NCBI GenBank assembly: GCA_002167285.1
Contig: NHDG01000067.1
Span: 86,093-150,092, forward strand
Origin: Planctomycetia bacterium TMED53
Lineage (GTDB): Bacteria > Planctomycetota > UBA8108 > UBA1146
Direction: 5' to 3'
DNA: 64,000 nt
How positions within the stretch are numbered: position 1 is the stretch's first letter; the number at the start of each line of letters is the position of its first letter. Positions 1 through 64,000 of this stretch are shown here, one piece after another. A program made the position numbers and the translations under genes. The notes under the pieces were generated by a model. It ran no database searches. It was given only the letters and a program-made list of their open reading frames with translations, and was not told the DNA's origin.

Positions 1-1
1 T

Positions 2-70
2 GATCCCGCAAGTTGTGTCATCGAGGGGGTCTCCGGTTCGGTCCTCTACAAGACCGGCGCACCCTAGGCC
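2..70 (+). CDS. C-terminal end of a truncated upstream gene (…DPASCVIEGVSGSVLYKTGAP*)
   Basis: Open frame from the window edge to TAG at 68-70, directly upstream of the EboE-like CDS; identity unknown. Confidence 0.3.
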
Positions 71-76
71 TCACCG

Positions 77-1309
77 ATGTTTCTTGCCCGTGGACGGAAA
101 AGTCTTCCCCTCGGATACGAGATGAATGCCCACCCGGCGAGCAGCGTAGAGGACTTCCACGCTGCTCTGCGAGACTTCGTGTTTCCGGTGCGGGAAAAAG
201 TCTGCCCTGGAAAACCATTCGCCATCGCTCCGCACATCGGCGCAGCGCTCGTGAAGCAATTGGCCCAGCCAGGTCTCGCAGAGAGAGTCGGTTCTTACCT
301 TCGCGACTACGATCTTCACCTATACACCGTAAACGCATTTCCGTTGAAAGATTTTCACGCCCGCCGTGTTAAAGAATTGGTTTATCAACCCTCTTGGGCT
401 CAAGGCTCTCGAGCACAGCTCACCTGCAAGATCGCCGATGTGCTCGTACGGATGTCACCAAGCTCAAAACTGTTGACCATCTCTACCCTCGGTGGCGGAT
501 ATCGCCCAGCGGGGAACAGCCGGAAGACTCTGCAAAAGATGGCCATCAATTACTTGAAGGTGGTCGCTCACTTGGCACGCATCGAATACGACAGCGGCTA
601 TCGCATTCTTTTGAATGCAGAACCCGAGCCCGATACCACCTTTGAGTGTGCTGAAGATGTCATTTCTTTTTGGCAGCAATACCTTCAACCAGGGATCGAC
701 GATCTCGCTGGGGAACTTCAGTGCTCAAAACGCAAAGCCGAAAAACTGCTCCGCCGGCATTGGACCGTCAATCTCGATGCATGCCACTCAGCAGTACTCT
801 TTCGATCGCCCCTTGAAGATTTGAATATGCTCGACGCGGAAGGTATCCAAGTCGGAAAATTTCATGTCACCAGTGCTCCTGCACTGAAGAACCCCGGACG
901 CTCAGAGGAAGGGCTAGCTGAGTTGCTCGCCCACGTAGAACCACGATACCTTCATCAGACAGCACTACAGCTGAAGGATGGCTCCATCGAGCGACTTGAA
1001 GATCTGCCCCTGCTCCGTAGGCGAGATCTCTCGGATGTCCGCGAGGTTCGCACCCATTTCCATGTGCCTTTGTCGCGGGCACGGCACGGCAAACTCGCCA
1101 CTACTCGCGGCGATGCCCTCGCTCTCCTCGAAGAGGGATTGCGTCGGCAACATCCACGCAAGGGCCCCCACCTCGCCATAGAAACCTACACCTGGCCCGT
1201 GCTCACCAAAGGTCTCCGCAAAAAAGAGCGCCAACAAAAATTGATCGACGGCATCGCCGCAGAGCTACGCTGGGCGAAGAAAGCCTCTTACCTGGAATTC
1301 GCCGAATAA
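77..1309 (+). CDS. eboE: EboE-like TIM-barrel metabolite traffic protein
   Basis: N-terminus LPLGYEMNAHPASSVEDFHAALRDFVFPVREK and VKELVYQPSW…LLTISTLGGGYRP resemble the EboE family; ends TAA. Confidence 0.7.
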   Translation: MFLARGRKSLPLGYEMNAHPASSVEDFHAALRDFVFPVREKVCPGKPFAIAPHIGAALVKQLAQPGLAERVGSYLRDYDLHLYTVNAFPLKDFHARRVKELVYQPSWAQGSRAQLTCKIADVLVRMSPSSKLLTISTLGGGYRPAGNSRKTLQKMAINYLKVVAHLARIEYDSGYRILLNAEPEPDTTFECAEDVISFWQQYLQPGIDDLAGELQCSKRKAEKLLRRHWTVNLDACHSAVLFRSPLEDLNMLDAEGIQVGKFHVTSAPALKNPGRSEEGLAELLAHVEPRYLHQTALQLKDGSIERLEDLPLLRRRDLSDVREVRTHFHVPLSRARHGKLATTRGDALALLEEGLRRQHPRKGPHLAIETYTWPVLTKGLRKKERQQKLIDGIAAELRWAKKASYLEFAE

Positions 1310-1321
1310 ATCCCAAGTCGG

Positions 1322-1630
1322 CTAACTGATCCCTCGGGTGGCTCGGGTAGGGCCTTCGAGAATCGCGAAGTCTCTTGCGGTCACATTGGCAAAGTTGGGA
1401 TTTCCTGCCACTGCAGCGAAGATTTCGCCAGCCTTGTAGGCTTCGAAAGCAGCCTTGTCTTCAAAGGTATAGACCCCCCCATAGGTATTACTCTCCGGAT
1501 CGGAAAGCCAAACCTTAGCGATCAAGCCAGGAATCCCTGCAAAGGTTTCTCCCAACCCATCGCAAGCTTCGCTGAATTGATCGTGATCAATTCCATCAAG
1601 ATTGAAGTTGATAATCAAAACGTGCATCAA
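1322..1630 (-). CDS. YdhR-like small ferredoxin-fold putative monooxygenase
   Basis: MMHVLIINFNLDGIDHDQF…GLIAKVWLSDPESNTYGGVYTFEDKAAFEAY is typical of the YdhR family. Confidence 0.75.
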   Translation of the reverse strand: MMHVLIINFNLDGIDHDQFSEACDGLGETFAGIPGLIAKVWLSDPESNTYGGVYTFEDKAAFEAYKAGEIFAAVAGNPNFANVTARDFAILEGPTRATRGIS

Positions 1631-1745
1631 GTCCCCCCATCTGATGAGTTACCCCACATGAGTGTTCATCGTAACTGAGGAGAGCACTTGAGTGTGCGAC
1701 GATTTTTTTACACACCTTATCAATCACCAGTCAGAGGCATTGCCC

Positions 1746-3896
1746 TTATAGCGGCTTCTCCAACATCAAGACTCCCTTGCCGCGACCGATGTACTGGCCC
1801 ACTTCGCGGAATCCCAAGGAATGGTGAAAAGCGATGCTGGTTTCATTGCGCGGTTGAAGATTGACTTCACAGACTAAGCGCTCAAGTCCTCGACTCCGTG
1901 CCCATGCCTCTAAGGTCAGATAAAGAGATTCGCCGATTCCTCGACGTCGGGCACGGCTATCGACAGCAATACGATCGATGTACGCAAATCGTTTAAACCC
2001 TCTTCTGAACCAAAGAAAGTTGGGACTGTCGTAATCGGAGTCCCGCTTCATCACGACGAGAAGCCCGGCGGGATCTATGGCACAAGTCTCGGGGTCATCG
2101 ATGGTCCAAACTCGATGAGCACGATCGATGAGGTGCGAAAAATCCTCTGCTTTGAGAGATCCCACCTCAGGTGCATTCGCCTCATTCAGTTGATGGAGAG
2201 CATGCAATCTCTCTTCGGTGACCGTTTCTTTGTGTCGGCGATCGCCATCACGAATCGATTCGATAATTCGATCGCTCCACTTACGAAGGGCAGGATCTTG
2301 CAGCTGCCTCGCCATCGCTTCGAGCCCTTGGCGCCAATTTTTTCGTAAACATCGGCGATCCTCTTCATCAGGGAAGCAGCGAAGAATGCAACGCAGACGA
2401 TCGCTTCTGCTAAAAGAATCAGAGTAGTGACTGATCACTCCCAAAACATCTTCGAGACGCTCTTCAGCACTGATCTCACCTTGGTACTCAAGACAACAGG
2501 GATCGACACTGACGTGAACTCCACGAGAAGTTTCATCGATGTACCAATGATCAGGGCTTGCCTTCCGCAATCGAATCCCCTGCCGCTGCCGCTGAAGAAC
2601 GGAGTCGAGCACCGCAAACATCGGTCGGAGGTCTGATGAACTCATGCCGCCTTCCTGAAGCCACCGGCGTAGTGAATTCCCTGACGATTCCTTCTCGATG
2701 AGATGCTGACTCCAAGCGCCCTTCTGCTGCGATTGCCTAAACAGAAAAACAGGAGGACTTCGATGCAAAAGAACCTGCTCGATCAGATTACCTTGCCAAC
2801 CTCTTTGCAGACCTTCCCTGAGAGATTCCCCCCTCAATGTACGCTGGAATCTACTTCGAATACGTGGCGGGAAATCATGATCCAGAAAGCCGTGAGATCG
2901 CCAGTACGTCCAACCATCACCATTCTTTCGTGAAGCACTTCGTCGAAGCCCTCTGCGAAGACGGCGTTGGCGACGGCGTCGCTCCCTCGATTCGACTTTC
3001 GATTCCAATCGCTCTCTTTTGTGAGGGCATACCGATTGAACTTGAATCCCATCACTGAATCGAATCGGGCCCACCCCCCAACCGCTGTTGATACCCAGAT
3101 TCCTAGCGGCCGCTGCCCACCCTTCGAGCATCGCCTCGACATCGTTTCCAGCACGGGATCCGCCCAATGCCTGCGCGACCTGCTCCAACATCTTCTCTTG
3201 AGCTGATTCGAGAACCGAGACGCGGCGGCGAGCGTCATGGAGATCGACAACCCACAACTGAGTCGATGGGGCATCGTGACCACGGGCGAGAATGTTCCCG
3301 GTGTGAAGATCCCGCGCTTCAATTCCCGCCCGCGCGAGCTGCGCCACCAATGCACCGAGACGGTGCAAAACATGGACTCTTTCGTCGCCGGCGTAGCGCT
3401 CCAAATAAGTGGGAAATGGCTCAGTATCGAGGAGGAACTCGGTCACCACTCCATCCCCTGAAGGGGACGAGAACCATGCTACAGGTCGCGGCACTGGAAC
3501 ATTCAACTGCTCAGCCTGCTTCAAGAATTGCCATTCGAGTCGAGCCCGCCCCCAACCCAGCTTTCTGCGCAATCGCGCAAAAGGATCCGATTCCCGATGA
3601 ATCTTCACCAGCAAAGTAGGGCGTGATGGGGAGGGAGGAATCGCGACCAATTCCCGGTCACCACGTTTTTGAATCGGTTCGATGCCTGGAAGTTGCAGAA
3701 TTTCATCGGCCTCGAATGGCAATCCAGATAACCAATCTCGACGCCGATGAACGACTTCCTTCAAACCGTCTGCAGAGAACCCACCCAAACCATTCAAGAA
3801 GGGATGATTGCGGTAGGTTTCTTCAGTTTGTTGATGCACGGTTCCCCTCCGCTGAATCTCAATAGTTGCGGCTGAATCGTACCGCCTCCCCAGCAC
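1746..3896 (-). CDS. Fusion: WaaP/InaA-like lipopolysaccharide kinase domain, second kinase-like region, C-terminal GNAT acetyltransferase
   Basis: ARAGIEARDLHTGNIL…LWVVDLHDARRR (kinase catalytic and metal motifs); C-term IDRIAVDSRARRRGIGESLYLTLEAWARSRG…SIAFHHSLGFREVG (GNAT motif A). Confidence 0.7.
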   Translation of the reverse strand: MLGRRYDSAATIEIQRRGTVHQQTEETYRNHPFLNGLGGFSADGLKEVVHRRRDWLSGLPFEADEILQLPGIEPIQKRGDRELVAIPPSPSRPTLLVKIHRESDPFARLRRKLGWGRARLEWQFLKQAEQLNVPVPRPVAWFSSPSGDGVVTEFLLDTEPFPTYLERYAGDERVHVLHRLGALVAQLARAGIEARDLHTGNILARGHDAPSTQLWVVDLHDARRRVSVLESAQEKMLEQVAQALGGSRAGNDVEAMLEGWAAAARNLGINSGWGVGPIRFSDGIQVQSVCPHKRERLESKVESRERRRRQRRLRRGLRRSASRKNGDGWTYWRSHGFLDHDFPPRIRSRFQRTLRGESLREGLQRGWQGNLIEQVLLHRSPPVFLFRQSQQKGAWSQHLIEKESSGNSLRRWLQEGGMSSSDLRPMFAVLDSVLQRQRQGIRLRKASPDHWYIDETSRGVHVSVDPCCLEYQGEISAEERLEDVLGVISHYSDSFSRSDRLRCILRCFPDEEDRRCLRKNWRQGLEAMARQLQDPALRKWSDRIIESIRDGDRRHKETVTEERLHALHQLNEANAPEVGSLKAEDFSHLIDRAHRVWTIDDPETCAIDPAGLLVVMKRDSDYDSPNFLWFRRGFKRFAYIDRIAVDSRARRRGIGESLYLTLEAWARSRGLERLVCEVNLQPRNETSIAFHHSLGFREVGQYIGRGKGVLMLEKPL

Positions 3897-4046
3897 CGAT
3901 GCAGGAGATCTGAAAATTGCCTCCGGTAGTTTCGGTGCGCCACAGTTGCTATCCTCGGTTTAAGAATCAAACCGCATTGATCCCTTGGATCGCCTGATTC
4001 ACGTTGATTTTGCAGCAGAAGCACAGTTTTTAGGAGTTTCGCCAAT

Positions 4047-5393
4047 ATGGCCAAACAGTCCTTCGATCGAGCACATCAGGACTTACCCCAGCAGGAAACT
4101 GAACGGGACCGGGCCATCGTCCTCAAAGCGTTGACCCCCGGCGACCCCTCAGAAACAGTGAGTAACGTCGATCCCATCGCCGAGATCACCGCTCTCGCCG
4201 ATACCGCAGGGGTGGATGTGGTCGACTCCGTGTTGCAGAAGAGACCGAAACCCCACACTGCAACATACGTGGGTAAAGGAAAACTGGAAGAACTCGCTGA
4301 AGCAGCCCAGGAACATGAAGCTCACCTGATCTTGGTCGACGACCCCATCTCGCCAGCTCAAGGGCGTAACATCGAAGCCGCGACAGAACTCCGCGTCGTC
4401 GATCGTTCTGAATTGATTATGGATATCTTTGCACGCAATGCGCGCACCCATCAGGCGAAGATTCAGATCGAGTTAGCGCAGTTGAAATACTTTCAATCTC
4501 GACTCACCCGAATGTGGACTCACCTTTCCAGGATGGAAGGTGGAGCGGTCGGTACCCGCGGCCCCGGTGAAACGCAGTTAGAAACGGACCGCCGAATTAT
4601 TCGCCGTAAGATCTCCTTACTTCACAAACGCCTGGATGAAATCGAGAAGCAGGCAAACACCCAGAATAAATCCCGCGCGGAGTCCCTCCGAATCGCCCTC
4701 GTCGGTTACACCAATGCTGGGAAGTCGACACTGATGAAGCGACTCACCGGCGCGGATATCTTGGTGCAGGATCGCCTCTTTTCGACCCTCGATACCAGCA
4801 CTCGTAAGTGGGAGTTGGATTTGCCCTTTGATGTGCTGCTCTCTGATACGGTCGGATTTATTCGTAAACTGCCCCACGATCTAGTCGCCTCATTCCATGC
4901 CACCTTGATGGAGGCACGGGAAGCGGATCTCTTGCTCCACGTGATCGATGCATCTTCTCTAACCGTTGATTTTGATATGGAATCGGTAGAAAGAACCCTG
5001 CAGCGCATCAGCTGTGGAGATCACCCATGCTGGCTCGTCTTCAATAAGTTGGATCGATTGCAAGAGGAGCGCCGCATCGATCTACAGCATCTCTTGGCAG
5101 AAAATGAAAACTCTTTCGCCATCAGCGCGGGAACCGGAAGCGGAGTGGATCTGCTCGTAGAAAAGATCGTCGAGCTGGGGCAGCAGCGGCAAGAGTCCGG
5201 CAGCTACCAAATCCCCCATTCGCGAGCAGATCTGGTCGCTAAGTTGCGTCAAAATGCCCATATCGAAACAGAGAACTTCCTCGAAGACGGCATCCATTTG
5301 GAAGTGCTCTTTAAACCGGGGATGAAAAGTCGCTGGGAGAGCGCTCTTCAGGAAGCAGGATTGTGGCCTCAAGCCCGATCCGAATCTTCCTGA
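4047..5393 (+). CDS. hflX: GTPase HflX
   Basis: YVGKGKLEEL, GPGETQLETDRRIIRRKI, GYTNAGKSTLMKRLTG, DTVGFIRKLPHDLVASFHATL. Confidence 0.96.
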   Translation: MAKQSFDRAHQDLPQQETERDRAIVLKALTPGDPSETVSNVDPIAEITALADTAGVDVVDSVLQKRPKPHTATYVGKGKLEELAEAAQEHEAHLILVDDPISPAQGRNIEAATELRVVDRSELIMDIFARNARTHQAKIQIELAQLKYFQSRLTRMWTHLSRMEGGAVGTRGPGETQLETDRRIIRRKISLLHKRLDEIEKQANTQNKSRAESLRIALVGYTNAGKSTLMKRLTGADILVQDRLFSTLDTSTRKWELDLPFDVLLSDTVGFIRKLPHDLVASFHATLMEAREADLLLHVIDASSLTVDFDMESVERTLQRISCGDHPCWLVFNKLDRLQEERRIDLQHLLAENENSFAISAGTGSGVDLLVEKIVELGQQRQESGSYQIPHSRADLVAKLRQNAHIETENFLEDGIHLEVLFKPGMKSRWESALQEAGLWPQARSESS

Positions 5394-5432
5394 AGAACAC
5401 ACTCGCTACTTGGTAAAACTCACGCCTCCCTT

Positions 5433-6476
5433 TTAAGGGGAGACCTCAACGACCGGCAGCTTTTCCAATCGATCGATCATTCCCCTGACAAATCGATCAG
5501 CTCTTCCATGGGCATCGGTGTAGGCGGAAAGGCAAGCAGTGGCTGTCTTTCGATCCTTCGCTTCGATAGCCCCATCGAAAGCCAAGACCCAAAACGCACG
5601 AAACTCCGGATCCGACTCGGAGAGCCGCTGATTGTCACGAACCATCGAATAAGCTCGCTCGACCGCAACTTGGCGTAACTTTTGGACCTCTTCTTTTTCG
5701 GCACCCTCAGAGTACGCCAAGCGATAGGGCGTGAAGGCATCCAGAAAACGAATCCGTGCCTTTTCTCTGAGCCAGCGGCCGACCAGCTCAGCAGGTACTC
5801 CCTCGACCTGGATCGCCGCCTCCATCTCTTCAAGAGAACAGCTCTCAGGATTGAGCAACCCCAAGATCAGAGTCAGATGCGCCTTGGATAAAGCATCCTC
5901 GGGGTTGTCTTTAACCTTTTTCTTGAGAAGAAAAATCGTCTCGACCTCAGCAAGTCCCGCTTCAAGATTTTCCGGGGTATCGGGTCTCCAGTATGGCTCC
6001 TTGCCGAAGAGAACCTGGCCTTCCGCATCCATGATCAGGAAGGTGGGGAATCCCCTGAGTTCATAAGTCTGCATCATCTGCTGATCCGGCTTATCAGGAA
6101 GATTTGCACTGATGTTGAGGTAAGGAACAAATCGCTTCGTCGAAGATTTCCACCAATCGGACAGGAGGGGGCCCCCCTCCATGAATTCACATGGCGGTCA
6201 TGGTGCGTAAGATCGAGTGAAGTAAGCGATGATCGGCATGTTTTTTTCCAACGCCTTCTTCTTCGCCTCTTCTAAAGTGCCTTCCCATGCGATGGCGCTG
6301 ACGAAAGTTTTTTTCAACTTCTCTTGGTAGTTCTTCTCCATCCGATCTTCGTCGTTGGAGTAGATCGGATTTGCATCGCTGTTGGAGTGAGACCCGAGGA
6401 TCATCAGCACCCCAAGGATGAGTGATAAGGGTGACAACTTTGAAGTGCCACGGATCAAGGATCGGTGAGAGTGCAT
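5433..6476 (-). CDS. Secreted thioredoxin-fold protein, candidate selenoprotein with in-frame TGA at 6200..6198 (U-P-P-C motif)
   Basis: ORFs 6198..6494 and 5433..6182 are in the same frame and separated only by TGA CCG CCA TGT GAA TTC; reads …AYFTRSYAP-U-PPCEFMEGGPLLSDWW…YELRGFPTFLIMDAEGQVL; SD AGGGGAG before ATG 6476; N-terminal signal-like segment. Confidence 0.8.
6164..6180 (-). promoter_or_regulatory. Candidate bacterial SECIS-like hairpin downstream of in-frame UGA
   Basis: Minus strand GGAGGG-GGGCC-CCCTCC, 6-bp stem and 5-nt loop beginning with G; loop starts 23 nt after the TGA. Confidence 0.5.
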
Positions 6477-6612
6477 CGGCTCCCCTTTCTTCATTCATCT
6501 TATGGAAGATAACGGAGATCCTCGATTTACCAATCCCACTCCCAAATTGCGTCATAATAACACACCCAGGCTGCCTCAAAACAATGCACTATTGGCTGCT
6601 ACAAAATGAAGC

Positions 6613-6641
6613 ACCCCTCCCGCTTTCCGCGCAGGAGGGGC
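6613..6641 (-). terminator. Possible weak intrinsic terminator downstream of ECF sigma gene
   Basis: Inverted repeat CCCCTCC (6614-6620)/GGAGGGG (6634-6640), followed on the minus strand by TGCTTCATTTTG. Confidence 0.35.
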
Positions 6642-6676
6642 GCCAGGGATGGTCTCTGGGTATTTTTAGTGCCAAT

Positions 6677-7327
6677 TCAGGCTGCGCTCAGCTCCCTTTC
6701 TGCGAATCCACAGGATTGCGCATACTCCAACAACTCGGCTCGTAACCTCTTTCTAGCCCTAGAGATACGAGATCTTACCGTGCCCAATGGAACCTGTAAT
6801 TCATGGGCGATTTCGTGGTAAGCCAGCCCATCGAGGTCGCACATCAACAGCGGGATGCGGAACTCGTCTGGAAGCTGATGAATCGCTTCCCTGACCTGAT
6901 CTCCGACCAAATCTAGGCTCGGATCGCCGCCATCTTCCAGCCGTTGCAGCTCTTTTTGGACCTCCCAAGATCTCTCTGGGGCCACAGGTTGCGTCAAATC
7001 GACATCTTCATGGGTCGGACGGCGCATCTTTTTCCTGCACAGATCGTAAAAGCGATTCTTGCAGATTCTAAAGAGCCAGGAACGGCAATCTGTCCCCTTC
7101 GAAAATGAGTCAAATGCCTTCAAGGCCCTCAAAAGGGTATCTTGAAGCAAATCCTCGGCTCTATTGCGATCACCCGTTAATGAGATCGCAAATGCCGTCA
7201 GAGAGTGGATGTGAGGCAAAACCTCTGCGGAAAAGTCGTCTTCCACAACTCCTTTGCCATTCTGGAATACGGAATCCCACTCTTCGAAACTGAACATTTT
7301 CATGGTCATGGCCCCCTCAACAGTCAA
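6677..7327 (-). CDS. ECF-type RNA polymerase sigma factor
   Basis: Region 2 GDRNRAEDLLQDTLLRALKAFDSFSKGTDCRSWLFRICKNRFYDLCRK; region 4 LPDEFRIPLLMCDLDGLAYHEIAHELQVPLGTVRSRISRARKRLR. Confidence 0.92.
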   Translation of the reverse strand: MTVEGAMTMKMFSFEEWDSVFQNGKGVVEDDFSAEVLPHIHSLTAFAISLTGDRNRAEDLLQDTLLRALKAFDSFSKGTDCRSWLFRICKNRFYDLCRKKMRRPTHEDVDLTQPVAPERSWEVQKELQRLEDGGDPSLDLVGDQVREAIHQLPDEFRIPLLMCDLDGLAYHEIAHELQVPLGTVRSRISRARKRLRAELLEYAQSCGFAERELSAA

Positions 7328-7485
7328 ATGGCCACACTTTCAAAAAACTCGGGCAATCGCGGTTTAAGCAAGGGGTGTGCCAATCCATTCCCCTCAGGGG
7401 AATCTCCAGCATTGGAGACAAATTTCGATATGATCGGGGCGAAGAGATTTGACGGCTTTGCGCCCCCATTGGGAAGATTTCTGCA

Positions 7486-10400
7486 ATGTTCAAAAATCGA
7501 TCATTTCTCGCTCTGACGGCGACCCAATTCCTCGGTGCGTTCAATGACAACATCTTCAAGCAGTTCATCCTTTTGATCGCGCTACAGATGAGTCTTGAAT
7601 ACCTACCTCTGGATGCCCAAGCGGTGGCGATGGGGATCTTTGCTTTTCCATTTGTCATGTTTGCCTGCCTGGGTGGGTCCATCGCCGACCGAGTCCCCAA
7701 ACGCCGAGTGATCATCCTCGTCAAATTGAGTGAAATCTTCGTCATGATTCTTGGAATGGGTGCTTTCTTCCTCGCCAAATCTGATCCAGATCTGGGGATC
7801 ATGGCGATGATGGGCGTTCTCTTCCTCATGGGAACCCAGAGTGCATTCTTCGGTCCGTCAAAATTTGGAATCATTCCAGAGACGGTCAGTGAATCGAATC
7901 TGACCCGAGCAAATGCCATCATCAGCATGACCTCGAACATCGCCATCATCCTTGGAACGACATTCGCGGGATTGATGTTCCTCTTCCTCAATCCTGGAGG
8001 AGACCTGACCCAGGGTTACCCCAACTGGTACAGCGGCGTCATCTTCATCTTCATCGCGATCATCGGCTGGATTTGTGCTCAAAAAATCAAATCCGGAGCA
8101 GAAGCGAGTGCACCCCATCGAAAACTGGAGTGGAACCCGATTCATGAGTTGCGTCACCTCGCGACCGACAAGCCTCTCCTTGGAGCAGTGATCTCCACCG
8201 GTTGGTTCTTCCTGATCGGTGCGCTCGCATTGGCCTCCCTCAATGTATGCGGTAAAGAAGTGTTGTCGTTAGGAGATGGGGGCTCCCGCCTCTTCTTCTT
8301 CGTCGCCGGCGGAATCGGCTTGGGCAGCCTATTAGCCAGTAAACTCTCGGGGGACAAGGTCGAGATCGGCATCGTTCCCGTAGGGGGAATTTTGATGACC
8401 GCCGGCTTTGCCCTGACCACCATCGTCGAAGAAACGCTGCTCGGTTACGGATCAACGCTGACGATCGCCGGAATTGGCGGCGGCATGTTCTTGGTACCTC
8501 TTGTCGCATACATCCAAGAACGCTCCCGCGGAGAGGAGCGGGGGAAAATCCAAGGTGCCTCTGAATTCGTCACCTTTTCCTTCATCTTCATGTCCGCACT
8601 CGTATGGGACTTTTTCGTCAACACCAACATGCTCGCCCTGAGCCCGGAAGGCACTCTACTGGCGATCGCTGTGCTGGCATTGACGGGAACACTGGGTGTC
8701 TTCTTTGCCGTCCCCCACATCGCCGTGCGATTCCCGGTTTGGATCCTCGTACACACTCTCTATCGGATTCGAATCCTTGGTATGGAAAACGTTCCACGCC
8801 GCGGAGGAGCATTGCTGGTCGTCAATCACTTGTCCTACGCAGATCCATTCCTCGTCGGAGCCTCGATCCCTCGCTTTGTACATTTCCTTATGCATCGTCA
8901 ATTCAAGGACATGGGGCTCATCGGTTGGGCAAGCCATCTGATGCGCGCGATACCGGTCTCCAGTGATGATGGCCCCCGTGCCATCATCCAGTCCTTAGAA
9001 AACGCAGCCGAGCACGCTCGCAATGGAAACATCGTCTGCATCTTCGCTGAGGGGGGGATTTCTAGAACCGGTAACTTACTGCCATTCTCGAAAGGCCTCG
9101 AAAAGATTGCCCGAAAAGCGGACGTTCCCATCATTCCGGTCTACCTCGATCGGGTCTGGGGCAGCATCTTTTCATTCCGCGGTAAAAAATTCTTCTTCAA
9201 ACGTCCGCTGCGATTGCCATACCCGGTCACTGTCACCATCGGTGAGCCGATGGCTCCCGATTCCACCGCCCGACAAGTCCGTTCGCGAGTGGAAGAGCTG
9301 AGTGCTCTCGCCCTCGATTCACGCAAACAAAAGGGAATCACCCTCGCCACCCGCTTCCTCACGGTTGCTCGAAAATCTAGTGGCAGAACTGCGGTTATCG
9401 AAAAAGATCGCCGCCTCTCATTCCGCAAATTTCTAATTCTTGTGCTGCTCCTACGAAGGAAACTGCGCAAGCGATTAGAGGGACAACAGAATATCGGGGT
9501 GATTCTTCCCTCCGGAGTCGGCGGCGCTGCGATCAACATCGCTCTGACCGTCATGGGAAAAACGGTCAGTAATCTGAATTTCACCGCCGGCACAGCGTCG
9601 CTGAAATCTGCTTGTGAACAGTTAGAGCTAAAGACCATCATTTCAGCAAAGATGTTCACCAGCAAAATTGATATGGACATCTCAGAATTCGCGCCCGATG
9701 TCGAAGTCATCGACCTTCCCGCATTGCTGACACGCGAGGTCTCCACCGGGGACAAGATCATGGCGATGCTCACAGCTTTACTGCCATCGACTTTCTTGCG
9801 CTCTCTGCCAGGAGTTCCCCAAGATCCAGATCAAGATGTTTCAATCATGTTCTCATCAGGATCTACTGGCACGCCCAAGGGAGTGCGACTCTCACACCAC
9901 AACATCCTTTCGAATGTGCGTAGTGTTTCACAAATCTTTGATGTCGATCACAAAGATCGGGTCGTCGGCTCTCTGCCCTTCTTCCATGTCTTTGGTTACA
10001 CCATCACTCTTTGGTTCCCCCTTGGAAATGCGATCGGCGCCATCTATCACAATAATCCGATGGACACCGACATCATCGCCGAGCTCACCAGAGATCACAA
10101 AGGCACGATCTTCCTGTCAACACCGACCTTCTACAGAACCTACCTGCGACGCTTCCAACCGGAAGATTTCCAATCGGTTCGGATCGCAGGTGCTGGAGCA
10201 GAGAAGCTGAAAGCGAGTCTTGCCGAAGCTTGGGAGGAGCGCTTCGGCTCACCACTCCTTGAAGGTTATGGCTGTACCGAACTGAGCCCGGTGGTATCGG
10301 TGAATCTTCCAGATATCGATGTACCCGGATTCCGTCACAAGACCCGCAAACTAGGAACCATCGGGCTTCCAATTCCAGGTGTAGTCACCCGCGTCGTTGA

Positions 10401-10950
10401 TCCAGAAACAGGAGAAGATCTCCCCCATGGGGAAGCAGGCCTACTTCTGATTAAAGGCCCCAGTGTGATGCAAGGATACCTGGGCAGGGATGACCTCACC
10501 GCAGAAGCGTTCGACGGAGAATGGTACAAGACCGGAGACATCGCCAAGGTCGACGAGGATGGCTTCCTCGTCATCACCGACCGCTTGTCTCGATTCTCTA
10601 AACTCGGCGGCGAAATGGTCCCCCATGTGCTGATTGAAGAAGCCATCCAAGAAATCATCGACGCTGCGATTCCCGATGAGGAGGAAACGGATGGCGAAGC
10701 GATGGTCGCTGTGACAGCAGTTCCCGATGAATCAAAAGGGGAAAAGCTCGTGGTCGTTCATGGCGAACTCCCCATCGACCCTCCCGAAATCCTCGAAAGC
10801 TTGAGAACCCGTGGGGACTTGCCTAATCTCTGGCTGCCCCGAAAAGAAGCATTCGTGCCTGTCGCGGAGGTCCCACGCCTGGGATCAGGAAAACTGGATT
10901 TGAAAGCGGTCAAAAACCTGGCCCTCGATCACTTCGGAATCGGCGGTTGA
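7486..10950 (+). CDS. aas: MFS (LplT-like) / PlsC acyltransferase / AMP-binding acyl-ACP synthetase fusion
   Basis: N-term MFS TATQFLGAFNDNIFKQF; NHLSYADPFLVGA acyltransferase box; MFSSGSTGTPKGVRLSHHN AMP-binding motif. Confidence 0.92.
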   Translation: MFKNRSFLALTATQFLGAFNDNIFKQFILLIALQMSLEYLPLDAQAVAMGIFAFPFVMFACLGGSIADRVPKRRVIILVKLSEIFVMILGMGAFFLAKSDPDLGIMAMMGVLFLMGTQSAFFGPSKFGIIPETVSESNLTRANAIISMTSNIAIILGTTFAGLMFLFLNPGGDLTQGYPNWYSGVIFIFIAIIGWICAQKIKSGAEASAPHRKLEWNPIHELRHLATDKPLLGAVISTGWFFLIGALALASLNVCGKEVLSLGDGGSRLFFFVAGGIGLGSLLASKLSGDKVEIGIVPVGGILMTAGFALTTIVEETLLGYGSTLTIAGIGGGMFLVPLVAYIQERSRGEERGKIQGASEFVTFSFIFMSALVWDFFVNTNMLALSPEGTLLAIAVLALTGTLGVFFAVPHIAVRFPVWILVHTLYRIRILGMENVPRRGGALLVVNHLSYADPFLVGASIPRFVHFLMHRQFKDMGLIGWASHLMRAIPVSSDDGPRAIIQSLENAAEHARNGNIVCIFAEGGISRTGNLLPFSKGLEKIARKADVPIIPVYLDRVWGSIFSFRGKKFFFKRPLRLPYPVTVTIGEPMAPDSTARQVRSRVEELSALALDSRKQKGITLATRFLTVARKSSGRTAVIEKDRRLSFRKFLILVLLLRRKLRKRLEGQQNIGVILPSGVGGAAINIALTVMGKTVSNLNFTAGTASLKSACEQLELKTIISAKMFTSKIDMDISEFAPDVEVIDLPALLTREVSTGDKIMAMLTALLPSTFLRSLPGVPQDPDQDVSIMFSSGSTGTPKGVRLSHHNILSNVRSVSQIFDVDHKDRVVGSLPFFHVFGYTITLWFPLGNAIGAIYHNNPMDTDIIAELTRDHKGTIFLSTPTFYRTYLRRFQPEDFQSVRIAGAGAEKLKASLAEAWEERFGSPLLEGYGCTELSPVVSVNLPDIDVPGFRHKTRKLGTIGLPIPGVVTRVVDPETGEDLPHGEAGLLLIKGPSVMQGYLGRDDLTAEAFDGEWYKTGDIAKVDEDGFLVITDRLSRFSKLGGEMVPHVLIEEAIQEIIDAAIPDEEETDGEAMVAVTAVPDESKGEKLVVVHGELPIDPPEILESLRTRGDLPNLWLPRKEAFVPVAEVPRLGSGKLDLKAVKNLALDHFGIGG

Positions 10951-11006
10951 TGGGGTGGTTCCCATGCCCATCAGCCGTCATGATGACTCCTGAAGAAGGA
11001 GGATCG

Positions 11007-11348
11007 ATGGCCCCCGAGCAGGAACCTGATCTAGGAATCCGAAGTTTTCAAAAAACCATCGAAAGCATCTACTTCGAAAAAGATTCCAAACGCGGAGTAG
11101 AAGGCTCATTCATGTGGCTGGTCGAGGAGGTTGGAGAACTGGCACGCTGCCTAAACTCCCCCGATGCGAACTCCCCTGAAGAGCAAGCTGAGTTTGCCGA
11201 TGTCCTCGCCTGGCTGGCCAGCATCGCCTCCATTAGAGGGGTCGATCTTGCGACCTGTGTGAATCAAAAATACGGAACCGGCTGCCCGCGCTGTGATAAA
11301 ACCCCCTGTAACTGTCACCACCGTGAAGAGAAATCGACCCAACAATGA
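11007..11348 (+). CDS. MazG-like nucleotide pyrophosphohydrolase with Cys-rich tail
   Basis: WLVEEVGELARCL…EEQAEFADVLAWLASIA; C-term YGTGCPRCDKTPCNCHH; ORF can extend to 10947. Confidence 0.8.
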   Translation: MAPEQEPDLGIRSFQKTIESIYFEKDSKRGVEGSFMWLVEEVGELARCLNSPDANSPEEQAEFADVLAWLASIASIRGVDLATCVNQKYGTGCPRCDKTPCNCHHREEKSTQQ

Positions 11349-12574
11349 AGAAACTGGGAGTCCTCGACCGTTACCTACTAAAGGATCTCATCGTCTCGAC
11401 CCTCTTCAGTCAATTGGTGTTGTGCGTCCTCGTCAGCATCGTCTTTGCTATGAAAGCGGTCAGCTCCGGATACTCCTTGGGGATCGTCATCCCTTGGCTC
11501 GGTGATAGCCTCCTTTACAGCATGTACTTCACGACGCCGATGTCCGTGATGGCTGGTTGTAGTCTCAGTTACGGTAATTTCGTCGCCGATCGAGAATACA
11601 CCGCTGCCGTCGCATCAGGCATCAGCCCATCCCGGCTCTTCCTACCGATGACGATGCTCATCATCCCTATCTTGATGCTGCTGATGTTCACTCAATCGAC
11701 ACTGCTCCCTGAACTTCAACACCGCAAACAAGACATTAGCCGCTTTTTTGTCAAGCAGCTGGAAAACATCGGTGACGGCAAAAAGGGACAGATCCCCCTC
11801 GACGATCAAGGCGGAGTCATCTACTGGGAAGAGATCCGCAATGGAACAGATCTCAAGGTGGTCTTCATCGAGAAACAGCTCAATGTTTCGGCAGGAGGTG
11901 CAGTTGCCAACTCTTCTGTAACCGATGAAACTCCTCCAACAAAAATAAATGCCAGACGAGCAAAGCTCAGTGTCGACGAAGAACGAGGGCTCATTCGCCT
12001 GACCCTTCGTGATGTCAGTGTGGTGTTTCCGGTTAACAGCTCTCCAACGGGGCAAAAAGAGTTCCTTGATTGGGATCACGAAACGATCGAGTTTGATCAG
12101 TTCAATGTGGACTTCCCTGTCAGCTCAAGGAACCGTAGACCCAACGACTTACCTACCGCTGAATTGGCAGAGCGCGTCACGTTGCTCAAAGCGGAGGTAA
12201 AAGAGATCGGGGAAACCTGGAACACTCTTCCAACTGCCGAAGAGAAACAGAAAAGTGAACTACGACAGGCTAATCTGACCCGCTCTATCCGCAGAGGCGA
12301 GACTGAAATTTGGCGTCGTAGAGCGATGGCTTTATCAGTCCTCACCTTTGCATTGATCGGATCTCCCCTCGCCCTTCTGATGAGGACACCCCAAAAACTA
12401 GTGCCCTTCTTCTTCTCACTACTGGCAGTACTCGCCGTCTTCTACCCCCTCACTTACGGAGGAATCCAACTGAGCAGGGCCACCGGCGCACCCCCTTGGC
12501 TAACAGTTCTTTCAGGGAACTACATCTTGCTGGGGATCTCTTTGGCGATGCTTTTCAGATTGAGGACGCGATGA
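11345..12574 (+). CDS. LptF/LptG family permease
   Basis: N-term LDRYLLKDLIVSTLFSQLVLCVL; GISPSRLFLPM; C-terminal TM cluster. Confidence 0.87.
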   Translation: MKKLGVLDRYLLKDLIVSTLFSQLVLCVLVSIVFAMKAVSSGYSLGIVIPWLGDSLLYSMYFTTPMSVMAGCSLSYGNFVADREYTAAVASGISPSRLFLPMTMLIIPILMLLMFTQSTLLPELQHRKQDISRFFVKQLENIGDGKKGQIPLDDQGGVIYWEEIRNGTDLKVVFIEKQLNVSAGGAVANSSVTDETPPTKINARRAKLSVDEERGLIRLTLRDVSVVFPVNSSPTGQKEFLDWDHETIEFDQFNVDFPVSSRNRRPNDLPTAELAERVTLLKAEVKEIGETWNTLPTAEEKQKSELRQANLTRSIRRGETEIWRRRAMALSVLTFALIGSPLALLMRTPQKLVPFFFSLLAVLAVFYPLTYGGIQLSRATGAPPWLTVLSGNYILLGISLAMLFRLRTR

Positions 12575-13716
12575 AAATTTGGAATCGCCCGCCTCTTAAA
12601 TGGTTGCCGTTGAAAACCATCGACAGATACCTGATCCGGCAGTATCTGGTTTCTTGGTGCATCTGCTCTTTCGCGATTCTCTCCCTCTTTTGCGTGATCG
12701 ATGGAGTCTCAAGGCTTGACCGCTTCCTGCGCCATGATCAACCTTTGCCATTGGTGATTCTGCGATACTTCTCAGGAATGATTCCCATCTACTTCACCCA
12801 GTACTTGGGCCCGATCTTGACTCTCTTTGCGGCCATGTTCACCGCAACACAAATCAATAAGGGCCGTGAACTGATCCCGTTGCGAGCGGCAGGGATTCCA
12901 CTTCCAAGAATCTTGGCTTCATTCTTCCTGATGGCTTTGTTGATGTCGGGCTTGATGATTTTAGTTCAGGAGACGGTAGTCCCCTCTCTTAAGGACGAGA
13001 TCCGCCTTGCCGATTCATACGGTCGATCACGAACCAATATTCAGCCAGAGATGGTGTCAGATAGCCTCAACAACCTCATCAAAGTCACGAGCTATCTCCC
13101 CCACGAAAAGAGGGGGCAAAAAGCTCGGATCATGAGCCTCCATGCGGGTTCAGGAAAACTGGAAACCCTCATCAGTGCTCGCGAGTTGATTTGGAAATCC
13201 CCGGAATCAGGGCAGCCCTATTGGCTCCTACGTGAAGGCAAGAAGGAGCAGTATCACGAGAATGGCCAAAAGGTGCCATTCCCCCAACCAGATGGCACTG
13301 TTCGACTTAGCTTGGCATTCGACGAGCTCAAGTTGGAAACGGATATGCGCCCTGTAGACCTAGAATCCAGTGACAATGAAATCGAATATCTCTCCTTCAG
13401 GGAATTGCGAGATCAGTACAAACGTCGACCCCATCTCACCCACCTCGAAGTCAAACTTCACCGACGCTTCGCATTCCCCCTAGCAAACTTCATCCTGTTA
13501 CTATTGGGGATCCCGTTCGTGATGCGATCGGAGAGCCAATCGATCATCCTCGGTCTATCGATGGCCCTTGCTCTTGGAACGGCCTACCTGATTTTCACCG
13601 AGATCTGCGCCCACTTAGGAAATATTGGCGGACTCAACCCGATGCTGTCAGCGTGGCTACCGGTTCTCTTTTTTGGAGCGCTGGGATTAACTCTGTTTGA
13701 TGGCATCGAAGACTGA
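12571..13716 (+). CDS. LptF/LptG family permease (second copy)
   Basis: ATGA overlap with preceding gene; KTIDRYLIRQYLVSW; LIPLRAAGIPLPRIL; HRRFAFPLANFILLLLGIPF. Confidence 0.9.
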   Translation: MKIWNRPPLKWLPLKTIDRYLIRQYLVSWCICSFAILSLFCVIDGVSRLDRFLRHDQPLPLVILRYFSGMIPIYFTQYLGPILTLFAAMFTATQINKGRELIPLRAAGIPLPRILASFFLMALLMSGLMILVQETVVPSLKDEIRLADSYGRSRTNIQPEMVSDSLNNLIKVTSYLPHEKRGQKARIMSLHAGSGKLETLISARELIWKSPESGQPYWLLREGKKEQYHENGQKVPFPQPDGTVRLSLAFDELKLETDMRPVDLESSDNEIEYLSFRELRDQYKRRPHLTHLEVKLHRRFAFPLANFILLLLGIPFVMRSESQSIILGLSMALALGTAYLIFTEICAHLGNIGGLNPMLSAWLPVLFFGALGLTLFDGIED

Positions 13717-13770
13717 CGTACTTGAGGCAGATTCCATCAATCACTTCACTCACTCAAAGTGCTGTGAGGC

Positions 13771-14364
13771 CTAGGTAATTTGACGCAAAGCTTCAATGGC
13801 TCGCTGATAGCGTTTGCGAACAACAGCAGGAGTAATACTCAATCGGTCAGCGATCTCCGCGGTCTCCAACCCGTCGAGTTTTAGCCATAAGACACTCGCA
13901 TAGATTTCATCGAGTCGTTCGATAAGTGCGTGAAGCCATTCCGATTCTTCACGCTCGATCACCAAGGCTTCCCCCCCAACCACATCTGGATCGATGGGAA
14001 TAGAGACCAGCCCTCCTGGAACGTTCGACTCCCCTTTGAAGTTTTCATTCTTCTTGACGGCATCTAGAATAGTCCATTGGGCATTCTTCAGCACCAGGTT
14101 GATAAAGTCTTGCGTTGAAGCGGTCTCAGGGAGATTTTCTAGGACTCTGAGGGCTCTCAGAAAAACGTCTTGGCACATGTCATCTACTTGGATTTTTCGC
14201 CTCAACGATAATCCCGATTGCTGCTCTAAATACATTTGAATCTTAGGTTGAACCAAAGAAAACAAGTGACTTCTCGCAGATGAATCTCCGCGAATCGCTG
14301 ACCTCAGAGTTGCTGAGAAATCAGCTTCTATATCGTTTTCCCCGGCCAATTGGTCTCTCCCCAA
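13771..14364 (-). CDS. ECF-like RNA polymerase sigma factor
   Basis: KIQVDDMCQDVFLRALRVLENLP (region 2) and LDGLETAEIADRLSITPAVVRKRYQRAIEALR (region 4 HTH). Confidence 0.85.
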   Translation of the reverse strand: MGRDQLAGENDIEADFSATLRSAIRGDSSARSHLFSLVQPKIQMYLEQQSGLSLRRKIQVDDMCQDVFLRALRVLENLPETASTQDFINLVLKNAQWTILDAVKKNENFKGESNVPGGLVSIPIDPDVVGGEALVIEREESEWLHALIERLDEIYASVLWLKLDGLETAEIADRLSITPAVVRKRYQRAIEALRQIT

Positions 14365-14797
14365 AAAAAGTGAAACAAGTCGGTCTAAAGATGTAGTTCA
14401 TCACCCTCAAAGTCTTTTGCTAAAAGTCTTCTGCTAGTGGGTCCGATGGGGCCGGCCGAAGCCCCATCTTCTGACGATAACCGAATATCACTCATCTTCT
14501 CCGATTTTCCAGCTTTTTTAATTTCCCTGTCACAGCGCGCGACTTCGGATCGCTGATGGATATAGGGGAAGGTCTGTTTTGGAGGGTTCCTCCTCAAGAA
14601 CGCTTCAAAGGCAGACCTGATCCTAGAGCTCGACTGTTGAAGATTCAGTCGAATTACGATCAGAACTGGTCGAAATCAAAAAACATAGATTTTGAGACCC
14701 GGGGGCTGGTAAATGGCCGTTCTACCGCCCTCGGTGTTCTCTTTTTTGGTGTTCTCTTCTTCGTCTGGCTACCTTTTAAGATCCACCGGTGATTGGG

Positions 14798-14824
14798 GAG
14801 AGCTCGTGCAGGGGTTGAGCTCTC
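14798..14824. other. Intergenic inverted repeat GAGAGCTC-N11-GAGCTCTC
   Basis: Direct reading; perfect 8-bp arms. Confidence 0.6.
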
Positions 14825-14875
14825 TTAGCGAATATCGCGACCAAATATACATTTGCTGGTTGAGTAAATTCGAGG

Positions 14876-14978
14876 CTGATCAGCTGTTGATTGATCAACT
14901 TCGTGGTTGATCAGCTGTTGATTGATCAACTTCGTGGTTGATCAGCTGTTGATTGATCAACTTCGTGGTTGATCAGCC
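14876..14978. repeat. 31-bp tandem repeat, about 3.3 copies (TTGATCAGCTGTTGATTGATCAACTTCGTGG)
   Basis: Copies at 14876-14906 (first base c), 14907-14937, 14938-14968, then partial TTGATCAGCC overlapping the CGL stop codon. Confidence 0.97.
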
Positions 14979-16118
14979 TTGACCGATCGCTTGATCCAAA
15001 TCTTCCAGCAGGTCCTCTACCGATTCTATTCCCACCGAGATTCGAATCAGTCCATCAGAAAGTCCCTCTGCCCGTCGTGTTTCGACAGGAATCGCGCCGT
15101 GGGTCATCGAGGGCGGATGTTCGATCAGGCTTTCAACTCCACCAAGACTCTCCGCAAGGGCGAAGACTTGAGTCCGAGAGACCATCTTGCGAGCCTCCTC
15201 CTCAGAAGCGCCCGCCAACTCGAAGGAAATCATACCGCCGGGTGCACGCATCTGACGACTGGCAATCTCGAATCCCTCGTGACTCTCGAGCCCAGGATAA
15301 AAGACTTTGCCAATCCGTGAATCATTTTCGAGCCAGGTGGCAATCTGAGCGGCATTTTCACAGTGGCGATCGAGACGTACTGCAAGAGTCTTCGTTCCAC
15401 GCAAGGTCAAGAAACAATCGAGGGGACCAGGCACACCACCTACTGCATTTTGCAGGAATGCCAACTTTTCATGGAGATCGTCATCCGAAGTGATGAGTGC
15501 CCCTCCAACCACATCTGAATGGCCACCCAGATATTTAGTCACCGAATGAACGACGATGTCCGCTCCAAGCTTGAGGGGCTGCTGGAGATAGGGAGTGGCA
15601 AAGGTGTTATCGACCACCAGCAGTACGCCCTTTTCCTTGCAGACTGCGGCGACTGCAGCAATGTCGGTGATCCGCAATAACGGATTTGTCGGTGTTTCGA
15701 GCCAGACCATCCGTGTCTTCTCTGTGATGGCATCCCTAACTTGATCGACATCTCCGGTATTAACGAAATCAAATCCGATTCCCATCGGTCCATATACCTG
15801 GGTAAAGATGCGATGGGTTCCACCGTACAAGTCATTCCCGGCAACGACGTGATCTTCAGGTGACAAGAGTTTCAACACCGCATCCGTAGCAGCCAAACCA
15901 CTCGCAAAGCAAAGGCCGTGCGTTCCCCCCTCAAGGGAAGCCAAGTTTGCTTCCAATGCAGACCGGGTCGGATTCCCGGTGCGGGAATACTCGTAACCCT
16001 GATGAACTCCAGGTGCCTCCTGAACATAGGTGGAGGTGAGATAAACCGGGGTCATGACCGCACCGGTACTGGGGTCGGGATGTTGTCCAGCGTGGATAGC
16101 TCGTGTTTCAAATTTCAC
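14973..16118 (-). CDS. Cystathionine gamma-synthase/gamma-lyase family PLP enzyme
   Basis: MKFETRAIHAGQHPDPSTGAVMTPVYLTSTY; YEYSRTGNPTRSALEANLASLEGG; SVTKYLGGHSDVVGG. Confidence 0.95.
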   Translation of the reverse strand: MKFETRAIHAGQHPDPSTGAVMTPVYLTSTYVQEAPGVHQGYEYSRTGNPTRSALEANLASLEGGTHGLCFASGLAATDAVLKLLSPEDHVVAGNDLYGGTHRIFTQVYGPMGIGFDFVNTGDVDQVRDAITEKTRMVWLETPTNPLLRITDIAAVAAVCKEKGVLLVVDNTFATPYLQQPLKLGADIVVHSVTKYLGGHSDVVGGALITSDDDLHEKLAFLQNAVGGVPGPLDCFLTLRGTKTLAVRLDRHCENAAQIATWLENDSRIGKVFYPGLESHEGFEIASRQMRAPGGMISFELAGASEEEARKMVSRTQVFALAESLGGVESLIEHPPSMTHGAIPVETRRAEGLSDGLIRISVGIESVEDLLEDLDQAIGQG

Positions 16119-16120
16119 GG

Positions 16121-17497
16121 TTAGGACCTTCTTCCGCTCATGGAGTGAATCATGTCGTACTTAGTGATAATGCGGAATCCTTCAGGGGTATCGACGAGTA
16201 CAGCAGCAGACGGCTTGCTCGCTAACCGAGCAAAAATCGAATCTGCGCTGGCGCCTTCTCCAACGACGGGGAAGGGCTCCTCCATCACTGTTCCGATTTC
16301 ACAATCGAGGTGCTCTGCTCCTGAAAGCATTTTTTCCAGGACCATTGACTCACGAATGCTACCCACCGGCTGATTCTCTTCGAACACAGGAATCTGGCTG
16401 ATTTCTCCAGATTGCATCCTCTCGACCGCTGCGCGAAGAGAATCGTTGGGTGAAAGATGGATCAATGGTTGGCGACGTGTGCCACGTCGATCGAGGATTT
16501 CTCCTGCGGTCAGGTGAAGAGACGATTCGAGGAGACCGTTGGTTCGGAGCCAATCATCGTCGTACACCTTACTCAGATATCGCTCTCCCGTATCGGGAAT
16601 GATGACGACCATGATATCGTCCGGCCCCATCTGCTCCGCGGCGATGACTGCGGTGCAAACAGCGGTCCCTGCAGAGGATCCGCTGAGGATTCCCTCTTCC
16701 CGCGCCAATCGCTGCGCCATCGAAAAGGCATCTACGTCACTGATCTGGTGGACTTCATCGATCAATGAGAAATCGATGGTCCCGGGAATCATGTCTTCGC
16801 CGATGCCCTCGGTTTTGTAAGTATTTGCTTCTCCCAATTCGCCGGTATCGAAGTACTCCTTGTAGAGAGATCCGATGGGATCACCACCGATGACTTTAAT
16901 ATTGGGATTTTGCTCCTTCAGATAACGGGCAGTACCGCTGACCGTCCCCCCCGTACCAAGACCGGCAACGTAATGGGTGATCTTTCCATCGGTGTCTTGC
17001 CAAATCTCTGGCCCTGTTGCCACGTAATGGGCGTGAGGATTCCATTCGTTGAAGTATTGATTGGGGTTGAATGCCATCGGATCTTCTTCAGTGACTCGCT
17101 TTGCCACCGAGTAGTAAGATCGGGGATCATCCGGCTCCACTGCTGTAGGACAGATGATGACTTCTGCACCAAACGCCCTCAAAAGCTTCGATTTTTCCTC
17201 GGCGACCTTATCAGGCATGGTGAAGACCGCCTTATAACCGCGAACACACGCGATCAAAGCGAGTCCGAGGCCAGTGTTTCCCGAAGTGCATTCGACGATG
17301 GTCCCACCTGGCTTGAGCAAGCCTTCGCGTTCTGCAGCATCGATCATATGAACTGCGATGCGGTCCTTAATGCTGCCCCCTGGGTTGAATGCTTCAACCT
17401 TGGCAAGCATGGTGCCGGGCAACCCTCTTGAGATCCGGTTCATCCGAACCAAGGGGGTATGACCAATCGTGTCGAGAATGTGATCGTAGATCTTCAT
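16121..17497 (-). CDS. Cystathionine beta-synthase (PLP domain plus C-terminal CBS pair)
   Basis: GHTPLVRMNRI…FNPGGSIKDRIA; CTSGNTGLGLA; GLGTGGTVSGTARYLKE; C-terminal CBS-domain residues. Confidence 0.93.
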   Translation of the reverse strand: MKIYDHILDTIGHTPLVRMNRISRGLPGTMLAKVEAFNPGGSIKDRIAVHMIDAAEREGLLKPGGTIVECTSGNTGLGLALIACVRGYKAVFTMPDKVAEEKSKLLRAFGAEVIICPTAVEPDDPRSYYSVAKRVTEEDPMAFNPNQYFNEWNPHAHYVATGPEIWQDTDGKITHYVAGLGTGGTVSGTARYLKEQNPNIKVIGGDPIGSLYKEYFDTGELGEANTYKTEGIGEDMIPGTIDFSLIDEVHQISDVDAFSMAQRLAREEGILSGSSAGTAVCTAVIAAEQMGPDDIMVVIIPDTGERYLSKVYDDDWLRTNGLLESSLHLTAGEILDRRGTRRQPLIHLSPNDSLRAAVERMQSGEISQIPVFEENQPVGSIRESMVLEKMLSGAEHLDCEIGTVMEEPFPVVGEGASADSIFARLASKPSAAVLVDTPEGFRIITKYDMIHSMSGRRS

Positions 17498-17547
17498 TTT
17501 TTACCTGTTTTCATGTCCCTTTGAAGGTGGCCACTCCACATTGGGCA

Positions 17548-17580
17548 ATCCTCGGTCATGCCTTGGTCATTCCTAGGTCA
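17548..17580 (-). repeat. 11-bp tandem repeat x3 (TGACCNAGGNW on minus strand)
   Basis: TGACCTAGGAA/TGACCAAGGCA/TGACCGAGGAT, 50-85 bp upstream of CBS start. Confidence 0.9.
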
Positions 17581-17597
17581 CACTTCTGGGCGGACCC

Positions 17598-17615
17598 TGT
17601 GAGGGTACCCTCACA
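17598..17615. promoter_or_regulatory. Perfect 18-bp palindrome TGTGAGGGTACCCTCACA, operator-like
   Basis: Direct reading; in the divergent CBS/nagB-like intergenic region. Confidence 0.6.
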
Positions 17616-17771
17616 TGATACGCGTGGAAGCCGGGATGAACACGGTTCCCGGAGAGATTCCCACAACCTTGATCACTGCCACCCCTTGGCCCGGGAAGGC
17701 CCATGGGATAGGTTCCTATGGGGCCCGGGGGCTAGGCCCCGATTAAACAGCTAGACCGGAGAACACCTGCC

Positions 17772-18461
17772 GTGGGGCCGAAATTGATGATTCGAAACTC
17801 TGATCCAGAAGAGTTGGCAAAACGGTTGCGAGAGGATCTCCTCTCTTGCATGGCTGACGGCGACTTACTCTGCATCCCTACTGGTCGCTCTCCCCTGGAG
17901 CTCTATCAGCAAATCCGTGAAGACAGCGATAGCGCTGATCGTTGGCGTAGCTTTCGATACCTACAACTGGACGAATATCTCGACCCGTCCGGATCGATTC
18001 ATAGCTTTCGAGATGAATTGAGCCAGCAAATTTTCACCCCACTGCAAGTGCCAGCAGATCAGATTCATTCCATCGATCCCCAAGGTGACCCGGTTACCCA
18101 AGCAAAGAAACTCGATCAAATCTATGATCGATGGGGCCCCCCTAAAGCTTGCGTCCTTGGCCTTGGTTCCAATGGGCATATTGCATTCAACGAACCCGGC
18201 AGCTCATTTTCGGGTTACACCGTCGTCGACTTGGCACAGGAAACCATCGCAAACAATTTTCCTGAACCACAGCCGTCAAAGCTGCAAGCGCTGACAATCA
18301 GTCTCGAGCAGATTTACGCATCTCAACACGTATTCCTCCTCGTGCCTCAGCCAGAAAAAAGTTCTATCCTCGACCGCTGCCTGGCTGGCCCGAAGGATGT
18401 CAATATTCCTGCCTCCTGGCTTCACGATCACCCCAGCCTGCACGTCTATCGTCATCGATAG
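17772..18461 (+). CDS. NagB-like glucosamine-6-phosphate deaminase/6-phosphogluconolactonase family
   Basis: CIPTGRSPLELYQQ, RYLQLDEYLDPSGSIHSFRDEL, LGLGSNGHIAFNEPGSSF. Confidence 0.87.
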   Translation: MGPKLMIRNSDPEELAKRLREDLLSCMADGDLLCIPTGRSPLELYQQIREDSDSADRWRSFRYLQLDEYLDPSGSIHSFRDELSQQIFTPLQVPADQIHSIDPQGDPVTQAKKLDQIYDRWGPPKACVLGLGSNGHIAFNEPGSSFSGYTVVDLAQETIANNFPEPQPSKLQALTISLEQIYASQHVFLLVPQPEKSSILDRCLAGPKDVNIPASWLHDHPSLHVYRHR

Positions 18462-18480
18462 TCAACAGAAAGGCACCGTC

Positions 18481-21123
18481 ATGAATCTGCTGATCCTGTT
18501 TCTCATTGGTCTCGGGTTTCCGGCGTTGGCCGCTGATCCTCCCGTCGATCCGGTCGGAGGTGACGGCTCAAAAGGAAGCATGAAATTTGAGATCATAGAC
18601 ACCGATGGAGAAGCGGTTCCATCGCGGCTAACCTTCCGCAAAACTGATGGCACTCGACAAAAGTTTTTTAGTGAAACCCAAGTGCTCCCTAAAGACCTTG
18701 CGATTCGCGATGACGTTATTTGCACCCTCTCAGGGAGGGGACACATCACACTCCCGGTCGGTAAATGGGTGGTTTATGCCAGCCGTGGGCCAGAATGGAG
18801 TATCGATCGCCAAGAGGTTTCCATCTCAGCCGATACCATGACAGAGGTGACATTTCGCCTGGAGCAACAGATCGATTCAAGCGGTTGGGCCGCAGCAGAC
18901 TATCATCTGCATACTTTGACCTACTCTGGTCACGGCGATAGCAACATGACTGAGCGCATCATCAGTATCGCTAGTGAAGCTCTCGAAGTCGGGATCGCCA
19001 CCGACCACAACCACCACACCGATTACTCTCCCACCATTTCGGAGTTATCAGCGGGGGAACACTTCCAGGGAATCGTTGGCAATGAGATTTCAGTGCCCCT
19101 CGGTCACTTCAATGCTTTTCCTCTGGAACCATGGGGAGAAGTAGTCGATGTCAATTCCTCCAATGGCCCCAGGATGTTCCGCGCTGTTCGCAAGATGGGG
19201 ACCGAAGGTGGCGAAGTACCGGTGATCCAGGTCAATCACCCTCGCTGGGAAGCGATCGATTACTTCCGAATCGCAGGCCTCGATCCCATCACTGGTAAAT
19301 CCGCTGATCATGATTGGTCCCTCGATTTTGACAGCGTCGAGATCTTCAATGAAAACCCAGGTTGGGGTTACTACGATGCGGAGACGACTGACAGAAATGT
19401 CGGAACCAGTCGCCACTCTGTTCTCGAAGACTGGCATAACCTCCTCAATCATGGCGCCCGCATCACTGCAGTCGGCAATTCCGATAGTCACACCGTCAAT
19501 GTCAACCTGGCCGGCTGGCCGCGAAATTACTTTCCCGTCTCTAATGACCAACCGGGGCAAATCCCTGTCAAAGAAATCTGTGACACCGTCAAAAATGGTC
19601 AAGTTTTCACTACCTACGGCCCCTTTATAAAGTTTTCAGTCAATGGCAAAGGGATGGGTGAAACGGTCAAAGCGGAGAGAGCAGCAGTTCGTCTGAGTGT
19701 CGAGGTTTACGCAGCGGATTGGATCGATGTCGATCGAGTCCTCGTCGTCGTCGATGGAGATGTGGTCGAAACGATCCCTGTTCCAGAGACTCGAGAGATT
19801 CTCCGACTCAAGGATGAGCGAAAGATACCGGTACGGACTGACGGCTGGATCGCCATTCGTGTGGAGGGTGATGACAGTCTCGCCCCGATCGTGCCCGACA
19901 AGGATCGGCCCATTCTCCCCATCGCGATGACGAACCCCATCTACGTCGATGTCGATGGAGATGGTCGTGTCACCGCGCCAGTGGAAGTCGCGCGTAACTG
20001 GCTCGAAAACCATAAAGGTGACTCCATGCACCTCCATGCAGAGTGGCAAGCGAGACAACCCCATCAAAGAGTCGCGATGCTCCACGCCTGCACCGATGAT
20101 TCAGAAACGGTTCGAACTCTTTTGAAATGGGGACTGCAAGATCCCTCACGGCTCGTCTGGCTCGCTGCTTGTCGAACCATGGAGGAGCTGGAACTTAGAA
20201 ACGATGCAGACTTGACCGCTGAGTTACTGAAAAAGTATTCGCTAGAGGGTCTCGATCACTGGGCACTCTCAGTCATCTTAAAGGCGATGCCCCCTGAAGA
20301 AAGTGGCCCCCGCATCGCTGAACTCCTTGGTCGCAAAGGTAAGAACGCTTTAGGAATTCATACCAGACAGGTGATTTCACTTCTTCCCGGACACTTTGTC
20401 CGTCGTGTGTTCATCTCTGAACCATTCCCGGGGGGTGGCAAGGAAGGTATCGAAGGAGTCCTCGCGCTTCCTGCTCAAGAACGTCAAACCACAAGAGTCC
20501 TCCTCTCCACTGAAGAAGGGCCTTTTGATCTTCAGCAGTATGGAGAAGAGCGTGGACGTTCAGAGGATTGCGTATTCCTGATGCGCTGTGTTTTGATCAG
20601 CCCCGGCGATCGTCAAGTAAACCTTGCCGCCGGCTCCGATGATGGTTGCCTCATACAAGTGAACGGAGTCACCGTCGTCGAGGATTTTTCTGAGCAAGGC
20701 GTCGATCCACTCGATCACTTGATTCAGGTTCCGCTGAAAAAAGGAACCAATGAAATCCTCTTCTTCGTCGAAAATGGTGGCGGAAATTCAGGAGCTTCTC
20801 TGAGGGTTCTCGATGAAAAAGTCGTCGTTCAGTCTGCTGAAAAAAGCAGTCTGAAGCCTTCCATCTCCCCTCGAGACAAAGTGGTTTCAGATCTCGCCGC
20901 ACTCCATGCCGCGGCAACGATCTTCTTTCTGGATCGTAACGAATGGCCAGCAGCGGTCTCTGACCTCGTCGATGCAAAATTGATTCAATCGATAACCACG
21001 GATCCCTGGGGTGGGGAATATCAGATCATTCAAAGTGGCAACAAAGTAGAAGTGCTGTGCCTGGGAGCAGACGGATCAGAGGGCGGCATCGGCTTGGAAG
21101 CCGATGTTCGATACTCCCCCTAG
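18481..21123 (+). CDS. Secreted CehA/McbA-type PHP-like metallohydrolase with PA14-like and C-terminal GspG-like domains
   Basis: Signal peptide MNLLILFLIGLGFPALA; ADYHLHTLTYSGHG…GIATDHNHHTDYSP; GNSDSHTVN; C-term TDPWGGEYQIIQSGNKVEVLCLGADGSEGGIGLEADV; ORF can extend to 18397. Confidence 0.77.
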   Translation: MNLLILFLIGLGFPALAADPPVDPVGGDGSKGSMKFEIIDTDGEAVPSRLTFRKTDGTRQKFFSETQVLPKDLAIRDDVICTLSGRGHITLPVGKWVVYASRGPEWSIDRQEVSISADTMTEVTFRLEQQIDSSGWAAADYHLHTLTYSGHGDSNMTERIISIASEALEVGIATDHNHHTDYSPTISELSAGEHFQGIVGNEISVPLGHFNAFPLEPWGEVVDVNSSNGPRMFRAVRKMGTEGGEVPVIQVNHPRWEAIDYFRIAGLDPITGKSADHDWSLDFDSVEIFNENPGWGYYDAETTDRNVGTSRHSVLEDWHNLLNHGARITAVGNSDSHTVNVNLAGWPRNYFPVSNDQPGQIPVKEICDTVKNGQVFTTYGPFIKFSVNGKGMGETVKAERAAVRLSVEVYAADWIDVDRVLVVVDGDVVETIPVPETREILRLKDERKIPVRTDGWIAIRVEGDDSLAPIVPDKDRPILPIAMTNPIYVDVDGDGRVTAPVEVARNWLENHKGDSMHLHAEWQARQPHQRVAMLHACTDDSETVRTLLKWGLQDPSRLVWLAACRTMEELELRNDADLTAELLKKYSLEGLDHWALSVILKAMPPEESGPRIAELLGRKGKNALGIHTRQVISLLPGHFVRRVFISEPFPGGGKEGIEGVLALPAQERQTTRVLLSTEEGPFDLQQYGEERGRSEDCVFLMRCVLISPGDRQVNLAAGSDDGCLIQVNGVTVVEDFSEQGVDPLDHLIQVPLKKGTNEILFFVENGGGNSGASLRVLDEKVVVQSAEKSSLKPSISPRDKVVSDLAALHAAATIFFLDRNEWPAAVSDLVDAKLIQSITTDPWGGEYQIIQSGNKVEVLCLGADGSEGGIGLEADVRYSP

Positions 21124-23108
21124 GAGAGTTCCGCCAACTTTTCATGATTCACTTCCCTGCGATCCTCTCGACGTCGGGTCCACCCCTGCTTGTCGAGGTG
21201 CTCCAGCAAGGGGATGGCAAATTTCCGAGTCGTTCCCAAGAGGTCCTTCGCTTCCGATGCACTGAAGGGCCCTGAAGTTTCATGGTGGGCAGCTAGGCGC
21301 CTGACCGCTTCAAGAATCGCTTCTTCCAAGAGAACGACATCAGGGGTCAATCGCACCAACTCACCCCGATCGACCAATAGAGATTGAAGTTTGCTAAGGA
21401 GAGCTTCGGTGGTTCCGAACTCCGGTGCCAAATCCTCATTTCGCCCAGCTTCAAATAGGTTTCCTGCCAGATAGTTACGGTACTTCTCCAGCACTGCTCT
21501 TTCAGCTTCCGGAATAGGCGGTTCAAAATCTGGAATAGAAAGCCTTCCACCACGCAATCTATCAAGACGGCCCTCTGCGACCAAACTTTCATAAACCGCT
21601 TCAAGAAAACCATCTTCGAGTCGAAGTGCATCGCGAATTTCAAGGGCCTTCACCGATACACGATAAGGGTCTTGGCGGAATACTGTCTCGATGGCACCGG
21701 TGATACGCTCACCTGCCATTCTCATTCCCTCTTGAACCAACCAACGACCACCTTGCAAAGAAGTGACCTCACCAGCTGAAGCGAGTTCTTCAAGATACTC
21801 GGCAACCTGCTCCTGGGTGACGGTCATACGACGTGACAATTCTTCGGTCGTGTGAATCTCCAGTAATGCATCCTGAAGAAGACTGCGTAAATAATCTTGT
21901 GGGCTGTCGAGTGCTGTCATCTTTCGCCGTACCGATTCGACGACAAAATCTTTACCGGTCTTCAGGCGCCAGCGAGAACGGTCGAGAATTTCTCCACCAC
22001 CCAGGGTGATCATCGGCGAAGTTTGACGCAGGACGAAGCGATCACCAGGAGCGACGACGACCGGCTCCTCCAGCCGAATCTGTGCCACCGCCTCTTCCCC
22101 CGGTTCCAAACTGGTGCAATCGAGCAGGTACAGGCGCCCGACCGCTTCTGTCGTGCCCTGCAAAAACCGAATCGGCATTCGATGGGTTAACGGTTGAGAC
22201 AAACCTGACAGGGACCGCAAGCTGACTTCGAGCATCTCGGTTGCGGTAAAATAGCCCGGTGTTGCAGCCACCATTCCTCGACTCAGGTCCTTATAATTGA
22301 CATCCGCCAAGTTAATCGCTGTCGAATGACCGGCACGTGCACGATCCACTGTTACTTTGTAGGCTTGCAAGCCGCGAACCCTACCTTGATGTTCGCCAGG
22401 AAGAATCTCCAATCGATCATCCTTGGCTACAGCTCCACTTACAGGAACACCGGTGATGACTGTCCCGTGCCCCTTCGAGGAAAAAACCCTCTGGATCGGT
22501 AAGCGAAAAACACCTTCCGTATCCCGAGATGGCAATTCGCCAATGATGCCGATGACTTCATCACGTAATGCGTCGATCCCATCGCCGGTCTCAGCACTCA
22601 CCCTGAGCATAGGAGCATCCTCGAGGAAGGTCCCTTGCACCGTTTCACGAATTTCTTCCTCGACCAACTCCAGCATCTCGCTATCGACTAAGTCGATCTT
22701 ATTGATGGCGATCACTCCGCGCTCAACTCCGAGGAGGGTCATGATGGCGAGGTGCTCCAAAGTTTGAGGCATCACTGAATCGTCTGCGGCAACCACCAAA
22801 ACGACTAAATCGATGCCGCTGGCCCCAGCGACCATGTTGCGGATAAATTTTTCGTGGCCAGGAACATCGATGATCCCTACCAGCTCACCCCCCGGCAGCT
22901 TCATCGGCGCAAAACCAAGATCGATGGTCAATCCGCGATCTTTCTCCTCAGGGAGCCGATCTGGGTCAATCCCCGTCAAACGGCGCACTAAAGACGACTT
23001 TCCATGGTCGATATGTCCGGCGGTGCCGACAACGACACCGAAAATGCTGTCTTCTGTGGCCAAATGGGTCCTCCGGAACCGGTTCAACAATTTCATGGCA
23101 GAACTCAA
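21120..23108 (-). CDS. selB: Selenocysteine-specific translation elongation factor SelB
   Basis: VVVGTAGHIDHGKSSLVRRLTGIDPDRLPEEKDRGLTIDLGFAPMKLPGGELVGIIDVPGHEKFIRNMVAGASGIDLVVLVVAADDSVMPQTLEHL; long C-terminal winged-helix extension; likely TTG start at 23063 behind GGAGG. Confidence 0.96.
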   Translation of the reverse strand: MSSAMKLLNRFRRTHLATEDSIFGVVVGTAGHIDHGKSSLVRRLTGIDPDRLPEEKDRGLTIDLGFAPMKLPGGELVGIIDVPGHEKFIRNMVAGASGIDLVVLVVAADDSVMPQTLEHLAIMTLLGVERGVIAINKIDLVDSEMLELVEEEIRETVQGTFLEDAPMLRVSAETGDGIDALRDEVIGIIGELPSRDTEGVFRLPIQRVFSSKGHGTVITGVPVSGAVAKDDRLEILPGEHQGRVRGLQAYKVTVDRARAGHSTAINLADVNYKDLSRGMVAATPGYFTATEMLEVSLRSLSGLSQPLTHRMPIRFLQGTTEAVGRLYLLDCTSLEPGEEAVAQIRLEEPVVVAPGDRFVLRQTSPMITLGGGEILDRSRWRLKTGKDFVVESVRRKMTALDSPQDYLRSLLQDALLEIHTTEELSRRMTVTQEQVAEYLEELASAGEVTSLQGGRWLVQEGMRMAGERITGAIETVFRQDPYRVSVKALEIRDALRLEDGFLEAVYESLVAEGRLDRLRGGRLSIPDFEPPIPEAERAVLEKYRNYLAGNLFEAGRNEDLAPEFGTTEALLSKLQSLLVDRGELVRLTPDVVLLEEAILEAVRRLAAHHETSGPFSASEAKDLLGTTRKFAIPLLEHLDKQGWTRRREDRREVNHEKLAELS

Positions 23109-23115
23109 GTTCTGC
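23098..23115. promoter_or_regulatory. Inverted repeat GCAGAACT-CA-AGTTCTGC between selB and a divergent membrane-protein gene
   Basis: Direct reading. Confidence 0.5.
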
Positions 23116-23155
23116 TCCCTTGACGATAACCGAGTTTTGTTCCAGCATCATTGCC

Positions 23156-24028
23156 ATGAGCACCGCCAGAGATGAAATCTTCTGTAAGTTTGCCATTCAG
23201 CAAGGCCTCTGGTCCAAAGAGGAGGCCGTGCTGTTTTTGAACCATTTCCGTTCGGAGGGCTCCCCCGGCAGATTTGGTGATTGGGCTGCCGAACAGGGAG
23301 CGATCTCTGCAGAAATCGCCCAACGTATCGAAGCCGCCATCGATAAAAGGATCGGTGCTTCTCCAGCAGCAACAAACCAACCTGGCAAGAAACCTGCCTC
23401 CGGAAATACGGGGGGAAGTGCAGCAGCGGGCCGCGGTGGTAAAACTCGCCGTCGTCGCAAACGGGGTGGTGGTGGTCTCGGTCTCGATTTTGAAAAGAAT
23501 CCGGTTCAGACCTCGATCTATCTCGCATGTGGAATTTTGGCGCTTGGGCTCGTGGTATACGTCATCTACAACTTCCAAAAAGCGGATCCACCACCGCCAC
23601 CGAAGACTACTGAAGAATCCCAAAGTGAATCTTCGAGTTCTTCGACATCCGCCACCGCAAACGAAGCGCCTCCAGCGCCCATCTTCAGTGAAGAAGAACT
23701 GCTGAATATGGACAACCGAATCAACGTCGCCATCACCGATGCACGTCAGTACCTGCGAGATGGAAAACTCTATCTGGGCATCAATATTCTCAACAAGTTG
23801 CGGGAGGACCTCGGAGGCAACGACCTTCCCGAAGCACAAAGATCACGACTCGATTCTCAACTTGCCGAGTTGTCAGAAATTCGTGAAGGCACCTATTCAG
23901 ACCTTCTCGAAGAATTACGCGAGGCCAAAGGGAGCGGCTCAGATCAAGATGTGCAAGACGCCCTCGATGAAATCGAACAAAACTGCGGCCCCGATTTCCG
24001 CGCCCGCGCCGAGAAGGAGGGGGCCTAA
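23156..24028 (+). CDS. Hypothetical single-TM protein with basic pre-TM segment and alpha-helical C-terminal domain
   Basis: RRRRKRGGGG…TSIYLACGILALGLVVYVIYNF; PPPPPK and Ser-rich linker; ORF can extend to 23120. Confidence 0.75.
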   Translation: MSTARDEIFCKFAIQQGLWSKEEAVLFLNHFRSEGSPGRFGDWAAEQGAISAEIAQRIEAAIDKRIGASPAATNQPGKKPASGNTGGSAAAGRGGKTRRRRKRGGGGLGLDFEKNPVQTSIYLACGILALGLVVYVIYNFQKADPPPPPKTTEESQSESSSSSTSATANEAPPAPIFSEEELLNMDNRINVAITDARQYLRDGKLYLGINILNKLREDLGGNDLPEAQRSRLDSQLAELSEIREGTYSDLLEELREAKGSGSDQDVQDALDEIEQNCGPDFRARAEKEGA

Positions 24029-24042
24029 GCCCCGCTTGCACC

Positions 24043-24939
24043 ATGGCTCGTGAAAGACTCCAGAAATACCTGGCCCGCTGCGGCCATGGATCCCGCCGCC
24101 GCGCTGAGCTTCTCATCGAAAAAGGGCTCGTCTTCGTCAATGGCGAAGTCGCTGATCTCGGAGTCAGCATTCAGCCTGGCAAAGATGAAGTCGTCCTTCA
24201 TGGTGAAAAGGTCCAGCCCCCCAAGACTCTGACCGTCATGTTTCACAAGACCGCAGGAACGATCACCAGCACCCATGACACCCACGATCGCTTGACCGTC
24301 ATGGACATGCTGCCAAAACGAATCGTCGATGCAGGGGTTCTTCCTGCCGGAAGGCTCGACTTAGAAACCGAAGGATTACTAATCTTCACCAATGACGGTG
24401 ATCTTTTGCACCGCATCACCCACCCGCGCTACCGCTGCCGTAAGGAATATTTTGTCGTCCTGTCGCGCGCGCCATCCGAAAGAATATTGGAAACCCTTCG
24501 TCGAGGGGTCTTCCTCCCCGATGTTGGTAAAGAAACCTCCCCCGCACAGATCACCCGTCTGCGCCGCCGCAAGGATGGCACCGCTTCACTCCACATCGTC
24601 ATTCACGAGGGAATGAAGAGACAGATCAGGCGTATGTTCTCAGGGCAGGGCCTCGAAGTGACATATCTCAAACGAATCTCTATCGGAAAACTGAGCCTCG
24701 ACGACCTCGCCCCTGGCAAGTACCGAACCCTTCGTGATCGAGACCTCGCGCAGTTATTGAAATCCGATGAGGACGAAAAAAACCGTCCTCCCCATCCGAA
24801 GGGACGAGGAGGACGGTCGAGCTCCAAAGGAGGCTCTGGAAGGAGTTCAAGGGGCACGAGTGGCCAACGTGAAGGTCAAAAGCGAGGTCAACAGCGTGGC
24901 GGTCAACAGCGCGGCGGGCAACGCAGAAGCCAACGTTAA
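24043..24939 (+). CDS. 23S rRNA pseudouridine synthase, RluB-like, with RG/Q-rich tail
   Basis: RERLQKYLARCGHGSRRRAELLIEKGLVFVNGE; LPAGRLDLETEGLLIFTNDGDL; GMKRQIRRMFSGQGLEVTYLKRISIGKL. Confidence 0.93.
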   Translation: MARERLQKYLARCGHGSRRRAELLIEKGLVFVNGEVADLGVSIQPGKDEVVLHGEKVQPPKTLTVMFHKTAGTITSTHDTHDRLTVMDMLPKRIVDAGVLPAGRLDLETEGLLIFTNDGDLLHRITHPRYRCRKEYFVVLSRAPSERILETLRRGVFLPDVGKETSPAQITRLRRRKDGTASLHIVIHEGMKRQIRRMFSGQGLEVTYLKRISIGKLSLDDLAPGKYRTLRDRDLAQLLKSDEDEKNRPPHPKGRGGRSSSKGGSGRSSRGTSGQREGQKRGQQRGGQQRGGQRRSQR

Positions 24940-25352
24940 TCCAAGATCACCTGCAGGTAGCCATCCACATCAGTCGAATCGATGACCACTTCCCACAATC
25001 CAGGTACTCCCAAATCAGAGAGCGCTTTATAGATCACATTGCCACCATTACCGAAAAATGTTTCGTCATAAATTTTGAAGTTAAAATTATCAAAGATCCG
25101 AATCCGTACGATTCCATCAAACTTCAATCCATCGAGAGTGACGAAGGCATCACTTAAAGTCGTGAACCAGAGGTAGCTCTCTGAGTAGTAGAAGTTTGAA
25201 AAATCGCCCGAATAGGTGAAGAGCTGTGAATCTCGGGTGACCAAAGGGTCATTGATGCAACTGCCACAGCCGTAGTTCTTGCACCCCGAAGATAAGATCA
25301 ACACCGCTGCCAACCCTGCAGCCAAAACACGAGAAGACATCGTTACTCCCAT
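24936..25352 (-). CDS. Small putative lipoprotein
   Basis: Signal peptide with lipobox-like LILSSGC. Confidence 0.7.
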   Translation of the reverse strand: MGVTMSSRVLAAGLAAVLILSSGCKNYGCGSCINDPLVTRDSQLFTYSGDFSNFYYSESYLWFTTLSDAFVTLDGLKFDGIVRIRIFDNFNFKIYDETFFGNGGNVIYKALSDLGVPGLWEVVIDSTDVDGYLQVILD

Positions 25353-25592
25353 CCAGAGACCTTCATGGCCTCAGAAGATAGACGTACCGCCGCTTCGATT
25401 ATTCATCGGTTTTTTATCTGCCAGAAACCACCCGCCCAACCAGACCAGTAGGATGGTCCCAAATTCGCCTATTCAAGCTATGCGGGTCTATTTCTTCGTA
25501 GATTCAGCCGTCACCTCTCGGCTATCCTGTGGATTGGCTCTGGGATTTTAATTCCCGTTTCCTGGACAGCTTCCCCTGAGAAAGGTCACTTT

Positions 25593-28241
25593 ATGCGGCT
25601 CAACACAATGTGCATCCGCCTGTGCCTCACCGCCCTGATTCTCCTTCTGGTCTCACCCATCGGCTGGGCCCACGATCCATTTGACGAGATTCCCCCACCC
25701 TTCTTGGTCGTCGACAAACTCGAGCGGGAAGACCCTTTCCGCCAACTGGATGATGTTTTACCGACCCCCAATGAGTCGCGACTCGGTTCCGGTGCACCGG
25801 GACCTGGATACTGGCAACAAAAGGTCGATATGGAAATCGACGTAACTCTCGATGCCGTAAACCATCAACTCGATGGTCATGAGAAGGTGACCTACCACAA
25901 TAATTCACCCCACACTCTGACCTACCTTTGGATGCAACTGGATCAGAATCGCTTCCGCGAAGATTCGATTGGAAATCGCTCAAGAGCGACAGACCCCAAC
26001 GACGAACAAAGCATTCGCTGGCTGAGACGCCTCGCTTTCCAGCAACAGTTCGAGGGCGGTTTTCAAATTGAATCGATCGTCGATACTGCAGGAAACGCTG
26101 TTCCCTTTATCATCAACGACACTCTCTTGAGAATTGATCTCCCCAAGCCATTGGCTCCGGGAGAAACCTTCACCTATTCCTTGAAGTGGCAGCACAATAT
26201 CGTCAACGCCAAAGTCCTTCGCGCCCGTGGAGGTTACGAATGGTTTGAAGATGCGGGTAATGCCATCTACGAGATGGCGCAGTGGTTTCCGCGCATGTGC
26301 GCCTACACCGATTACGCCGGATGGCAAAACAAACAATTCATCGGCAGTGGTGAGTTCACATTGGAGTTCGGTGATTACCTCGTCAATATCACCGTGCCCG
26401 ACACCTTTGTCGTCACTGCAACCGGGGAACTGACCAACTCTGACGAGGTCATGACCGAAACACAAATGAAGCGCCTCAAGGAATCGGAGACTGCGGCGAA
26501 ACCGATGTTTGTCATCACGCCGGAGGAGGCCCTCGCCAATGAAGAGAAGGAAGCCACCGGCACGCGTACTTGGAGATTTGACGCCAAGAATGTTCGCGAC
26601 TTCGCCTGGGCAGCCTCCCCAAAGTTCATCTGGGACTCTCTTGGAGTCGAGGTTCCCGGTGGTGAACTCACGATGGCGATGTCCTTCTACCCCAATGAAG
26701 GCGAGCCTCTGTGGAGTAAATACTCAACCCATGCCATCGCCCACACTCTCGAGGTCTTCTCTGAGATGTGTACTCCCTACCCCTACCCCGTCGCCATCAG
26801 TGTGAATGGTCCTGTCGGTGGCATGGAATACCCGATGATCTGCTTCAACGGCCCGCGCCCGGAGAAGGACGGCACCTACTCTGAACGAACAAAGTACGGC
26901 CTGATCGGCGTCATCATCCACGAAGTCGGACACAACTGGTTCCCGATGATCATCAACTCGGATGAGCGTCAGTGGACGTGGATGGATGAGGGACTCAACA
27001 CCTTTGTACAATTCGTCACTCAACTCTCGTGGGAAGAGAAATACCCTTCTCGCCGTGGTGAAGCACGCAACATCACCGGTTTCATGACCAGCCCGAATCA
27101 GATGCCGATCATGACCAATAGCGAGCAACTGATTCAGTTCGGCAACAACGCCTATGCCAAGCCCGCCACCGCCCTCAATATCCTGCGCGAGAGTGTCATG
27201 GGCCGTGAACTCTTCGATTTCGCGTTCCGTGAATACTGCAAACGTTGGGAATTCCGTCGCCCCGAGCCCGCAGACCTCTTCCGTACCCTTGAAGATGCCA
27301 GCGGCATGGATCTGGATTGGTTCTGGCGCGGTTGGTTCTACACCACCGATCACGCGGATCTCGCCATCGAGAGTGTCGTTCGTTACCACATGGACAGCGG
27401 CAATCCGGATGTCGAGAAGCCCCTCCAAAAAGAGGAGCGCGACAGCGATCCAGAGTGGATCAGCCGAACCAACAACAAGGATATTCCATTCCGTAGCGAT
27501 CGCTTCCCGGAGCTGCTCGACTTCTACAATAGCTTCGATGAACTCGATGTCACCGCTGAGGATCGCCGTGGTTACGAAGCCTTCCTCGCACGACTCGATG
27601 CCGGTGATGAAGAACTCCTCAATCGGGATTGGAACTTCACCGTCATTCGCTTGCGGAACTACGGAGGTCTAGTGATGCCAGTTCCAGTACGCATCACCTA
27701 CTCCAGTGGAAAAACTGAAGAGCAGCACCTTCCCGCTGAATTGTGGCGCTCCAATCCGCGGGTGATTTCACGTCTTCTCGTCACTCCAGAACCGGTGGTC
27801 AAGGTCGAGATCGACCCCAACCTGGAAATCGCCGATGGAGATCGCAGCAACAACACCTATCCTCAAGAGATCGACCAAAAACGCTTCCGAATTCGTCCTG
27901 ATTCCGATCGATCAAACCCGATGCAACGCTCCCGTGATGAAAGATTGCTGAAAGAAGCAGAGCTGGCTGCAGGAAGGTTGGGTCAAGAGATCGCCAAGCG
28001 CATCGCCTCCAACACCGTGGGAACCCCAGTGCCAGCAGCTTCTGGAATCATCTCTGAGTTACGCCAAGACTTCTTCAATGATCCCTTCGGATCTGAGTTC
28101 TCCGTCTTCGATTTCGAAGGTGAAGAAGGCATCGCCCGCATCTATTCGGTCGGGCCCGATGGCGATCCTGGAACCGCTGACGATTTGACGTGGATTGTTC
28201 GTAAGGATGGTCACATCGATTGGTGGATCTCCGAAAAATAA
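25593..28241 (+). CDS. M1-family-like zinc metallopeptidase, secreted
   Basis: VIIHEVGHNWFPMIINSDERQWTWMDEGLNTF (HExxH…E); signal peptide. Confidence 0.93.
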   Translation: MRLNTMCIRLCLTALILLLVSPIGWAHDPFDEIPPPFLVVDKLEREDPFRQLDDVLPTPNESRLGSGAPGPGYWQQKVDMEIDVTLDAVNHQLDGHEKVTYHNNSPHTLTYLWMQLDQNRFREDSIGNRSRATDPNDEQSIRWLRRLAFQQQFEGGFQIESIVDTAGNAVPFIINDTLLRIDLPKPLAPGETFTYSLKWQHNIVNAKVLRARGGYEWFEDAGNAIYEMAQWFPRMCAYTDYAGWQNKQFIGSGEFTLEFGDYLVNITVPDTFVVTATGELTNSDEVMTETQMKRLKESETAAKPMFVITPEEALANEEKEATGTRTWRFDAKNVRDFAWAASPKFIWDSLGVEVPGGELTMAMSFYPNEGEPLWSKYSTHAIAHTLEVFSEMCTPYPYPVAISVNGPVGGMEYPMICFNGPRPEKDGTYSERTKYGLIGVIIHEVGHNWFPMIINSDERQWTWMDEGLNTFVQFVTQLSWEEKYPSRRGEARNITGFMTSPNQMPIMTNSEQLIQFGNNAYAKPATALNILRESVMGRELFDFAFREYCKRWEFRRPEPADLFRTLEDASGMDLDWFWRGWFYTTDHADLAIESVVRYHMDSGNPDVEKPLQKEERDSDPEWISRTNNKDIPFRSDRFPELLDFYNSFDELDVTAEDRRGYEAFLARLDAGDEELLNRDWNFTVIRLRNYGGLVMPVPVRITYSSGKTEEQHLPAELWRSNPRVISRLLVTPEPVVKVEIDPNLEIADGDRSNNTYPQEIDQKRFRIRPDSDRSNPMQRSRDERLLKEAELAAGRLGQEIAKRIASNTVGTPVPAASGIISELRQDFFNDPFGSEFSVFDFEGEEGIARIYSVGPDGDPGTADDLTWIVRKDGHIDWWISEK

Positions 28242-28262
28242 TACCACTGAAATTTTGACGAC

Positions 28263-28319
28263 GAGCGGATCCGCAGGAGGACAGAGGACGACCTCCTGCC
28301 CGGATCCGCTCTTTTTTTT
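28263..28319 (+). terminator. Rho-independent terminator after M1 peptidase
   Basis: GAGCGGATCCGCAGGAGG…CCTCCTGCCCGGATCCGCTC followed by T8. Confidence 0.95.
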
Positions 28320-28380
28320 GCCCCAGCTCTCACTTCACTTCTTCAAATCCCCACCCACCTGCGTTCTTCACACCTTTTCA

Positions 28381-28406
28381 TGGCCCTATTTCATGGCCCT
28401 ATTTCA
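28381..28406. repeat. 13-bp direct repeat x2 (TGGCCCTATTTCA)
   Basis: 28381-28393 and 28394-28406 identical. Confidence 0.9.
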
Positions 28407-28491
28407 TTAACCGAATTCCATTTCAAATCCCTGGAAGATGGCACTCGTCTTGCAATGCCTCCCTCCCGCCCTAATCACGAGGAGGAGAATC

Positions 28492-30108
28492 ATGCGTGGC
28501 GATCGTCATCTATTGACCTACTTTATTGGCTGTCTGTTTCTGGCTCTCATCGGCCTATTGATCTTTCAAAGCAGTGGATACTCGCAAACTTCTGGATACT
28601 CGACAGCCCCACCTTTGATCGTTGCAGATACGAGCCGTGATCACCTGATCGGGCTCAAGGATCTCGATGGGGATGGTTTCTATTTTTCCCCCGAAGAGCA
28701 CTCCATCCTTCTCACCGAACTTTCCGGGATCGACCTCTCGATCCCAGCAGCTCTACTCAGTCGGCCCGATGATTTGCTTCTTTTGGATGGGGGGAGCGTC
28801 GATCAACTGATCTCCTTACGCGATCTCGATGGAGACGGCAGCTGGATTGGCAATGGTGAAACTAGCGTGCTTTACGATGGCGGAAATTCGATCCCTGATT
28901 GGGTCTACCCAACGGCTCTATGCCGAGATCCAGCTTCTGTACAAGGCGTTGAAACTCTTTACGTCGCCGATCGCAGTACCACCCGAAGAAGAATTCTGCA
29001 ACTGCGAGATCTCGACGGCGACGGTTCTTTCAGCACCGGTGAAGCTCAAATCTGGTGGAGCGTTTTGAATGGCCCAAATATCGATCCTTCTTTTCTCCCG
29101 ACAGAACTGCTCGCTATCGCTCCTTCCGAGTTACTGGTTGTCGATGGGCCTCGTGGGCTGATTCACCGTGCTCACGATATCGACGGTAATGGCATCATCG
29201 ACACTGATGCCGAATGGTCCCCCTGGTTCGTAGCCCCCAGTGATTTCGGCATCACCCGTATCTCCGATTTCCAGCGTGGAGACGATGGACGATTTTGGCT
29301 GACTGATGATGTGAGTGGTCAGGTGTTTATCTTCGAAGATTCCGACAGCAGTGACCGCATCGATCGCAATGAGGAAGTCATTCTCTTTACCTCGAAATCT
29401 TCACCGCGTTCAATATGGCCCCACCCTAGCACGGGGGCATTCATCGGAGATGGCGAGACCGATACTCTTTGGTTTTGCCGAGATGAAGATGGCGATGGAT
29501 CTGCTTTTGGAAATGAAGAGTGTATTGCACTACTCCCTGATTCTTTCGCAGATCTATCGACTCCATCAGCGATCAGCGGCCCCCAAGGTTGGCAAAGTTT
29601 GCAATTTGAAAGCATCGATCCTCCATGGGTCTCACGAGAAGGGCAGGTAGTCGAGATCCATGGCGATGGTTGGAGTACGGGAGTTCCGATTTCCTTACAG
29701 GTATCGGGCACAGAGATACCGGCGACCAGTGTACTCCCACAAAGAATCGTTGCAGATTTCCCACCTCTGCAGGAAGGAGTCCACGACTTGTGGATCCAGT
29801 CCGGTCAGTGGCACGGTTATATTCCCGCGGCGATCACGGTTGTTCCAACTTTCATTCGGGGAGACGTCACTCGCGATCAGCACATCAATTTGGCGGATCC
29901 GCTGCGTTTACTGCAATGGCTCTATATTCCGGGAGTCCCTCCCCTGCCCTGCCTCGACGCAGCCGATGTGAATGATGATGAACTTCTGCAACTCACCGAT
30001 GCCGTATGGCTACTCGACTACCTCTTCGGTGGAGGACCGATGCCGCAGTTGCCATTTCCTGAATCAGGGCCCGATCCTGTTCAAGAGGAACAGGGCTGCG
30101 TTGAATGA
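28492..30108 (+). CDS. Secreted/anchored protein with repeated DLDGDG EF-hand-like loops and C-terminal dockerin-like domain
   Basis: RBS AGGAGGAG before ATG 28492; LKDLDGDGFYF, LRDLDGDGSWI, LRDLDGDGSFS, AHDIDGNGIID; C-term GDVTRDQHINLADPLRLLQWLY…DVNDDELLQLTDAVWLLDYLFGG. Confidence 0.85.
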   Translation: MRGDRHLLTYFIGCLFLALIGLLIFQSSGYSQTSGYSTAPPLIVADTSRDHLIGLKDLDGDGFYFSPEEHSILLTELSGIDLSIPAALLSRPDDLLLLDGGSVDQLISLRDLDGDGSWIGNGETSVLYDGGNSIPDWVYPTALCRDPASVQGVETLYVADRSTTRRRILQLRDLDGDGSFSTGEAQIWWSVLNGPNIDPSFLPTELLAIAPSELLVVDGPRGLIHRAHDIDGNGIIDTDAEWSPWFVAPSDFGITRISDFQRGDDGRFWLTDDVSGQVFIFEDSDSSDRIDRNEEVILFTSKSSPRSIWPHPSTGAFIGDGETDTLWFCRDEDGDGSAFGNEECIALLPDSFADLSTPSAISGPQGWQSLQFESIDPPWVSREGQVVEIHGDGWSTGVPISLQVSGTEIPATSVLPQRIVADFPPLQEGVHDLWIQSGQWHGYIPAAITVVPTFIRGDVTRDQHINLADPLRLLQWLYIPGVPPLPCLDAADVNDDELLQLTDAVWLLDYLFGGGPMPQLPFPESGPDPVQEEQGCVE

Positions 30109-30127
30109 GAGCAATGGAGTGAACCGA

Positions 30128-31033
30128 TCAATCCTCGGAGGATTTATCTCCTCCGAGGAGATCTTTTAAGCCACTGGGAAGTCGATCCTCCAGTACCTTT
30201 TTGACCTGCCCCTTCACGCGATCCTTGACGATATCGGAGACGCCCTCTTCAGACCAACTGCGAAGCATCAGCAAAAAGGCTTCCCGCTCCCCTTTTGACA
30301 TCTGCCACTTCTCACTGGCAACCTCTAGAGCGTTCAATGCTCTACCGATCAATAAATCAAGCACTTCACGATATAGCTCGCCAACATTCGTCGTTTGCTC
30401 CGATTGGAGATTGGCTTCGGGGGTGAAGATCATCGCCGGAATCGTCAATGAAATTGATTCAGTTTTCCCACCCGGTAGTCGAATCTGTCCAACCAATCTG
30501 GAGTCAGTAATCGACAATTTTGATAACTCCACCAGAGGTCCTCCCTCTGAAGACTGTTCATTCTCTTTATCATTCTTCTTTGGGAGCTGATCTTTAATTT
30601 TTCGATACGCCTCAAGTAGGTTCAATTTTAATCCATTCGATCCTAATGAAGCATCAATGGTCAGCTGTACGCCATCCAATAAAAGCTCTACTTGCTGAGG
30701 AGCTTCGGAGAAAATCGAACTCAAATCCAAATAGATGATCGCAGTATCAATACTGACAAGCTCACCTTCACCGAAACTAGACGGGCTTTTCAGATTCAGA
30801 TTTTCAACTCGTAGCTTTTCGAGGCCTGGGATTTTGACCTTACTCACGGAAGTCGACCCTTGGCCTAACACGTAATCCCCCCCGAAGACGAGGGTCCTCT
30901 CGATAGCTATTGGCATACTCATCACTACGACACCAATCAAAACTAAGCATGAAAGGAGCAAAATCACCAAGATTTTGACAGATGGCTTTTTTAGCCAGCT
31001 ACCCATATCGATCTCCTTACCGCTCGTTTTCAC
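30128..31033 (-). CDS. AsmA-like single-TM envelope protein
   Basis: N-term TM; KIPGLEKLRVENLNLKSPSSFGEGELVSIDTAIIYLDLSSI. Confidence 0.65.
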   Translation of the reverse strand: MKTSGKEIDMGSWLKKPSVKILVILLLSCLVLIGVVVMSMPIAIERTLVFGGDYVLGQGSTSVSKVKIPGLEKLRVENLNLKSPSSFGEGELVSIDTAIIYLDLSSIFSEAPQQVELLLDGVQLTIDASLGSNGLKLNLLEAYRKIKDQLPKKNDKENEQSSEGGPLVELSKLSITDSRLVGQIRLPGGKTESISLTIPAMIFTPEANLQSEQTTNVGELYREVLDLLIGRALNALEVASEKWQMSKGEREAFLLMLRSWSEEGVSDIVKDRVKGQVKKVLEDRLPSGLKDLLGGDKSSED

Positions 31034-31192
31034 TGGAGTTCAAATTGAAGAGCACTAAAGTCAGCCCATCAACCCTGCTAAATGCAGTTCTTTGCAAATC
31101 TCGAATTCAAGTGCTCATCATCTTCATAACGCCTGCTGCAGCAATGCATTCATTTTTCCTCAGGTATCACCGACGTAGAAAGAAGTCGTCGA

Positions 31193-32059
31193 TCAATCCT
31201 TAATAAGTTCCAAAGCCTTGAGAACAGTCTCTCGATCTTTATCAGAGAGATCCCAACCGGCGACAGCATCTCGAATCTCATCGACAGAGTTTTGAATGAT
31301 GCCCATCAAGATGTAACAAAAATATTGCTCGACAGTGGCAAGATCCTGGATGTGAGGCGCACGGACACTACCTCCGTTGGTTTTTGCATCATGAACTGCA
31401 TTAGTTTTCCAAATTCGCTGGGTATTCTTCTCTCGCCATAATGGAGATATCTCAGGCAACTCCATGTCGAGCTCACCCACCCAACTATTGATTTTAAAAT
31501 CGCCACCAACGAGCCGATATTTTTCGACAAACGGCGAGTACATCTTAATGACAGGACTTTCAGGAAGCGGACGATCCATTTTCACACCAGAAGCAATCTG
31601 CTCTAACCTCAGTTTTAGATGACGATAAATATCGACGAGATTGACTCTCATATCTTCACCGCTACCGAGAACCGTGACATTCACAGTGCAATTCTTAAAG
31701 AAAGTCTGAATATCAATACGTCCCTCCAACAGGCTTTCAACTTTGTAAGAAACCTGTAACTGGCCGACCTCAAGCCAGTTCTTCACCTCTGAATATTCAC
31801 CAGGGTTTGAGATCGAGAACCCCCATAGCATGAGAATCTCATACAAACCCTGATCTACATTTGGCAAGTAAGTGGCAGATTCGATTTGAGTACTTCCATC
31901 TGAAAAGATGGCGTTCCCAGTAGTCAGAACCAGATCAGTGATTTTTGAGGGCGCATTTTTTTGAAAACTTTTGTACTCCCCGATTAATACTGCAATCAAG
32001 CCACCCACTATCAAAAGCAGTGAAATCAAAAGAATCAAAAATTTTCTGTTCAACATCAT
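31193..32059 (-). CDS. AsmA-like single-TM protein, apparent paralogue of 30128..31033
   Basis: Same layout: N-terminal TM, (V/L)NL(V/L)(D/E)xYR(H/K)(L/I)K, matching C-terminal helical region. Confidence 0.6.
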   Translation of the reverse strand: MMLNRKFLILLISLLLIVGGLIAVLIGEYKSFQKNAPSKITDLVLTTGNAIFSDGSTQIESATYLPNVDQGLYEILMLWGFSISNPGEYSEVKNWLEVGQLQVSYKVESLLEGRIDIQTFFKNCTVNVTVLGSGEDMRVNLVDIYRHLKLRLEQIASGVKMDRPLPESPVIKMYSPFVEKYRLVGGDFKINSWVGELDMELPEISPLWREKNTQRIWKTNAVHDAKTNGGSVRAPHIQDLATVEQYFCYILMGIIQNSVDEIRDAVAGWDLSDKDRETVLKALELIKD

Positions 32060-32267
32060 GGTCGAATCTCATTCTTATCACGCCAGAACTTTTAAGAGCA
32101 TTCCTTCGTAGTTCTTCACGAATCATAAATCCGAAATCAGGGAACAGCAGGCCATACAGCATTGCCCCCATTGCTCACAAACTATTTTCATGAATAAAAT
32201 AAGGGAGACAAGGATCACCTGCCGTATTCTAGAGAAGGCTTCAGAAATCATTCCTTGATGGGGTTCA

Positions 32268-32612
32268 ATGAAATCAGACAAGAACTATGCCGTAGCGGTC
32301 ATCTTATCGATGATCTTTGGAGTTTTTGGTATCCAGCACTTCTATCTGGGTCGCTGGTTTCTTGGTCTTTTTGATTTGAGTCTTTCGATTTGCGCGATCT
32401 ATCACTTCGCCATTGGAAAACCGGGCTTAGCCCTGCTCTTTTTTGCTACCGACTTTATTCACACAACCATCGTCACCATCGAGTTGTTCACCGGCAAATT
32501 CAAAGATGGGAAAGGTCGGTTCGTCTGTTACCCTGGACAGAAGCTGAAAGGTCAAGAAGATGAATCGTTCCCGTTACAAGGTCAAGAAGATGAATCGTTC
32601 CCGTTACAGTGA
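32268..32612 (+). CDS. TM2-domain protein with C-terminal (GQEDESFPLQ)x2
   Basis: IFGVFGIQHFYLGRWFLGLFDLSLSICAIYHF. Confidence 0.82.
   Translation: MKSDKNYAVAVILSMIFGVFGIQHFYLGRWFLGLFDLSLSICAIYHFAIGKPGLALLFFATDFIHTTIVTIELFTGKFKDGKGRFVCYPGQKLKGQEDESFPLQGQEDESFPLQ
32548..32607 (+). repeat. 30-bp perfect tandem duplication (AAGGTCAAGAAGATGAATCGTTCCCGTTAC)x2
   Basis: 32548-32577 equals 32578-32607; spans stop/start overlap of two TM2 genes. Confidence 0.97.
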
Positions 32613-33027
32613 TTGTGGATTTGTACCTACAGCATTATTGGCGATGTTCTTGGGTAGCTTTGGAATCCACCGTTTTTACGTTGGAAAAGTAGGTACAGGA
32701 ATTTTGATGCTGTTTACCTTCGGCGGCTATGGGATTTGGACACTGATCGATTACATCATCGTTTTGACCGATGGCTTCACCGATTCAGAAGGCCGGGTTA
32801 TCAGCCGAAATCAACAAATCCAACCTGAGAGCGACTGTAACTTCATACCCGCTTTTTTCCTCTGTGCTTTCCTTGGCTTGCTTGGAGCCCACCGCTTTTA
32901 TACCGGCAAGTACCTGACCGCTATTCTGATGATCATCACCTTCGGGGGTCTCGGAATCTGGATTCTCATCGACAGTGTGATGCTCATCACAGGAGGCTTC
33001 CACGATAGTGAGGGCAAGCTCGTCTAG
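32560..33027 (+). CDS. Tandem two-TM2-domain protein
   Basis: AMFLGSFGIHRFYVGKVGTGILMLFTFGGYGIWTLID and CAFLGLLGAHRFYTGKYLTAILMIITFGGLGIWILID; alternative start 32590. Confidence 0.88.
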   Translation: MNRSRYKVKKMNRSRYSDCGFVPTALLAMFLGSFGIHRFYVGKVGTGILMLFTFGGYGIWTLIDYIIVLTDGFTDSEGRVISRNQQIQPESDCNFIPAFFLCAFLGLLGAHRFYTGKYLTAILMIITFGGLGIWILIDSVMLITGGFHDSEGKLV

Positions 33028-33369
33028 CAGCTGTCAGGGCTCTTCATCCACTCCCGAGGGGCCCTGCAGCCCTCCGTTCGCAGATTTTCGTCTAATTTAT
33101 TTCTGTGGGCATCACAGCGGAGATTCCCTCGATATCCCTGTCAGGGGGGCAGGACTTGCCAGGTGTCCTCTGCCTTGGCCGTCACATTTCCCAAAGAAAC
33201 CGTTCAATCTTCCCAGTAAACGGGACAAATCCATTCGAAAAAGTTAAGGTCTATAGCAGTGACCTTTGTGTGAGGAGCGGTTTTCTACTGAAACCCCCTC
33301 GCCAACCGGCGGACGCTTCTGTCCCGGTTTTGGCAACAGGGGATCCAGTGACGTTCAACGTGAGAGACA

Positions 33370-35166
33370 GTGATGGAAACGATCGATCCCTTTGCCCAGG
33401 TTCCGGCCCCTCTGCGTGCAGCCATCGAGGCCCGCGGTTTTGAAAAACTGACCTCGGTTCAGGAAGCTGTGCTCTCCGCCGAAGGAGAAGGCCGCAACCT
33501 ACGCATCTCGTCGCAAACCGGATCCGGTAAAACCCTCGCCCTCGGCCTTCGCCTCGCTTCCGATCTGATTCCGCAAGACGGTCAATTTCTTCCACCGGCA
33601 GATGGACCTCGCGCCCTGCTGATCACCCCCACCCGAGAATTGGCGGTGCAGGTGGCAGAAGAATTGCGCTGGTTGCTGGCGCAGGTTCCCGGAGTCACCG
33701 TCGAAGTGGTGACCGGCGGATCTGATCCGGTCCGTGAGAAACGCGCCCTGAAAAAATCTCCGGCGGTGCTGGTCGGTACCCCCGGCCGTCTCCTCGATCA
33801 CATTCGAACCGGTAACCTGCGCTGCAGTTCCATCCGCCAGGTGGTCCTCGACGAAGCGGACCAGATGCTCGACATGGGATTCCGTGAAGAGCTGGAAGCC
33901 ATCCTCGAAAACCTGCCCCAGGAACGCTACAGCCATCTGGTCTCCGCGACCTTCCCGCAGGCGGTGAAGAAACTCGCCGATGGTTTTCAGAAGAACCCGC
34001 TCATCGTCGAGGGCACTCGTCTTGGGGAAGCCAATGCGGATATCCAGCACATTGCCCATCTGATCCGCCCCCGTGAACTGGAACGCGCTCTGACCAACGT
34101 GCTGCTCCACTCCGAGGGAGAACGGGTCCTGATCTTTGTCCGCCGTCGAGTGGACGCCGCCGATCTGACGGAACGCCTGTCCGCCAAGGGTCTTGCCGCC
34201 GCGCCTTTCAGCGGGGAATTGACTCAGGCGCAAAGAACCCGCACTCTCAATGCCTTCCGTCATGGTGAGCAGAAGATTCTTATCGCCACTGACGTGGCGG
34301 CCCGCGGCATCGACATTCCGGGAATCGGCATGGTCATCCATGCGGATATCCCCACCGATGTCGAGAACTACACCCACCGCAGTGGGCGTACCGGTCGTGC
34401 CGGCCAAAAGGGACGCAGCATCCTCATGGTGCCGCTGCACCTTCAGGGAAGAGTGCGCCGGGTTCTTTCCCAAGCCGGAGTCGAGCCCCAGTGGCAACCG
34501 ATCCCGAGCCGGGCGCAAATTGAGAAGCGCCACACCAAATTGTTCCGCCGGGATCTGCACGCACAACTCGCCGAGCCGGATGAGGTCAGCGAGAAACAGA
34601 AGTCCTATGCCAAGTTCCTGCTCGAACAGCCTGAAGGCCGCACACCCGAAGAGATCATCGCAGCCCTGCTGCAAATGGCCGAGCCCGCACCTTCCAACCG
34701 CGGCTACGATCTGGAAAAAATCACTGAAAAACCGGGACGTCACTCCGACCAAAGAAGGCCCCATGACCGTCGATCGCAGGATCGTCGCAACCACTTCGAG
34801 GATCAGGGACTGCGCAAGCGTGATCTCTCCGGATCCTTTGATGTCTTTGAAATCAATTGGGGCTTCCACAACGGCGGCAACGCCAGCCGCATCCTTTCCC
34901 ACGTCTGTCGCCGGGGAAAGATCAACCGCGCCGCCATCGGCCAGATCAGTGTCGGTGCGAAGGCCAGCGTCTTCGAAGTTTCCGACACCGTCTCACAGGA
35001 GTTTGCCCAGGCGTGCCAGCGTCAGGATTCCCGTGACCCCGATCTGATCATCCAACGTAGTCAGAAGACCCTGGCCCCAAGAAGCCCCCGTCGCCCGAAA
35101 TCAGACCGTGGCAAAGGCCGTCACTCCTTCGGCAACCGCCCCAAAACCGGAACCGGCCGTCGCTGA
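33370..35166 (+). CDS. DEAD-box RNA helicase with DbpA-type C-terminal domain
   Basis: SQTGSGKTLA, TPTRELAVQVAEE, VLDEADQMLDMGF, HRSGRTGRAG; GTG 33370 or ATG 33373. Confidence 0.94.
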   Translation: MMETIDPFAQVPAPLRAAIEARGFEKLTSVQEAVLSAEGEGRNLRISSQTGSGKTLALGLRLASDLIPQDGQFLPPADGPRALLITPTRELAVQVAEELRWLLAQVPGVTVEVVTGGSDPVREKRALKKSPAVLVGTPGRLLDHIRTGNLRCSSIRQVVLDEADQMLDMGFREELEAILENLPQERYSHLVSATFPQAVKKLADGFQKNPLIVEGTRLGEANADIQHIAHLIRPRELERALTNVLLHSEGERVLIFVRRRVDAADLTERLSAKGLAAAPFSGELTQAQRTRTLNAFRHGEQKILIATDVAARGIDIPGIGMVIHADIPTDVENYTHRSGRTGRAGQKGRSILMVPLHLQGRVRRVLSQAGVEPQWQPIPSRAQIEKRHTKLFRRDLHAQLAEPDEVSEKQKSYAKFLLEQPEGRTPEEIIAALLQMAEPAPSNRGYDLEKITEKPGRHSDQRRPHDRRSQDRRNHFEDQGLRKRDLSGSFDVFEINWGFHNGGNASRILSHVCRRGKINRAAIGQISVGAKASVFEVSDTVSQEFAQACQRQDSRDPDLIIQRSQKTLAPRSPRRPKSDRGKGRHSFGNRPKTGTGRR

Positions 35167-35186
35167 GACACCCACCGATACAAAAG

Positions 35187-35222
35187 CGTCGGCATTGGGA
35201 CGGTTGAGTCTCAATACCGACG
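35187..35222. terminator. Strong hairpin in convergent helicase/rpoN gap (bidirectional terminator candidate)
   Basis: CGTCGGCATTGGGAC-GGTTGA-GTCTCAATACCGACG, 15-bp stem including wobble pairs. Confidence 0.7.
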
Positions 35223-35259
35223 TTAAGTGATTGAATCACAGTTACTTTTATTGTTTCAA

Positions 35260-36663
35260 CTAACCCTTGTAACGTTTACGCAACTTCGCTTGGGGAATGC
35301 CGGCGCGTTCGCGGTATTTGCTGACAGTGCGGCGGGCAATTTTGACACCTAGGTTGGCCAGCTTCTTGGCGAGCTGGGTATCGCTCAGCGGATAAGCAGG
35401 ATCTTCGGCATCGATGATGTCGCGGATCGCTTCACAGATGCTTTCGCGGCTTTCGACCCCGCCATCCTCACGCTCGACCCCTCCGGTGAAGAGACGACGC
35501 AGCTCTATGACTCCGTGAGGGGTTTGCATGTACTTGCCATTGGCGGAACGACTGACGGTCGAGATGTGTACACCGGTGGCATCCGCCACTTCCTGCATCG
35601 TCAATGCCTGAATTCTCGAAGGGCCATGACGGAAGAAGTCTTCCTGCCGCTCGATGACGGTCTGGGCGATGTCGATGAGAGTACGACGACGCAGTTCCAC
35701 CGAATGGATCAACGCACGGGCACCCTCGACGCGGGTTTTGATGTACTCCTCGACCTCCGGCTTCAGCTGCGGCTCTTCAAGCATCGCTGAACAGGCGGAA
35801 GAGATACGCAGGTCGGGCAGACGATCACTGGCAAGTCGGGCGACAAACTTGTCACCAACTTCATCGACAGCGATCTCTGGCACGATGCCGTGGTGACCAC
35901 GATCGGCGAAGGCGGATCCGGGGGCGGGATCGAGCTGGCGAATCACATCACACGCTTCTTGAACCTCTTCCATCGAGACTTCCAGCTTGTCAGCCATCTT
36001 TGGCAGGGCATTGGCGAGGAGATCTTCAAGGCACTCATCGATGATGCGGTACTCGGTGCTGCCGACGACACTGTTCAATTGCAACAGCAGACAATCGGCG
36101 AGATTCATCGCTCCTACCCCTGGAGGATCGAGGCGACGTACCACTTCGAGTGCGCGAGCCAAAACCGGTTCCGATTTGTTGGTGCAGCGGGCGAGATCGG
36201 ACACATCGCCGATGAACCAACCCCGATCATCGAGATTGGCGCAGACGATTTCGCACGCTTTGCGCAATGAGGGATCGAGTTCGAGCATCTGTAACTGACG
36301 CACCAGGAACGCCTCGAGAGACTCGGGACGATCGACGGTGTTCATCAGTGCTTCATGTTTGGCATCGGAGGCTTCCGAAGAACCCACCTGACGGCGTTCG
36401 CCGGTGGCGGGGCGCTCCCAGTTATCGACGATCTCCATCAGACGACGGGTTTCATCATCCACTTTCTCGGAAGAGGATTCTGTGGGTTCGTCCGCTGTGA
36501 AGGTCGGTTTTTCAACCAGCTCCAAAGCGGGGTTCTCGGTGAACTCCTTCTGGATGCGCGCTTCCAGATCGGTCACACCTAATTGCAAGATGTCCATCGA
36601 CAGGATGAGCTGTGGAGTCAGAGTCTGTTGTTGCTCGAGTCGTCCTGAAACCTGAAGACGCAC
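35260..36663 (-). CDS. rpoN: RNA polymerase sigma-54 factor RpoN
   Basis: LEQQQTLTPQLILSMDILQL; HISTVSRSANGKYMQTPHGVIELRRLF; ARRTVSKYRERAGIPQAKLRK (RpoN box). Confidence 0.96.
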   Translation of the reverse strand: MRLQVSGRLEQQQTLTPQLILSMDILQLGVTDLEARIQKEFTENPALELVEKPTFTADEPTESSSEKVDDETRRLMEIVDNWERPATGERRQVGSSEASDAKHEALMNTVDRPESLEAFLVRQLQMLELDPSLRKACEIVCANLDDRGWFIGDVSDLARCTNKSEPVLARALEVVRRLDPPGVGAMNLADCLLLQLNSVVGSTEYRIIDECLEDLLANALPKMADKLEVSMEEVQEACDVIRQLDPAPGSAFADRGHHGIVPEIAVDEVGDKFVARLASDRLPDLRISSACSAMLEEPQLKPEVEEYIKTRVEGARALIHSVELRRRTLIDIAQTVIERQEDFFRHGPSRIQALTMQEVADATGVHISTVSRSANGKYMQTPHGVIELRRLFTGGVEREDGGVESRESICEAIRDIIDAEDPAYPLSDTQLAKKLANLGVKIARRTVSKYRERAGIPQAKLRKRYKG

Positions 36664-36788
36664 ACGTCCCCCTCTCGGATCCGACTGGCGGATCGGGTGG
36701 TTCTTGAACTCTTGCGAGAGACGTGGTGTGGATGAAGAGGCGTAAAAGCCTCCACTCGCAGACTAATTTTCTTGGCTTCCCGATCGGG

Positions 36789-37046
36789 CTAAAGCGCGGT
36801 CCCGCCCATCGGATTCCCAGTAGCGGGATCGATAAAGACGCGATCGAGCCTGCGCTCGACGTACAGGTTGCCGTCATCCGGAGCAAAAAAGATCCTTTGT
36901 CCCGAAGCGAGAGCTTCCACCAGTTGCTGATGCATCCGTGGACGTTCTCTCTCCAGTTGTCCGGAGAGCACGAGTCGACGAGCCTCCCACGAAAAATCGT
37001 AGGCGTGATCGAATTCGTGCACCCGAACCTCCATCCCCGGGGCCAA
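36789..37046 (-). CDS. Small hypothetical protein between PII and rpoN
   Basis: Colinear ORF between PII and rpoN; no recognised motif. Confidence 0.5.
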   Translation of the reverse strand: MAPGMEVRVHEFDHAYDFSWEARRLVLSGQLERERPRMHQQLVEALASGQRIFFAPDDGNLYVERRLDRVFIDPATGNPMGGTAL

Positions 37047-37173
37047 GGCCCCTACAGATCTATTCAGTCCGGCGAGTCATAGTGGCGGCAGCGGGCACGG
37101 CAGTTGCCAGAAAGCCCGATTTACCGGATCCACTTCAGACCCGCTGAAGACTACCTTTCTCCGGCCGGAGGCG

Positions 37174-37485
37174 TCAAACCCTGCCAGAATCGATTCCAGC
37201 GATCAGGAAAATCTTACCGTCACCGATACGGCCGGTCCGACCTTCACGCATCACCGTATTCACAACTTCTTCGACGTGATCCTCCTCAACGAGGACTTCT
37301 AGGCGGATTTTAGGCAGGAAATCCATGCCGGCGTCATCCCCCGAATAACTTTCCAAATGATCTTTTTGCATGCCATAACCGCGAACTTCTTGGGCGGTAA
37401 TCAGTGCAATTCCGGAACATGCCCCCAAGGCTTTTCGGGTCTGCGCCAGTCGATACGGCCGGAGGATGGCGACGAGGCGATTCAT
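37174..37485 (-). CDS. P-II family nitrogen regulatory protein
   Basis: MNRLVAILRPYRLAQTRKAL…VRGYGMQKDHLESYSGDDAGMDFLPKIRLEVLVEEDHVEEVV…REGRTGRIGDGKIFL. Confidence 0.87.
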   Translation of the reverse strand: MNRLVAILRPYRLAQTRKALGACSGIALITAQEVRGYGMQKDHLESYSGDDAGMDFLPKIRLEVLVEEDHVEEVVNTVMREGRTGRIGDGKIFLIAGIDSGRV

Positions 37486-37817
37486 TCTCCCTGGCCAGCT
37501 CCATCGCTGATTTCCTGCCATAGATCCTGCTCCTCGAGGAGTTCACGTAACTCCCGGGGAGGACCATCGACACGAAAAGAGATATCTCGATCACGGGCTT
37601 CCCGTGCCAAAGCAACGATCCCCAACGCACCTGTCAGATCGACATCGGTGAGTGATCCGAGCCGCATTTCCAAGGAGCGAGCTTCGCCGATCGCCTCGAA
37701 GCCGACATGGGCCAACTGTTCGACATTACCCGCATCGAGAACACCACGGATTTCGATGATTTGCAGATCGCCTTCATTTTTTCTGTCTACCAGCAGTTCG
37801 CCACTCATCGGTGTCAC
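37482..37817 (-). CDS. STAS-domain anti-sigma-factor antagonist-like protein
   Basis: LQIIEIRGVLDAGNVEQLAHVG…LGSLTDVDLTGALGIVALAREARD; GTG start overlapping upstream TGA. Confidence 0.77.
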   Translation of the reverse strand: MTPMSGELLVDRKNEGDLQIIEIRGVLDAGNVEQLAHVGFEAIGEARSLEMRLGSLTDVDLTGALGIVALAREARDRDISFRVDGPPRELRELLEEQDLWQEISDGAGQGE

Positions 37818-39484
37818 TCCCGTCTTGCAATCACCAAGGTAATATCATCGGTCGGTTCCGCGCCCGCCACATGTGCTTCCAAATCGGCCAACACGCCATC
37901 GACTAAAGATTGGGGATCTGAAGAATTCAAATTCTGCAGCACTCTAGCAAAGGCCTCGAGGCCATATTCTACACCACTGTCATTCATCGCTTCCACGATT
38001 CCGTCGGTGTAGAGGATCAAAGCATCTCCCCGCTCCAACTGGACGTCACTTATTTCCAGAGCTTGCTGAAAAACCGGGCCGCCATCGATCCCGAGGGCGA
38101 TCCCCCCTGGTTGAAACTGCTCGACTCTGCCATTTGCTCGCAGGATCAAAGGCGGATTATGTCCTGCTCGGGCGATCCGTACTCTTCCACGGTCAGCGAC
38201 GATCTCTGCCCAAGCCAGTGTGACAAACATCCCGTCCGTCATATCTTTGGACAAACTCGCATTGATACTTTCCAGCATCGATTGGGCATCGGGGTGAATC
38301 CGTGCAGCCATGCGAACCAGACTTCGAGTCATCGTCATCACCAAACTGCCCGCGAGGCCCTTACCCGATACATCCGCAACGACGATTCCCGCACGATCTC
38401 CTGCGAGGGGAACCACATCGTAGTAATCGCCACCGACCTCTTTCGCTGACTGATAATAATGGGCGATTTCGATTCCAGAGATTTCGGGAAGCTCTCGGGG
38501 TAACAGCGCATTCTGGATTCCACTGGCGATATTGAGGTCGCGGGCAACTGCTTGAGCTTGCATCTCCTGTTCCCGGGCTTCCGCCAGAAAACGGGTCATA
38601 CGGTTAAAGGATGACGCGAGAGAACCCAGCTCGTCCGTCGTTCGTACCTGGGATTGGTGATCGAGATTTCCTCTGGCCACCATCGCCATATCTTCACGCA
38701 AGCGGCGCACCGGCCTCGTCAGCAAAAATCCGACGACCAAAACCAATGGAATACCGATCAACAATGCTGACCAAACCAGTTTATTGGTGGAGCTTTGAAG
38801 CTCTTCTTCGAGTGCGGCAATAGATCGAGCACTGAGAAGTAACTGCACAGACCCTGCTCCTCCTGGAAGCTTCTTTTCAAAGGAACGGATCGGCACCACC
38901 CCATCGGAACCTGAGACATCTCCTTCCAGAACCACTACTCCATCCGCGGAGCCAGAATTGAGGTTGCCTGATTCAAGGCGAAACTTCAGTCGATCTCCAC
39001 CGCGGGCACTGGCGATCAATCTGGTACCGGTGCCATCGAGGACCAGCAGATCGAGAACTGGCGTATCGCCACCCTGCTGCAGGAACCCGGCGAGACGATT
39101 TTCAAGTTTCAGTTGCGAGCTTTCACGCTCCTCGAAGGGCATCTCTGTACGAGTCCAGAAGGGGTCCACGAAAGAATGCGCCAACTTGACCAACTCAAGG
39201 CCATTTTGGTGAAGCAGTCGAGAGGTCGAATCGAGGGAAGAAGTGGTCAAAGAATTGGAAACCCCGATGACGAAGGCGAGAAGAATCAATCCCGCCACAA
39301 CCCCGTATTTGACGGAGATGGGAAAGATCTGCTTGGGAGGCCGCTCACCGGAGCGCCCTCCTCGATTTCGAATCTTTGCGGATGTCAGGGCCAATCTGCC
39401 TCCAGATTCGGCGAGAAATCGAACGGTGCCTTGCCGTCGGCGGGTCACCCCCCTACCGTAAATTCGAATGGGGTCCAATCCCAC
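37814..39484 (-). CDS. Membrane HAMP-containing PP2C/SpoIIE-like serine phosphatase (RsbU type)
   Basis: TM segments; RPVRRLREDMAMVARGNLDHQSQVRTTDELGSLASSFNRM; YYQSAKEVGGDYYDVVPL; GIVVADVSGKGLAGSL; LILYTDGIVEAMN. Confidence 0.92.
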   Translation of the reverse strand: MGLDPIRIYGRGVTRRRQGTVRFLAESGGRLALTSAKIRNRGGRSGERPPKQIFPISVKYGVVAGLILLAFVIGVSNSLTTSSLDSTSRLLHQNGLELVKLAHSFVDPFWTRTEMPFEERESSQLKLENRLAGFLQQGGDTPVLDLLVLDGTGTRLIASARGGDRLKFRLESGNLNSGSADGVVVLEGDVSGSDGVVPIRSFEKKLPGGAGSVQLLLSARSIAALEEELQSSTNKLVWSALLIGIPLVLVVGFLLTRPVRRLREDMAMVARGNLDHQSQVRTTDELGSLASSFNRMTRFLAEAREQEMQAQAVARDLNIASGIQNALLPRELPEISGIEIAHYYQSAKEVGGDYYDVVPLAGDRAGIVVADVSGKGLAGSLVMTMTRSLVRMAARIHPDAQSMLESINASLSKDMTDGMFVTLAWAEIVADRGRVRIARAGHNPPLILRANGRVEQFQPGGIALGIDGGPVFQQALEISDVQLERGDALILYTDGIVEAMNDSGVEYGLEAFARVLQNLNSSDPQSLVDGVLADLEAHVAGAEPTDDITLVIARRE

Positions 39485-39511
39485 ATCGTTTTACCAAACA
39501 GAGAGCACTTT

Positions 39512-40822
39512 GTGCGAAGACATGGAGCCCATTTGAGCGGTCCCGGTTTCGAAAAAGACCCCCGAACCATCTGGTTAATGGCCATTTGCCGCTTTGGCGA
39601 AGCTGTGGCGGTCGGCATGCTGATTCCGGCATTGCCCCTCTTTCTTGGCGGGTTGACCACACCTGGGGTCGATCGCTTGACCACCTCTATTGCCGAATGG
39701 TTCCCGGGATTTGCTGAATCGTTTCCAGATCTGCTCGATCCGAGCCAAGAATTCCTCACTGCGATTCTTTTTAGTATCACCGGACTGGCGATGGCAGGGG
39801 TACAAATCGTCTCCGGTCGGATCTCCGATCGCTTCGACACCCGTAAAAGCCTCATCCTTCTCGGAATGTTCCTGGGAGCGTTTTGTTCATACGCGTTGCA
39901 CTTTGTTGATAGCTATTACCAACTCCTCGGTGTTCGAATTCTTCAGGGGGCATTCCTCGGAATGACGTTCCCACCGATGATGGCGATCATCGCCCGCAAT
40001 GCCCCGGACAATGCCGGGGGCAAAGTCATCGGTACCTATTCAACGATTCGACTCTTGGGCTTCGGCATCGGCCCAGTGCTCGGTGGTTTTGTTGGCGATA
40101 TGGGTGGCTATGACCTCGTCTTCATCGTCTCCGGATCACTACTGCTGACCAGCGTGTTACTGGTTTCGATTCGTATCCATGATCCCAAGGAGTTTCCCGG
40201 TGGGGTCCACGCAGAGAAGCGGGATCGTCCACCGGTAGAACCGGTTTTCCGACTCCTCGCCCTGAGCATCTTTGTCATGATGGTGGGGATCAGTGCGGTG
40301 ATCTCACTGTTTCCTTTTTATGAACGGGAATTCGCAGCAACCCAATCGGAGCTGGGAATGATGTTCGCTATTTTTGTTGGCAGTCGCTGCCTGTTTCAGT
40401 ACCCAAGTGGCTGGATCGGTGACCATCTCGACAAGAAGTGGCTGTTGATGTTTGGGCTGGCGGCGTTTGTACCGCTGGTCGCACTGCAAGCCCACGTTGA
40501 AAACCTGACCACACTCACCTGGATTCGCGCCGGGCTTGGTGTTGTCTCAGCAGCGATCAGTACTTCGGTGGGCGGCATCAGTGCCGAGCGCAGTCTTCCT
40601 GGCAATCGGGCGCGGACGATGGGACTGAACACCATGTCCTTTAGTTTGGGCACAGCCGTGGGGCCTAGTCTTACAGGCTTCATCGAAACCCAGAGCACCG
40701 CTTTTGCGATTCCCGCCGTTGCTGGCGGATTGCTGCTCTTATCATTGGGTGTGTTGTTACCGTCAGATCGCCACTTCAAAAGGCTCCAAGGCTCTGCGGG
40801 TTCTACCGCTGCTGCAGCCTAA
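39512..40822 (+). CDS. MFS transporter
   Basis: 12-TM-like hydrophobic pattern, SGRISDRFDTRKSLILLGM and WIGDHLDKKWLLMFG loops; GTG 39512 or TTG 39533 likely start (ORF open from 39113). Confidence 0.85.
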   Translation: MRRHGAHLSGPGFEKDPRTIWLMAICRFGEAVAVGMLIPALPLFLGGLTTPGVDRLTTSIAEWFPGFAESFPDLLDPSQEFLTAILFSITGLAMAGVQIVSGRISDRFDTRKSLILLGMFLGAFCSYALHFVDSYYQLLGVRILQGAFLGMTFPPMMAIIARNAPDNAGGKVIGTYSTIRLLGFGIGPVLGGFVGDMGGYDLVFIVSGSLLLTSVLLVSIRIHDPKEFPGGVHAEKRDRPPVEPVFRLLALSIFVMMVGISAVISLFPFYEREFAATQSELGMMFAIFVGSRCLFQYPSGWIGDHLDKKWLLMFGLAAFVPLVALQAHVENLTTLTWIRAGLGVVSAAISTSVGGISAERSLPGNRARTMGLNTMSFSLGTAVGPSLTGFIETQSTAFAIPAVAGGLLLLSLGVLLPSDRHFKRLQGSAGSTAAAA

Positions 40823-41313
40823 AATCGACTGAGCAAGTCTCCGGGTAGCTGTGCGAGTCCCAACAGGATCACCGCTGCCAAGATTCCCGCCGCCACATCA
40901 TCGAGCAAGACTCCCCAACCGCCAGGCTTCTCTTCCAACTTACGGATGCCAAAGGGTTTCAAAATGTCGAAGAGTCGAAAGAGCAAGAAGGCAAGAATCC
41001 AAGGAGTCCAGGTTTGTGGTAACCACGGCATGACGGAAAGTGCAGCATATTGACCAGCGGCTTCATCGATGACCACCACCCCCGGATCTTTACGACCGAA
41101 AAGGGACTGAATGCGTTCACCGGGAAGAACGCAGCCCGCCATCGATATCAGAGTCAAAACCGGAAACAAAAATGGAAGTGCCGCCTCAGGAAGTTGAAAC
41201 CAAAGCAGTGCCCCCACCGCTAATGAGGCGGCAGAGCCGGCAGTTCCTGGTGCAACGGGAAAGTAACCGCTACCGAAGAAGGTCAGAATGATGCGATCGG
41301 TTTTAGCGGACAC
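40819..41313 (-). CDS. pgpA: Phosphatidylglycerophosphatase A
   Basis: GSGYFPVAPGTAGSAASL; DPGVVVIDEAAGQ; RLFDILKPFGIRKLEEKPGGWGVLLDDVAAG. Confidence 0.94.
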   Translation of the reverse strand: MSAKTDRIILTFFGSGYFPVAPGTAGSAASLAVGALLWFQLPEAALPFLFPVLTLISMAGCVLPGERIQSLFGRKDPGVVVIDEAAGQYAALSVMPWLPQTWTPWILAFLLFRLFDILKPFGIRKLEEKPGGWGVLLDDVAAGILAAVILLGLAQLPGDLLSRF

Positions 41314-41976
41314 TCAAGTCACCGGGTCTGACTTTTTGCTGTTGCGCACCCCGGCCACCAGATAATCCATACCGGACCAAAGTGTCGTCACCAGCGTGCC
41401 CCAGAAGAGCGGTTCCGTCAGATTTTCGAGGAGGCCGAAGAGGGTCTTCCAGATGGACTCGTCACTCATCCCGGCGACGAAATCGCGATTGCCCTCCACC
41501 AGCATCACCGCCGGGATCAGGATCGACTGCAGAATCATCTTCAGCTTGCCGCCGATGCTGGGCGCCACCTCCTGGCCCTGGGATTCAAAATACGATTTGA
41601 GTCCACTGACCACAAACTCGCGGGTGACGACGATGACGACAAACCATGGCTTGATCAGATCGGGGGCAAACTTCACCAGGTAGATGAGGCTGCCACAGAT
41701 GACGATCTTGTCGACGAAGGTATCGGCAAGTCGACCGAACGCGGTGACCATCTTCCACTTGCGCGCCAGATACCCATCGATGGCATCGGTAGCGACACAG
41801 AGGATGAAGGCGACGGTGGCGATGTTGAGAGCCAGATGTCGATCGCCGATGCCCCAGCCCTGCAACTCCAGGGTGAGCATGGCAAAGAGCAACACGGCGA
41901 TGCCCAGCCGACTGATGGTGATCAGGTTCGGCAGGTTCTTCCAGTCGCCGGATGATTTCGTGGCTGTCGAGTTCAT
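41314..41976 (-). CDS. pgsA: CDP-diacylglycerol--glycerol-3-phosphate 3-phosphatidyltransferase
   Basis: NLPNLITISRLGIAVLL; TDAIDGYLARKWKMVTAFGRLADTFVDK (CDP-alcohol motif). Confidence 0.94.
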   Translation of the reverse strand: MNSTATKSSGDWKNLPNLITISRLGIAVLLFAMLTLELQGWGIGDRHLALNIATVAFILCVATDAIDGYLARKWKMVTAFGRLADTFVDKIVICGSLIYLVKFAPDLIKPWFVVIVVTREFVVSGLKSYFESQGQEVAPSIGGKLKMILQSILIPAVMLVEGNRDFVAGMSDESIWKTLFGLLENLTEPLFWGTLVTTLWSGMDYLVAGVRNSKKSDPVT

Positions 41977-41992
41977 CCCTCTCCCTGCAGGT

Positions 41993-43345
41993 TCAGGAAC
42001 GGATCGGTTCGGCGATCAGGTCGTAGTCATCCATCTCGGTGATGCGACAGCGGACCAGTTCGCCCTGCTCCCCCGCTTCCTTCGGAACGCGGATGATGGA
42101 GTCTATCTCCGGAGCCTCGGCAAAGGAACGACCGAGCCACTGACCTGTTTCAGGGCACTCTTCATCGAGAAGCACATCGGTTTCACTCCCGACCCGCTCG
42201 CGGTTCCAGTCGAAGGCGACCTTCTGCTGTACCAGATACAATTCTTCCCGACGCTTCTCCTGCTCTTCCGCATCGATACGGCCGGGCAATTTTTCTGCGG
42301 GAGTGCCTTCTTCCGGAGACCAGGTGAAGACGCCGACCCGCTCCAGCTGGAACTCCTCGACAAAGTCGATGAGCTTCTGGAACATTTCGCGGGTCTCGCC
42401 GGGGAACCCGACGATGAAGGTAGTGCGCAGAACCAAATTCGGAATTCGATCGCGCATCTTGCGAAACAGCTCGACCGTATCCTTCTCGCCCATGCGCCTC
42501 CCCATGCGCTTGAGCATGGTGTCGTCGATGTGCTGGATCGGCATGTCGATGTAAGGAATCACTCGTTCAAGGCGGGCAACCGCATCGATCATCTCGTCGG
42601 AGAACTTGTAGGGATAGGTGTAGAGCAGGCGGATCCACTCGAGCCCTTCGACTTGGTCGAGTTGTTCCATGATCTGCGGCAGTAAGAACTCACCATCGAT
42701 GTCGCTGCCGTATGAGGTCAGATCCTGACTGATCAGATTGATCTCGCGGGCTCCGTTGGCGACCAGCTCTTTCGCTTCCTGCACGACCATCTCCGGCGGC
42801 TTCGAACGGAAGCGACCGCGGAAACTGGGAATCGAACAGAAGGTGCACGGGTTGTCACACCCTTCGGAGATTTTCAGATACGCGCTGTGGGCTGGAGTCA
42901 GCCGCAGTCGTGAATCTTCTGAATACGCCGGGTGGGTGCTATCGCCCACATGGACCCGCTCCGCCGCACGGGCCTCACGCACCTCCGCCATCAGACCGTT
43001 GAGGATCTCTGGCATCTTTGGGTACTCGGACATGCCGACGATGGCATCGATCTCGGGGATCTCTTTGGCCAGCTCTTCCGGGTAACGCTGCCCGAGACAA
43101 CCGGCGACGACGACGCGCTTGGCGGGGTCATCCTCCTTGAGGCGTACCAGGTCGAGGATGGCGTTGACCGATTCCTCCTTGGCACTCTCGATGAATCCGC
43201 AGGTATTGACCATCAGAATATCGGAGGTCTCCGGCTGCTGGGAAACCACAAAGCCCTCAGCCCCGAGCCGCCCGAGGATCACCTCGGAATCGACCAGGTT
43301 CTTGGGACAGCCCAAACTGACCATGTGGATGGCGACCGGATTCAC
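41993..43345 (-). CDS. rimO: Ribosomal protein S12 methylthiotransferase RimO
   Basis: VSLGCPKNLVDSEVILGRL; KISEGCDNPCTFCSIPSFRGRFRSK; YIDMPIQHIDDTMLKRMGR. Confidence 0.96.
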   Translation of the reverse strand: MNPVAIHMVSLGCPKNLVDSEVILGRLGAEGFVVSQQPETSDILMVNTCGFIESAKEESVNAILDLVRLKEDDPAKRVVVAGCLGQRYPEELAKEIPEIDAIVGMSEYPKMPEILNGLMAEVREARAAERVHVGDSTHPAYSEDSRLRLTPAHSAYLKISEGCDNPCTFCSIPSFRGRFRSKPPEMVVQEAKELVANGAREINLISQDLTSYGSDIDGEFLLPQIMEQLDQVEGLEWIRLLYTYPYKFSDEMIDAVARLERVIPYIDMPIQHIDDTMLKRMGRRMGEKDTVELFRKMRDRIPNLVLRTTFIVGFPGETREMFQKLIDFVEEFQLERVGVFTWSPEEGTPAEKLPGRIDAEEQEKRREELYLVQQKVAFDWNRERVGSETDVLLDEECPETGQWLGRSFAEAPEIDSIIRVPKEAGEQGELVRCRITEMDDYDLIAEPIRS

Positions 43346-43490
43346 GGGTGGCCTGACCTTTCTGCGAGACGAGACGTTACCTGTTCATGATCGCATTCTA
43401 GCATCTGCCATCAAAAGGACCATGCCACCGGGGCTTTCATCAGCAAGTTTCACCCCTGAGAATAGTTAGAACACCTTTGGAAAGGTATCC

Positions 43491-44501
43491 ATGGCGCTTC
43501 AGGGAACCCTTCGGGAATTGACGGAAATGGCCCTCACCAGCATCCGCCAGCCCTACCCCTTTTATCACGGGCAGGTTTATACCAGTACTGCTGACGTCAA
43601 CATCCCCGGGGAACTGACCCCGGTCTTCAATGGTGCCTTTGACTGGCACTCGGCGGTGCACGGGCATTGGACTCTGATCCGAGCTTTGCATGTAGATTCA
43701 GATCGATCTGAACTGGGTGATGATCACGCCGCAGAGATCGAACGATACCTCGCTGAATCCCTCAATGCAGAAGATCTCTCCCGTGAAGTCGCTTATGTCG
43801 AAGCTCACCCCCGATTCGAGGTGCCTTATGGAAGAGCATGGTTACTGACTCTTTGTGCAGAGTTACGGATGATGAAACATCCGCTGTTGACTCGCCTGGA
43901 GGACTTAGAAAGCGAAGCCCTCGGAGCCATCATCCGTTGGTGCAAGAAGCTGCATCGTCCGGTGCGCTCTGGGCAGCATGACCAATCGATGTATTCACTA
44001 GGCCATTTCTTCGATTGGGCCACTGTCGTCGGCGATACGACGAGCACCGATCGCATTCGCGAAATTGCCCTGCGTCACCATGCTGATGACCAACAACTGC
44101 CCTTGCACCTGGAGCCATCGAATCACGATTTCCTGTCACCCACTTTAGAAACAGCGGATCTGCTGCGGCGTGTGTTGTCCCCCGCAGATCTGAAAACATG
44201 GCTACAGCAGGCGGCCCCTGCACTCCTCGATGGTTCCTGGCCCAACGAACCGGTGACCTGCCCCGACCCCACCGATGGAAAACTCGCCCATCTAGATGGT
44301 CTCAATCTTTCACGGGCCCGGGCGCTTCAGGCCATGGCCCAACATTTCAAAAACGAAGATATGAATCTGTCGAGAAATCTTGCGCAACAAGCCCAAACCC
44401 ATCGGCAAGCAGGACTTCAAGGGATTCACCCGGAGCATTACGCCGGGAGTCACTGGCTAGCTTCCTTTGCACTAGAAGTGATCCATTTGCGCATGAACTG
44501 A
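43491..44501 (+). CDS. DUF2891-family protein
   Basis: HPAFNGAFDWHSAVHGHW-like segment (LTPVFNGAFDWHSAVHGHWTLIRAL); PYGRAWLLTLCAEL. Confidence 0.82.
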   Translation: MALQGTLRELTEMALTSIRQPYPFYHGQVYTSTADVNIPGELTPVFNGAFDWHSAVHGHWTLIRALHVDSDRSELGDDHAAEIERYLAESLNAEDLSREVAYVEAHPRFEVPYGRAWLLTLCAELRMMKHPLLTRLEDLESEALGAIIRWCKKLHRPVRSGQHDQSMYSLGHFFDWATVVGDTTSTDRIREIALRHHADDQQLPLHLEPSNHDFLSPTLETADLLRRVLSPADLKTWLQQAAPALLDGSWPNEPVTCPDPTDGKLAHLDGLNLSRARALQAMAQHFKNEDMNLSRNLAQQAQTHRQAGLQGIHPEHYAGSHWLASFALEVIHLRMN

Positions 44502-44605
44502 TTCAAAGCAAATCGGATTTTTACTCACAAAGCCATTTCTGGATCTAAAGGGCTAAATTGTTTACGATGAATGTTGCCCCGCGCCCACTGTGAAAGAGGT
44601 GCTGA

Positions 44606-45445
44606 ATGCGCTCCAGGAATGTTTACGCTCTTCAATTTATTTTGGCCTTGGTCATCAGCTTATCGGCGACCGCAAAGGGTTCAGCACAAAACACGCCATT
44701 CCCGATTCCAGTTCCACCAGGGAGTGGTAGCACTGGAGGATATAATAATGATCTCGGCATGAGCATCGCTGACATCACCGTAGAGCCGGGAGAACTTTTT
44801 GAGCTCGTCGTAGAAATCGACAACCCCAACCTGATCTTGGACTTTCAATTGTATTTGAATTCCTCATCAGCGGCGAACTGCCAGTTTTTGATCGCCAATC
44901 TTGGGGCCGGCATCGATGCCTATTCAGCAGCGAATGGAACTCTCCCACCAGGACAGTGCGACCTCTTTACCGAACCTTCCTCCGTATGGGCCCTCATGTT
45001 CTTTTATCCGGTTCCTTACCAAAGCTCGATTTACGGCAATGAGATCTATCGGATTAGCTGCGCTGCGGGAATGACTCCCGGAGAAGTGACTCTTCCGTGG
45101 TTTTACACCAGTAGCACTTCCATGAATGGTTTCTCTGGAGAAGTGATCGTGACGATTGCCGACCCGACACCGGCGATCACCGAAGTGATGCGCGGAGATG
45201 TCAATCTCGACAGCTCTTGCAACCTGACAGATGCCATCAACCTGCTCGACTACCTGTACGTCGGCAACTTTGAAAGCACCTGCATGGACGCTTGCGACAT
45301 CGATGACTCTGGAAACGTCAACCTGGCAGATGCCGTCAATCTACTGAGTGGGCTTTTTGGCGGTGGCTTCAATCTCGAAGATGCCTGCAAAGCAGACGGT
45401 ACCGCAGACAGCTTGGCAGAATGCATTGGATCTCCCTGCCCATAA
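44606..45445 (+). CDS. Secreted protein with C-terminal dockerin-like repeat pair
   Basis: Signal peptide; MRGDVNLDSSCNLTDAINLLDYLYVG…ACDIDDSGNVNLADAVNLLSGLFGGG. Confidence 0.8.
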   Translation: MRSRNVYALQFILALVISLSATAKGSAQNTPFPIPVPPGSGSTGGYNNDLGMSIADITVEPGELFELVVEIDNPNLILDFQLYLNSSSAANCQFLIANLGAGIDAYSAANGTLPPGQCDLFTEPSSVWALMFFYPVPYQSSIYGNEIYRISCAAGMTPGEVTLPWFYTSSTSMNGFSGEVIVTIADPTPAITEVMRGDVNLDSSCNLTDAINLLDYLYVGNFESTCMDACDIDDSGNVNLADAVNLLSGLFGGGFNLEDACKADGTADSLAECIGSPCP

Positions 45446-45469
45446 AGCCAATCCATAAAAACAAATATT

Positions 45470-45504
45470 CCCCTTGCGATGTAAATCGCAAGGGGAGTTT
45501 TTTT
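45470..45504 (+). terminator. Rho-independent terminator
   Basis: CCCCTTGCGAT-GTAA-ATCGCAAGGGG followed by AG and T7. Confidence 0.95.
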
Positions 45505-45539
45505 GGTTGGATTAATGCCAAAGAAATTCGCAAATCGAA

Positions 45540-45854
45540 TTATAAATGATTACTTGATCGATCAGCCTCATCGTCATCAGACAACAGAACACCGATCATT
45601 ATTTCAAAGATGGTCAGAAACCACTTCGGGTCATCAATTCCCAGTGTAATCATTGGTTCGTTTGCGATGCCATCACTCTGGATTCCCAGTGAAAATCCGT
45701 TATCGGTGAGATACTGCGCGCCTACAACAAATCCCCCATGAGGTACACTGACAGCATCAAACTGACTCGGAGTATTTCCTGAAGTTGCAAATCCTAAGTG
45801 AATGCCAACATTATCATTTAGTTTACGAGTCACTCCTAAGTGAACTCCCACCAA
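45540..45854 (-). CDS. Short hypothetical ORF, possibly an outer-membrane protein remnant
   Basis: TTG start; GVHLGVTRKLNDNVGIHLGFATSG beta-strand-like pattern; in-frame TAG just upstream. Confidence 0.3.
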   Translation of the reverse strand: MVGVHLGVTRKLNDNVGIHLGFATSGNTPSQFDAVSVPHGGFVVGAQYLTDNGFSLGIQSDGIANEPMITLGIDDPKWFLTIFEIMIGVLLSDDDEADRSSNHL

Positions 45855-46179
45855 CAGAAGATCAGGTGACTAAGAACTTTTTCGCCAACGCGAATTGGTA
45901 TTATTTAATGAACTCTGTGAAATCAGCGTAGTGCAATCCAGATATTGACAAAAGAAGTATAACTTGACTTTTCTATCAGCGATTCATCTAGCCTCTTTCG
46001 GGCCGCCATTGGTATTATAGTTATAGTTTCACAAATACCTGGTTTCGACTAACCACACTGATCAGAAATCAGAAGATGCTCAAGGCAAGACGATGATGGC
46101 TAGGAACGAGCGACTTCAGTAAAGCCTAGCTCGAACTCCGGAAAAATTTTTGACCTCAAGAATCCTCGGGGGCCACATG

Positions 46180-46764
46180 CTTCATAAGTTTCTTTCTCTC
46201 TTCAGAAGCAAAAGAAGATACAAAAATTTTCAGGAGTACTTCTTCGCCACCGCGCTGGCCGAACTAAAGCTACCGAATGATGATATCGAAATCGACCATT
46301 ACAATGGTCGCTGCTGGTCGCCAAAGACCGATTGGGTTCCGGTGGTGTTTCCTGAAAAAATCATCGCTTTCGTTGATCAGTTACCAAAGAAAAAGCTCCA
46401 AGATTACTTCTTCCGCGGATTTGTTTCATCCAATCGCAAGTGGTTGGAAAAGTATCCTGGATTTGAATCGTCGAATTACGGCAGAGATCGACAAACCAGG
46501 TTCAAACTCGATGAAGACTACTATCGCACACTCTCAGTAACTCGATATGGGCTTGCCCCCATCGGTGATTGCCCTTGGTCATATCGATTTTTTGAAGCGG
46601 TGATGTGTCACTCGATCCCGGTGATTGGAAAAGACGATCAAGATATCTTTGCCGAAGACTACGTCTACCTTCGAGATGGTACAGATCACTCCTACGATTC
46701 AGCTGCCTGTGCTGATAACTATCAAACCTTTTTGAAAAATCACACCCTCAGGCATATGCGCTAA
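46180..46764 (+). CDS. Exostosin/GT47-like glycosyltransferase
   Basis: LSVTRYGLAPIGDCPWSYRFFEAVMCHSIPVIGKDD; MLHKFL start inside ORF 46150..46764. Confidence 0.6.
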   Translation, partial: LHKFLSLFRSKRRYKNFQEYFFATALAELKLPNDDIEIDHYNGRCWSPKTDWVPVVFPEKIIAFVDQLPKKKLQDYFFRGFVSSNRKWLEKYPGFESSNYGRDRQTRFKLDEDYYRTLSVTRYGLAPIGDCPWSYRFFEAVMCHSIPVIGKDDQDIFAEDYVYLRDGTDHSYDSAACADNYQTFLKNHTLRHMR

Positions 46765-46780
46765 AAAAGAGTGACGGGCT

Positions 46781-49306
46781 TCAAGATTGGGAAGACATCT
46801 CTTCCCATTCTTCCAAAGTAACCCTGACCTCGCGAGCCTTAGAGCCCTTGAATGAACTGACGATCCCAAACTCGCTCATCAAATCCATCAATCGTGATGC
46901 ACGGGTGTAGCCGATACTAAGGCGGCGTTGCAGCAGGGTTGTAGATCCCCTACCTGTTTCGATGACGATACGAACCGCTTCATCAAAGAGCTCGTCGTCA
47001 GCTCCCGGTGTTCCATTACCTGCACCGTCCTGACGACCATCAAGGAAGTTATCGATCTCCTTCGAGAACTGCGGCTTGGCTTCATTACGTAGATGCTTGA
47101 CGATCTTACGGATCTCTTTGTCATCGACGAAGGTGCACTGGGCCCTTTCCAACATCGAGGTGTTGGGGGGCAAGTAGAGCATATCACCCATACCCAAGAG
47201 CTTATCTCCACCGATGCGATCGAGAACTGTTCGTGAGTCGATCTTGCTCGCAACCTTGAAACAGATCCGAGACGGCAGGTTTGATTTGATCAAACCGGTG
47301 ACCACATCCACAGACGGCCTCTGCGTCGCCAGGATAACGTGGATCCCCACAGCCCGCGATTTTTGAGCCAGTCGAATGATGGAAGCCTCGACCTCTTTCG
47401 AGCTGGTCATCATCAAATCTGCCAACTCGTCGATGATGATCGTCATATACGGCAACTGCTTGGGAGCCTCATCCGCCTCTTCATGACTCACCTTTTCGGT
47501 GAGCCGGGCGTATCTCTCTTCATGTTCGAGGTCGTTGTAGCTTTTCAGATCCCTGACACCGACCTTGGAAAGCAACTCGTACCGCTGCTCCATTTTGCGC
47601 ACGAGCCACTCAAGTGCTGCAGGCGCTTTCTTCATATCGGTGATCACTGGGGTTAATAGATGTGGGATGTCTTCAAATGCGGAGAGTTCAACCATCTTTG
47701 GATCGACAAGGATCAACTTCAGCTCATCGGGAGTCCTCGTCATCAACATCGATGTGATGATCGTATTGATGCAGACCGATTTACCAGAGCCGGTCGATCC
47801 AGCGATGAGCAAGTGTGGCATCTTCGTCAAATCGGCAACGATGGGAACTCCGGCGGCGTCTTTCCCGAGGAGTAACGGCAACCCCAAATCGGAATCGGCA
47901 AACGCCCGAGATTGCAGCAACTCTTTGAGAACTACTGATTCGCGCTGCTTGTTGGGAACCTCGATCCCCACTGTTGGCTTACCAGGGATAGGCGCCACCA
48001 CCCGAACACTCTTGGCGGACAAAGCCATCGCCAAGTCATCAGAGAGTCCAACGATCTTGTTGACCTTTACCCCGGGCTCAAGGGTCAATTCGTACTGAGT
48101 GATCACCGGACCGCGCTGAACATTACCCACCTTCGATTCAATCTTGAAGGATCGCAACGTTTCCTCGATTTGGGTAGCGACCTGGTTCAGCTCCTCACGG
48201 CCTTCTTCATGATTGACCTCTTTGGGGTCTTGAAGAAAGTTCAGCGGAGGAGGAGAGTATGCTCCATCGAAGGTGAGTTGCTCTTCGTAAGCACTGACCA
48301 CTGGCTCACTTTGCTCAGGGCCGAGACGAATCGTTCGAGTAATTGGAATCTCTTCCTCTTCCTCTTCTTCGTATTCCTCTTCGTCGTACTCTTCCTCGTC
48401 GTATTCTTCCTCTTCCTCATACTCTGCGTGAGGATCTTCCTCCTCATCTTCTTCGTACTCTTCTTCCTCGTATTCGTCTTCTTCTTCCTCCTCGTACTCA
48501 GCATCTTCATCGTAGATGCCGGTGTCTTCCTCCTCGTACTCTTCCTCTTCTTCCTCTTCTTCTTCCGTAGCATCACCCAGGAGAAGGTCGCGTTCTTCAG
48601 AAGTGACCTCTGAATCTTTGCGAGAGGATGAGAGACCGGAAAGCGTCTTACGAGTGGCTTCACTCGCAGTGCCTATGCCACCGGCCACTTTGCGAGCGAG
48701 ATCAGGAGTCTTGCCGCCAATGCGAGCGAGGAACCCGGCTCCGATGGCCAAGAAGGTGCGTAAGAAGTGAGCGACAGGCATGCCCGTCATAAACATCAAC
48801 CCGAGGCTCAGGGATAGGAAAGCGAAGATCGTCGTACCGGTCACTCCAAAAGCGTCGAATGCCCAGCGACCGATGTAAGCACCTAAAATTCCGCCGCGAT
48901 AATCAAAACCGGGTAACAACGAAACTTCAGTGAAGCGATATTCGAGGGAACAGATGGCGATGAACAAGATTGCCAGCCCCCCGAGACGAGGCCACATCTT
49001 GTCGATGGAGATGTTGAAGAGTCTGAATCCAGCCCACACACCGATGGCTAATGCGGCGAGAAATCCCGAGATGAGACCAAAGATGGTGTAATGAGTACTC
49101 GCCAAAAACTCACCGATAAAGCCACATGCGTTAGCACTGCTTTGACCGGTGGCGACCAAATACTGGCTGTAAAGGGCGATCATAAAAAAGGCAGTGAACC
49201 CTACCACCACCATGGCGAAGGCTTCTTGGGAGAGATTCCCCTCAGACTGACCTTGACTACGACTGCGCTTGTTGCGACTCCGACTCATCATTCCCCATAC
49301 TGGCAC
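46781..49306 (-). CDS. ftsK: DNA translocase FtsK/SpoIIIE with acidic linker
   Basis: 4 N-terminal TMs; PHLLIAGSTGSGKSVCINTII; LILVDPKMVELSAFEDIPHLLTPV; ATQRPSVDVVTGLIKSNLPSRI; C-terminal gamma domain. Confidence 0.97.
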   Translation of the reverse strand: MPVWGMMSRSRNKRSRSQGQSEGNLSQEAFAMVVVGFTAFFMIALYSQYLVATGQSSANACGFIGEFLASTHYTIFGLISGFLAALAIGVWAGFRLFNISIDKMWPRLGGLAILFIAICSLEYRFTEVSLLPGFDYRGGILGAYIGRWAFDAFGVTGTTIFAFLSLSLGLMFMTGMPVAHFLRTFLAIGAGFLARIGGKTPDLARKVAGGIGTASEATRKTLSGLSSSRKDSEVTSEERDLLLGDATEEEEEEEEEYEEEDTGIYDEDAEYEEEEEDEYEEEEYEEDEEEDPHAEYEEEEEYDEEEYDEEEYEEEEEEEIPITRTIRLGPEQSEPVVSAYEEQLTFDGAYSPPPLNFLQDPKEVNHEEGREELNQVATQIEETLRSFKIESKVGNVQRGPVITQYELTLEPGVKVNKIVGLSDDLAMALSAKSVRVVAPIPGKPTVGIEVPNKQRESVVLKELLQSRAFADSDLGLPLLLGKDAAGVPIVADLTKMPHLLIAGSTGSGKSVCINTIITSMLMTRTPDELKLILVDPKMVELSAFEDIPHLLTPVITDMKKAPAALEWLVRKMEQRYELLSKVGVRDLKSYNDLEHEERYARLTEKVSHEEADEAPKQLPYMTIIIDELADLMMTSSKEVEASIIRLAQKSRAVGIHVILATQRPSVDVVTGLIKSNLPSRICFKVASKIDSRTVLDRIGGDKLLGMGDMLYLPPNTSMLERAQCTFVDDKEIRKIVKHLRNEAKPQFSKEIDNFLDGRQDGAGNGTPGADDELFDEAVRIVIETGRGSTTLLQRRLSIGYTRASRLMDLMSEFGIVSSFKGSKAREVRVTLEEWEEMSSQS

Positions 49307-49961
49307 GGTGACCGCGGCGAGGCGTCACGTGAGTGCCGATAAACTCCATCAACTTGACTGCGAGCAGATCCTTGGAGATCGCCGGCAAGTCGATGGAAGG
49401 TTGGCCCGGCTCGATCCAGATGTAGTCCCCCGTGGCCACACCCAGGTTGCCTGGCGAGTTGCAAAGTACCAGATCCAGATTTTTCTTCACGGCCTTTCGC
49501 CGAGCTTCTTCCTCACCCGCCTGCGACTCGAGGGCAAATCCGACCAGAATTCGTGGCCCATTTTCGTCTTCCCTGTCTTTAGAGCGGTTTTCGAGGATGT
49601 CCGGATTGCGCACCAATTGGAGATTCCAATCCCCGGGGGCCTTCTTCTTTTTGCCAGGAATCCGCTCATGGGGTCGATAATCGCAGACCGCCGCTGTAGC
49701 GACGAAGGCATCGACCTGAGGCCACAATTGTGCGGTCAACGCATCGAGATCGCGGGCCGTTTCGAAGGGATGGTGAATGACTCCTGCAGGGATCTGGGCA
49801 TCGACTGGGCCGAGTGCCAAGTGAACCTGCCAGCCCTTTTCTGCAGCAACCTGAGCCACCGCCAAACCCATACGTCCACTGGCGCCGTTACTCAGGTAGC
49901 GCACATCGTCGATCGGTTCACGGGAAGGTCCGGCAGTAATCAGCAGGACCGGCGGCTTCAA
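49257..49961 (-). CDS. coaB: Phosphopantothenate--cysteine ligase (stand-alone CoaB)
   Basis: VLLITAGPSREPIDDVRYLSNGASGRMGLAVAQVAAEKGW; TTG start overlaps coaC TGA. Confidence 0.87.
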   Translation of the reverse strand: MKPPVLLITAGPSREPIDDVRYLSNGASGRMGLAVAQVAAEKGWQVHLALGPVDAQIPAGVIHHPFETARDLDALTAQLWPQVDAFVATAAVCDYRPHERIPGKKKKAPGDWNLQLVRNPDILENRSKDREDENGPRILVGFALESQAGEEEARRKAVKKNLDLVLCNSPGNLGVATGDYIWIEPGQPSIDLPAISKDLLAVKLMEFIGTHVTPRRGHRASMGNDESESQQAQS

Positions 49962-50533
49962 GAGAGCTCCCTCGCACCGAGGATTTGATCGACCCGACCA
50001 TCGATCACATCGAGATCCGCAAGGCGACCGGGCCCGACAGATCCACATGCGAGATGACCAACTCCGGGATCGATGATTTCGGCACCGCGCTCACGAAGAG
50101 TGTTGATATTTGCCTGCACTGCAGCATGACGCCACATGCGATCATTCATCGCCGGGCAAATTACCAGAGGGCCCTCCCAAGCAAGCGCGGTCAAGCACAC
50201 CGCATCATCACCAAAACCTTGGGCCAATCGGGCGAGGTGATCTGCACTGGCAGGTGCGATGATGAAGAGATCCGCTTCATCACCAGAACCGATGTGTTCA
50301 GGACGATCGCCGGTGCCTAAAGGTTGCCAAATTTCGGTGGTTACCGGCTGACGGGTGACCGCCTCAAAGGTTAATGGCTGGACAAACTTGCACGCAGAAG
50401 GAGTCATTCTGACACGAACTTTTGCACCACGTTGAGTCCAGCGGGATGCCAGGTCGGCAACCTTGTAAGCGGCGACTCCCCCGGTCACACCGAGGAGAAG
50501 TGTTCTTCCGTGCCAGTGACTATGGTCCGTCAT
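49958..50533 (-). CDS. coaC: Phosphopantothenoylcysteine decarboxylase (stand-alone CoaC flavoprotein)
   Basis: LLLGVTGGVAAYKVADLASRW; DLFIIAPASADHLARLAQGFGDD; CPAMNDRMW. Confidence 0.92.
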   Translation of the reverse strand: MTDHSHWHGRTLLLGVTGGVAAYKVADLASRWTQRGAKVRVRMTPSACKFVQPLTFEAVTRQPVTTEIWQPLGTGDRPEHIGSGDEADLFIIAPASADHLARLAQGFGDDAVCLTALAWEGPLVICPAMNDRMWRHAAVQANINTLRERGAEIIDPGVGHLACGSVGPGRLADLDVIDGRVDQILGARELS

Positions 50534-50546
50534 AGTTTAAATAGTT

Positions 50547-50577
50547 GGGCGAGGTCCATCCCCGACGAACCTCGCCC
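50547..50577 (-). other. Hairpin between rpoZ and coaC (GGGCGAGGT-N13-ACCTCGCCC)
   Basis: 9-bp perfect arms, no clear T-tract. Confidence 0.6.
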
Positions 50578-50584
50578 ATACTTC

Positions 50585-50959
50585 CTACTCGCTCGTCGGA
50601 TTGAGGAACTCTGAAAGCTCCTTGATCCGCTCTTCCTTGACCTTCTTGAGGTCGGAACCAAATACTTCGCGCTCTTCTTTGGCATCCCCTTCGCCCGAGA
50701 GTTTGCGCGCCTCGGAAAGGAAATCCTTCTCTTTCTCCTCGAGTTCAGCCAAGACTACTTTGTCCTGAAGAATCTCTTGGATGACGATTTCCTGAAGATC
50801 GGTGGAGGTGGTCTCTACGAGAGGTCTGGCCCCACGCTTGAGTTCCACTATGCGCTTTTGCATCAGGGCAGTCAGTTGCAACTTACCGCCTGTTTTTTCC
50901 ACCAGCTGGTCCTCGATGTCGACGTCCAGCATCATGTCCTCCATCCTCGGAGAGGCCAT
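50585..50959 (-). CDS. rpoZ: RNA polymerase omega subunit-like protein
   Basis: LVEKTGGKLQLTALMQKRIVELKRGARPLVE and gmk-rpoZ-coa gene order. Confidence 0.75.
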   Translation of the reverse strand: MASPRMEDMMLDVDIEDQLVEKTGGKLQLTALMQKRIVELKRGARPLVETTSTDLQEIVIQEILQDKVVLAELEEKEKDFLSEARKLSGEGDAKEEREVFGSDLKKVKEERIKELSEFLNPTSE

Positions 50960-50983
50960 TGAGCCACCTCTCCGCTCTGTGCT

Positions 50984-51676
50984 CTATTGATGACCATTTC
51001 TGCGCTGCCGATCTTCCTCGATGATCCGGATCAGCTGATCCGCTGCATTCTCGAGGTCATCATTGACGACGCAGTGGTCGTATTTATCTCTTTGTTCCAA
51101 CTCCACCCGGGCATTCGCCAGGCGGATTTCCATTTCTTCTTTTGTCTCGTCTCCACGCCCTTTGAGGCGACGCTGCAACTCTTCAAGCCCCGGAGGCTCG
51201 AGAAAAATATGCAGTGCGTCCACCGATTGCTGACGCAGATTCTGTGCACCCTGAACATCGATGAGCAACAGCACTGCATTGGCGTGTTGTTGCTGCTTCG
51301 CGATGTCCACCCGAGGGCTGCCGTACAGGTTGCCATGAACCTCGGCATACTCGAGAAACCCTCCCTCTTCGATGCGTTTCTCAAACGCTTCCCGATCGAG
51401 GAAGTGATAGTCGACACCATCCCTCTCCCCATCACGGGGAGATCGGGTGGTTGCGGTGATCGCCCGAACATAATTGCCCTTAGCGATCACACACTCACTG
51501 ACAGCAGTCTTGCCAACCCCCGAGGGGCCGGAGAGCACCACCAGTACTCCTGGGTCATTCGGGGCCGACAACGGTTCCATCGTGGCGGCACCCTTTCCAA
51601 TTGATCCCACTTGAGCAGGATCAAACGATTTCAAATCACTCGATGTTTTGCGTCTGCTCACGCAGACGATCCACAT
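50984..51676 (-). CDS. gmk: Guanylate kinase
   Basis: LVVLSGPSGVGKTAVSE; TTRSPRDGERDGVDYHFLDREAFEKRIEEGGFLEYAEVHGNLYG. Confidence 0.96.
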   Translation of the reverse strand: MWIVCVSRRKTSSDLKSFDPAQVGSIGKGAATMEPLSAPNDPGVLVVLSGPSGVGKTAVSECVIAKGNYVRAITATTRSPRDGERDGVDYHFLDREAFEKRIEEGGFLEYAEVHGNLYGSPRVDIAKQQQHANAVLLLIDVQGAQNLRQQSVDALHIFLEPPGLEELQRRLKGRGDETKEEMEIRLANARVELEQRDKYDHCVVNDDLENAADQLIRIIEEDRQRRNGHQ

Positions 51677-52496
51677 TCACTTTGATCCCAACAACGGTGT
51701 GGGCCAGATCATGTCGAGGAAGCTTTGAGGTCATCGTGTTCGCTTCCCTAAACATTTCCTGGGTCAGGAAGTCGAGTCTTCGACCAACCCGACCGCCGCC
51801 TGCCACTACGTTGCGATACTCCTCAACATGTCCGCGCAAGCGCGACAACTCTTCGGTGATGTCTGATCGTTCAGTCAGCACTCCGACTTCGCGCAGGAGA
51901 TCCTTAGAATCGATGTCTCCGCCAGCAGATTCAATCAACTGCTGAATTCGATCGCTGTAACGATCACGAAGCCATTCCAAAACCTCCGGAAGGGACGATT
52001 CAATCTCGTCCAATGCGGATTCCGTATCTTTCAGTAAACGCTCGAACTCGACTCGAAGACGCTCACCTTCATTCTCTTGCATACGACGCAAATCAGCGAT
52101 GGCCGCTTCGACCGCCTCCAACAACAGTTGGTCTGATTCGCCGCTGGCGCTGACGCCGGAAGAGGAAGCCTCATGCAAGGCAACCACATCCATAAAGCGA
52201 ATCTCCTGGTCTGGTGCGACGTCATCTCGAAGTCGACTTAACTGTTCAAAGCGTGCAGCGATCGCTTCCCCATCGATGGGAGGCCCTGCATTTTCCAAAT
52301 CTTCAACAAACACCGAGAGATGAATTGCACCTCTCTCAATCTTCTCACGCAGTAACGCATCGACCTTGCTCTGTAGAGAGGCGAAACGATCGGGAAGGTG
52401 GTAGGAAGATTTGAGATATCGGTGATTCACCGATCTCAGCTCGACCTTGACTCCCAGGTCGCTGCCCTTCACATCTCCGGATCCGTATCCGGTCAT
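51636..52496 (-). CDS. YicC/YloC family endoribonuclease-like protein
   Basis: MTGYGSGDVKGSDLGVKVELRSVNHRYL; C-term RLDFLTQEMFREANTMTSKLPR. Confidence 0.92.
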   Translation of the reverse strand: MTGYGSGDVKGSDLGVKVELRSVNHRYLKSSYHLPDRFASLQSKVDALLREKIERGAIHLSVFVEDLENAGPPIDGEAIAARFEQLSRLRDDVAPDQEIRFMDVVALHEASSSGVSASGESDQLLLEAVEAAIADLRRMQENEGERLRVEFERLLKDTESALDEIESSLPEVLEWLRDRYSDRIQQLIESAGGDIDSKDLLREVGVLTERSDITEELSRLRGHVEEYRNVVAGGGRVGRRLDFLTQEMFREANTMTSKLPRHDLAHTVVGIKVNVDRLREQTQNIE

Positions 52497-52521
52497 ACTG
52501 CGCAATGGAGAAGCCAAGGTC

Positions 52522-53079
52522 TTATCTCTGTCCCGCTTCTCCACTGGAAGGCGTTTCGGTCCCTGGAGCCGGATCTTCTGTTGCAGCGCCACCTTCACTG
52601 GTCGCGTCCGCTTCACCAGTAGACTCACCAGCATCGCTCTCAGTAGCACCGGTATCCGCTGCTCCTCCGGTGGAGTCTGCGCCATCGGTCGCGCCTGTTG
52701 CAGCGGTGCCTGCTGCATCGGAGCTCGTTGATTCAATCGAAGCGTCATCACCGAGGGCATCGCCGATTCCGACGACGACTTCTTCTTCGGAAGAAGTTGT
52801 CACCGAGGCATTCATGGGATCGTCATCTTGAAGGATAGAAGTCGAGCCTTCCTCTTTGGCGATAATGCCAACGCTAAGACACAACGCGAAAAAGACCACC
52901 GCTAAGAAGCGGGTCAACTTTGCGATGCCACTGGTTGGACTTGTTCCCAGCATCGGGCTGTCACCACCGAGGCCAAAGGCGCCGGATAGCCCCGCCTGCT
53001 TCGGCTCTTGAAGCAGAATGGCCAAGCCCATCAGCACCGATACGAAACCCAACAGGACGTACAAAATCGAAATCAACAC
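52522..53079 (-). CDS. secG: Preprotein translocase subunit SecG with long acidic low-complexity tail
   Basis: VLLGFVSVLMGLAILLQEPKQAGLSGAFG; second TM; Ser/Thr/Ala/Gly/Glu tail. Confidence 0.85.
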   Translation of the reverse strand: MLISILYVLLGFVSVLMGLAILLQEPKQAGLSGAFGLGGDSPMLGTSPTSGIAKLTRFLAVVFFALCLSVGIIAKEEGSTSILQDDDPMNASVTTSSEEEVVVGIGDALGDDASIESTSSDAAGTAATGATDGADSTGGAADTGATESDAGESTGEADATSEGGAATEDPAPGTETPSSGEAGQR

Positions 53080-53088
53080 GACTTCACC

Positions 53089-53982
53089 TCATTCATGAAG
53101 TTTTGGCTCGCGGCCTCCACGGCACGCGATTCCCGCATCCAAAATCCCGAGGAAGCTACTCGCTTCCAGACTCGCACCACCGATGAGTGCGCCATCGACG
53201 TCACTGAGACCCAATAGGTCTGCGGCATTATCCGCCTTGACGCTCCCGCCGTACAAAATCGGCGTCGCTTCCGCACCCGATCCGCGAAGTTCGCAGAGAC
53301 GGTCTCTAAGAAAACCGTGAACCTCTGCCACCTGTTCAACAGTCGCCGTCACTCCGGTACCGATCGCCCAAACAGGCTCGTAGGCAATCACCGGCTGCTC
53401 CCCCTCTACACAAAGGGAAAGCCCTCTCTCTAATTGCTCGCCCACGACACTGCGGGTGTCCCCGCTCTCTCGTTGAGCCAACGTTTCTCCGATGCAGAGC
53501 ACCGGTTTGAGTTTATGGTCTAGCGCCTGTCGAACCCGACGAGCGCAACTTTCATCATCGACACCGAAGAGCGTTCTTCTCTCCGAGTGTCCCACCAGAC
53601 ACCACTGCGCGCCGAAGTCTTTGACCAATTGAGCCCCCACCTCTCCGGTGAAAGCTCCCATCGAAACCTCAGCCACACACTGCGCACCAAAACTGATCGG
53701 CAACGAATCCTGTGCAGTGTCACCACTGGCAGAAAGCCACCCCAACCAAGGAAGCGGTGGAAAGATGAGCACCTCGACTGAGTCGGGATCCCCAACCATC
53801 CTCGAACGACGTTCCTCGACCCCTCCCATGACATCCCGCAACAGGGATTCGCCATTGGAACGGTCTGGGTTGTGCTTCCAGTTCCCCGCGATGATGGTCG
53901 GTCTGATCAAATCTCTCCCGTGGGCATGCAACCCGCTCCGCCAATGAATTCCGCCAGTTGATTCCACACCCGAAAAAAGCAC
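53089..53982 (-). CDS. tpiA: Triosephosphate isomerase
   Basis: TIIAGNWKHN; LVGHSERRTLFG; VIAYEPVWAIGTG; ILYGGSVKADNAADLL; true start probably downstream of 53982. Confidence 0.95.
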   Translation of the reverse strand: MLFSGVESTGGIHWRSGLHAHGRDLIRPTIIAGNWKHNPDRSNGESLLRDVMGGVEERRSRMVGDPDSVEVLIFPPLPWLGWLSASGDTAQDSLPISFGAQCVAEVSMGAFTGEVGAQLVKDFGAQWCLVGHSERRTLFGVDDESCARRVRQALDHKLKPVLCIGETLAQRESGDTRSVVGEQLERGLSLCVEGEQPVIAYEPVWAIGTGVTATVEQVAEVHGFLRDRLCELRGSGAEATPILYGGSVKADNAADLLGLSDVDGALIGGASLEASSFLGILDAGIACRGGREPKLHE

Positions 53983-54118
53983 ATTTCGGGCCCAATTCCG
54001 GGATCCGTATCCTAGCGGGATCCTGCCGAAAGTGGAATCAAAGTGGGACCGGGCACAAGCAGAACAGAGTACCGCTCTCGTCTAAATCAATCAACCTGTT
54101 GCCACTATTGGATTTCCG

Positions 54119-54943
54119 TCAACGGCGAGGGGGTTTGAGGGGGCGAATTTCAACCTCACTGAGGACCGTACCCGGTGGGGCCTCCAATTGCTGGAGGACG
54201 ACTTGAGCAATCTGAACTGGATCGAGAGGATCAGCGTCAGATGGTCCCTCAGAGGTATTTGAGGGCGGTTCCGCTGCAATGGACCCGGGATGGATCAGGC
54301 TCACCCGGATCCCCTGCTGCCGAAGTTCCGAAAAAATAGATCGGCTCCAGCCGACTAATCCATGCTTAGCTGCAGAGTAGGCAGAACCGCCGGGAAGGGG
54401 CTGAATTCCTGAAATCGAAGAGATTTGAATCAAAGAGGGTTTCTTTGACCTTTTCAGATGGGGTAGCGCGCTCAGGCTCGAATTCACGGCGGTCATCAAA
54501 TTTTGCTTCAAGACCTGCAGAAATTGCTCCGACTGCATCTCCTCAAATGCTTCAAAGTAGACTTTTCCCGCATTGTTGATGAGGGCATCCAGTCCACCGA
54601 GGGTGGTGGCGAGTGATTCGATCGCATGGCGGGCAGCATTTTCATCCGTTAAGTCTGCCACCTCCACCGCCTCCACTTGTCCCTCAGAAAGCAATTCCTC
54701 CAGGGACTCTGAGCTCCTTGCGATAACTCCGACGCGCCAATTTGCTTTAGCGAGATGTCGTGCCAGAACTCTTCCTAATCCACGACTGGCTCCGGTAACG
54801 ATCACCCGACGTGGCACTTCCTCCGCCGAATCAGTTGGCTTCATCGATTCACCTTCCAAACCGGGATTACGATCAGGCGGACAAAATGAATTCCCTCGAA
54901 TTGCCGACCTGACGATGATTCTGCCCTTTGCCAAGGGTAACAT
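54119..54943 (-). CDS. SDR-family oxidoreductase
   Basis: VIVTGASRGLGRVLARHLA; DALINNAGKVYF; YSAAKHGLVG. Confidence 0.93.
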   Translation of the reverse strand: MLPLAKGRIIVRSAIRGNSFCPPDRNPGLEGESMKPTDSAEEVPRRVIVTGASRGLGRVLARHLAKANWRVGVIARSSESLEELLSEGQVEAVEVADLTDENAARHAIESLATTLGGLDALINNAGKVYFEAFEEMQSEQFLQVLKQNLMTAVNSSLSALPHLKRSKKPSLIQISSISGIQPLPGGSAYSAAKHGLVGWSRSIFSELRQQGIRVSLIHPGSIAAEPPSNTSEGPSDADPLDPVQIAQVVLQQLEAPPGTVLSEVEIRPLKPPRR

Positions 54944-54967
54944 GGGGTTCCAGCGAAAGGAGTCCCG

Positions 54968-55765
54968 ATGAGTTTTCCCTTTGCGCGTGGCTCAAGGGCC
55001 GTCATCGGCGTGGTCCACTTGCCCGCATTACCGGGAAGCCCCGGCTACCAGCAGTCTCGCAGCCAAATACTTGATCACGCACTGGCAGACACGGAAGCGC
55101 TCATCGCCGGAGGCGTGAGCGGAATCATCGTCGAGAACTTTGGCGATGCTCCATTTTTCCCATCCAGTGTAGAGGCTTCGACCATCGCTGAAATGGCCGT
55201 CATCGTGAGAGCGATCAAACAACTGTCAGCATCGGCTCCAGTGGGAGTCAACGTTTTACGTAACGATTCCTTCGCGGCACTCGCGATCGCTGCAGCCTGT
55301 GGTGGTTCATTTATTCGAGTCAATGTTCACACCTCTGCCATGCTGACTGACCAAGGCTGGATCGAAGGACAAGCCCATGAAACCTTGAGAAAAAGACAAG
55401 CCTGGGATGCCGGCGAGATTGCTATCGCTGCGGATGTCGGCGTCAAGCATGCCGTCAGACCTGAAGGCTTTGACATCGCTCAGGCAGCAAAAGACACCGC
55501 AGGGCGGGGTCATGCCAGTGCGATCATCGTCACGGGTTCAGCAACAGGCTCGTCTGTCGACACTGCCGAACTCCAGAAAGTCAGAGAGGCGATTCCACAA
55601 ACGCCTCTCCTGATCGGCTCCGGAGTTGATTCTGAGAATATCTCCGAGCTGCTAAAGAATGCAGACGGGGTTATCATCGGCACCAGTTTAAAAGAGGAAG
55701 GACGTGTCGATGCACCTGTGGAAGTAGCACGGGTTCGCCAATTGATGGATCAGGTCAACAAGTAA
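54968..55765 (+). CDS. BtpA/SgcQ family TIM-barrel protein
   Basis: VIGVVHLPALPGSPGY; GGVSGIIVENFGDAPFF; VGVNVLRND. Confidence 0.9.
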   Translation: MSFPFARGSRAVIGVVHLPALPGSPGYQQSRSQILDHALADTEALIAGGVSGIIVENFGDAPFFPSSVEASTIAEMAVIVRAIKQLSASAPVGVNVLRNDSFAALAIAAACGGSFIRVNVHTSAMLTDQGWIEGQAHETLRKRQAWDAGEIAIAADVGVKHAVRPEGFDIAQAAKDTAGRGHASAIIVTGSATGSSVDTAELQKVREAIPQTPLLIGSGVDSENISELLKNADGVIIGTSLKEEGRVDAPVEVARVRQLMDQVNK

Positions 55766-55780
55766 TCCTGCAATCAACAC

Positions 55781-56632
55781 CTACTCTGACTCGGCCGGTG
55801 AGTAATTCCCATCGGGAAGCACTTTAGCCCAACGGTACTCTTCAGCGGTCAACAGTGCGGTCAGCCATGGATCACCCTCGCGCATCTTTTCAGCGGTATT
55901 CAACTTCCACTCATGGGAGATTTCCCGCCCCCTCTGGGGCTCAGCCTGGGCCCCCAGCAAAGAGGTCAGTCCCCAATAAAGATACTCCACCGCCATGCAG
56001 CCATATTCGCAGCTACGATCATCGTAATGAAACCAAGCCTCCTCGGGATATTTTCTGGGCACCCGCGAATAGTGGCCTCCCCTCGCTCGATCGAGGCAAT
56101 CTGCTAACTCAGTTCCAGGCAGTGTCCCGAAGACTCTTGGATACGCTTCGCAATATCCCATAGTGACGAGATGCAACACCTCTTCGATGGTGGCATCAAA
56201 CTCCCCCCGCGGCAGAGTCTCTGACTCAAACTGCCCTTGCAGATAGCGGAAGTCGTACAGTTCAGCACCAGAACGATCCAGTCGCTCCATCTCTCTTTCC
56301 GATGAGAACAAGATCATCGCCATCGCTCGGGATGCCATCGCCTCCACGACTTTTGGATTGTCTGGTTTTCCATCTTCATCATTATCCAAATACTCTGCGA
56401 GCACCGCAGCGACATGACGGTGTTTAGCAGCATCGAAATCTGCGGTCGCTAAAACAGGGATGCCAAAAACTGAAATTGACTTTTTGAAAACAGGAGAAAT
56501 TTTATTGAACGGCTCTGGCACAGTACCGACCTCTAAATCGGGTACTGTAAATTTCGTGGGCTCTTTCTTCACTTCTATCTCATCCAGGTGAAACTCCAAC
56601 ATGAGTCCGCACAGCAACATCGCACTCAACAT
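55781..56632 (-). CDS. Secreted hypothetical protein with EEVLHLV motif (possible metal-binding)
   Basis: Signal-like N-terminus; GEFDATIEEVLHLVTMGYCEAYPRVFG. Confidence 0.65.
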   Translation of the reverse strand: MLSAMLLCGLMLEFHLDEIEVKKEPTKFTVPDLEVGTVPEPFNKISPVFKKSISVFGIPVLATADFDAAKHRHVAAVLAEYLDNDEDGKPDNPKVVEAMASRAMAMILFSSEREMERLDRSGAELYDFRYLQGQFESETLPRGEFDATIEEVLHLVTMGYCEAYPRVFGTLPGTELADCLDRARGGHYSRVPRKYPEEAWFHYDDRSCEYGCMAVEYLYWGLTSLLGAQAEPQRGREISHEWKLNTAEKMREGDPWLTALLTAEEYRWAKVLPDGNYSPAESE

Positions 56633-56997
56633 GACTCCTCCTCGGAAGGAGACTTTTGCAGTGCAGCAAGGTTGGTTTTTTCCAAGGTCATACCTTTGGT
56701 GATCAAGGTTTCACTGATCTTGACTATCATCTCTTGAACCACGGGTCCTTTTTCGAGATGCGGATCGTCAACACATTTAACCGTCGTAGAACTTCCCTTG
56801 TCTTCTACAACAATATAAAACGACTGGGTCACTCCCAAATCGATGGCGATACAACGAAACAGGAGTTGCTGTCGATCATTGCGCAGGAAACATGCGCAAT
56901 AGTTTTGAATCTTTGCCCCGTGAACTTCCTTGTGAGGAGAGAACTCTGTCCAGACCTCTTCGAGGTCTAGCTTCCCTCCCAAAATGGCATGTGGCAT
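56626..56997 (-). CDS. Hypothetical protein overlapping the start of 55781..56632
   Basis: 7-bp overlap with downstream ORF suggests translational coupling. Confidence 0.55.
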   Translation of the reverse strand: MPHAILGGKLDLEEVWTEFSPHKEVHGAKIQNYCACFLRNDRQQLLFRCIAIDLGVTQSFYIVVEDKGSSTTVKCVDDPHLEKGPVVQEMIVKISETLITKGMTLEKTNLAALQKSPSEEESC

Positions 56998-57141
56998 AAA
57001 AACTCCTTCGCCCGCAGACGTTGCCGCCCCCCTTGAGGTTGATTATCGTGACAGGATCGAGGTTTGAGCAAGTATCCCCCGGAGAAGTTGGACGCGGTTG
57101 ATCTTTTTTTTGGATCTGGCCAATCGAATGAAAGTGAAATC

Positions 57142-57702
57142 ATGACCGAAACTGATCGAGATCCCATTTCTGGTGATAACGCCTCAGATCTGCGTATCGG
57201 TGAAAGTTTCCATCGTCATGAAAATTGGTACCACGCCGGGAGCGCGACCATCGTCGGAGACGTTCACCTTGGAGCAGAGTGCAGCATTTGGTATGGCGCA
57301 GTTCTCAGAGGAGATGATGCCCGAATCACCTTGGGAGAACGTGTCAATGTTCAGGACCTTTGCATGGTGCATGCAGATCCTGATAAGCCCCTGACCATCG
57401 GAGATGATGTCACCATAGGTCATGGAGCAGTGATCCATTGTGTCAAAGTCGGATCCAACACCCTTATAGGGATGGGTTCAGTACTGTTAGAAGATGTCGT
57501 GGTCGGTGACGATTGCCTCATCGCTGCAGGAGCAGTCGTCCCACCGGGAAGCGATATTCCAGATGGATCTCTGGTTGTCGGTGTCCCCGGGAAGGTCGTC
57601 AGAAAAGTCACCGAAGAAGAAAAGATAAGTTTCATCAAATCCGCAAAAAAATATGCCGATAATGCTCGCGAATTTCATCAACGCTACGGTAGTAGGAGCT
57701 GA
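57142..57702 (+). CDS. Gamma-carbonic anhydrase-like left-handed beta-helix protein
   Basis: GDVHLGAECSIWYGAVLRGDDARITLGERVNVQDLCMVH; TIGHGAVIHCVKVG. Confidence 0.9.
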   Translation: MTETDRDPISGDNASDLRIGESFHRHENWYHAGSATIVGDVHLGAECSIWYGAVLRGDDARITLGERVNVQDLCMVHADPDKPLTIGDDVTIGHGAVIHCVKVGSNTLIGMGSVLLEDVVVGDDCLIAAGAVVPPGSDIPDGSLVVGVPGKVVRKVTEEEKISFIKSAKKYADNAREFHQRYGSRS

Positions 57703-57705
57703 CAA

Positions 57706-58461
57706 ATGACTGACTCGGCACCACTACAGCTACCAGAAGATGATCGCTGGATTTTGATGATCGAAACCAGTCAACGACAGGGTTCGGTGGCACTCGGTAC
57801 CGTGGGTGGAGATTTGATCGAAGAGTTACCTTTCAGCCCAGGGCTCGTTCACGGCAAAGAACTCCTACCCAGAATCGACGAACTAGTTTCAAAACACGGA
57901 ACCCGATCTCAATTGGGAATGGTAGCTGTCAGCCGTGGCCCCGGTTCTTTTACTGGTATCCGTATAGGTGTTGCCGCCGCCAAGGCCATCGGCTGGGGGC
58001 TTGGGATTCCCACCATTGGGCTCTCCTCATTGGAGTGCATGATTCATGGACTCGGCCCCGATTCTTCTGGACGGTGGGCTGCGATTCTCGATGCCAGTGG
58101 CGGAGACAGGGATTTAGGGATCTATCAAGTCGATGACCAAAGCATCGAGATCATCGAGGATGAACGTGCGGTTCGAGTTGAAGACTTGCCCACCCTGATC
58201 GAAGCGGGAACTGGAGTGGTCGGCAGTGGTTGTAGGGATGTGGATTGGTCCAAGGAAGTCTTCGTCGCACCGATAGATAAAGATCAACCCCCTGCCAGCT
58301 CGGGGCTAGTACTCGCTCGACGCAAACTTGAATTGCTGCGCTCCGGCTCCGCTTCAGAAGAGAGTTGGAACAACCCGCACCAATTGCAACCGAGATATTT
58401 GCGCGTCAGTCGCGCTGAAGAAGTTCGTCGAAAAAAGTTGGCTGAACAGGGTCGTCAATGA
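57706..58461 (+). CDS. tsaB: tRNA threonylcarbamoyladenosine biosynthesis protein TsaB
   Basis: MIETSQRQGSVALG; VSRGPGSFTGIRIGVAAAKAIGWGLGIPTIGLSSLE. Confidence 0.94.
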   Translation: MTDSAPLQLPEDDRWILMIETSQRQGSVALGTVGGDLIEELPFSPGLVHGKELLPRIDELVSKHGTRSQLGMVAVSRGPGSFTGIRIGVAAAKAIGWGLGIPTIGLSSLECMIHGLGPDSSGRWAAILDASGGDRDLGIYQVDDQSIEIIEDERAVRVEDLPTLIEAGTGVVGSGCRDVDWSKEVFVAPIDKDQPPASSGLVLARRKLELLRSGSASEESWNNPHQLQPRYLRVSRAEEVRRKKLAEQGRQ

Positions 58462-59639
58462 ACGCTGAACGTTCGAGACCTGAACGGGCATGGGCACGCA
58501 TCGATCTCGGCCGAATCTCTTCTAATCTAGATCATGCTCGTCGCTCACTTCCCAATAAGAAGATTCTCGCTGTTGTCAAAGCTGATGCTTATGGCCATGG
58601 GGCGACCGCTATCAGCAAACAACTGGAGAAGGATGGAATCGACTATCTGGGAGTAGGAACTTCTGTTGAAGCGATAGACCTGCGGAATGATGGCATCACT
58701 GCCCCAATTCTTGTTCTCGGTGCACTTCTTCCAACCGAGTTACCAGAAGTCATCGATCGAAACATTACCGTCACCATTCACTCTCCTGGCAGAATCACCG
58801 AGTTGGAATCTTTGGCAAAAATCAAAAATCAAAAGATTCCTGTTCATCTGCTCGTCGATACAGGCATGGCAAGGCTGGGAGTCAGCACCCGTAATGCCCT
58901 CGACCACGCCAAAAGAATTGAAGCCAGTCCATGGCTTGAGTTGGAGGGGCTGGGAACCCACATTGCAACTCCCGGCGATGATCAGCAGGTGAACTTACAG
59001 AGATCTCTTTTCCGAACCATTACTTCTGATCTTGAACAGTGTGGAATACGCCCTCCTTTGATCCACGTAGATGCCAGTCACTCGGCGATCACTGCCAATG
59101 CTGGTAAAAGCACCATGGTGAGACTCGGAGGTTGGATCTACGGGATCGTCGCGGGCCTCGCTGGATCCAGCCCTGTGAGCCCCGCATTGTCCTTATTTAG
59201 CCAAATCGTTTATCTGCGAGATCATCCAGAAGGGCGCCCCATCGGTTATGGTGGAACCTTCGTGACCAGGCGTCAGTCTCGCCTGGCGACGATCAGCATC
59301 GGATACCACGATGGCCTCCCCACCACCCTTTCTAACAAGGGAGAGTTGCTGGTTCGGGGCCAGAGAGTACCGGTAGTAGGTCGAGTTACGATGGACTACA
59401 CAACGGTCGATGTGACCGATGTTCCTGGAGTGTCTGTCGGCGACCTGGTCACCCTACTTGGCACCGATGGTAGCGAACAAATTGCTGCCAAAGAGATCGC
59501 CTCATGGTGTGGCTTAGTACCTTATGAAGTCACTTGCCTACTAGGCAGAAGGATCCTGCGAATCCCGGTGACGAAGGATGAATTTTGGCCGGAAATCGGT
59601 GAGGATGAATCGCAGATTGCCGAAGGTGAAAGGGTCTGA
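58458..59639 (+). CDS. alr: Alanine racemase
   Basis: AVVKADAYGHGATAISKQLE; LLVDTGMARLGV; GRVTMDYTTVDVTD. Confidence 0.96.
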   Translation: MNAERSRPERAWARIDLGRISSNLDHARRSLPNKKILAVVKADAYGHGATAISKQLEKDGIDYLGVGTSVEAIDLRNDGITAPILVLGALLPTELPEVIDRNITVTIHSPGRITELESLAKIKNQKIPVHLLVDTGMARLGVSTRNALDHAKRIEASPWLELEGLGTHIATPGDDQQVNLQRSLFRTITSDLEQCGIRPPLIHVDASHSAITANAGKSTMVRLGGWIYGIVAGLAGSSPVSPALSLFSQIVYLRDHPEGRPIGYGGTFVTRRQSRLATISIGYHDGLPTTLSNKGELLVRGQRVPVVGRVTMDYTTVDVTDVPGVSVGDLVTLLGTDGSEQIAAKEIASWCGLVPYEVTCLLGRRILRIPVTKDEFWPEIGEDESQIAEGERV

Positions 59640-59642
59640 GCG

Positions 59643-62600
59643 GTGAACATGTCACCAGAAAAGGAGTCCACTGAATCGGTCTCGCTGCCAAAGGGCAACG
59701 TGAAGCCTACCCGGACTCGCCAAGCTGCCCGTCGGCGCCATCGCATCATCCTCTTTCTGCTTCTGCCTATTCTACTTGCAGCAGTACTTTTTTGGGTTGC
59801 TGATAAAACTCTAAGCCCAGATCAGTTACAGCTTCGAACAAAAAACTTTTTGCAGGAGCGACTCAGCACCGGATTCAGTATTGCCAAAGTTGAATGGCAG
59901 TGGCCCGCGAGCATCCTTGTAGAGGACCTCGTGATTCATTCTCCGGATGGAAGTCGCTTGCCCGAATTGGTGAGAATCGGCGAGCTCAATTTGGACCTTT
60001 CTCTGCTCAGCCTTTTGATGGGTGAGCTGAAAATTGCCAGAGTTGAATCAGACAACTCCAGCATCGTTCTCGAGCGCGACAACTTCGGAGACCTCACTCT
60101 TCTAACTGTCATCAGAGGTTCTACTGCCCCGGTGCAAGGACCTCTCACCTACGAAGATTCATTGGAATTGAGGAGCGCCTCCCTGATCAAACCCCCCGAG
60201 TTAGTGATCAGAAATTTGGCGGTTCATACCTGTCCCGAAACTGTCGCACACAGTCCTCAAGGACTCGATATCAGCCAGTTACGCCTGGAAGTTTCGGCGG
60301 AGGATCCAGAGCTGTGGGTAATGGATGGTGTCGCCTTTGACTCTTCTGTGAAAAGCATTCGCCTAGACGGCGGTGGGCGTCTTTCAATGGGAGACTTCGA
60401 GCTAGTCCTAGAAGTTGACGAACTGACATTGAATGAGGATTTACGCAAACGTATTCCTCCAGCTCTTCGTCCAGTCTGGGATAAGTACAACCCCAGTGGT
60501 ATCGCCTCTCTGAAACACGAACTTTTCTTTAGGGACACCCGTGAAATCCGCAATTCGATGACCGTCAATATCTCTCGGGGCAGTTTGCGCTTGAGGGATC
60601 CGGAAGTCACTCTCGAGTCCCTTTCCGGCGAATTGACGATCACTCCTGATGCAATTTCATTTAGAAACCCGCTGTCAGGAAAAGTCTTTGGTGCAGAAGC
60701 ACAGTTGGTGGGTGCCATTCAGCTAGAGACCCTTGAGCCAGGGGCCTGCGAACTGCAAGCCTCTCTCAAAGGGCTCGCATTTGAACCTGAAATCTATGAG
60801 ATCATCCCCGAAGCGGGTCAAAAAATCTGGGATCAATACAACCCTTCCGGAAAATTTGATTTTCAAATTCAAGCGACAGGAGAAGAGTTCCCACCACAAG
60901 TCAGTGAGATATTACTGACACTGCACGAGACCGACGGGAATTATGCACCCTATCCATATCCATTGCGTAACATCGACGGAGATCTTCGTTACACACCAGG
61001 CCTATTGGAAATTGATCTCCAAGGAGGTCTTCCTGGATCTCCCGTAAGAGCGAGAGGCAGCTTTGAATTAATCACCGGCGGAAAACGGCACCTGCTTATC
61101 GAAGGATACAGTATCCCGATCGACGACCGGGTTCGAACTGCACTCGGAGATCGAATCGCACCCTACTACGACGAGTATTCTCCTAGAGGAATCACGGACC
61201 TCGCAATCACGATGGAACGCTTGAGACTTGGAGAACCCCTCGATTTAAAAGTGATCGTCAAGCCAACGGACGCCAGCCTGTCCCACTACTATTTCCCTTA
61301 TCGCATCGATGCTGTTCGTGGCGAGATCGTCTTCGATATCAGTGAAAGAAAAATTTTGCTCCGTGACCTCAGCGGGCTGCATGGAGTGAGCCCTGTCACT
61401 CTCAAGGCAGGCTTCGTAGACCTTGTCACCAAGGAGCTAGAGATCCCCATTGAAAGCCCTAAGTTGGTTCCCGATGAGGATCTACTCTCAGCGCTCCCAG
61501 ATGACGTTGAGTCTCGGCTGAGATCACTCGACATCCTCAATGGAGGCGGAGCCCTTGAAACGGTCGTTGAGCTATTCCGAAAAGATTCGCCGAAGTTAGG
61601 GGTCTACGTCCGTTCAAGGGTCGTCGAACCGCTCCAACTCAAGTATGACCGTCTTCCATACCCTCTGATTTTTCATGGTGGACAAGTGATCTATTCCAGC
61701 TCCGAAGAACGGGTTCGACTCGATGATTTGTACACTGACCTCAATGCCTCACCGGTCATCAGAGTTTCTGGAGAAATTGGACCCGACGATTCAGCAGACC
61801 CCCTTGCTAAAGATTCAACACTTCTGGCGATTCGATTGAATGTAGAAGAGGGCAGTGGCGGTGGTGGATTATCCCTCTCCGATGAAGCTTTTGTCTCCAG
61901 TCTCCCTGAAGACCCCAAAGCATTCTTCGAAAGAATGCAACTCTCCGGCAATGTCACAGGAACCTTGGATGTGATCCACCAATACGGACTGGACCCATCC
62001 GGAAATGAGATTCAATCAGTTCAATACGACGCCAGGGGAGATCTTCGCAATGGAGGTCTCGATTTTGGCATCGACACCGACGACCTATCGGCAAAGTTTG
62101 AAGTTCATGGAGGAATCAAACCAGGAACGGGACACACCTTCTCTGGGCAGTTGCGAAATTTCACCCTTAATTTCAACAACTTCCTCGCCACCGTTCCTGA
62201 AGAGAGAACTCTCGATTTTACTTACGGGAAAGTTCACCCTCGTCTCAACCCTCGTGGCTCAGCTGCATACGATTTGCCAACCTCATGGGTCTTGGACCGC
62301 TTACCCAATGATCGCTCGCGCCTCTTTCAGGCTGAAATCGGTCCAGCAAGTATTTTTGGCGGTACTCTCGATGGCTTCTTCTTTGTTGATCTCCGTGATG
62401 CGGATGGCACATACGCGGGCGAAATCTTGGTTGACGGACTAAAACTTGAGGAGGGCTCAGGTAACCTCTTCGGTCGATCAGATATCGCCGGTAATACGCG
62501 GATCGACACGAGGTTTGCCGGATTGGTTGGGGTTAAAGGCTCAACCATTGGCGATGGTTCTTTCACCATCTCCAATGGCAATTTGGCCAGGATCCCCTTG

Positions 62601-62927
62601 GTAGCCGGAGCACTCATCAACCCCTTTGAAGGGCTCAACCGGCGTAACAATAAAATCAAATCTGCCGAAGGCCAATTCTCCATCGCCAACTCCATGTTCG
62701 AGTTCAAGGGTATGGGATCTCTCAAGCTAGACAGCCCTACAGGTGCAATATTCGGTAAAGGGAAATTCGGCTTTGATACTTCGATTGACTTGGTCTTTGA
62801 ACCACAGACTCTTGGGGGCACTCCGCTGATTTCCGATATCGCCAACCGACTTTTAAGATTCAGGGTGATGGGGACCATCGACGACCCTGAAATCACGATT
62901 CGCAAGGTCAAACAGCAAGAGCTGTAA
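59643..62927 (+). CDS. Large AsmA/YhdP-like envelope protein
   Basis: N-term TM; repeated beta-strand segments; C-term GDGSFTISNGNLARIPLVAGALINPFEGL…GTIDDPEITIRKV. Confidence 0.83.
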   Translation: MNMSPEKESTESVSLPKGNVKPTRTRQAARRRHRIILFLLLPILLAAVLFWVADKTLSPDQLQLRTKNFLQERLSTGFSIAKVEWQWPASILVEDLVIHSPDGSRLPELVRIGELNLDLSLLSLLMGELKIARVESDNSSIVLERDNFGDLTLLTVIRGSTAPVQGPLTYEDSLELRSASLIKPPELVIRNLAVHTCPETVAHSPQGLDISQLRLEVSAEDPELWVMDGVAFDSSVKSIRLDGGGRLSMGDFELVLEVDELTLNEDLRKRIPPALRPVWDKYNPSGIASLKHELFFRDTREIRNSMTVNISRGSLRLRDPEVTLESLSGELTITPDAISFRNPLSGKVFGAEAQLVGAIQLETLEPGACELQASLKGLAFEPEIYEIIPEAGQKIWDQYNPSGKFDFQIQATGEEFPPQVSEILLTLHETDGNYAPYPYPLRNIDGDLRYTPGLLEIDLQGGLPGSPVRARGSFELITGGKRHLLIEGYSIPIDDRVRTALGDRIAPYYDEYSPRGITDLAITMERLRLGEPLDLKVIVKPTDASLSHYYFPYRIDAVRGEIVFDISERKILLRDLSGLHGVSPVTLKAGFVDLVTKELEIPIESPKLVPDEDLLSALPDDVESRLRSLDILNGGGALETVVELFRKDSPKLGVYVRSRVVEPLQLKYDRLPYPLIFHGGQVIYSSSEERVRLDDLYTDLNASPVIRVSGEIGPDDSADPLAKDSTLLAIRLNVEEGSGGGGLSLSDEAFVSSLPEDPKAFFERMQLSGNVTGTLDVIHQYGLDPSGNEIQSVQYDARGDLRNGGLDFGIDTDDLSAKFEVHGGIKPGTGHTFSGQLRNFTLNFNNFLATVPEERTLDFTYGKVHPRLNPRGSAAYDLPTSWVLDRLPNDRSRLFQAEIGPASIFGGTLDGFFFVDLRDADGTYAGEILVDGLKLEEGSGNLFGRSDIAGNTRIDTRFAGLVGVKGSTIGDGSFTISNGNLARIPLVAGALINPFEGLNRRNNKIKSAEGQFSIANSMFEFKGMGSLKLDSPTGAIFGKGKFGFDTSIDLVFEPQTLGGTPLISDIANRLLRFRVMGTIDDPEITIRKVKQQEL

Positions 62928-62991
62928 TTCTATCGGTGCTTCTGGACCCCGGTCTAAATGAAGTCATCCTTCGCATATAAGCGAGGTGATT

Positions 62992-63483
62992 TTATCGGAG
63001 ACTTAAAATGCGCTGGACTGATTGAATCAAATCTTGAGGCAGAAATGGTTTCCCCAGAAATAGTGTCAGGTTTTCAGGGCTACAACTTTCTTCGACTTCC
63101 TCGAATGAAAACCCTGAAATCAAGAGCGTGGGAATCTGCGAACCCGCTTCACGCAACATCTTTAGAAACTGCAAGCCCGACATAGAATCTCGACCCAGTC
63201 GAATATCGGTGATCATTAAATCAAACTTTGAAACATCACTGGGGGTCAAATTTGAATTAGTACCCACTTGGGTACACTTAATGCCCAAATCCTCGATCAC
63301 ATCGACGACAATATCCCTGACAATCTCCTGATCATCGATCACGAGACAGCTGAGCTGATGAGTAACTTTGGATTGGGCTTCGAGCTCCACCGACTTCTGA
63401 GCGGATGCTTCACAGCTTGGAGATAGACCCTCAACCCAATCTGGGCATTCGGCAGAGATCGGTATATTTATCGATTGATTCAT
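62992..63483 (-). CDS. Single-domain response regulator (CheY-like) with N-terminal extension
   Basis: SCLVIDDQEIVRDIVVDVIED; FDLMITDIRLGRDSMSGLQFLKML; LISGF; LGKPF. Confidence 0.87.
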   Translation of the reverse strand: MNQSINIPISAECPDWVEGLSPSCEASAQKSVELEAQSKVTHQLSCLVIDDQEIVRDIVVDVIEDLGIKCTQVGTNSNLTPSDVSKFDLMITDIRLGRDSMSGLQFLKMLREAGSQIPTLLISGFSFEEVEESCSPENLTLFLGKPFLPQDLIQSVQRILSLR

Positions 63484-63709
63484 GTGACCTACCCAATTCC
63501 CACAAACTCCACCTCATGGGTAATCAGAACGTCAGTAGTTACCAAACCAGTTCCCGGTCCAGTTGAAAACTTGCGAATATGGGGTGATCTACCCCATAAA
63601 TCGCCTCCAGCATGACCTCCGAATATCGCCCCGATAAGGAGAAACTGGTCGCACATGATCGCTCGATGCGGAGCTCCTTCTAGACCATTATGCCAATTAG
63701 GAGGTTTCC

Positions 63710-64000
63710 ATGACTGACTCCACAACCAACTTCGATTCGATGACCGGCCTGATCGAGTGTGTTCCCAATATTTCCGAAGGAAGAGACCGCCAGAAAATTG
63801 ACCAAATCGTGGCAGCTGCCACCGCCGTACCTGAAGTGAGATGTCTCGACGTCGATCCAGGATCCGATACGCACAGAACTGTGATCACTCTGGTCGGCCC
63901 ACCTGGGCCCATCGCAGAAGCCGCATTTCGATTAGTTCGTGAGTCTTCACAGCTGATTGACATGAGCCAACATCATGGAGCCCATGCACGCCATGGAGCG
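63710..64000 (+). CDS. ftcD: Glutamate formimidoyltransferase, N-terminal part (truncated by window end)
   Basis: GLIECVPNISEGRDRQKIDQIVAAA; LDVDPGSDTHRTVITLVGPP; SD AGGAGG before ATG. Confidence 0.9.
   Translation, partial: MTDSTTNFDSMTGLIECVPNISEGRDRQKIDQIVAAATAVPEVRCLDVDPGSDTHRTVITLVGPPGPIAEAAFRLVRESSQLIDMSQHHGAHARHGA

Follow-up and report, generated by a model that had tools for sequence, protein, structure and literature searches.

The gene near the start of the 64,000-nucleotide stretch of Planctomycetia bacterium TMED53 DNA analysed here (the window) encodes a WaaP/Kdo tandem kinase whose second kinase has decayed and whose C-terminus carries a fused GNAT acetyltransferase. Family scans, orthologues, a comparison of profiles and a predicted structure all support the three-part fusion proposed in the initial annotation (a WaaP/Kdo-type kinase followed by a degenerate kinase and a GNAT), and we regard both the architecture of the protein and its derivation as well supported.

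The fusion gene is a single uninterrupted 716-aa open reading frame that occupies the minus strand between GTG 3896 and a stop at 1746; the initial annotation had reported this frame correctly, without its strand. The called start at GTG 3896 is probably wrong, and the true start is probably GTG 3839 (697 aa), since GGAGGGGAACC precedes GTG 3839, with an SD-like GGAGG 5' of it, and the starts of orthologues match its position, several of them with a purine-rich site before the matching start. No such site accompanies GTG 3896, and the 697 aa counted from GTG 3839 are close to the orthologue lengths of 664-698 aa. Another 12 genomes of the family carry full-length orthologues of the fusion (40-60% identity, same frame, no stops). 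These genomes are mostly marine Planctomycetota metagenome assemblies, and the homologue collections from which they come are samples. A single-sequence search of the genome contig collection returned no relatives of the fusion protein, while an alignment-based scan of it returned 12, nearly all labelled as marine Planctomycetota metagenome-assembled genomes and a few bearing generic or odd labels (a pattern-based scan of this collection detects close relatives only). The gene is present, single-copy and syntenic, in 13 of the 17 genomes of the order, and kinase 1, the kinase 2 remnant and the GNAT are all kept in 13/13 fused genomes; one family member that is 82% complete (G007) gave no match to the fusion gene. 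A frameshift in the Arg-rich hinge, a concern raised in the initial annotation, is ruled out because the 12 orthologues carry the fusion open in one frame and dN/dS of the linker (aa 286-335) is 0-0.3, a sign of purifying selection. The open orthologue frames and the dN/dS values indicate that hinge and middle are translated, in frame and under selection.

Table 1. Coordinates of the fusion gene, its parts and neighbouring genes in the window.
Feature	Coordinates	Strand	Basis
Fusion CDS, probable	1746..3839	-	697 aa from GTG 3839; frame open up to GTG 3896 (716 aa)
Kinase 1, WaaP/Kdo family (aa 45-300)	2997..3764	-	Pfam Kdo, invariant columns, Foldseek match to WaaP 6dfl, residue table
Arg-rich hinge helix (aa 291-320)	2937..3026	-	Alignments; helix H291-318 of the model; in frame
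Low-confidence linker (aa 321-360)	2817..2936	-	pLDDT < 50 in 313-403; kinase 2 beta1-beta3 and ATP-binding Lys missing
Kinase 2 remnant, pseudokinase (aa 361-532)	2301..2816	-	hhalign, residue table, PDB fold matches, dN/dS
GNAT domain (aa 561-716)	1749..2216	-	Pfam Acetyltransf_1, invariant columns, Foldseek
hflX GTPase, divergent	4047..5393	+	Pfam; synteny; anchor next to the kinase in every examined member of the order
Presumed EboE-like protein gene	77..1309	+	Synteny cluster 2; anchor on the other side of the fusion gene
Two LptF/LptG permease genes (LPS export machinery)	11345..13716	+	Pfam PF03739, 5e-40 and 2e-56

Domain 1 is, by family, a WaaP/Kdo-type lipopolysaccharide kinase, for which activity on an LPS core sugar is predicted. 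The Pfam Kdo/WaaP model (PF06293) matches aa 109-244 at 1.3e-13 (51.3 bits against a cut-off of 21.3), and the best solved-structure match to the kinase 1 model is WaaP (6dfl; Foldseek E 9.2e-10, TM-score 0.63 by target length). Scores fell below the NCBIfam equivalog cut-offs for RfaP (18.7 against 170 bits) and KdkA (30.2 against 142 bits). Residues K98, E121, D196, N201 and D218 are invariant in 13/13 fused proteins, and dN/dS of kinase 1 is about 0.1 in most pairs. The domain had been described as a kinase with intact RDLHTGN and VDLHD motifs; both motifs are indeed present, but the His of HxD is replaced by Ala194 in every fused protein aligned, whereas it is His in 11/11 tandem relatives. 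This Ala stands at aa 194 although the rest of the kinase 1 active site is kept in all fused proteins, and since kinase 1 retains its Pfam match and its remaining catalytic residues, the change is a departure within PF06293, not an exclusion from the family.

Profile comparison identifies the middle of the protein as what is left of kinase 2 of an ancestral tandem kinase, now a pseudokinase. A Pfam scan of this region gave no family above its cut-off. Its profile matches kinase 2 of the tandem kinases (hhalign 96%, E 2.7e-9) and, more weakly, their kinase 1 (E 3e-7); descent from a copy of kinase 1 of the same protein is ruled out (hhalign E 0.16). The alignment with tandem kinase 2 begins at template column 90 of 293, past the upper N-lobe, and the earlier description of this region as a repeat of the kinase N-lobe layout has to be abandoned, because the upper N-lobe is precisely the part that was deleted. 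The Arg-rich hinge that precedes it is the counterpart of the RSRxRRC segment with which kinase 1 ends in tandem kinases. The catalytic loop aligns without gaps (IHHRDLNPSNW in the unfused relative G010, IRLRKASPDHW in the fusion protein); thus, the catalytic Asp became Lys445 and the Asn became His450. At the Asp position the other fused proteins carry Ser, Asn or Gly, and at the Asn position Arg, Phe, Glu or Gln; the ATP-binding Lys of kinase 2 falls in a gap in all fused rows. The initial annotation had found no HxD or DFG equivalent here, which holds for the Lys, the catalytic Asp and the Asn, but not for the DFG-type Asp, which persists as D465 in 13/13 fused proteins; W451, G440 and Y471 are likewise invariant. 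The remnant has evolved at about double the rate of kinase 1, and its dN/dS is mostly about 0.2 (range 0.12-0.40), with purifying selection in every pair tested. AlphaFold2 (13 sequences) gave a pLDDT of 70 for the whole protein; the middle on its own scored 73, its elements following an order like that of a kinase C-lobe. The linker is disordered in the model. All of the top 50 PDB fold matches of the middle are kinase-fold entries, including Bud32 and WbdD (E 3e-4 to 6e-3, low TM-scores); since these E-values are modest and the TM-scores low, we treat the profile comparison as the main evidence and the fold search as supporting.

The C-terminus is an intact GNAT, with acetyl-CoA-dependent transfer as its predicted chemistry. 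Pfam Acetyltransf_1 matches aa 627-696 at 9.7e-13 (48.9 bits against a cut-off of 20.7), the RRRGIG motif pointed out in the initial annotation is present, and R650, G653 and G655 of the acetyl-CoA motif R650xxG653xG655 are invariant in 13/13 fused proteins, as are the YxSPNFxWF and CEVNLxPRN motifs. Foldseek matched the GNAT model to RimI, Ard1 and other GNATs, a PDB sequence search gave only two matches, both weak and both GNAT, and dN/dS of the domain is mostly 0.02-0.2, reaching 0.28. We suspect that it belongs to COG3818, on which we found no paper among the open-access literature searched. Within the class, GNATs of this type are limited to this family, with a single copy in each genome that has one: 13 genomes carry it fused and two carry it free. 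Elsewhere in the phylum sample there are five free-standing relatives, in unrelated contexts and with no shared neighbours. PADLOC gave only MkoA (E 0.02, 10.5 bits), and an anti-phage defence protein was rejected as a candidate identity.

The pairing of a kinase fold with a GNAT invites the interpretation that the protein is a bifunctional, antibiotic-type enzyme that inactivates an aminoglycoside-like or other aminated small molecule by phosphorylation and acetylation, since the same two folds are fused in the documented bifunctional enzyme AAC(6')-Ie/APH(2'')-Ia (PMC5722643) and the GNAT finds its best NCBIfam match in an AAC(6') group model. We consider this improbable because that match scores 37.9 bits against an equivalog cut-off of 140, kinase 1 falls in Kdo/WaaP and not in APH (no APH match up to E 1 in Pfam), plasmid matches are only two and distant, the gene's synteny and single copy across the order are unlike those of a mobile resistance gene, and the tandem-kinase relatives stand in glycosyltransferase operons. 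Kinase family, synteny and score cut-offs thus disfavour the aminoglycoside-enzyme analogy.

The derivation of the fusion can be read at its own locus, where unfused relatives occupy the same position beside hflX. In G016, from a sister family, a tandem kinase is followed by a GT2 gene without a GNAT; G012 has a tandem kinase, GT2 and a free GNAT gene; and G010 has a tandem kinase and a free GNAT gene but no GT2. Both active sites are intact in the sister-genus tandem kinases beside hflX. In the kinase 1 tree the fused proteins form a single clade (100/100), with G010 and G012 nearest (87/80) and G016 outside with weak support (68/43); the stem branch of the fused clade is long (1.8 changes per site). 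Among the fused proteins found, none has an intact kinase 2, and a search for GT2 relocated elsewhere in the fused genomes gave no match at E 1e-8. The protein that we take to be EboE-like, on the other side of the fusion gene, matched no Pfam family. As read from sequence, these comparisons establish that the hflX locus ancestrally encoded a tandem WaaP/Kdo kinase in which both active sites were intact, that within the family a GNAT gene became the downstream neighbour of this kinase and, in a single lineage, was joined to the kinase C-terminus, and that the upper N-lobe and catalytic loop of the second kinase disappeared in the fused lineage. The simplest order would begin with a tandem kinase accompanied by GT2, followed by arrival of the GNAT gene, then loss of GT2, and last by fusion of the GNAT and decay of kinase 2, in either order. 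Because G010 is without GT2 and yet retains an intact kinase 2, loss of GT2 alone did not kill kinase 2.

The constancy of hflX as a neighbour also bears on function. Together with PRPK and Bud32, which follow WaaP among the Foldseek matches of the kinase 1 model, and with RimI and Ard1 among those of the GNAT, it is compatible with a translation-linked enzyme that, like Bud32/PRPK and RimI, has a ribosomal or tRNA-modifying target. We consider this very improbable: hflX is divergent, is not co-transcribed and neighbours the unfused kinase just as it does the fused one; Kdo matches at 1e-13, Bud32 models at about 1e-4 to 1e-3; and tandem kinases across the phylum go with glycosyltransferases. 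The PRPK/Bud32 fold matches are expected in any case because KdoK, Rio and Bud32 are related families (PMC1821047).

Double kinases of the tandem WaaP/Kdo type (~560 aa) occur commonly in Planctomycetota, with a match at E 1e-30 in 112 of 199 sampled genomes, a count that includes single-domain matches and fused proteins. Both kinases keep Lys, Asp and Asn in nine aligned tandem relatives. Among the 30 best loci for these kinases (L120-L149), a GT2 or GT4 match lies no more than 1.5 kb away at 24, with both at 14; without the two loci that supplied the glycosyltransferase queries the count is 22/28. The same queries run against control DNA (the 64-kb window and 18 neighbourhoods) matched only genes beside tandem kinases. 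A frequent operon of the double kinases has the order GT4 - double kinase - GT2 (- single kinase). We found no published description of Planctomycetota tandem WaaP/Kdo double kinases or of InaA/WaaP-type kinases in the open-access papers searched. The glycosyltransferases beside tandem kinases support an envelope-glycan role for the kinase lineage. The genome itself encodes LpxC, WaaA (Kdo transferase) and LptF/LptG, and therefore has LPS biosynthesis and export genes. Its only other Kdo/WaaP-like kinase match (L154:5811-7223, minus strand; G000:C65) is single-domain and lies away from glycosyltransferases. At 7486-10950 (+) the window also holds a 1154-aa MFS transporter - acyltransferase - AMP-binding fusion, presumably akin to a lysophospholipid transporter/Aas-type enzyme.

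On this evidence we somewhat favour, with substrates that are predicted, a role for the fusion as an envelope-glycan (LPS-core-type) kinase in which the second kinase has turned into a scaffold carrying an acetyltransferase. For the kinase part, the envelope-glycan role suggested in the initial annotation agrees with the glycosyltransferase operons of the close tandem-kinase relatives and with LpxC, WaaA and LptF/LptG in the genome. With ATP as donor, kinase 1 would phosphorylate, at the cytoplasmic face, a sugar in the core linked to lipid A or in another envelope glycan; the dead second kinase would serve as a scaffold or acceptor-binding platform joining the two enzymes; and the GNAT would pass acetyl from acetyl-CoA to an acceptor, most likely an amino sugar in the same glycan intermediate or in a neighbouring one, so that the fusion protein would act as a two-step glycan-decorating enzyme. 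The scaffold role of the pseudokinase is a guess from its conservation. We caution against carrying the envelope-glycan role of the kinase lineage over to the fused protein as more than an inference, because no fused genome carries GT2, which means that the direct glycan context was lost in exactly the fused lineages, and because loss of the HxD His and the long stem branch suggest that the substrate of kinase 1 may have changed. The constant neighbour hflX is not an envelope gene and also speaks against an envelope function, and GNATs also modify proteins and small molecules, which counts against a glycan as acceptor of the acetyl group.

An alternative interpretation is that the envelope kinase and the GNAT act on different substrates, the fusion merely joining neighbouring genes and the pseudokinase being a relic spacer with no binding role. 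The unrelated contexts of GNAT relatives elsewhere in the phylum, the faster evolution of the remnant, its truncated N-lobe and the disordered linker of the model would all fit, but we consider this interpretation unlikely because D465, W451, G440 and Y471 are invariant, the remnant is under purifying selection in every pair tested and the three parts are kept together in every fused genome. A more specific form of the favoured scaffold model, which we advance tentatively and with low confidence, is that a glycan-modifying, two-phosphate tandem kinase became a one-phosphate, one-acetyl enzyme, in which kinase 2 survives solely as a scaffold that binds the acceptor and the fused acetyltransferase has replaced its chemistry on the same envelope glycan. 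The stages of active tandem kinase, tandem kinase with neighbouring GNAT, and fusion with dead kinase are all alive in relatives.

The locus presents an enzyme rebuilt in place with its intermediate stages alive, an active kinase having become a conserved pseudokinase as another transferase fused behind it. Across the phylum, the glycosyltransferase operons that contain tandem WaaP-like kinases also offer a handle on Planctomycetota envelope-glycan chemistry, in which core sugars and decorations are little known. Among known systems, the WaaP/RfaP core heptose kinase and the KdkA Kdo kinase (PF06293) share with kinase 1 the Lys, Glu, Asp, Asn and Asp that it has kept, but WaaP is single-domain, whereas the fusion adds a pseudokinase and a GNAT and has Ala for the HxD His. 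The tandem double kinases of Planctomycetota are its direct unfused relatives, found at the same locus with the same order of kinase 1, RSRxRRC-type hinge and kinase 2; they differ in that both kinases are intact and no GNAT is present, and the fused lineages are without their glycosyltransferase neighbours. AAC(6')-Ie/APH(2'')-Ia likewise joins a GNAT and a kinase-fold phosphotransferase in one chain, but with an APH-family kinase, an antibiotic substrate and no pseudokinase between the domains, and its domain order is the reverse of that in the fusion protein. The best precedent for how a kinase-transferase fusion could work is WbdD of the Escherichia coli O9a O antigen, in which a eukaryotic-like kinase fused to a methyltransferase modifies one LPS glycan in two steps (PMC3482155). 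WbdD resembles the fusion protein, whose own substrate is predicted, in combining a kinase with a second group-transferase in one chain (PMC3482155), but its partner is a methyltransferase at the N-terminus, it has a C-terminal coiled coil and no pseudokinase, and it methylates the phosphate that its kinase has added.
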